Below, one piece after another: positions 1-24,153 of a stretch of DNA of 24,153 nt. The DNA comes from a virus. Location of the stretch: positions 1-24,153 of IMG/VR virus record IMGVR_UViG_3300043464_000291, one strand, 5' to 3'. The notes beneath the pieces were generated by a model. That model searched no databases. It saw nothing but the letters and a program-made list of their open reading frames with translations, and was not told the origin of the DNA. The position numbers were made by a program, and so were the translations under genes. Numbering within the stretch: position 1 is the stretch's first letter; every line of letters starts with the position of its first letter.

Positions 1-1
1 G

Positions 2-304
2 TGGGGCAACAAGCGGGCCGAGATGTGGGGCGAGATGCGGACCTGGCTGAAGGACGCGTCCATCCCGCTGGACCGCTACCTCAAGAACGACCTGACCGGG
101 CCAATGATGAAACCGGACAGTAAAGGGACTATTTTCTTGGAAAGCAAGAAGGATATGAAGGCCCGCGGGCTGGCCTCGCCCGACGCGGCCGACGCCATCG
201 CGGTAACTTTTGCGTTTCCGGTGGCCCACCGGGAATATGTTGACCGCAGCCCGCGACGCGCGTATGCTCCGGGCGCTGTCCCTACCTCATGGATGGGTGC
301 TTAA
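2..304 (+). CDS. terL: Terminase large subunit, C-terminal fragment (5' end outside window)
   Basis: This is the last 100 codons of the packaging motor's large subunit, which drives DNA into the procapsid by ATP hydrolysis and cuts concatemers with an RNase H-like nuclease domain. The frame is open from base 2 with no start in view, so the gene enters from the left. The visible piece matches the end of the nuclease domain: a KDMKARG segment followed by SPDAADAIAVTF, the region that carries the last metal-binding aspartate in P22/T4-type terminases, then a short variable tail. The stop codon shares one base with the next start (TAATG). The position directly before portal and head genes agrees with the call. 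The ATPase motifs are outside the window and cannot be checked. Confidence 0.88.
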   Translation, partial: WGNKRAEMWGEMRTWLKDASIPLDRYLKNDLTGPMMKPDSKGTIFLESKKDMKARGLASPDAADAIAVTFAFPVAHREYVDRSPRRAYAPGAVPTSWMGA

Positions 305-561
305 TGGCGAAGAAAAGCGTATCATTGGCCGTGGGTCGGGGCGAGAAGCTGCCGACAGACAAGGGCGCCGGGCTGACCGCCAAGGGCCGAGCCAAGTACA
401 ACCGTGAGACAGGCTCCAACCTGAAGCCGCCAGCGCCCAACCCAAAGACCGAGGCGGACAAGGGACGCAAAAAATCCTTTTGCGCCCGTATGGCCGGCGT
501 GGTAGCCAAGTCTGAGAACGCCGACAGGGCTAAGGCCAGCATGAGAAGGTGGAAGTGCTAA
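304..561 (+). CDS. Small basic protein between terminase and portal (SFCARM motif)
   Basis: An 85-residue, Lys/Arg-rich protein. I chose the ATG at 304, which overlaps the terL stop by one base, rather than the in-frame ATG at 289 inside terL. The pattern KGRAKYNRETGSNLKPP, then KKSFCARMAGV and a C-terminal SMRRWKC is a recognisable small-phage-protein pattern. From memory it resembles a DUF named DUF6321, which I cannot verify here. Two cysteines (in SFCARM and at the very end) and many basic residues would allow metal or nucleic-acid binding, but this is inference. The gene sits in a chain of overlapping genes running into the portal. Function unknown. Confidence 0.8.
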   Translation: MAKKSVSLAVGRGEKLPTDKGAGLTAKGRAKYNRETGSNLKPPAPNPKTEADKGRKKSFCARMAGVVAKSENADRAKASMRRWKC

Positions 562-722
562 TGGCAAAACCGGGTCTATACGCCAACATCCACGCCAAGC
601 GGGAGCGCATTGCGGCCGGGTCTGGCGAGAAGATGCGGAAGCCGGGCGCCAAGGGCGCGCCCACCGCCGCGGCGTTCCGTGCGTCTGCCAAGACGGCCAA
701 GCCAGCCAAGAAGGGCAAGTGA
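561..722 (+). CDS. Very small basic protein (MAKPGLYANIHAKR type)
   Basis: A 53-residue protein whose ATG overlaps the previous TAA by one base. It starts MAKPGLYANIHAKRERI, continues with a GSGEKMRKPGAKGAP segment and ends in a Lys/Ala tail. Similar tiny proteins occur between terminase and portal genes in other short-tailed phages as far as I recall. The protein is strongly basic, with no membrane segment and no cysteine. It could coat DNA or bind the portal or terminase, but nothing in the sequence decides this. The end-to-end overlaps on the upstream side argue that it is translated. Confidence 0.72.
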   Translation: MAKPGLYANIHAKRERIAAGSGEKMRKPGAKGAPTAAAFRASAKTAKPAKKGK

Positions 723-723
723 C

Positions 724-861
724 ATGCCGCTGGTGAAGTCCACCTCCAAGGACGCCTTTCGCAAGAACGTGAAGGCTGAAATTGCTGCCGGCAAGCCGGC
801 AAAACAGGCTGTCGCCATCGCGTATTCGACCAAGCGCGCAGCGGCTAAGAAAGGCAAGTAA
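724..861 (+). CDS. Very small helical protein (KSTSKDAFRKNVKAEI type)
   Basis: A 45-residue protein starting one base after the previous stop and ending in a TAATG overlap with the portal start. The text reads as one amphipathic helix followed by the pattern GKPAKQAVAIAYSTKR and a Lys-rich tail. The AGKPxKQAVAIAYS pattern is common in tiny phage proteins near structural genes. A longer in-frame ATG at 610 would overlap the upstream gene and is not preferred. The function is unknown. Together with the two genes before it, it makes a cluster of three small basic products between terminase and portal. Confidence 0.72.
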   Translation: MPLVKSTSKDAFRKNVKAEIAAGKPAKQAVAIAYSTKRAAAKKGK

Positions 862-3038
862 TGGCCGCCAACGATGTAGAAGCCGCAGGCAAGGTATCGG
901 ACAGCGACGACAAGGACCGTCTGTCCGTCATGCGCCGGCGCTACACCATGGCGCTGTCGGCCTACTCGGACAGCCGCGAGGACGAACTGGACGACCTGCG
1001 TTTTATGGCCGGGTCGCCCGACAACCAGTGGCAGTGGCCGGCGGACGTGCTGGCGACCCGCGGGACTGTGCAGGGCCAGACGATCAACGCGCGGCCGTGC
1101 CTGACGATCAACAAGCTGCCGCAGCATGTGCGCCAGGTGACCAACGAGCAGCGGCAGAACCGGCCGACCGGCAAGGTGATCCCGGCCGACGACCGCGCGG
1201 ACGTGCGCGTGGCCGAGATATTTGACGGCATGGTGCGGCACATCGAGTATATCTCAGACGCCGACGTGGCCTACGACACGGCCTGCGACAACCAGGTCAC
1301 CTACGGCGAGGGCTACATCCGCATTTTGACGGAGTACGCCCGCGAGGACAGCTTCGACCAAGACATCAAGATCGGACGGGTGCGGAACTCGTTCTCGGTC
1401 TACATGGACCCGGCCATTCAAGACCCGTGCGGCGCCGACGCCGAATGGTGCTTCATCACCGAAGACGTGAGCAAGGCCGACTATGAACGCATGTTTCCAG
1501 ACGCTGCGCCGATTTCTAGCCTCATGTCGCAAGGCGTGGGCGACCAGAGCCTTTCTCAATGGCTCTCGGAAAACATGGTACGTATCGCCGAATACTTCTA
1601 CTACGAACACGAAAAAGCGACGCTAAACCTCTACCCCGACAACATCACAGCCTTCGCCAACTCGCCGCAGGACAAGCAACTGAAGGCGATGTTTGGCAAG
1701 CCGCTGCGTAGCCGCGTGGTCGACCGCAAGAAGGTCAAGTGGGTCAAGACCAACGGGTTTGAGGTACTGGAAGAACGCGATTGGGCCGGCAAATACATCC
1801 CCGTCGTGCGCGTAATTGGCAACGAGTTTGAGGTCGACGGTCAGCTTTACGTGTCGGGCCTTGTGCGGAACGCCAAGGACGCCCAGCGCATGTACAACTA
1901 CTGGGTCAGCCAGGAAGCCGAAATGCTGGCTTTGGCGCCCAAAGCGCCCTTCATTGGCTATGGCGGCCAGTTTGAAGGCTACGAGACGAACTGGAAGACG
2001 GCCAACACGAACAACTGGCCGTACCTAGAGGTCAATCCAGACGTTACGGACGGCGCTGGAAGCCCTTTGCCGCTTCCGCAGCGCGCACCGCCGCCGCTGG
2101 CCCAGACCGGCCTCATACAGGCTAAATTGGGCGCTGCTGACGACATCAAGGGCACCACAGGCCAGTATGACAGCAGCCTAGGCGCCCAGAGCAACGAGCG
2201 GTCTGGTCGGGCCATCCTCGCCCGCGAGAAGCAAGGCGACACGGGTACCTACCATTACGTCGACAACCTGTCCCGCGCGATCCGCTACGTCACCCGGCAA
2301 CTTGTGGACATGATCCCCAAGATTTACGACACCGCCCGCGTGGCGCGCATCGTGGGGCTGGACGGCGAGGTGGGCATGGTAAAGATCAATCCGACCCAGC
2401 CGGAGCCTGTGAAGGAAATCCGCGACGAAAACGGGCTTGTGATCGACAAGATTTACAACCCGTCGGTCGGCGTTTACGACGTGTGCGTGACCACTGGGCC
2501 AGGCTACATGACCAAGCGTCAGGAAGCCTTGGACGCCATGTCTATGCTGTTGCAGTCTAACCCGCAGCTTTGGACGGTCGCCGGTGATCTGTTCATCAAA
2601 AACATGGATTGGCCGGGCGCGCAGGAGATGGCGGCGCGATTTGCTAAGATCATTGATCCAAAGGTTATGGAAGGCGAAGACCAATCGCCCGAAATGCAGA
2701 TGGCCAAGATGCAAATTGAAGCCTTGACCAAGGAATTGAACCAAGTCGTCGGCATGTTGCAGCGCGTCGAGCAATCCATCGAGGCGCAGGAAGTGCAGAT
2801 CAAGGCCTACGACGCCGAAACCAAGCGCATTTCCGCGGTCCAGGCCGGCATGACGCCAGAGCAAATCCAAGACATCGTGATGGGCACCATTGCAGCAGCT
2901 ATGGATACCGGCGATCTGGTTGGGCCAGGCGGCCCAGTTTCACGTGAAATGCCGGAAATGCAACCGGAAATGGGCGGAATGCCACCAGATATGGGCGGAA
3001 TGCCACCTCAAATGCCGCCAGGAGGCCCAATGCAATGA
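861..3038 (+). CDS. Portal protein, P22 gp1 type
   Basis: A 725-residue protein, the same length as the phage P22 portal. A dodecamer of this protein forms the ring at one capsid vertex through which DNA enters and leaves and to which the tail attaches. The N-terminal quarter has the conserved P22-type text: RFMAGSPDNQWQWP, then LTINKLPQHVRQVTNEQRQNRP and FDGMVRHIEYISDAD, then a YGEGYIRI segment. The middle contains SFSVYMDPAIQDP, and a glutamine-rich helical stretch (from about residue 610) would form the barrel helix. The last 36 or so residues are rich in Met, Pro and Gly and carry a short tandem repeat. The start overlaps the previous stop by one base and the end overlaps the next gene by four. 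Confidence 0.95.
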   Translation: MAANDVEAAGKVSDSDDKDRLSVMRRRYTMALSAYSDSREDELDDLRFMAGSPDNQWQWPADVLATRGTVQGQTINARPCLTINKLPQHVRQVTNEQRQNRPTGKVIPADDRADVRVAEIFDGMVRHIEYISDADVAYDTACDNQVTYGEGYIRILTEYAREDSFDQDIKIGRVRNSFSVYMDPAIQDPCGADAEWCFITEDVSKADYERMFPDAAPISSLMSQGVGDQSLSQWLSENMVRIAEYFYYEHEKATLNLYPDNITAFANSPQDKQLKAMFGKPLRSRVVDRKKVKWVKTNGFEVLEERDWAGKYIPVVRVIGNEFEVDGQLYVSGLVRNAKDAQRMYNYWVSQEAEMLALAPKAPFIGYGGQFEGYETNWKTANTNNWPYLEVNPDVTDGAGSPLPLPQRAPPPLAQTGLIQAKLGAADDIKGTTGQYDSSLGAQSNERSGRAILAREKQGDTGTYHYVDNLSRAIRYVTRQLVDMIPKIYDTARVARIVGLDGEVGMVKINPTQPEPVKEIRDENGLVIDKIYNPSVGVYDVCVTTGPGYMTKRQEALDAMSMLLQSNPQLWTVAGDLFIKNMDWPGAQEMAARFAKIIDPKVMEGEDQSPEMQMAKMQIEALTKELNQVVGMLQRVEQSIEAQEVQIKAYDAETKRISAVQAGMTPEQIQDIVMGTIAAAMDTGDLVGPGGPVSREMPEMQPEMGGMPPDMGGMPPQMPPGGPMQ
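2970..3007 (+). repeat. 21-bp tandem repeat coding the portal's Met-Gly-Pro tail
   Basis: The 17-base string ATGGGCGGAATGCCACC occurs at 2970 and again at 2991, so the unit is 21 bases and encodes a seven-residue repeat (MGGMPPD, then MGGMPPQ), followed by a degenerate MPPGGPM. The reading frame is kept, so slippage would add or remove whole heptads of the flexible portal tail. Confidence 0.85.
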
Positions 3039-3397
3039 GTTGCGCTGAATTTATTGGCAATCTGTTTTTGGCCCGTGATGTGGCCCATTCGGTCCATCTG
3101 AACACGCGCAGCTACGCCAAGCACAAGGCTTTGGGCAAGTTTTACGACAGCGTAATCGACCTTGCAGACAAATTTGCCGAGGCGTACCAAGGCCGGCACG
3201 GGCTAATTGGCCCTATTTCCCTGCACTCAGCGCGCAAAACATCCAATATCACCGAATTTCTTGAGGATAACCTCAAAGAAATTGAGGATGCGCGCTATAA
3301 AGTGTGTGACAAGTCTGATACGGCGTTGCAGAATATAATCGACGAAATTGTTGGCTTATACCTGTCAACGCTGTATAAACTTAAATTTCTGGCATAA
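3035..3397 (+). CDS. Small helical protein after the portal (possible DUF5856/ferritin-like)
   Basis: A 120-residue protein whose ATG overlaps the portal stop by four bases (ATGA), preceded by a GGAGG ribosome site inside the portal gene. The text is almost fully helical: FIGNLFLARDVAHSVHLNT, then KFYDSVIDLADKFAEAYQG, LIGPISL, FLEDNLKEIEDARY and NIIDEIVGLYLSTLYKLKFL. This reads as a four-helix bundle like those in ferritin/Dps relatives, and from memory it corresponds to a phage family called DUF5856. The helices start with His and Glu residues that could bind metal, but I cannot place a di-iron site. Base composition begins to fall here compared with the portal. Role unknown; the tight coupling suggests it is made along with the portal. 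Confidence 0.8.
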   Translation: MSCAEFIGNLFLARDVAHSVHLNTRSYAKHKALGKFYDSVIDLADKFAEAYQGRHGLIGPISLHSARKTSNITEFLEDNLKEIEDARYKVCDKSDTALQNIIDEIVGLYLSTLYKLKFLA

Positions 3398-3406
3398 GAG
3401 GTCGTT

Positions 3407-5989
3407 ATGACAGTCAATCTTTCAGCTTTGGCTGGAGCCGGCGCACAGTTTTTTGACAACAACGGCAACATGTTGTCGGGCGGTAAGTTGTATTCATACG
3501 CAGCGGGCACTACAACACCGCAAACCACATACACCAGCGCGTCAGGTTCTACCGCGCACACTAACCCCATAATTTTAAATTCTGCTGGCCGTGTTGCAAC
3601 TGGCGAAATTTGGTTGACCGCTACTCAAACTTACAAATTTGTACTGTACACAGCTACCAATGTTTTAATTGCCACATGGGACAACATTGACAGCATTACA
3701 CCAGCAAGCAATATTTTTGCTGATTTTGCCAATACTTCTGATGTCACTAAAGGCGATGCTTTGGTGGGTTTTAAGCAGTCCAACGCAGCGGGCGTTTTGA
3801 CTGGCGCAGTAGCAGGCACAGTACACACAAAACTTCAAGAATTTATCAGCGCAAAAGACTTTGGTGCTGTTGGTAACGGAACAGACAACGAAACGGCAAT
3901 ATTTACCACTTTAGAGTCTGGCACAACAGGCGCCACCGTTGATCTGTTAAACGGCATTTATTTGGTGACAAGCATTCCGGTTGGAAACAACTACTACAAC
4001 GGCGCGTTTAAAGTTGGCACGGATATTTTCTGGCAAAACCGCAACCCTCGCGCTCACCCGTTTGAAGGCCCAGCCACTAGCGTTCGGCATATCAACCCAC
4101 GAACAGGAACTTATTGCGGTCTAAATGTTGGGCTGTTCCCAAAAACCACTGGTGGCATGGTGTTGGTGTGGCGGGAAGCAACTACACATGCCGTTCAAAA
4201 TGGCACACGTTTAAAAGCTGCTTGGACAGATGATGGTGGCCGCACAATTCAAGCGTATCCAGCCCCAGACACCGATCAAAGCCTGCCAACCATATCGTAC
4301 AGCGCAACCGCTGACACGCGCAATTTTGCGTCTGGCATCATCAACGGTCGGTTTGTCATTGTTACGACGCGCCGAGAAGAACCACAAACCTCATCAATCT
4401 ATCAAGACCCGCTGTCAATATACAGTGATGATGAGGGGTTAACGTGGACTAGCGCTGCCATTACGGGGCTTGTTGATACAGCCATAAATTTTCACAGCAA
4501 AGTCTACCCGTGGCCCAGTGGCGGTACAAATGGCGCTATTGTGTTTGACTACCGTAGTGGCGGTATTGGTGCATTAACCAGCACTAACGGCGGCGCAAGT
4601 TGGACAGATATTGGGGTTGTTGTTGCTGCTGGCGCATTTGCGTCACTTTCTGAAATGTCAGTGGCTCAGATTGGTTCTGAAAACAAGTGGGTTATGGTAA
4701 TTCGCACATCATCACTTGGTAATTTTGCAGTAAGCACCTCTGTAAATTTGACTACGTGGACAACAGCGGTAGACAGTGGTGTTTTGCTAAAAGGCAATCC
4801 TCCTGAGCTGATGTACGCTGACGGCAAGCTGTTCATGGTTTCTTTTTCTCGCCGCAACCAGTCAATACTTACAGGTTATGAAAATGCATTGTTGATTGCT
4901 GAAGGCAACGCAAGCCTTGTTTTCTCGTCTGGTGGTACATCTGGCTGGTCTGGGTGGAAAGTAGTTTCCCAGCTTGGGTTCTGGCCTACTGGTTACATTA
5001 GCACGGCATCAGTTCGGGGCCGTTGGTATGCTTTGATGACTGCAAGCGAAGAAACTGCGGGCAGTTCTACTGGACGCACCGCGTATCTTGCAATGCTGTC
5101 TACTGATTTGGTGGACGTTGCAGACACCCGCACAATTTTGGAGGCTGTACCGCAGCACAATCTGATCTCCAACGGCGTGCTGGAATATTGGCCTAACGGC
5201 ACATCGTTTACGACAGCATCAGCCAGGACTCTTATTCTGCCCGATTTCACATTTGCCCGTGGCGCATTTGATTCTGGTTTTACAGTTTCTCAAATCGCCG
5301 GTGATACGCAAAAATACGCAATGCGTATTCGCCGCGATGATGGCAATACACTAACCACGCAATTAGGGTTGACCCACACGTTAACCCAGTTGGATAGTTC
5401 AAAATTTATCATTGGGAATGAATATTTAGGCATTCAGTTCCGTTGCCGTAAAGGTTCTGGATTTTCAGCAGCCAATGGATTTTTGACCGTTCAGGTTCGG
5501 TATACGGACACGGCTGGCGAACAGCAAGTCACAAGCGCCGCGGGTACTTTTGCCACTACGGATGAGCCAGTTCAATCAGCAAGCACGGGCATCACGCCAA
5601 CTGAAAATTGGGAAAATTATTTCTTGCCAATTGGCCCAGTTCCGGATGCGGCTACTCAGTTGCTAATTCGTTGGACATGGACGCCTATTGGAACTGCCAG
5701 CAATGATTACATTGATCTTGAGCAGATCACATTGTTTGTTGGCAAGCAACGCAGCCCAGTAGTGAAACGAACCTACACTGAAGCCGTGAATGACTCACTA
5801 CCTTTTTTCTGGAAAGGCACTGTCAGAAGCGAAAACGGTTCTCGTTGGATTTCTTTTCCAACAGTAATGCACCGGATACCGGCAGTAACTGTATCTGTTG
5901 GCACTGCGGCCAACATTTCCACTCTTGGTTTTGAACTTAGTCATAGCAGCGCTGCCGACGTTACTGTCACGGCCCAGGCTTGGCTATAA
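3407..5989 (+). CDS. Tailspike: head-binding-like N-terminus plus sialidase-like Asp-box domain
   Basis: An 860-residue receptor-binding protein. Residues 1-97 have the pattern of P22-type tailspike anchors and other phage adhesins: QFFDNNGNMLSGGKLYSYAAGT, NPIILNSAGR, IWL and TYKFVLYTATN, ending WDNIDSI. Residues 149-163 carry KDFGAVGNGTDNETA, the usual start of a pectate-lyase-type beta-helix. Instead of a long helix, the next part resembles a BNR/sialidase beta-propeller: a full Asp-box at 340-347 (SDDEGLTW), a close one at 392-399 (STNGGASW) and a degenerate one at 274-281, with Arg residues at 227, 232 and 256. Residues from about 585 form a separate beta-rich, probably carbohydrate-binding or trimerising region, ending in a knob-like AVTVSVGTA and VTVTAQAWL. 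I infer cleavage or binding of a sialic-acid-like surface sugar; catalytic residues are not assigned. The ATG follows an AAGAGG ribosome site. Confidence 0.88.
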   Translation: MTVNLSALAGAGAQFFDNNGNMLSGGKLYSYAAGTTTPQTTYTSASGSTAHTNPIILNSAGRVATGEIWLTATQTYKFVLYTATNVLIATWDNIDSITPASNIFADFANTSDVTKGDALVGFKQSNAAGVLTGAVAGTVHTKLQEFISAKDFGAVGNGTDNETAIFTTLESGTTGATVDLLNGIYLVTSIPVGNNYYNGAFKVGTDIFWQNRNPRAHPFEGPATSVRHINPRTGTYCGLNVGLFPKTTGGMVLVWREATTHAVQNGTRLKAAWTDDGGRTIQAYPAPDTDQSLPTISYSATADTRNFASGIINGRFVIVTTRREEPQTSSIYQDPLSIYSDDEGLTWTSAAITGLVDTAINFHSKVYPWPSGGTNGAIVFDYRSGGIGALTSTNGGASWTDIGVVVAAGAFASLSEMSVAQIGSENKWVMVIRTSSLGNFAVSTSVNLTTWTTAVDSGVLLKGNPPELMYADGKLFMVSFSRRNQSILTGYENALLIAEGNASLVFSSGGTSGWSGWKVVSQLGFWPTGYISTASVRGRWYALMTASEETAGSSTGRTAYLAMLSTDLVDVADTRTILEAVPQHNLISNGVLEYWPNGTSFTTASARTLILPDFTFARGAFDSGFTVSQIAGDTQKYAMRIRRDDGNTLTTQLGLTHTLTQLDSSKFIIGNEYLGIQFRCRKGSGFSAANGFLTVQVRYTDTAGEQQVTSAAGTFATTDEPVQSASTGITPTENWENYFLPIGPVPDAATQLLIRWTWTPIGTASNDYIDLEQITLFVGKQRSPVVKRTYTEAVNDSLPFFWKGTVRSENGSRWISFPTVMHRIPAVTVSVGTAANISTLGFELSHSSAADVTVTAQAWL

Positions 5990-5999
5990 GGGAGACAAC

Positions 6000-6095
6000 A
6001 TGGACAACTGCGAAATTATTGAAATTAACGGGAACGTCCTTGTGTGCGTTTGTTTAATTACTAGCGCAATTTTTAAGGTGGCACTCAATGGCTGA
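6000..6095 (+). CDS. 31-residue hydrophobic peptide between two tail genes
   Basis: A short reading frame starting at 6000 with a GGGAG ribosome site seven bases upstream, ten bases after the tailspike stop. The peptide begins MDNCEIIEINGN and then has a hydrophobic run VLVCVCLITSAIFKVAL that could span or sit on a membrane. It overlaps the next gene by eight bases. Three cysteines in 31 residues is unusual. It may be a real small membrane peptide or a translation-coupling leader for the following gene. No family is recognised. Confidence 0.55.
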   Translation: MDNCEIIEINGNVLVCVCLITSAIFKVALNG

Positions 6096-7398
6096 TCGTT
6101 ACTGGGTTGGTGGCGCCGCAAGCTGGGATGCGACGGCATTACTTAAATGGTCAACTACTTCTGGCGGTGTTGGCGGCGCAGCCGTTCCAACTGCCGTCGA
6201 TGATGTTTATTTCAACGCGGCATCTGGCGCTGTAACAGTAACGGTTGCAGCCGCAGCTACTTGTAAAAATTTAACATTTACTGGTTTTACAGGGACTTTT
6301 GCTGGTTCGTCAGCTTTGACTATTTCAGGAAGTCTGACGCTTGTCTCAGCCATGACCCGCACGTTTACAGGGGTGGTCACATTTGATGGAACTTCAGCCA
6401 ACACCATCACTAGCAACACCAAGGATTTAAACAGCAACGTCACGTTTAACGGCGTAAGTGGCTCTTGGCAGCTCGCAGATAATTTTGTGACTGGCTCAAC
6501 CCGCACGGTTACATTGACAAACGGAACGCTGGACATTAACGGAAAGACACTTACTGGTGGCGCGTTTTCGTCTAGTAATTCAAACACTCGTACAGTTGCA
6601 TTTGGTACGGGCGGCAAGTTTATAGCGACCCGTGACAACATTGCAATTTGGAATACCAGCACATCTACGGGTCTAACAGTGACTGGCGATGCTCTCGTTG
6701 AGGCTACGTACTCAGGGGCTGTAGGGACTCGCAGTTTTAATGGCGGCGCGACATCAGAAACAAATTCCGTATCATTAAGCGTAAGCGCCGGGACTGATTC
6801 TTTCACGGCTCAAAATAATATTCGCAATTTAAATTTGACTGGATTTGCTGGAACATTGACAAATTCGACCCGTAGCGTTTTTGGTAATCTTACGGTTTCT
6901 AGTGGCGTGACATTGACGGCAGGCGCTCTTGTGACAACATTTGCTGCGACATCTTCAAAAACAATTACAACCAACGGTAAAACACTTGATTTTCCATTGA
7001 CGTTTAATGGTATTGGCGGCACGTTTGCTTTCCAAGATGCGCTAACGCAAGGCTCAACGCGCGCGTTTACTATTACAGAAGGAACAGTGCAACTCAAGTC
7101 AGGTGCGACCAGCACGGCGGGGTCATTTGTTGCAAACAGTACAAGCGTTAAATATCTTCAATCAACAACGCCAGGATCGCAAGCTACAATTTCGCAAGCC
7201 AGCGGCACAGTGACCGTATCTGACTTAACCATTCAAGACTCAAACGCCGCAGGCGGCGCGTCTTGGAACGCCTATGCTGATTTTGGCAATGAGGACGCAG
7301 GCAATAACGACGGGTGGAATTTTGGTTTATCCCCACCTTTTGCTGCGTATGAGCCACCTATCATTATTAGGTCGTTTACCCAACCTAGGAGATTCTAA
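6088..7398 (+). CDS. Repetitive beta-solenoid surface protein (ADRYWVGG type)
   Basis: A 436-residue protein starting after a good AAGGTGG ribosome site. It opens with ADRYWVGGAASWDATALLKW and a VPTAVDDVYFN segment, a start I know from phage and adhesin-like proteins that carry autotransporter-type beta repeats. Almost all the rest is Thr/Ser/Gly/Asn/Val-rich short strands (LTFTGFTGTFAGSSALTISG and similar), which suggests a beta-solenoid. Two long segments (residues about 98-172 and 284-358) align with each other. There are no catalytic motifs and no signal peptide. The last 25 residues turn Pro-rich and basic (SPPFAAYEPPIII, QPRRF). Probably a second tail fibre or virion surface protein working beside the tailspike. 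It could also be a cargo adhesin. Confidence 0.75.
   Translation: MADRYWVGGAASWDATALLKWSTTSGGVGGAAVPTAVDDVYFNAASGAVTVTVAAAATCKNLTFTGFTGTFAGSSALTISGSLTLVSAMTRTFTGVVTFDGTSANTITSNTKDLNSNVTFNGVSGSWQLADNFVTGSTRTVTLTNGTLDINGKTLTGGAFSSSNSNTRTVAFGTGGKFIATRDNIAIWNTSTSTGLTVTGDALVEATYSGAVGTRSFNGGATSETNSVSLSVSAGTDSFTAQNNIRNLNLTGFAGTLTNSTRSVFGNLTVSSGVTLTAGALVTTFAATSSKTITTNGKTLDFPLTFNGIGGTFAFQDALTQGSTRAFTITEGTVQLKSGATSTAGSFVANSTSVKYLQSTTPGSQATISQASGTVTVSDLTIQDSNAAGGASWNAYADFGNEDAGNNDGWNFGLSPPFAAYEPPIIIRSFTQPRRF
6379..7161 (+). repeat. Internal duplication in the beta-solenoid gene (copies about 6379-6600 and 6937-7161)
   Basis: Copy A (residues 98-172) and copy B (284-358) share an ordered set of landmarks: TF then TS then TIT plus N, K and L, next VTFNGVSG or LTFNGIGG, then a Phe/Leu-Asp block, GSTR, and an NGT or EGT turn. 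The match is clear at the protein level and weaker in DNA, so the duplication is old. Confidence 0.7.
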
Positions 7399-7399
7399 C

Positions 7400-7705
7400 A
7401 TGACCATGAACCTCAAAGCCGTAACGACCTGTTTTGGCTATCAACAGATCACCGATCTGAGCGCGTCTGTCGGACTTACCGTTCCGCCGCGCACTCCCGA
7501 CGGCCTGAACGGCAAACCTGTGCTGGCGCTCATTATCGCCGAAGGAGCGCCTATTCGGTGGCGCGATGACGGCACTGCGCCTACGACCACTGTGGGAATG
7601 CCCATCGCGGTGGGGGTGCCGTTTCAATACGACGGCGATCTGACCAAAGTGCGCTTTATCCAACAGTCGGCCAGCGCCATTTTGAACATCAGCTATTACT
7701 CATGA
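7400..7705 (+). CDS. Small virion-associated protein (RWRDDGTAPT type)
   Basis: A 101-residue protein with an AGGAGA ribosome site before the ATG at 7400; an in-frame upstream ATG at 7274 lies inside the previous gene and is not used. The text is beta-rich. The segment GAPIRWRDDGTAPTTTVGMP followed by FQYDGDLTKVRFI and a C-terminal LNISYYS is a pattern I have seen in many small phage structural proteins. Composition returns to GC-rich here, marking the right edge of the AT-richer block. It is likely a small virion or tail accessory protein. The precise role is unknown. Confidence 0.78.
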   Translation: MTMNLKAVTTCFGYQQITDLSASVGLTVPPRTPDGLNGKPVLALIIAEGAPIRWRDDGTAPTTTVGMPIAVGVPFQYDGDLTKVRFIQQSASAILNISYYS

Positions 7706-7974
7706 TCCACGCTGTTGTCGCCCTGCTGTTTCAGTTTGCGTTAGGGCTAACCTTTGGGCTTTGGTGGCTCGGGGCTTGCGCCGCGGCTGGGTTTTTTATG
7801 GGGCGGGAACACGCGCAAGCGGAATATCGAGTAATAGCGGCTTATTACGGCGGCAAACGCGCCAACATGCCTTGGTATGGAGGGTTTGAGCCAAAAGCTT
7901 GGTCTTCTAAGGGTTTGTTAGATTGGCTTTTGCCCGCCGGCGCAACACTTGTTGTTGCAATTTGTTTGACATAA
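7702..7974 (+). CDS. Small membrane protein with two hydrophobic segments
   Basis: A 90-residue protein with an ATGA overlap with the previous gene. Residues about 4-34 form one or two hydrophobic helices (VVALLFQFALGLTFGLWWLG and ACAAAGFFMG), and residues about 72-89 form another (LLDWLLPAGATLVVAICL). Between them lies a soluble loop with GREHAQAEYR and NMPWYGGFEPKAW. Size and layout would fit a holin-like or other inner-membrane protein, but a clear holin lies in the lysis cassette at 21579, so a different role, such as virion assembly or superinfection exclusion, is possible. Its last two codons overlap a consensus TTGACA that may be a promoter element. Confidence 0.75.
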   Translation: MIHAVVALLFQFALGLTFGLWWLGACAAAGFFMGREHAQAEYRVIAAYYGGKRANMPWYGGFEPKAWSSKGLLDWLLPAGATLVVAICLT

Positions 7975-7995
7975 CGCTTTGCAAGCGTTTAGTCT
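7966..7995 (+). promoter_or_regulatory. Possible promoter before the capsid genes, with a palindrome in the spacer
   Basis: A perfect TTGACA lies at 7966-7971. An 18-base spacer leads to TAGTCT at 7990-7995, which matches only three of six bases of the -10 consensus. The spacer holds the perfect inverted repeat AACGCTT-TGC-AAGCGTT (7973-7989), placed where a repressor or activator site often sits. The -35 match may be chance, because it also codes for the last two residues of the upstream protein. Confidence 0.3.
7973..7989 (+). terminator. Seven-base-pair inverted repeat after the membrane protein gene
   Basis: AACGCTT and AAGCGTT pair perfectly around a three-base loop, starting on the stop codon of the upstream gene. 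Only one T follows the stem before AGTC, so it is a poor intrinsic terminator. It may be an operator, an mRNA processing site or a weak attenuator. Confidence 0.4.
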
Positions 7996-7998
7996 TAG

Positions 7999-8024
7999 GA
8001 ACCCGTACTGGTGCGGTTCGCCAG
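7999..8024 (+). promoter_or_regulatory. Leader with two mutually exclusive hairpins upstream of the scaffold gene
   Basis: Hairpin 1 pairs GAACC (7999-8003) with GGTTC (8015-8019), and extends past one bulged C (8004) through GTA/TGC to a CTGG loop. Hairpin 2 pairs CTGGTG (8008-8013) with CGCCAG (8019-8024), including one G-T wobble. Both use bases 8008-8019, so only one can form at a time. The scaffold ribosome site (AAGGA, 8032-8036) starts eight bases after hairpin 2. Confidence 0.4.
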
Positions 8025-8029
8025 GGATC

Positions 8030-8039
8030 ATAAGGATCA
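8030..8039 (+). promoter_or_regulatory. ATAAGGATCA ribosome-site motif before scaffold (also at 8828-8837 before coat)
   Basis: The same ten bases occur just upstream of the scaffold ATG (8043) and the coat GTG (8844). Each holds an AAGGA ribosome site. GGATCA occurs once more at 8025-8030. The distance to the start codon differs: three bases for scaffold and six for coat. Confidence 0.6.
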
Positions 8040-8042
8040 AAA

Positions 8043-8825
8043 ATGTCTGAAGCAGTACAAGACTTAGCGGAACTACCCGCGCCGGAACAGGCCGCTACGG
8101 CGGCGCCTGTAACCGATGCCTCATTGCCGGAAGAACAGACGACAGAAGCGCCTAAGTCCTTCACCCAAGAAGAATTGGACGCGATTGTCGGCAAACGCCT
8201 TGCCCGTGAACAACGGAAATGGGAGCGTGAGCAAGCCCAAAGGCAGGCTGAATTGGAAGCGCGTCGGGCGATGCCCGTCAACCCTCCAGCGCCTGATGAT
8301 TTCAACAACGCTGCTGAATACGCGGAGGCTTTGGCTGAGCGGAAAGCGCAAGAGTTGGTTCGTCAGCGCGAAGCAGCCCAGCAACAGGCTAAATTGCTGG
8401 AAACATACCACGAGAAAGAGGAAACCGCCCGCGGTAAATACGACGACTTTGAACAGGTCGCGTACAACCCGAGCCTTCCTGTGACCGATGTTATGGCCCA
8501 GACAATTCAGGCTTCTGACGTTGGCCCCGACATCATCTATTGGTTAGGGTCCAATCCGAAAGAGTCTGCGCGTATCGCCAACCTTCCACCAATTTTGCAG
8601 GCCAAGGAAATCGGCAAAATCGAAGCCAAGATGGCTTCTGATCCGCCGCTGAAAAGAACCTCAACCGCGCCCGCCCCTATTGCTCCGGTGACTGCGCGTT
8701 CAGCTTCCTCCCCTGCCTATGACACGACAGACCCTAGGTCTGTTAAATCCATGTCAACGTCAGAATGGATTGAAGCGGAGCGTATGCGCCAGATCAAGAA
8801 GTGGGAGGCTTCCCGCAACCGCTAA
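8043..8825 (+). CDS. Scaffolding protein
   Basis: A 260-residue, highly charged, largely helical protein placed directly before the coat gene. It would direct coat assembly into procapsids and leave before or during packaging. The N-terminus is acidic and disordered (Ala/Glu/Pro-rich). A typical scaffold segment FTQEELDAIVGKRLAREQRK follows at about 40-59, then a long Gln/Arg/Glu coiled coil to about residue 135. A Pro/Ala/Thr-rich linker around 205-225 leads to a basic C-terminal helix (STSEWIEAERMRQIKKWEA) resembling the coat-binding end of P22 gp8. P22 gp8 is about 303 residues, so this is somewhat shorter. The ribosome site AAGGA lies seven bases upstream. Confidence 0.9.
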   Translation: MSEAVQDLAELPAPEQAATAAPVTDASLPEEQTTEAPKSFTQEELDAIVGKRLAREQRKWEREQAQRQAELEARRAMPVNPPAPDDFNNAAEYAEALAERKAQELVRQREAAQQQAKLLETYHEKEETARGKYDDFEQVAYNPSLPVTDVMAQTIQASDVGPDIIYWLGSNPKESARIANLPPILQAKEIGKIEAKMASDPPLKRTSTAPAPIAPVTARSASSPAYDTTDPRSVKSMSTSEWIEAERMRQIKKWEASRNR

Positions 8826-8843
8826 GTATAAGGATCAGCCACC

Positions 8844-10049
8844 GTGGCTAATTCACTTCTTACCATTGACATGATCACCCGGAAGGCTCTCGAAATCCTC
8901 GAGAACAACCTTGTGATCACCCGCACCGTGAACCGCCAGTACGACGACAGCTTTGCCGTCGAAGGCGCGAAGATCGGCTCCACCCTCCGCATCCGTCTGC
9001 CAGACCGCGCTCTGGTGACCGACGGCGCCGCGCTGCAAGTGCAGGACGACAACGAACAGTTCACCACGCTGACGGTTTCCAGCCAGAAGCACATCGGTGT
9101 GAACTTTACGTCTGCCGAACTGACCATGCAGTTGGACGACTTCGCCGAGCGCGTTCTCAAGCCGCGTATTTCGCAGCTTGCGTCCAGCATCGACGCTGAC
9201 GTGGCCAACTCTTACAAGTCGATCTTCCAGTCTGTCGGCACCCCCGGCACGACCCCGGCGACCTCTCTGGTGCTGCTCCAGGCCCAGCAGAAGCTGAACG
9301 AGTCTGCTGCCGTCATGTCCCCGCGCTACGCGACGGTCAATCCGGCCGCCAACGCGGGTCTTGTGGAAGGCTTGAAGGGCCTCTTCAACCCGGTCAACAC
9401 GATCTCCCGCCAGTTCAAAAACGGCCTGATGGGTGAAGGTGTGCTGGGTCTTGAAGAGATCAACATGTCTCAATCCATCAAGCAGCACACGACCGGCAGC
9501 CGCACCGGCGCGCACACGGTGACCACCACTGTGTCCACGCAGGGCCAGGCGACGATCAACATCACCGGCACCGGCTCTCAGACGATTGCCGCCGGCGACG
9601 TGTTCACCATCGCCAGCGTGTTCGCGGTCAACCCGCAGACCCGTGAGTCCACCGGCTCGCTTCAGCAGTTTGTCGTGACCGAAGCCAACACGGCTTCCGG
9701 TGGCGCCTACACCTCGGTGAAGATCAGCCCGGCGATTTACACCTCCAGCAACGCGCTGGCGACTGTAGACAGTTTCCCGCAGTCCTCTGCCGTTGTGACG
9801 TTCCTCGGCTCTGCTTCCACGCAGTACCCGCAGAACCTCGTGTACCACAAGGACGCGATTTCCTTCGCCACCGCCGACCTTCTGCTGCCGCAGGGCGTCG
9901 ACATGGCCTCCCGTCAGGTCCACAACGGCATCTCCATGCGTGTTGTGCGCCAGTACGACATCAACAACGACCGCCTGCCGTGCCGTATTGACGTGCTGTA
10001 CGGTTTCAGCGCCATCCGCCCGCCAATGGCCGTGCGGCTCTGGGGCTAA
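8844..10049 (+). CDS. Major capsid (coat) protein, P22 gp5 family
   Basis: A 401-residue coat protein with HK97-type fold, expected in several hundred copies per head. Family marks include the N-terminal helix text LLTIDMITRKALEILENNLV, then VNRQYDDSFA, AKIGSTLRIRLP and a spine-like QLASSIDADVANSYKS. A beta-rich insertion at about 225-310 (THTVTTTVS-like text through VTEANTASGGAY) corresponds to the P22 I-domain. The C-terminus has GISMRVVRQYDINNDRLPCR, IDVLYGF and RPPMAVRLWG, strongly characteristic of this family. P22 gp5 is about 430 residues. The gene starts with GTG and uses the AAGGA site shared with the scaffold leader. It is the most GC-ordered and codon-biased stretch by eye, in line with high expression. 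Confidence 0.95.
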   Translation: MANSLLTIDMITRKALEILENNLVITRTVNRQYDDSFAVEGAKIGSTLRIRLPDRALVTDGAALQVQDDNEQFTTLTVSSQKHIGVNFTSAELTMQLDDFAERVLKPRISQLASSIDADVANSYKSIFQSVGTPGTTPATSLVLLQAQQKLNESAAVMSPRYATVNPAANAGLVEGLKGLFNPVNTISRQFKNGLMGEGVLGLEEINMSQSIKQHTTGSRTGAHTVTTTVSTQGQATINITGTGSQTIAAGDVFTIASVFAVNPQTRESTGSLQQFVVTEANTASGGAYTSVKISPAIYTSSNALATVDSFPQSSAVVTFLGSASTQYPQNLVYHKDAISFATADLLLPQGVDMASRQVHNGISMRVVRQYDINNDRLPCRIDVLYGFSAIRPPMAVRLWG

Positions 10050-10074
10050 CAGGTAGAGATAGGAGAACACGATC

Positions 10075-10491
10075 ATGGCACTTCCTTCTGTCGGTGGCGG
10101 CTATCAGATTGGTGATGGCAACCTCAACGAACCGGAAATCGTCACTGTTCCCGTACCGGCGACGGCTACGGACAGCGCGACGCTGACATCCGCGCAGCTT
10201 ACTAACGGCATCATCATCGGTACGCCGACGACGACCGCCGCTTACACGCTGCCGCTGGCGTCTGATCTGGACGCCTACCTGAACAACTCCAAAGTGGGTT
10301 CGTCCTTTGACTTCCGCGTCATCAACACGACGACCGCGGGCGTCATCACGATGACCACCAACACTGGCTGGACAATCGGCTCCAGCGGTTCGCAGGGTCT
10401 TATGACCATTGCGGCCACCGCTGGCACCGTGCGGGCCTTCCGCGCACGTCGTCTGGGGGATTCTTCCTGGGCGTTGTACGCGATTTCGTAA
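10075..10491 (+). CDS. Small beta-rich protein after coat, probable decoration or fibre module
   Basis: A 138-residue protein with a GGAGA ribosome site. After an N-terminal arm (SVGGGYQIGDGNLNEPEI), the body reads ATLTSAQLTNGIIIGTPTTT, LPLASDLDAYL, VGSSFDFRVIN, GVITMTTNTGWTI and SWALYAIS. This is a small beta-sandwich pattern often coded just downstream of coat genes. Its position between coat and a strong hairpin suggests high expression and a role on the capsid surface. The same general layout, with a final aromatic strand, recurs in the next gene and at the end of the protein at 11958. No enzyme motifs. Function inferred from position and fold only. Confidence 0.75.
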   Translation: MALPSVGGGYQIGDGNLNEPEIVTVPVPATATDSATLTSAQLTNGIIIGTPTTTAAYTLPLASDLDAYLNNSKVGSSFDFRVINTTTAGVITMTTNTGWTIGSSGSQGLMTIAATAGTVRAFRARRLGDSSWALYAIS

Positions 10492-10498
10492 GCAACAC

Positions 10499-10520
10499 GG
10501 CCCCTGCTTTGGCAGGGGCC
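10499..10520 (+). terminator. Strong hairpin without a T-run after the coat-proximal genes
   Basis: GGCCCCTGC pairs perfectly with GCAGGGGCC (nine base pairs) around the loop TTTG. AACCGCTAAA follows rather than a T-run, so it is unlikely to be an efficient intrinsic terminator. It may be a 3' stabilising or processing hairpin. The next gene's strong ribosome site AAAGGAGG begins seven bases after it. Confidence 0.65.
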
Positions 10521-10541
10521 AACCGCTAAAGGAGGTTTTCT

Positions 10542-10997
10542 ATGCCGAATACCAAACCAGTCGGTGTTGCTTTTGCTGATCCTGAACTCGTTTCTGGCAC
10601 GACTATTACGGGCGCAGCGATTTCTGGCGGCACTATCTCCGGCGCTGATATTACGGGCGCGACCGTGGCCGTTACCTCTTTGAATTTTGACGTCGCCAAG
10701 CCTGCTGCGGCCGGGTCCACCCGCGCCGACGCAACGGCCATGACGGCTTCGTTTAACTGGGTGACGGCTGCTGACGCAACCAAAGGTGTTATCCTCCCCG
10801 CGCCTACCGCGGGCCGCGTTATTGCGGTGAAAAATGACGACACCGCTAACGCCGCGCTAAAAGTCTACGCTCCTGGTAGCGCTAAGATTAACAGCGTGGC
10901 CGGCACTACGGCGTTCAGCATGGCGGCCAAAACCGCTTGCTTTTTTGTGGCGTACGACACGACGGATTGGTTCTCCATTCCGCTTGTGGCATCTTAA
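10542..10997 (+). CDS. Small beta-rich virion protein with TGAxISGGxISG repeat, probable decoration protein
   Basis: A 151-residue protein with the best ribosome site in the window (AAAGGAGG, 10528-10535). Residues 20-44 hold short repeats (TGAAISGGTISGADITGAT), a pentapeptide-like pattern that makes elongated beta structures. The second half is a small beta domain: GVILPAPTAGRVIAVKND, ALKVYAPGSAKINSVAGTT, KTACFFVAYDTTDWFSIP. It lies between the hairpin at 10499 and the terminator at 11001, so it can be expressed with coat at high level. I infer a capsid decoration or short fibre protein. The identity of the partner surface is not shown by the sequence. Confidence 0.75.
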   Translation: MPNTKPVGVAFADPELVSGTTITGAAISGGTISGADITGATVAVTSLNFDVAKPAAAGSTRADATAMTASFNWVTAADATKGVILPAPTAGRVIAVKNDDTANAALKVYAPGSAKINSVAGTTAFSMAAKTACFFVAYDTTDWFSIPLVAS

Positions 10998-11000
10998 CTA

Positions 11001-11032
11001 GCAGGCGGCCTAATGGCCGCCTGCCCCTTTTT
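11001..11032 (+). terminator. Rho-independent terminator after the capsid gene group
   Basis: GCAGGCGGCC pairs perfectly with GGCCGCCTGC (ten base pairs) around the loop TAAT, followed by CCCTTTTT. This is a textbook intrinsic terminator. The T-run runs straight into the ribosome site of the next gene, so genes downstream must depend on read-through, anti-termination or an unseen promoter. Confidence 0.93.
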
Positions 11033-11041
11033 AGGTGAACC

Positions 11042-11254
11042 ATGGCTGTTATCTACCTGACGCACCCCCAGCACGGCACTAAGGTGGCCACTATGGACGC
11101 CGAAGCAATTTATGATGAAGAGTTCGGCTGGATGCGCTATAACCCCGCTGCGCCGGCCCCTGCGCCGGAAGATGAACCTGTCAACGGGCTGGCCGTCCGA
11201 CGGCGCCGCCCCCGCGTAACCAAAGAGGACGACAGCGATGGCAACGGCGGGTGA
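11042..11254 (+). CDS. Small conserved-looking protein (MAVIYLTHPQHGTKVA type)
   Basis: A 70-residue protein starting nine bases after the terminator T-run, with AGGTGA as ribosome site. The N-terminal half (VIYLTHPQHGTKVATMDAEA, then FGWMRYNP) is a compact pattern that I know from short-tailed phages next to the gp4-type gene. The second half is Pro/Ala-rich, then basic, then acidic and probably disordered. It overlaps the next gene by 17 bases. It could be a small head-completion or tail-assembly factor. Function unknown. Confidence 0.78.
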   Translation: MAVIYLTHPQHGTKVATMDAEAIYDEEFGWMRYNPAAPAPAPEDEPVNGLAVRRRRPRVTKEDDSDGNGG

Positions 11255-11948
11255 TCAGATCAACGGGGCGCTTCGGCTTTTAGGCGTATTAGCAGAAGGT
11301 GAAACGCCTTCCGCCGAAACTTCGCAAGACGCCCTTAACGCCCTCAACCAAATGATTGACAGTTGGAACACGGAGCGGTTGGCCGTGTTTTCCACGCAGG
11401 ATCAAGTAGAGACTTGGCCCCCTAGCACAATTTCGCGCACCTTTGGGCCGACCGGCGATATTGTGGGTGATCGACCCATTCTTGTTGAAGACAGCACCTA
11501 TTTTCGCGACCCCGCGTCAGGCATTTCTTACGGCCTCAAGCTGATCAACCAACAGCAATACAACGGTATTGCAGTCAAGACCGTAACCAGCACATACCCG
11601 CAAGTGCTGTGGATCAACATGACGTACCCTAACATTGAGATGTACGTCTATCCGGTGCCGACCAAAGTGCTAGAGTTTCACATTGTGTCGGTCCAACCCC
11701 TGACGCAACCCGCTAATCTGGCTACAACGCTGGCGTTTCCGCCCGGGTATTTGAGGTGTTTCCGCTATAACTTGGCTTGCGAAATTGCGCCTGAGTTTGG
11801 TGTTGAACCTTCCCCGCAGGTCCAGCGTATCGCCATGACCTCCAAGCGTGACCTGAAGCGCATCAACAACCCTGACGACATCATGGCGCTGCCATATAGC
11901 ATCGTTGGCACCCGCCAGCGGTACAACATCTTTGCCGGCAATTATTGA
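11238..11948 (+). CDS. Tail accessory factor / head-closure protein, P22 gp4 family
   Basis: A 236-residue protein. In P22, gp4 forms a ring under the portal that closes the packed head and provides the binding site for gp10, and it also has peptidoglycan-hydrolysing activity. The N-terminus here, AGDQINGALRLLGVLAEGE followed by DALNALNQMIDSWNTERL, is the typical helical start of the family. The body has RPILVEDSTYFRD, YPNIEMYVYPVP and FPPGYLRCFRYNLACEIAPE, and the end carries SKRDLKRINNPDD. P22 gp4 is 166 residues, and longer relatives like this one are common. The start lies 17 bases inside the preceding gene. I do not see an assigned hydrolase active site. Confidence 0.9.
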   Translation: MATAGDQINGALRLLGVLAEGETPSAETSQDALNALNQMIDSWNTERLAVFSTQDQVETWPPSTISRTFGPTGDIVGDRPILVEDSTYFRDPASGISYGLKLINQQQYNGIAVKTVTSTYPQVLWINMTYPNIEMYVYPVPTKVLEFHIVSVQPLTQPANLATTLAFPPGYLRCFRYNLACEIAPEFGVEPSPQVQRIAMTSKRDLKRINNPDDIMALPYSIVGTRQRYNIFAGNY

Positions 11949-11957
11949 GGTGACATC

Positions 11958-12731
11958 ATGACCACCGTAGCTATCTCCCAGCTTCCTCAAGCCACCTCTA
12001 CATCCGGTACGGATGATTATCCTTTGGTGCAAGGGGGAATTACTAAGCGAATTACTTTCACTAACTTATTTGCTAACGCAACCGGTATCCCGATTATTGC
12101 GGGCACCACAGGCACCCTTTCGGTTGCGCGCGGCGGCACCGGTGCTACGGCGGCCACGGGAACCGGCAATGTTGTTCTTGCTACTAGTCCTACGTTGACG
12201 ACTCCCACTATCGGCGTTGCAACCGCTACATCGGTTAATAACGTGGCGTTTACTGCGCCGGCGTCACTTGCTACGCTTGTACTTGGGTCGGCCAAAACTT
12301 TTACGGTTAACCATTCTTTGACTTTGGCCGGCACCGACGCCACAACCATGACGTTTCCGTCAACAAGCGCGACTATTGCGCGCACAGACGCGGCGCAGAC
12401 GTTTACAGGCACACAAACCTTTAGCGGCCCTATCGTCGGCGGCGCGCAAGCTTTGTCTGGCGCTGGCGCGGTCAACATAACGCAATTGACCACCAAATTT
12501 ACTTCTACTGCCACGGGCAACGCTTTGACGTTGGCGGACGGCGTGGAAGGCCAGATTAAGGTAATTGTGTACGTCGCCGAAGCCGCAGGCGGCGACACTG
12601 GCATTTTGACACCTACCAACCTCGGCGCGGGCACGACCATTACGTTTAACACCATCGGCGACGCTTGTATTCTTCAGTTCCTTGGCACTGATTGGTGGGC
12701 CGTGTCGCTTCGCGGCGCCGTGCTGGCGTAA
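11958..12731 (+). CDS. Fibre-like structural protein with GGTGATAAT motif
   Basis: A 257-residue protein with a GAGGTGA ribosome site. The start (TTVAISQLPQATSTSGTDDYP) and the segment LSVARGGTGATAATGTGNVV followed by LATSPTLTTPTIG are typical of tail-fibre and virion-surface proteins, which often repeat this unit. A second tier (AQTFTGTQTFSGPI) is also fibre-like. The last 80 residues form a small beta domain: ALTLADGVEGQIKVIVYVAE, AGTTITFNTIGDACILQFLG, TDWWAVSLRG. This resembles the end of the protein at 10542. It lies between the gp4 and gp10 genes, which suggests a neck or tail decoration. Receptor-binding is possible but not shown. Confidence 0.78.
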   Translation: MTTVAISQLPQATSTSGTDDYPLVQGGITKRITFTNLFANATGIPIIAGTTGTLSVARGGTGATAATGTGNVVLATSPTLTTPTIGVATATSVNNVAFTAPASLATLVLGSAKTFTVNHSLTLAGTDATTMTFPSTSATIARTDAAQTFTGTQTFSGPIVGGAQALSGAGAVNITQLTTKFTSTATGNALTLADGVEGQIKVIVYVAEAAGGDTGILTPTNLGAGTTITFNTIGDACILQFLGTDWWAVSLRGAVLA

Positions 12732-12734
12732 TTT

Positions 12735-14369
12735 ATGAAAACGCCGATCCTTGGGTCCACCTATGTAGCCCGCAGCGTCAATGCTGCGGATAGCCGCATG
12801 GTTAACCTCTTTCCCGAACTTGTACCGGAAGGCGGCAAGGAACCGGCGTTTCTTCAGCGGGCGCCAGGCTTGCGGCTTTTGGCCACGCTAGGCGCCGGAC
12901 CGGTCCGCGGTCTGTGGCAGTTTGGCGGGTTCGGGTACGCCGTGTCAGGCAACACGCTATATAAAATCACGACCGCGTGGACTGCGACAGTGCTGGGCAC
13001 GATAGCGGGCACCGGTCCTGTATCCATGTCGGACAACGGTACGCAATTGTTTGTGGCTGCTAATGGGCCAAGCTACATTTACAACGCCAGCACCAATGTG
13101 TTCGCGCAAATCGTAGACCCTGATTTCCCCGGCGCGGTCACTGTTGGATCTATCGACGGGTATTTTGTTTTTAACGAACCCAACAGCCAAAAGGTGTGGG
13201 TGACAAGCCTGCTCGACGGCGCGGCGATTGACCCATTAGACTTCGCCAGCGCCGAAGGATCGCCCGACGGGCTTGTATCTCTTACAGTCAGCAACCGCGA
13301 AATTTGGTTATTCGGCACCAACTCTACCGAAGTGTGGTACGACGCCGGCACCGCCGATTTCCCCCTTCAGCGCATCCAAGGCGCGTCAAACGAACTCGGC
13401 TGCACGGCGCCATATTCCGTAGCTAAGATGGACAATACCGTGTTTTGGCTGGGCGCCGACGCCCGCGGGCGCGGGATGGTGTACCGGGCAAATGGTTACG
13501 TCGGGCAGCGCATTTCGACCCACGCGGTTGAATGGCACATTCAACAGTACGGCAATCTGTCTGACGCTATCGGTTACACATACCAACAAGACGGCCATTC
13601 GTTTTATGTGCTGATCTTCCCGCAGGCCAATACGACGTGGGTTTACGACCTCGCCACGCAAGCCTGGCACGAGCGGGCTGGGTGGGACAACGGCGCGTTT
13701 ACGCGCCACCGCAGCAATTGCCAGATGGCGTTTAATGACGAAATCGTTGTCGGAGATTTCGAGAACGGCAATATCTATGCTTTTGACTTAGACGTATACG
13801 CCGACAACGGCGCCATCCAGCGGTGGCTGCGGTCGTGGCGAGCGATACCGTCAGGCCAGAACACGCTTCTCCGCACAACGCACCACAGCTTGCAACTGGA
13901 CTGCGAAACGGGCGTGGGACTCGCGCAATATCCAGCGTATGACGCGGAAGATTTGATTGCGGAGAACGGCGATCTTTTGATAGCTGAATATGTGCAAAAT
14001 GACATTACCACCGAAAGCGGCGAAGAGTTGACGACTGAAGCCGGAGACGGGTTTGAATTTATAGCCGACGTGCCCGATTATCCCATTCCGTTTGTGCCGC
14101 CAATGTACCTGACCACAACCAGTTACCCAGCGGCCCCCGGCTATAATCCTCAGGTCATGATGCGTTGGTCGGACGACGGCGGCCATACTTGGTCTAATGA
14201 ACATTGGACCTCTATTGGCCTTATAGGCAATTACGGCAAACGCGCCTTCTGGCGCCGGCTGGGGATGACGCTTAAAATCCGTGACCGCGTATACGAGGTG
14301 TCTGGCACCGACGCGGTAAAAATTGCCATTATGGGCGCTGAACTGCGCGCCAGCCCGACCAATGCCTAG
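12735..14369 (+). CDS. Packaged-DNA stabilisation / tail hub protein, P22 gp10 family
   Basis: A 544-residue protein. P22 gp10 binds below gp4, closes the tail channel and carries the tail needle and spikes. The text is typical: NAADSRMVNLFPELVPEGGK, FLQRAPGLRLLATLG and GLWQFGGFGYAVSGNTLY near the N-terminus, VWLVLGAD-like FWLGADARGRGMVYRANGY in the middle, TTWVYDLATQAWHERAGW and GDFENGNIYAFDLDVY later. RWSDDGGHTWSNEHW with an Asp-box-like turn and FWRRLGMTLKIRDRVYEVSG lie at the end. It is longer than P22 gp10 (472 residues) mainly because of an inserted loop at about 395-470. No ribosome site is evident, so translation is probably coupled to the gene four bases upstream. Confidence 0.92.
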   Translation: MKTPILGSTYVARSVNAADSRMVNLFPELVPEGGKEPAFLQRAPGLRLLATLGAGPVRGLWQFGGFGYAVSGNTLYKITTAWTATVLGTIAGTGPVSMSDNGTQLFVAANGPSYIYNASTNVFAQIVDPDFPGAVTVGSIDGYFVFNEPNSQKVWVTSLLDGAAIDPLDFASAEGSPDGLVSLTVSNREIWLFGTNSTEVWYDAGTADFPLQRIQGASNELGCTAPYSVAKMDNTVFWLGADARGRGMVYRANGYVGQRISTHAVEWHIQQYGNLSDAIGYTYQQDGHSFYVLIFPQANTTWVYDLATQAWHERAGWDNGAFTRHRSNCQMAFNDEIVVGDFENGNIYAFDLDVYADNGAIQRWLRSWRAIPSGQNTLLRTTHHSLQLDCETGVGLAQYPAYDAEDLIAENGDLLIAEYVQNDITTESGEELTTEAGDGFEFIADVPDYPIPFVPPMYLTTTSYPAAPGYNPQVMMRWSDDGGHTWSNEHWTSIGLIGNYGKRAFWRRLGMTLKIRDRVYEVSGTDAVKIAIMGAELRASPTNA

Positions 14370-14949
14370 CCCGCCTAACATCACCAACATCCCGGCGCCG
14401 CGCGTCCCGTTTATCGACGACCGCACCGGGTTGTTGTCGCGGGAGTGGTATAGGTTTTTCTATAACCTGTTCAATCTGACCGGCGGCGGCGGCAACTGGG
14501 CCTCGCTGCAAGACCTTCAGGTTGGCCCGCCGGGCGCCGACGAGGCGGCGCTTCAGGCGGCGCTCCAAGCCTACATGGACGTAACGCCTCCTGTACAAGC
14601 AGTTCCCCCCACGTTTGACGCAACGGCGCAACTTGCGCCGCCCCCGCCGCAAGCAGTCCCCGCCCCGTTTGACACGCTGGACCCGCCAGCGTTTCAAGAC
14701 GTGCCAGGCCGGTTTATACTTCCCTCCGGCGTAACCCCCGGCGCGTCGCCGTACACGTACCAGAACACGTCCGGGCGCCCTGGCGACATGATTGTTTCAG
14801 GTGGCGCGGTGTCGGCCATAGCTTTTTCACGCGACAACGCAACTTTTTATAGTGTAGGGGTTGTTTCCGGCGTATTTTCTTTATCGGCGTATGACTTTTT
14901 GCGGGTGACGTACACCGTAGCCCCTACAATGACCTTTATCCCCAGGTAG
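14362..14949 (+). CDS. Tail-associated protein (RTGLLSREWYRFF type)
   Basis: A 195-residue protein. I use the ATG at 14362, which overlaps the gp10-type gene by eight bases, rather than the ATG at 14323, which would overlap by 47. The N-terminus (PAPRVPFIDDRTGLLSREWY, then RFFYNLFNLTGGGGNW) is a common start for small virion proteins coded after the gp10-type gene in short-tailed phages. The middle is a long Pro/Ala-rich linker with two similar units (PPVQAVPPTFDA and PPQAVPAPFDT). The last 60 residues are a small beta domain ending VTYTVAPTMTFIPR. A linker-and-knob structure fits an accessory fibre. Exact role unknown. Confidence 0.8.
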   Translation: MPSPPNITNIPAPRVPFIDDRTGLLSREWYRFFYNLFNLTGGGGNWASLQDLQVGPPGADEAALQAALQAYMDVTPPVQAVPPTFDATAQLAPPPPQAVPAPFDTLDPPAFQDVPGRFILPSGVTPGASPYTYQNTSGRPGDMIVSGGAVSAIAFSRDNATFYSVGVVSGVFSLSAYDFLRVTYTVAPTMTFIPR

Positions 14950-14992
14950 ATGCAAGTGACGCGTACCCTCTTGCAACAAAGGATGTTCGACA

Positions 14993-15331
14993 ATGGCCGT
15001 AACCGTAACCGTCCTGATCCCGGCGAAGACCGCCGAAGCCGCGCAGACGACGCAGTACACCTCGACCGGCGTGACAACCATCATCGACAAGTTCACGGCG
15101 ACCAATTACAGCGCCGCAGCCGCGACGATTAGCGTCAATCTGGTCACAGTTGGCGGGTCTGCCGGCAACGACAACCTGATTGTCAAGACCAAGACGTTGC
15201 AGGCCGGCGAGACATACACCTTCCCTGAGATTGTGGGCCAGGTGCTATCCCCTAGCGGGTTTATCTCCACGATTGCCGGCACCGCGTCGGCGATCAACAT
15301 TCGCGCCAGCGGGCGCCAGGTGACGCAGTGA
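14993..15331 (+). CDS. Small beta-sandwich virion protein
   Basis: A 112-residue protein with an AAAGGA ribosome site about ten bases before its ATG. The sequence alternates short strands: TVTVLIPAKTAEAAQTTQYT, TTIIDKFTATNYSAAAATIS, VNLVTVGG, DNLIVKTKTLQAGETYTFPE and INIRASGRQV. This reads as a single small beta-sandwich typical of phage minor structural proteins. It ends in a one-to-four base overlap with the next gene, where the GTG start and the TGA stop share bases. There are no catalytic residues or membrane segments. It could also be a capsid or tail decoration. Confidence 0.75.
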   Translation: MAVTVTVLIPAKTAEAAQTTQYTSTGVTTIIDKFTATNYSAAAATISVNLVTVGGSAGNDNLIVKTKTLQAGETYTFPEIVGQVLSPSGFISTIAGTASAINIRASGRQVTQ

Positions 15332-15795
15332 CCTCAGACGTAATCACGGCGCAGGTTGAGCCTTGGAGCGAGTTTCTTGTTGACGCGGTAGAACTCTTCC
15401 CCGCGCACTGGCAAGAACTGGCGCTGAACAAAGACAAGGTGCCGCTGTCCATGCGGTACGACGTGTACGCGGCCAGCGAGGCCGCCGGCGAACTCCTTGT
15501 CGTGACGCTGCGGCAAGACGCGCGGCTGGTCGGGTATTTCGTCGGGTTTGTCCTTCCCGGCCTGCATTACAGCACCTGCCTGACCCTTCAGATGGACATC
15601 TTCTGGACCCACCCTGACATCCGCGGGCGCATGGAAGGCGTAAAGCTTTTTCGGACGGTAGAAGCTGAGGCCAAGCGCCGAGGCGTCCAGCGCATGTTTT
15701 TTGGGTCTAAATTGCATAAAGACGCTTCCCGGCTGTTTGAGTATTTGAAAATGCAGCCTGTTGAAGTGTATTACACCAAGTGGATTGGAGACTGA
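15328..15795 (+). CDS. GNAT-like N-acetyltransferase coded among virion genes
   Basis: A 155-residue protein with a GTG start at 15328 that overlaps the previous stop. GNAT enzymes move an acetyl group from acetyl-CoA to an amine. The pattern fits: an N-terminal helical part, strands around 55-72 (ELLVVTLRQDARLVGYFVGF), the central strand LQMDIFWTHPDIRG at 86-100, and a CoA-loop-like RGRMEGVKLFRTVEAEAKR at 99-117 with Arg99, Gly100 and Gly104. GVQRMFFGSKLHKDASRLFE and KMQPVEVYYTKWIG close the fold. The loop deviates from the usual Q/R-x-x-G-x-G/A, so activity is uncertain. A related protein in this position is known from other short-tailed phages by my recollection. A possible job is modification of a virion or host protein. 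Confidence 0.75.
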   Translation: MTSDVITAQVEPWSEFLVDAVELFPAHWQELALNKDKVPLSMRYDVYAASEAAGELLVVTLRQDARLVGYFVGFVLPGLHYSTCLTLQMDIFWTHPDIRGRMEGVKLFRTVEAEAKRRGVQRMFFGSKLHKDASRLFEYLKMQPVEVYYTKWIGD

Positions 15796-15799
15796 CGCC

Positions 15800-16573
15800 A
15801 TGGTCGCATCAGCAGCTATTATAGGCGGCGCCGCCTTAGTCGGCACAGCCGGGTCCATGTACGCATCTAACAGAGCGGCAACAGCGCAGAGGAACGCCGC
15901 GCGTGACGCTGCGGCGGCGCAAGAACAAGCGTATGCCCGGCAAGAAGAATTACAGGAGCCGTTTCGTCAAGCCGGGATGGCCGCGCAAAACAGGTACATG
16001 ACGCTGTTAGGGCTACAACTGCCCGAGGGCGCCGAAAATGTGCCGGGGCTAAAAATAGATACTTCGTCGCCTGATTACGGCAAATACGCCCGCGATTTTA
16101 GCATGGCCGATTATCAAGCCGACCCCGGTTACGGGTTCCGCATGAGCGAGGGCATGAAAGCCATTGAACGGTCGGCGGCGGCACGTGGCGGTCTGCTGTC
16201 GGGCGCCACGCTGAAAGGCATTCAACGGTTTGGCCAAGATACGGCGTCAAACGAATATCTGAACGCCTTTAACCGTTACCAGACCAATCGCGCAAACCAA
16301 CTCAACCCGTTGCAAAGCCTATACGGTGGCGGCCAAACTAGCGTTAATGTGTTATCCAACGCGGCAGGGCAAACCGGGCAAGGTATGGCTAATGCTGCGC
16401 TGGCCGGCGGCCAAGCCCGCGCGTCCGGGTACATGAACATGGCCAACGCGCTGAACCAGGGCCTTAGCACCGGCGCCAATCTGTACATGCAGGGGCAGTA
16501 TCTCGGCGGGGTAAACGAGCTTAACGCAGCTAGAACACAGTACTACCGAGGCGGTATGGGCCAAGGCAATTAA
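15800..16573 (+). CDS. DNA ejection protein, P22 gp7-like
   Basis: A 257-residue protein. The ATG at 15800 follows GGAGAC and lies four bases after the upstream stop; an in-frame ATG at 15761 inside the GNAT gene is not preferred. The N-terminus is hydrophobic (SAAIIGGAALVGTAGSMYAS), then a helical Ala/Arg/Gln stretch (AARDAAAAQEQAYARQEELQ). The segment YQADPGYGFRMSEGMKAIER followed by SAAARGGLLSGATLKGIQRF and YLNAFNRYQTNR is the conserved core of phage DNA-transfer proteins. P22 gp7 is about 229 residues. I infer packaging in the head and release into the cell envelope with the genome. The C-terminus is Gly/Asn/Ala-rich. Confidence 0.85.
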   Translation: MVASAAIIGGAALVGTAGSMYASNRAATAQRNAARDAAAAQEQAYARQEELQEPFRQAGMAAQNRYMTLLGLQLPEGAENVPGLKIDTSSPDYGKYARDFSMADYQADPGYGFRMSEGMKAIERSAAARGGLLSGATLKGIQRFGQDTASNEYLNAFNRYQTNRANQLNPLQSLYGGGQTSVNVLSNAAGQTGQGMANAALAGGQARASGYMNMANALNQGLSTGANLYMQGQYLGGVNELNAARTQYYRGGMGQGN

Positions 16574-16584
16574 GGAGATAGCAC

Positions 16585-18099
16585 ATGTCTGGTTCCTTCC
16601 CTCCTTTACCTGAACTCCGGCCTTTTCAGGCTCCTAACCTTGTAGCAATGTCCAGCGCTATGCAGACGCAATCGCTAAACGCGATGCGCGAACAGCAGTT
16701 GATGGGCGACGAGCGCGAAAAGAATGCGCTGCGAGCGTTGTTCGCCGATCCTAATTTCAATCCCGCCGACCCGGCTCAAGGCCGCCGTGTTTTGGAGGCC
16801 GCGCCGCGCAGCGGTCACGCGACCTATTCCGCGCTGTTGCGCGGCTACGCGGACCAACGCGCCGCTGAGGCTTCTGTGCGCGCCGCGGCCGCCTCAGACC
16901 GCGCGGCGGCGCTTTCTGCGCGGCAAGCGCAAGCCGCCGACCTTGATCGGTCGATTAAACTTACCCAATCATTTCGGGATATGCTCCCTACGGCCAATGC
17001 GGAAAACTACCCAACAATTCGCGCGGCGGCAATCGCGGCGGTGCCTTCTTGGGCGCCTTCGTGGCCTGAAACTTACGACGCAAACGCGGTTCGGGCGCTT
17101 ATGCAAAAGGCGGACGACAGCCTTAGAGAACAAGCGGAGCGAAACAAGCCCGCAGCGGACTTTACTCTTAGCCCTGGACAAACTCGTTTCAACGCGGCTG
17201 GCCAACCTATTACCACAGCGCCAGAGCGGCCCGCCCGCGACCCGGCGCGCGAAACCAAAATTCAAGACATCATGGACACTTTTGGCGTTGACCGCCGCAC
17301 AGCGGTAGGCATCGAAAGCGGTGTTTTAAGACCTATCGCGGACCCCGTAACAGGCCAAACTAGGCTGATTGACTTAACTAGTAACACGTTTCGCGAAACT
17401 ACGCCCGCAGCCCCCGCGCCCGCGCCCCCGGCCCCCGCGCCTCTCGTCACCGGTCCCCGCGCGAACATTACCCCGCCCCCTGCGGCGGAACCCGCGCCTG
17501 CCGCCCCGGCGCCTGCGCCTGCGGCGGAAGCCCCGCCGGCGCCAAATCAAACTTTGTACGCATTGGCGCAAAGGCCTCTCACCACCGGCTTAACGCCTGC
17601 GGCGCTGCAATACGGGCAAAATGTGCTGGGACAGTTTGGCGCGAATATCATAGACCCAGAACTTACGGAACGCCGACAAACATTTAGTAACACGCAAGGC
17701 GATTTGATTAGGGCGCTGTCAATAAATCCGCGGTACCCGGTAGATGAAATGAAACGTATCCGCGAAGAAATTAATATCGAACCGCGCGCGTTTACCGACC
17801 CTCAATCTCTTTTGGCCAGAATGCGTAGTGTGGGTAAGTCTTTGCGCACGCGGTTGGCCGACGAAGAACGCGCAGGCGCAGACCCTTTGCTTCCCGTCGA
17901 CGACCGCCGCGCCGCACTTAGGGCGGCCGAAGACATCAGAAACTTTCTTGCCAAACTTGGGGCGCCGGAAGATCAATCTTCGGCGACCGCGCCTGCTGCG
18001 CCGCCTCCGCGCCGTAACGCGCTGAACCGGCGCACACAAACCGGGGCGCAACGTCTTCGATACAACCTTGAGACTGGTGAGTTGGAGCCTGTTCAATGA
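16585..18099 (+). CDS. Putative internal / DNA ejection protein, gp20-like position
   Basis: A 504-residue protein with a strong AAGGAGATA ribosome site. N-terminal text SFPPLPELRPFQAPNLVAMS leads into a long helical Ala/Arg/Gln region (RGYADQRAAEASVRAAAASD). The middle has SPGQTRFNAAGQPITTAPER and FGVDRRTAVGIESGVLRPI. A flexible Pro/Ala linker lies at about 272-320, and the rest is again helical (DEMKRIREEINIEPRAF, RSVGKSLRTRLADEERAG). It lies between the gp7-like and gp16-like genes, where P22 codes gp20 (471 residues), and its end overlaps the next start by four bases. No direct sequence mark proves ejection function, so the call rests on position, size and composition. Confidence 0.72.
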   Translation: MSGSFPPLPELRPFQAPNLVAMSSAMQTQSLNAMREQQLMGDEREKNALRALFADPNFNPADPAQGRRVLEAAPRSGHATYSALLRGYADQRAAEASVRAAAASDRAAALSARQAQAADLDRSIKLTQSFRDMLPTANAENYPTIRAAAIAAVPSWAPSWPETYDANAVRALMQKADDSLREQAERNKPAADFTLSPGQTRFNAAGQPITTAPERPARDPARETKIQDIMDTFGVDRRTAVGIESGVLRPIADPVTGQTRLIDLTSNTFRETTPAAPAPAPPAPAPLVTGPRANITPPPAAEPAPAAPAPAPAAEAPPAPNQTLYALAQRPLTTGLTPAALQYGQNVLGQFGANIIDPELTERRQTFSNTQGDLIRALSINPRYPVDEMKRIREEINIEPRAFTDPQSLLARMRSVGKSLRTRLADEERAGADPLLPVDDRRAALRAAEDIRNFLAKLGAPEDQSSATAPAAPPPRRNALNRRTQTGAQRLRYNLETGELEPVQ

Positions 18100-20873
18100 T
18101 CGAAGTCCAACTGCCGGATGGCCGAGTTATCGAGTTTCCGGCAGGGACTGCGCCGGATGTGATGCGGCGGGTTGCCGCGCAGGCGGCTCAACAGCCGGCA
18201 CCGCCGTCGGGCGAAGGTACGCCCGGCCCTCAACAGGACGGCACCGGGCGCGGCAGCGGGTTTATGCCGTTTTTGAACCGCGGCATAGCGGCACTTGCGG
18301 GCGCGCCAGTGGACATCGCCAACGCAATCATAGGTATGGACCCGCGTTATTTGCCGTTTGGTGTCGGGCGCGCAGCGTCTGCGGCTGGTGCGCGGCCTAT
18401 ACCTGTCAGCGAAACCCCTTTCGGCGGCTCCGCCAGCATTGAAACGGCGCTTGCCGCCGCCGGGCGCCCATTTGGCGCGGAGATGGTGCCGGAGCCGGGG
18501 CAGCAGCCTGAAACCGTTTCTGAGTACGTCGGTCGCGGCGTAGGCGACGCCGCCGGTATGATCATCCCCGGCTACGGCGCGGCCCGCCTTGCCGCCGGCG
18601 CGGCCAGCCCTATTGTAGCCCGCACCGGTCGAAGCGTTTCTAACGCATTTGTCAACGCGCCCGCCCGCACGACCGCGGCGGAACTCACTACCGGCGCAGG
18701 CTCTGGGTACGGCAGGGTGTCGGCCGAAGAGGCTTTCCCAGACGTTCCTAATGTAGGGGCCACAGGGGAACTTGTCGGCGGTCTGGGCACCGGGGCCTTG
18801 TTGCAAGTCCCGCGGTTGCTAAGATACACCCCTGGCGTACCAACGGTGGCAGCAGCGGTCACACCTTTTACGAGAACCGGCGCTGAAGCGCGCGCGGCGG
18901 CGCGGCTTACTTCGCTGGCCGAAGACCCTTTAGCGGCGTCTAGGGCGGCTGACGCGCCTACCATCAGTAACTTAACGCCGGCGCAGCGCACCGGCGAACC
19001 TCGGCTGCTGGCGCTTGAAAAAGCGGTGGCGGGCGAAAACCCTGCTATTGCCAAAGCGCTGCGTGAGCGGGCCGCTGCGGCGCAGGAAACGCTAGATGCA
19101 GAAGCCCGCGCGCTGGGCGGCGACCCCGCCCAAACGCGGGCTTTTTTGGAAGACCGTGTCACACGGCTGACCGACGCGCTCAACACCCGCGTCGAACAGG
19201 CGCAAACGCGGGCCAGAGAGCGCATCGCGGCGCTGGAACCAAACGCCCCTGCCGACGCGGCGTCGCGCATCGCCCGCGAAGAATTTGACAAGGCGTTTGA
19301 GGCTGCGCGCAAGCAAGAAAGCGAATTGTGGGAGGCTATTCCAAAAGACGTAACGATTGACACCGCGCCGCTGTTTCGGCGGTTTGACGCGTTGGTAGCG
19401 GCTACGCCGGTAACAGGGCAGCAAAACATCCCCGCTTACGCGCGTAAATTTTTGAGCGCGGACAGCGCCGACCGTTTAGGCGACACCGCCAGCCCTGCTG
19501 AACTACAAGAGTTGCGGTCAGAACTTCTTGCGTTGCAACGCGCGGCCCGCAAAGCGGGTAACGACAACCAAGCGCGTATTATCCGGCACATTTCCGACGA
19601 CGTTTTAACCACGCTCAACAGTTTGCCGGAGACAGGAGGGCCGTACGACGTAGCCCGCAATTTTAGCCGCAACGTAAACGAGGTATTCCGCGACAGCGCG
19701 GCGGGGGCGCTTGCGCGTAGATCGGGCGCAGGCGAACCAACTATTGCGCCGGAGTTAACACTAGAAAAACTGTTGAAATCTGGCGGTCCAGACGCCGACG
19801 TGGCGGCGCGCGATCTGTTGGCGGCTACTAACAACAGCCCGGCAACACGTCAGGCCATTGAGGATTACCTTACGCGGTCGTTCCGCGACCGCGCAGTGTC
19901 GACCGACGGACGCATTAAAACTGAAAACGCCACCAACTGGATGCGTCGTAACGACGCGCTTTTGCAGCGTTTTCCAGAAGTGCGTAACCGTCTGGCCGAA
20001 ACCGTGTCGGCGCAGAGCCAGGCCGAAACATTGGCCGCCCGGCAGGAAACGGTGGAAAGCGGCCTGCGCCAGCGCAGCGACAAGCGTATGGACAGGCTGC
20101 TTGACCAGCGGCAAGAAAGCGCGGTGGCGCGGTTCCTCAACGCCGAGCCGGGCACAGAGGTAAGCCGCGTGTTTGACGCGGACGACCCAGCGGCGATGGC
20201 AGCGTCATTGCGTCGGTCAGTCGACCGTGACCCGTCAGGTAAAGCCCTTGCTGGTTTGCGCGGGGCGTTTGTCGACAACCTGTTTGCTCGCGCGCGGCAA
20301 ACAACGCCTGACGGGGCGGTGTTCAAAGGCAGCGCGATCATGGACGCGCTGAACGACCCCAAGCAGGCCGCAGCGCTACAAGCTGTGTTTGATGCGCCGG
20401 CCCTCCAGCGGCTCCGGCAAATTGGCACGGAATTGACGGCGCTGGAACGCGCGCGGGGCGCGGGGTCGCTACCCGGCGGTGTCATTGAAGACGCCCCGGC
20501 AAAAGTGCTGAATTTTGTAGCCACCATTCTTGCCGCCCGTTTTGGTGGTCAGTTAGGCGCCAGCACAGGGCTTGCAGGCGGCTTACAGGCCGCAGGAAAA
20601 GCGTCTAGCGCCGCATCTAAGTTTGTCCGTTTCCTTACGGTAGACCGCGCGCAACGCATTTTAAGAGACGCGGTCACCGACCCAGAACTTTTTTCGGCGC
20701 TTATGTCTCCGTTTAGAACATCTCAACAGCAAAACGAGGCAGTTCGTAAATTGCAAGGTTGGATGGCGGGCACCGCAGGCCGGGCAGTTGCCGGTGAGGA
20801 AGAAGACAATCGCCCGCCCAACGCGATGGCCCCTGAAGGGGCGCGCGCCAACGTCAACGCTTTTGTCCGCTAG
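18096..20873 (+). CDS. Large internal / DNA ejection protein, gp16-like position
   Basis: A 925-residue protein starting in a four-base overlap with the previous gene. The first residues, MIEVQLPDGRVIEFPAGTAP followed by DVMRRVAAQ, are a known start of large phage ejection proteins. Residues about 50-260 are Gly/Ala-rich and partly hydrophobic, with SEYVGRGVGDAAGMIIPGYG as a possible membrane-active part. The rest is mostly long charged helices (for example VTRLTDALNTRVEQAQTRAR). P22 gp16 is 609 residues, so this one is clearly longer. There is no lytic transglycosylase motif that I can see. It ends VNAFVR, a string that occurs again near the start of the protein at 22715. I infer that it enters the periplasm or membrane during DNA delivery. 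Confidence 0.8.
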   Translation: MIEVQLPDGRVIEFPAGTAPDVMRRVAAQAAQQPAPPSGEGTPGPQQDGTGRGSGFMPFLNRGIAALAGAPVDIANAIIGMDPRYLPFGVGRAASAAGARPIPVSETPFGGSASIETALAAAGRPFGAEMVPEPGQQPETVSEYVGRGVGDAAGMIIPGYGAARLAAGAASPIVARTGRSVSNAFVNAPARTTAAELTTGAGSGYGRVSAEEAFPDVPNVGATGELVGGLGTGALLQVPRLLRYTPGVPTVAAAVTPFTRTGAEARAAARLTSLAEDPLAASRAADAPTISNLTPAQRTGEPRLLALEKAVAGENPAIAKALRERAAAAQETLDAEARALGGDPAQTRAFLEDRVTRLTDALNTRVEQAQTRARERIAALEPNAPADAASRIAREEFDKAFEAARKQESELWEAIPKDVTIDTAPLFRRFDALVAATPVTGQQNIPAYARKFLSADSADRLGDTASPAELQELRSELLALQRAARKAGNDNQARIIRHISDDVLTTLNSLPETGGPYDVARNFSRNVNEVFRDSAAGALARRSGAGEPTIAPELTLEKLLKSGGPDADVAARDLLAATNNSPATRQAIEDYLTRSFRDRAVSTDGRIKTENATNWMRRNDALLQRFPEVRNRLAETVSAQSQAETLAARQETVESGLRQRSDKRMDRLLDQRQESAVARFLNAEPGTEVSRVFDADDPAAMAASLRRSVDRDPSGKALAGLRGAFVDNLFARARQTTPDGAVFKGSAIMDALNDPKQAAALQAVFDAPALQRLRQIGTELTALERARGAGSLPGGVIEDAPAKVLNFVATILAARFGGQLGASTGLAGGLQAAGKASSAASKFVRFLTVDRAQRILRDAVTDPELFSALMSPFRTSQQQNEAVRKLQGWMAGTAGRAVAGEEEDNRPPNAMAPEGARANVNAFVR

Positions 20874-20882
20874 AGGCCGCCC

Positions 20883-21113
20883 ATGACGCAAGATTTGTAC
20901 AACATCATCGTGGGTATAGCCGGCGCCGCGATTGGTTGGATGATGAAAGTGGTGTGGGAGAGCGTCAGGGCGCTGCAAACCGACATGAAGGCCATTGAGC
21001 GTGAACTGCATACAAGCTACGTCAGCAAGGACGATTACAAGTCAGACGTGCAAGAAATCAAAGAGATGTGCCGGGCCATCTTTGAGCGGCTAGAACGCAA
21101 GGCCGACAAGTAA
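20883..21113 (+). CDS. Small membrane-anchored coiled-coil protein in the lysis cassette
   Basis: A 76-residue protein with one N-terminal membrane helix (residues about 6-24, NIIVGIAGAAIGWMMKVVW) and a charged helical tail that reads as a coiled coil (ALQTDMKAIERELH, then VQEIKEMCRAIFERLERKAD). This resembles the XhlA/holin-accessory layout found at the start of lysis cassettes. AGAGG lies seven bases before the start. The stop overlaps the next ATG by one base. It may help the holin at 21579 or be an inner-membrane spanin substitute. Function inferred. Confidence 0.8.
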   Translation: MTQDLYNIIVGIAGAAIGWMMKVVWESVRALQTDMKAIERELHTSYVSKDDYKSDVQEIKEMCRAIFERLERKADK

Positions 21114-21577
21114 TGGAACTGCCCAAGCTGACGCCTGTTGTGCAGTTTGCGACGGCCAGCTTCGCGCTGGCTGTTGGCGGCTACTCTGCGGGTGAAAAGT
21201 TTGGCTGGTTCAAGAACGAGATTATCGCGTGGGCGCCGGAGCATTTCAGGATCGTCGACACCAAGATTGGCCAGCCCGTTACGGTAACAGTGGCACGGGT
21301 TAAGAAGCGCGACGACTGTTCGGTCGAAGGGTTCGAGGTGACCGTGCGCGACGGCGCTGGTGTCATCCACCAGGCCACGCCAAGCATGACGCGGTTCACC
21401 GGTCCCGCTGGCCCTAAGATCGACACCTTCACCTACCTGCTGGACATTGCCGACAAGGAAACCATCGCCCAAGGACGGGCGACGCTGTTGGCTACCATTA
21501 AGTACAAGTGTCCTGAAGGTGAACGGACTGTCACCTATCCCCGGCACCAGAACCTGACCTTCATGTTGGAGCGATAG
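21113..21577 (+). CDS. Unknown protein with N-terminal membrane anchor and beta domain
   Basis: A 154-residue protein whose ATG overlaps the previous TAA. Residues about 8-26 (PVVQFATASFALAVGGYSA) form a membrane anchor, and the segment up to 45 is aromatic. The remainder alternates strands (QPVTVTVARVKKRD, GFEVTVRDGAGVIHQ, TFTYLLDI, ATLLATIKYKC) and resembles an Ig-like or other beta-sandwich in the periplasm. Two cysteines (69 and 133) could form a disulphide. It lies between a coiled-coil membrane protein and the holin, where phages often keep spanins, but it has no lipobox and no Rz-like coiled coil. I do not recognise the family. Confidence 0.78.
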   Translation: MELPKLTPVVQFATASFALAVGGYSAGEKFGWFKNEIIAWAPEHFRIVDTKIGQPVTVTVARVKKRDDCSVEGFEVTVRDGAGVIHQATPSMTRFTGPAGPKIDTFTYLLDIADKETIAQGRATLLATIKYKCPEGERTVTYPRHQNLTFMLER

Positions 21578-21578
21578 G

Positions 21579-22097
21579 ATGGACCAGCTTCTGAACCTTG
21601 TCCGCACGGTCGCGCCGTCCATCGCCAGCGCCGTCGGTGGCCCTTTGGCCGGCATGGCCACACGCGCCATTTCTGAGGCTCTGCTGGGCAAGCCAGACGG
21701 CACCGAGGCCGAACTGACCGAGGCTGCGGCCAAGGCCACACCGGAGCAGCTTCTGGCGCTGAAAACCGCCGAGCAGGACTTCGCGGTCAAGATGCGCGAG
21801 TTGGACATCGACCTAGAACGCATCGCCAACGCCGACCGTGACAGCGCCCGCAACCGCGAGGTCGCGGCGAAGGATTGGACCCCGCGCATTTTGGCTGGGC
21901 TAATCACAGCGGGGTACTTCGGCGCCCTGTTCTACATGCTGCAAAACGGCTTGCCGCAGCACGGCGGGTCTGAGGCCTTGTTGATCATGCTGGGCACTCT
22001 TGGCACGGCTTGGGGCGGCGTTGTAGCGTACTACTTTGGCAGCAGCGCCGGCAGTAAAGAGAAGACCGACGCGATGAATAGGATGGCTCGCAGGTGA
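21579..22097 (+). CDS. Holin, GTA three-helix type
   Basis: A 172-residue membrane protein that I assign to the 3TM holin family known from gene-transfer agents and phages. It permits timed release of the endolysin through the inner membrane. The N-terminus (NLVRTVAPSIASAVGGPLAG, MATRAISEALLG) is an amphipathic or hydrophobic helix. A charged Ala/Glu helical part follows (about 42-100), then two clear membrane helices at about 103-122 (PRILAGLITAGYFGALFYML) and 131-153 (SEALLIMLGTLGTAWGGVVA with YYFGSS). The KDWTPR start of the second helix and the SSAGSKEKTD end are typical. It overlaps the endolysin start by four bases, so the two are translated together. Confidence 0.88.
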   Translation: MDQLLNLVRTVAPSIASAVGGPLAGMATRAISEALLGKPDGTEAELTEAAAKATPEQLLALKTAEQDFAVKMRELDIDLERIANADRDSARNREVAAKDWTPRILAGLITAGYFGALFYMLQNGLPQHGGSEALLIMLGTLGTAWGGVVAYYFGSSAGSKEKTDAMNRMARR

Positions 22098-22705
22098 TCA
22101 CTTCCAAGTTAATGCAGGGTTTGGGTTGGACCGATCCGGTCGAATGGGCCGCGGTGCTGAACGACGCCTGCAACCGCCACGGCATCATCACATCCAAGCG
22201 CGTCGCCATGTTCCTGGCCAACACGGGCCACGAGAGCAACGGCGGCCGCGCCATCCGCGAGAACTTGAACTACAAGCCCTCTGCGCTGGTGGCGCAGTGG
22301 CCCAAGTACTTCTCGCCCGAATACGCCGAAGAGGTGGGCCGCACGGACGCGCACCCGGCGGATCAAAAGGCTATTGCCGAGGCGGCCTACGGCGGACGCA
22401 TGGGGAACAAGAATCCCGGCGACGGCTGGCGCTTCATCGGCCGCGGGCTGATGCAGACGACCGGGCGGTACAACTACGAAAAGCTGGCGCAGACCATGGG
22501 TATGCTGGTAGATGATCTGCCAAGCTGGATCGAAACCAAGGAAGGCGCCGCCGAGAGCGCGGCGTTCTACTGGGCCGCCAACGGCTGCAACGAACTGGCC
22601 GACGCTGACGCGCTGGACAAGTGCCGGCAGCGGATCAACGGCGGCCTGATCGGCATAGTGGACGTGCGCGAGCGGTATGTTAAGGCGCTGGGCTTGTTGA
22701 CGTAG
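22094..22705 (+). CDS. Endolysin, GH19 chitinase-like muramidase
   Basis: A 203-residue peptidoglycan hydrolase for host lysis. GTG at 22094 overlaps the holin stop; the in-frame ATG at 22112 would remove six residues of the usual MITxxLxQ start, so GTG is favoured. Glycoside hydrolase family 19 marks are clear: AMFLANTGHESNGGRAIREN with the likely acid Glu47 (in GHES) and the second Glu56, AYGGRMGN at 98-105, GWRFIGRGLMQTTGRYNYEK at 111-130 and the late FYWAANGCNELAD with Trp160. There is no signal peptide and no wall-binding domain, so export must depend on the holin. Confidence 0.94.
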   Translation: MITSKLMQGLGWTDPVEWAAVLNDACNRHGIITSKRVAMFLANTGHESNGGRAIRENLNYKPSALVAQWPKYFSPEYAEEVGRTDAHPADQKAIAEAAYGGRMGNKNPGDGWRFIGRGLMQTTGRYNYEKLAQTMGMLVDDLPSWIETKEGAAESAAFYWAANGCNELADADALDKCRQRINGGLIGIVDVRERYVKALGLLT

Positions 22706-22714
22706 GAGCCGACG

Positions 22715-23353
22715 ATGGAACGGAACTCAATGCGGCGGGCGCGGAACCCTGACAAAGACGAAAGCGTCAACGCATTCGTCCGCAACAATGACGAATACGA
22801 CATCAACGACTACACCATGCGGCTGTTGCGGCTTTCACAGAACGAAGGCCTGCCCGACGTATTTTCCGTTCCAATACAAAGTGGTCCGGTTATGGGACGA
22901 TTTACAACGACCGATTACACCCCGACAGGCCCGGCGCGGGTTTTTAACGAACAAGACACCGCGCGGCTTATGTTGACGGGCATGTACCCGGTTACGGACA
23001 ACATGCAAGTCGGTTCGCGCATGATGACGCAACAAGATGGAAGCACGGTGTTGCTTCCAGCTTTGAGCGCGTCCTATGGGCCTATCCAAGCGTCGGCAGG
23101 TTACCAAGGCGTGGTACCGGCAGACCGCCGCGCCCCAACGTCTTTTGTGCCCAACTACAATCTGAACGTAAACACGCCGGTAGGCGAAGGATTTTTGGCC
23201 GCCGGGGCCAACAAAACCGCCGGTCAGCGTGACCCGGCCTTGTTTGCGTCCTATTCGCGCCCCTTCGAGGGCGGGTCTTTGGGCCTAGACGCGTCCGCTG
23301 ACACGCGGCTCCGAAACATGGCTATCATGCTCGGTTACCGCCGGGCGTTCTAG
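22715..23353 (+). CDS. Unknown beta-rich protein with terminal phenylalanine
   Basis: A 212-residue protein with an AGGAG ribosome site. The first 50 residues are charged and polar (RARNPDKDESVNAFVRNNDE and so on) and include VNAFVR, which also ends the gp16-like protein. From about residue 85 the sequence alternates polar and hydrophobic residues in strands joined by short turns: QVGSRMMTQQDG, LPALSASYGPIQASAGYQG, NYNLNVNTPVGEGFLAAGA, PALFASYSRPFEGGSLGLDA and NMAIMLGYRRAF. Terminal Phe and such strands are seen in outer-membrane barrels, but there is no signal peptide. It may be a small virion or ejection component that acts on the outer membrane, or simply a beta-rich virion protein. No family recognised. 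It ends against the - strand genes. Confidence 0.8.
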   Translation: MERNSMRRARNPDKDESVNAFVRNNDEYDINDYTMRLLRLSQNEGLPDVFSVPIQSGPVMGRFTTTDYTPTGPARVFNEQDTARLMLTGMYPVTDNMQVGSRMMTQQDGSTVLLPALSASYGPIQASAGYQGVVPADRRAPTSFVPNYNLNVNTPVGEGFLAAGANKTAGQRDPALFASYSRPFEGGSLGLDASADTRLRNMAIMLGYRRAF

Positions 23354-23535
23354 CCCTGCGGCGTCGACGTAAGCAGTTCCCGCCGCTCGCGCATGGCGCG
23401 GAGCGCGGTAAACCGCTGGTGCATACGGATCATCAGGGTGGTGCGGCGCTCCCCCTGACGCTCTTCCTCTATTAGGTTGGCCAACTCGTCTTCACGCAGG
23501 CTGCTCAACCGGGCGTTCAATTCCCGCCAGTTCAT
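23350..23535 (-). CDS. Small charged helical protein after the SNF2-type helicase
   Basis: A 61-residue protein on the opposite strand. Its start (ATG) overlaps the helicase stop by four bases as ATGA. The sequence reads as one or two helices rich in Arg, Glu and Leu (MNWRELNARLSSLREDELAN, IEEERQGERRTTLMIRMHQR, FTALRAMRERREL). No membrane segment or cysteine is present. By position it is likely part of the replication module and may bind the helicase or DNA. Its stop codon shares the CTAG at 23350-23353 with the stop of the + strand gene. Function unknown. Confidence 0.75.
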   Translation of the reverse strand: MNWRELNARLSSLREDELANLIEEERQGERRTTLMIRMHQRFTALRAMRERRELLTSTPQG

Positions 23536-24153
23536 TCTTTCGGTCCCTTCAGTTCGTCCAAGGCCATGTCTGAGATGGCGCGTTTGTCATAAAGCCCGGC
23601 CCATATACGCTCGTCAATGGTTTTGTTGCAGAGCAGGACATAGACCCAGACCGGCGCGGTCTGGCCGCCGCGGTGCAGGCGCCCGACGACCTGCTCGTAC
23701 AGTTCGAGCGACCACGGGATCGACATCAGCACCATCTTGTTGCCGCCGTACTGGAGGTTCAGCCCGTGCCCGGCCGACTTGGGGTGGATCAGCAGCAGTT
23801 CGACCTTGCCGGCGTTCCACCGGGCGATGGCGTCGGGATCGTCAATCGTCACAGCGTGGGGATAGCGCCGGCGCAACTCGGCCAGTTCTTCCTTGTAATT
23901 GTAAACGACGATGGTGTTGTCGCGCTGGTTGCCCTCTAAAATATCGTGCAGCAGGTCGAATTTATGGTAAGAAAACCAGACCGCTTCCTGAATGGGCGTA
24001 AATTTTCCGGCGATCTCATGCGCTAGGCTCTGGCTATTGTAAACGAACCCGCTGGACATCTGCTGTAGTTTGCTGGTGACCGCAGCGGCTGACAGCGCCG
24101 TGATCTGCTGGCCGTCCAACTGCACCAAGAAGTCCTTCTTCATCTGCTCATAC
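23532..24153 (-). CDS. SNF2-type DNA helicase/ATPase, C-terminal fragment (5' end outside window)
   Basis: The visible 206 codons cover the second RecA-like half of a superfamily 2 helicase. The frame stays open to the window edge (codons for YEQ precede the ATG at 24143), so that ATG is internal and the gene enters from the right. Motif V is visible as IHPKSAGHGLNLQ and motif VI as QVVGRLHRGGQ with the arginine finger. Between them, MVLMSIPWSLELYEQ matches the SNF2-like phage helicases. The end (KTIDERIWAGLYDKRAISDM) is typical. The family acts in phage replication or repair by ATP-driven DNA remodelling. The ATPase half is not in the window. Opposite orientation marks the early/replication side of the genome. 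Confidence 0.88.
   Translation of the reverse strand, partial: YEQMKKDFLVQLDGQQITALSAAAVTSKLQQMSSGFVYNSQSLAHEIAGKFTPIQEAVWFSYHKFDLLHDILEGNQRDNTIVVYNYKEELAELRRRYPHAVTIDDPDAIARWNAGKVELLLIHPKSAGHGLNLQYGGNKMVLMSIPWSLELYEQVVGRLHRGGQTAPVWVYVLLCNKTIDERIWAGLYDKRAISDMALDELKGPKE

Follow-up and report, generated by a model that had tools for sequence, protein, structure and literature searches.

The DNA directly upstream of the capsid scaffolding gene in this phage carries a promoter-like site, a perfect palindrome and self-complementary segments that reach into the ribosome binding site, which raises the question of whether scaffold production is set here by an operator-controlled promoter or by an RNA structure that governs translation. 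The sequence studied is IMG/VR record IMGVR_UViG_3300043464_000291, a complete virus record of 24,153 bases, and this whole stretch is referred to below as the window.

Genome context of the leader

The virus is a P22-coat phage in which a tail-fibre module sits between portal and scaffold. The portal gene (861-3038) is followed by tail-fibre genes (3407-7705) and by a 90-aa ORF (p90, 7702-7974, + strand; phrog_1443, function unassigned) that closes the variable tail-fibre module and ends 28 nt before the first paired strand of the leader. The gene under presumed control, encoding the capsid scaffolding protein (8043-8825, + strand; phrog_8865), begins with an ATG at 8043, and the P22-type coat protein gene (8844-10049, + strand; PF11651) comes next in the operon; head-tail and lysis genes are also present. 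The initial annotation had called the stretch before the scaffold gene the only long, organised non-coding one in the + strand operon; the ORF coordinates give a longer + strand gap at 5990-6087 (98 nt). Downstream of the head genes, a strong intrinsic-terminator-like hairpin (11001-11024, 10 bp, 9 of them GC) is followed by CCCTTTTT and is likely the end of the capsid transcript.

A conserved H-type pseudoknot upstream of the scaffold gene

Two overlapping hairpins had been drawn in this stretch, GAACC/GGTTC (7999-8003/8015-8019) and CTGGTG/CGCCAG (8008-8013/8019-8024), and were thought to exclude each other. All of these sequence elements are present; with the register of the first shifted, however, both helices form together as one H-type pseudoknot, as follows from the order of their strands (S1-5', S2-5', S1-3', S2-3'). 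On the + strand, S1 pairs CCG (8003-8005) with CGG (8014-8016) over 3 bp, S2 pairs CUGGUG (8008-8013) with CGCCAG (8019-8024) over about 6 bp, loop L1 is UA (8006-8007), and loop L3, which crosses S1, is UU (8017-8018) and measures 1-4 nt among relatives. A third helix, P3, starts one base beyond S2, so that pseudoknot and P3 together make up a structured leader at 8003-8038 (+ strand). Folding of the single sequence recovers S2 and P3 with ordinary energies (z of -0.76 for 8000-8045 and -1.65 for 7966-8045), and folding energy was therefore rejected as evidence for the leader. Given this unremarkable energy and the presence of eight perfect 7-3-7 inverted repeats in the window, single-sequence evidence is weak, and the case for the structure rests on covariation rather than energy.

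Relatives of the coat protein provided 80 IMG/VR loci, nearly all of which carry the arrangement ACCG-UA-CUGGUG-CGGU-UCA-CCAG-G, then a small hairpin and then an ATG, upstream of the scaffold gene. We scored the pairs of S1, S2 and P3 in an alignment of 60 loci (A1) and found 86.7% of cells paired over the three helices, with changes on both sides in 14 of 14 pairs and a covariation score of 0.450, compared to 0.204 +/- 0.013 for shuffled and at most 0.137 for slid alignments. S1 and S2 were paired in 90.2% and 91.8% of cells, respectively, every pair showing double-sided change. By the same measure, the first hairpin as originally drawn pairs in only 50% (inner) and 42% (outer) of relatives' cells and was rejected for its unconserved pairing; S1 (CCG/CGG), displaced from it by about one base, pairs in 90%. 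Near-invariant positions are limited to the UA of L1 (A in 60/60 and U in 56/60 of the aligned loci) and a few G/C positions, while the stem sequences change freely. The covariation to which the initial annotation had looked as a check is thus found as compensatory changes in every helix across diverged relatives, and a genuine, conserved structured RNA leader is almost certainly present.

The Shine-Dalgarno sequence lies within a covarying hairpin

In the window, P3 pairs GAUC (8026-8029) with GAUC (8035-8038) on the + strand, as assigned by per-sequence fit and covariation, and the Shine-Dalgarno sequence AAGGA (8032-8036, + strand) runs from the P3 loop into the beginning of the 3' arm. The repeated GGATCA that the initial annotation associated with the ribosome site is indeed there, in copies at 8025-8030 and 8034-8039. 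The Shine-Dalgarno sequence falls within the P3 loop and 3' arm in 52/60 relatives, and the mean P3 score in this first set is 10.7 by per-sequence fit compared to 4.5 +/- 0.4 in shuffled tails. Arm variants include GATTC/GAATC, GAATC/GATTC, GTTTC/GAAAC, GTTC/GAAC and TACTC/GAGTA. The nearest relative, L001, shares 33/41 leader positions with the window and is unrelated upstream (best 18/60), and its P3 differs from that of the window by a compensated double change from GATC/GATC to GTTC/GAAC. These compensatory changes, together with the placement of the Shine-Dalgarno sequence, strongly support, at the level of sequence comparison, the proposal that an RNA structure sets scaffold translation, and suggest that this control is probably exerted through access to the Shine-Dalgarno sequence. 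P3 in the window is only 4 bp long, and ribosomes may melt it without any factor.

Recognisable similarity to L001 ends at the 5' edge of the pseudoknot, and gene content between portal and scaffold (3407-7705 in the window) varies even among close relatives; the 5' edge of the pseudoknot may be a recurrent recombination boundary. The 90-aa ORF gave no tblastn match beside the scaffold gene in any of the 80 relatives. Between scaffold and coat, L064 and L023 have 179-aa ORFs that by sequence reading are putatively of homing-endonuclease type, and L055 and L077 have an ORF of about 200 aa whose reality is doubtful.

A compact pseudoknot next to a Shine-Dalgarno sequence also recalls the preQ1-I and SAM-II riboswitches, in which a compact H-type pseudoknot governs access to that sequence. 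The size and topology of the leader would fit such a metabolite riboswitch, with its pseudoknot just upstream of or including the Shine-Dalgarno sequence. In Rfam 15, however, the leader in the window was unmatched at the gathering threshold or at E<=5, as were 12 relatives at E<=1; the loops are very short and, apart from the UA, offer no conserved unpaired core in which a ligand could bind; and the gene that follows serves virion assembly rather than metabolism. We regard a riboswitch as highly improbable and as the least probable of the explanations considered.

The promoter-like site is recurrent but dispensable

The perfect TTGACA noted earlier lies at 7966-7971 (+ strand, 6/6 as a -35 box) and is followed, after an 18-nt spacer, by the -10 box TAGTCT (7990-7995, + strand, 3/6), for a total of 9/12; transcription is predicted to start 5-7 nt after the -10 box, at 8000-8002 (+ strand), the 5' edge of the pseudoknot. 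One relative (L061) has a -10 box and spacing identical to those of the window. Sigma70-like sites scoring at least 9/12 and ending 0-16 nt before S1 occur in 18/59 relatives, compared to a mean of 1.5 and a maximum of 5 in shuffles, so that a promoter-like site recurs in about a third of relatives and is dispensable. These data make it plausible that TTGACA belongs to a promoter whose start coincides with the 5' edge of the pseudoknot. The initial annotation had seen a conflict between a start near 8002 and the RNA structure; the conflict holds for the first hairpin as it was drawn and disappears for the pseudoknot, since a start at about 8000-8002, just upstream of S1, would give a transcript that begins with the pseudoknot unbroken.

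Within the promoter spacer, the perfect 7-3-7 inverted repeat AACGCTT-TGC-AAGCGTT (7973-7989) is present as first described. It could be a DNA operator that binds a repressor, the remaining structure being incidental, and the combination of TTGACA with a perfect palindrome, along with the enrichment of promoter-like sites at this position, would be in keeping with regulated initiation. The window holds seven further perfect repeats of this form, however, making the palindrome by itself weak evidence, and palindromes in the spacer are absent or weak in relatives, with a mean arm of 3.18 compared to 2.67 +/- 0.18 when the window is included, a small excess that rests largely on the window itself. 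L001 and L002, whose scaffold proteins are 98% identical to that of the window, lack both the promoter-like site and the palindrome and keep the RNA, and a DNA site would leave the double-sided changes in S1, S2 and P3 unexplained. The unconserved palindrome leaves the operator reading unsupported, and we consider it highly improbable; of the operator-controlled promoter first proposed, only the promoter half is supported, by promoter-like sites enriched among relatives. As judged from these alignments, the constant feature among relatives is the RNA, not the promoter. An intrinsic terminator at 7973-7989 was also rejected, as the hairpin has no U tract after it and is missing from the terminator scan.

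The leader is tied to the scaffold gene

A pattern scan of IMG/VR shows how closely the leader follows the scaffold gene: among 136 matches listed, 132 precede a scaffold homologue, one precedes a truncated scaffold homologue and one lies at a contig end. A covariance model built on S2 plus P3 likewise found a match before the scaffold gene in 25/25 IMG/VR records (24 long contigs and the window) and in phage DSL-LC05. The match was single in 24 of these 26 genomes and accompanied by one extra copy in two, figures that describe copies per genome rather than prevalence, given that most contigs searched came via the coat gene or the leader pattern. The position of the leader is fixed upstream of the scaffold family while the genes upstream of it differ, and in 14/58 relatives S1 and the stop codon of the preceding gene are no more than about 5 nt apart; in seven relatives the upstream stop ends exactly at S1.

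Extra copies occur in the records of L073 and L193, and also in L051, each time ahead of the same type of gene, which encodes 84-86 aa. Those at L051:3162-3193 and L073:3834-3885 directly follow the tailspike gene; in L073 and L362 (the second copy in the record of L193), the pseudoknot is followed by a different Shine-Dalgarno hairpin that covaries in its turn (TTTTAAT-TGGAG-ATTAAAA versus TTTTGAT-TGGAG-ATCAAAA). At L145:2042-2087 and L108:7779-7839 (minus strand), a copy follows a tail-fibre-type gene and precedes lysis-region membrane-protein genes. We infer that the non-scaffold copies were carried by exchange of tail-fibre cassettes.

These distributions bear on another explanation, in which the leader is a constitutive 5' pseudoknot with a weak hairpin that shields the abundant capsid mRNA from decay, or provides the scaffold gene with ribosome entry of its own whatever the variable genes upstream, and responds to no ligand. 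In its favour, the promoters of many relatives would put the mRNA 5' end at the pseudoknot, the leader persists as upstream genes change and in places begins next to an upstream stop, and rare copies stand before other late genes. Many relatives, however, have no recognisable promoter, so that the pseudoknot would often be internal, and protection of the mRNA would by itself leave unexplained why the Shine-Dalgarno sequence sits in a covarying hairpin. A constitutive element is in our judgement unlikely, although it is the strongest of the alternatives considered.

Distribution among distant relatives

Among distant phages with about 30-45% coat identity, a pseudoknot of matching geometry precedes the scaffold gene in Thalassomonas phage BA3, Vibrio phages FGH and VvAW1, Shewanella phage X14, Pseudomonas phage PAE2 and several spring-water phages; phage DSL-LC05 also has the pseudoknot. 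On single named sequences the pseudoknot finder is weak by itself (1-7/30 shuffles for several), and sets of sequences are decisive. We assembled a second, mostly marine set from new loci around the BA3 and PAE2 coat proteins. With the fit chosen by S2 only, held-out S1 was paired in 81/84 cells compared to 43.8 +/- 4.3 when reshuffled, in a set that was picked where the geometry was already recognised and so tests pairing rather than the frequency of the element. This set contains 16 different S1 combinations, and its P3 score is 10.9 compared to 6.9 +/- 0.8 for shuffled sequences.

Other relatives mark the limits of the leader. MW202483 has a divergent element, CCG-A-CTAGC-CGG-ATA-GCTAG, whose assignment relies on visual inspection and a weak finder score, and the covariance model of S2 and P3 found no match in this sequence. 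P26218, EBPR podovirus 1 and phiAX1 yielded no pseudoknot clearly above shuffles, and in all three little or nothing separates the scaffold gene from the portal gene. For many alphaproteobacterial elements at 41-46% coat identity, the finder produced nothing convincing. A P22 homologue of the leader was considered and rejected, as the candidate fold is marginal (6/300 shuffles) and its pairing is disrupted in IME10 and HZ41 with no compensating change. A host-encoded copy was rejected as well, the degenerate pattern of the freshwater leader having no exact match in bacterial genomes.

Relatives of the P22-type coat found by protein search include elements in bacterial assemblies (L365, L368 and the Rhizorhabdus locus L369). 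The last is apparently a prophage of Rhizorhabdus histidinilytica UM2, a cultured bacterium, and lies on a contig of 769 kb (NZ_FUYM01000001.1). Its coat identity is 77%, its scaffold gene is preceded by a clear pseudoknot (CCGC-A-CGGGC-GCGG-TCA-GCCCG), and it could serve as a laboratory system.

Discussion

Taken together, these comparisons favour, with some confidence, a leader in which a pseudoknot and a Shine-Dalgarno hairpin control translation of the scaffold gene, with feedback by scaffold or coat protein as a guess at the signal. With the pseudoknot and P3 folded, or held shut by a factor bound to them, the Shine-Dalgarno sequence would be hidden and scaffold translation low; when both are open, ribosomes would initiate on the scaffold gene. 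The promoter at 7966-7995 would start a capsid mRNA at about 8000-8002 that begins with the pseudoknot, and read-through mRNA from the tail-fibre genes would carry the pseudoknot as well. Were unassembled scaffold protein (or coat protein) the bound factor, scaffold output would be matched to capsid assembly.

By analogy with known systems, we hold only tentatively that scaffold or coat protein is the factor. The guess is drawn from the controlled gene being the scaffold gene itself, with normally one leader per genome, from the reported autoregulation of the P22 scaffold, and from the precedents of T4 gene 32 and rpsO. The variable stem sequences imply recognition of shape and a few bases, as in protein-bound pseudoknots. 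A Pfam search found no RNA-binding domain in either scaffold or coat. The rare copies before other late genes run contrary to feedback by scaffold alone, and P22, with its known scaffold autoregulation and no conserved counterpart of the leader, counts against the feedback reading. Alternatively, the leader could answer to a host factor, such as a ribosomal protein, RNase or RNA-binding protein, or to another late phage protein, and could thereby link late translation to the state of the host. The leader occurs in phages that infect various proteobacteria and can precede late genes of more than one kind, which would suit such a factor, as would the recognition of the rpsO pseudoknot by S15. 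Against it, freely varying stems make no specific host site evident, and a typical freshwater leader sequence finds no exact match in bacterial genomes; we judge it improbable. Control by scaffold or coat protein remains our tentative choice.

Leader pseudoknots that control translation are known from T4 gene 32 and from E. coli rpsO (PMC3014915). The gene 32 pseudoknot, some 67 nt upstream, acts as the nucleation site for cooperative binding across a ribosome binding site that is AU-rich and unstructured, and a 2010 review considered gene 32 possibly the only viral case of a pseudoknot used in translational autoregulation (PMC3014915). As in gene 32 of T4, T2 and RB69, the leader described here is a phage H-type pseudoknot upstream of a start codon, and the product of the controlled gene is needed in large, stoichiometric amount; in contrast to gene 32, the pseudoknot abuts a hairpin containing the Shine-Dalgarno sequence, the gene is a different one, and scaffold or coat protein is a candidate binding partner. 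It resembles rpsO (S15), where the translational operator of a structural-assembly protein likewise contains a pseudoknot, and differs in that rpsO is a host gene and in that the Shine-Dalgarno sequence here sits in a separate third helix. The S15-binding pseudoknot of rpsO exists in equilibrium with a two-hairpin form and extends over the ribosome binding site itself.

A passage of PMC5744158 attributes autoregulation of the P22 scaffold to Wyckoff and Casjens (1985). P22 gene 8 is the same gene in the same coat family; unlike the scaffold gene of the window, it begins 13 nt downstream of the portal gene and is not preceded by a pseudoknot with covariation support. Wyckoff and Casjens are said to have found that its regulation is post-transcriptional, and to our knowledge no RNA site has been defined for it. 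Our search of the openly searchable literature, with most subscription papers outside its scope, found no description of the leader, and capsid genes go unmentioned in the main text of the 104-motif paper. We provisionally file the leader as a new RNA family that represents a familiar sort of device, the translation-controlling leader pseudoknot. It is possible, though we would put it at well short of an even chance, that the leader belongs to a widespread and so far undescribed RNA family of phages, whose pseudoknot is bound by unassembled scaffold or coat protein so that the Shine-Dalgarno hairpin is locked.

Scaffold protein is needed in the right ratio to coat protein, and in a very large group of phages sharing this coat fold a small, strongly covarying RNA lies at the place where such control would be expected. 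The availability of cultured Vibrio, Shewanella, Thalassomonas and Pseudomonas phages, along with the apparent Rhizorhabdus prophage, makes the question directly testable. If the feedback reading is true, phages with P22-type coats would possess an assembly-sensing RNA switch through which the state of capsid assembly tunes scaffold translation, and the leader would possibly be the second viral pseudoknot to serve translational autoregulation.
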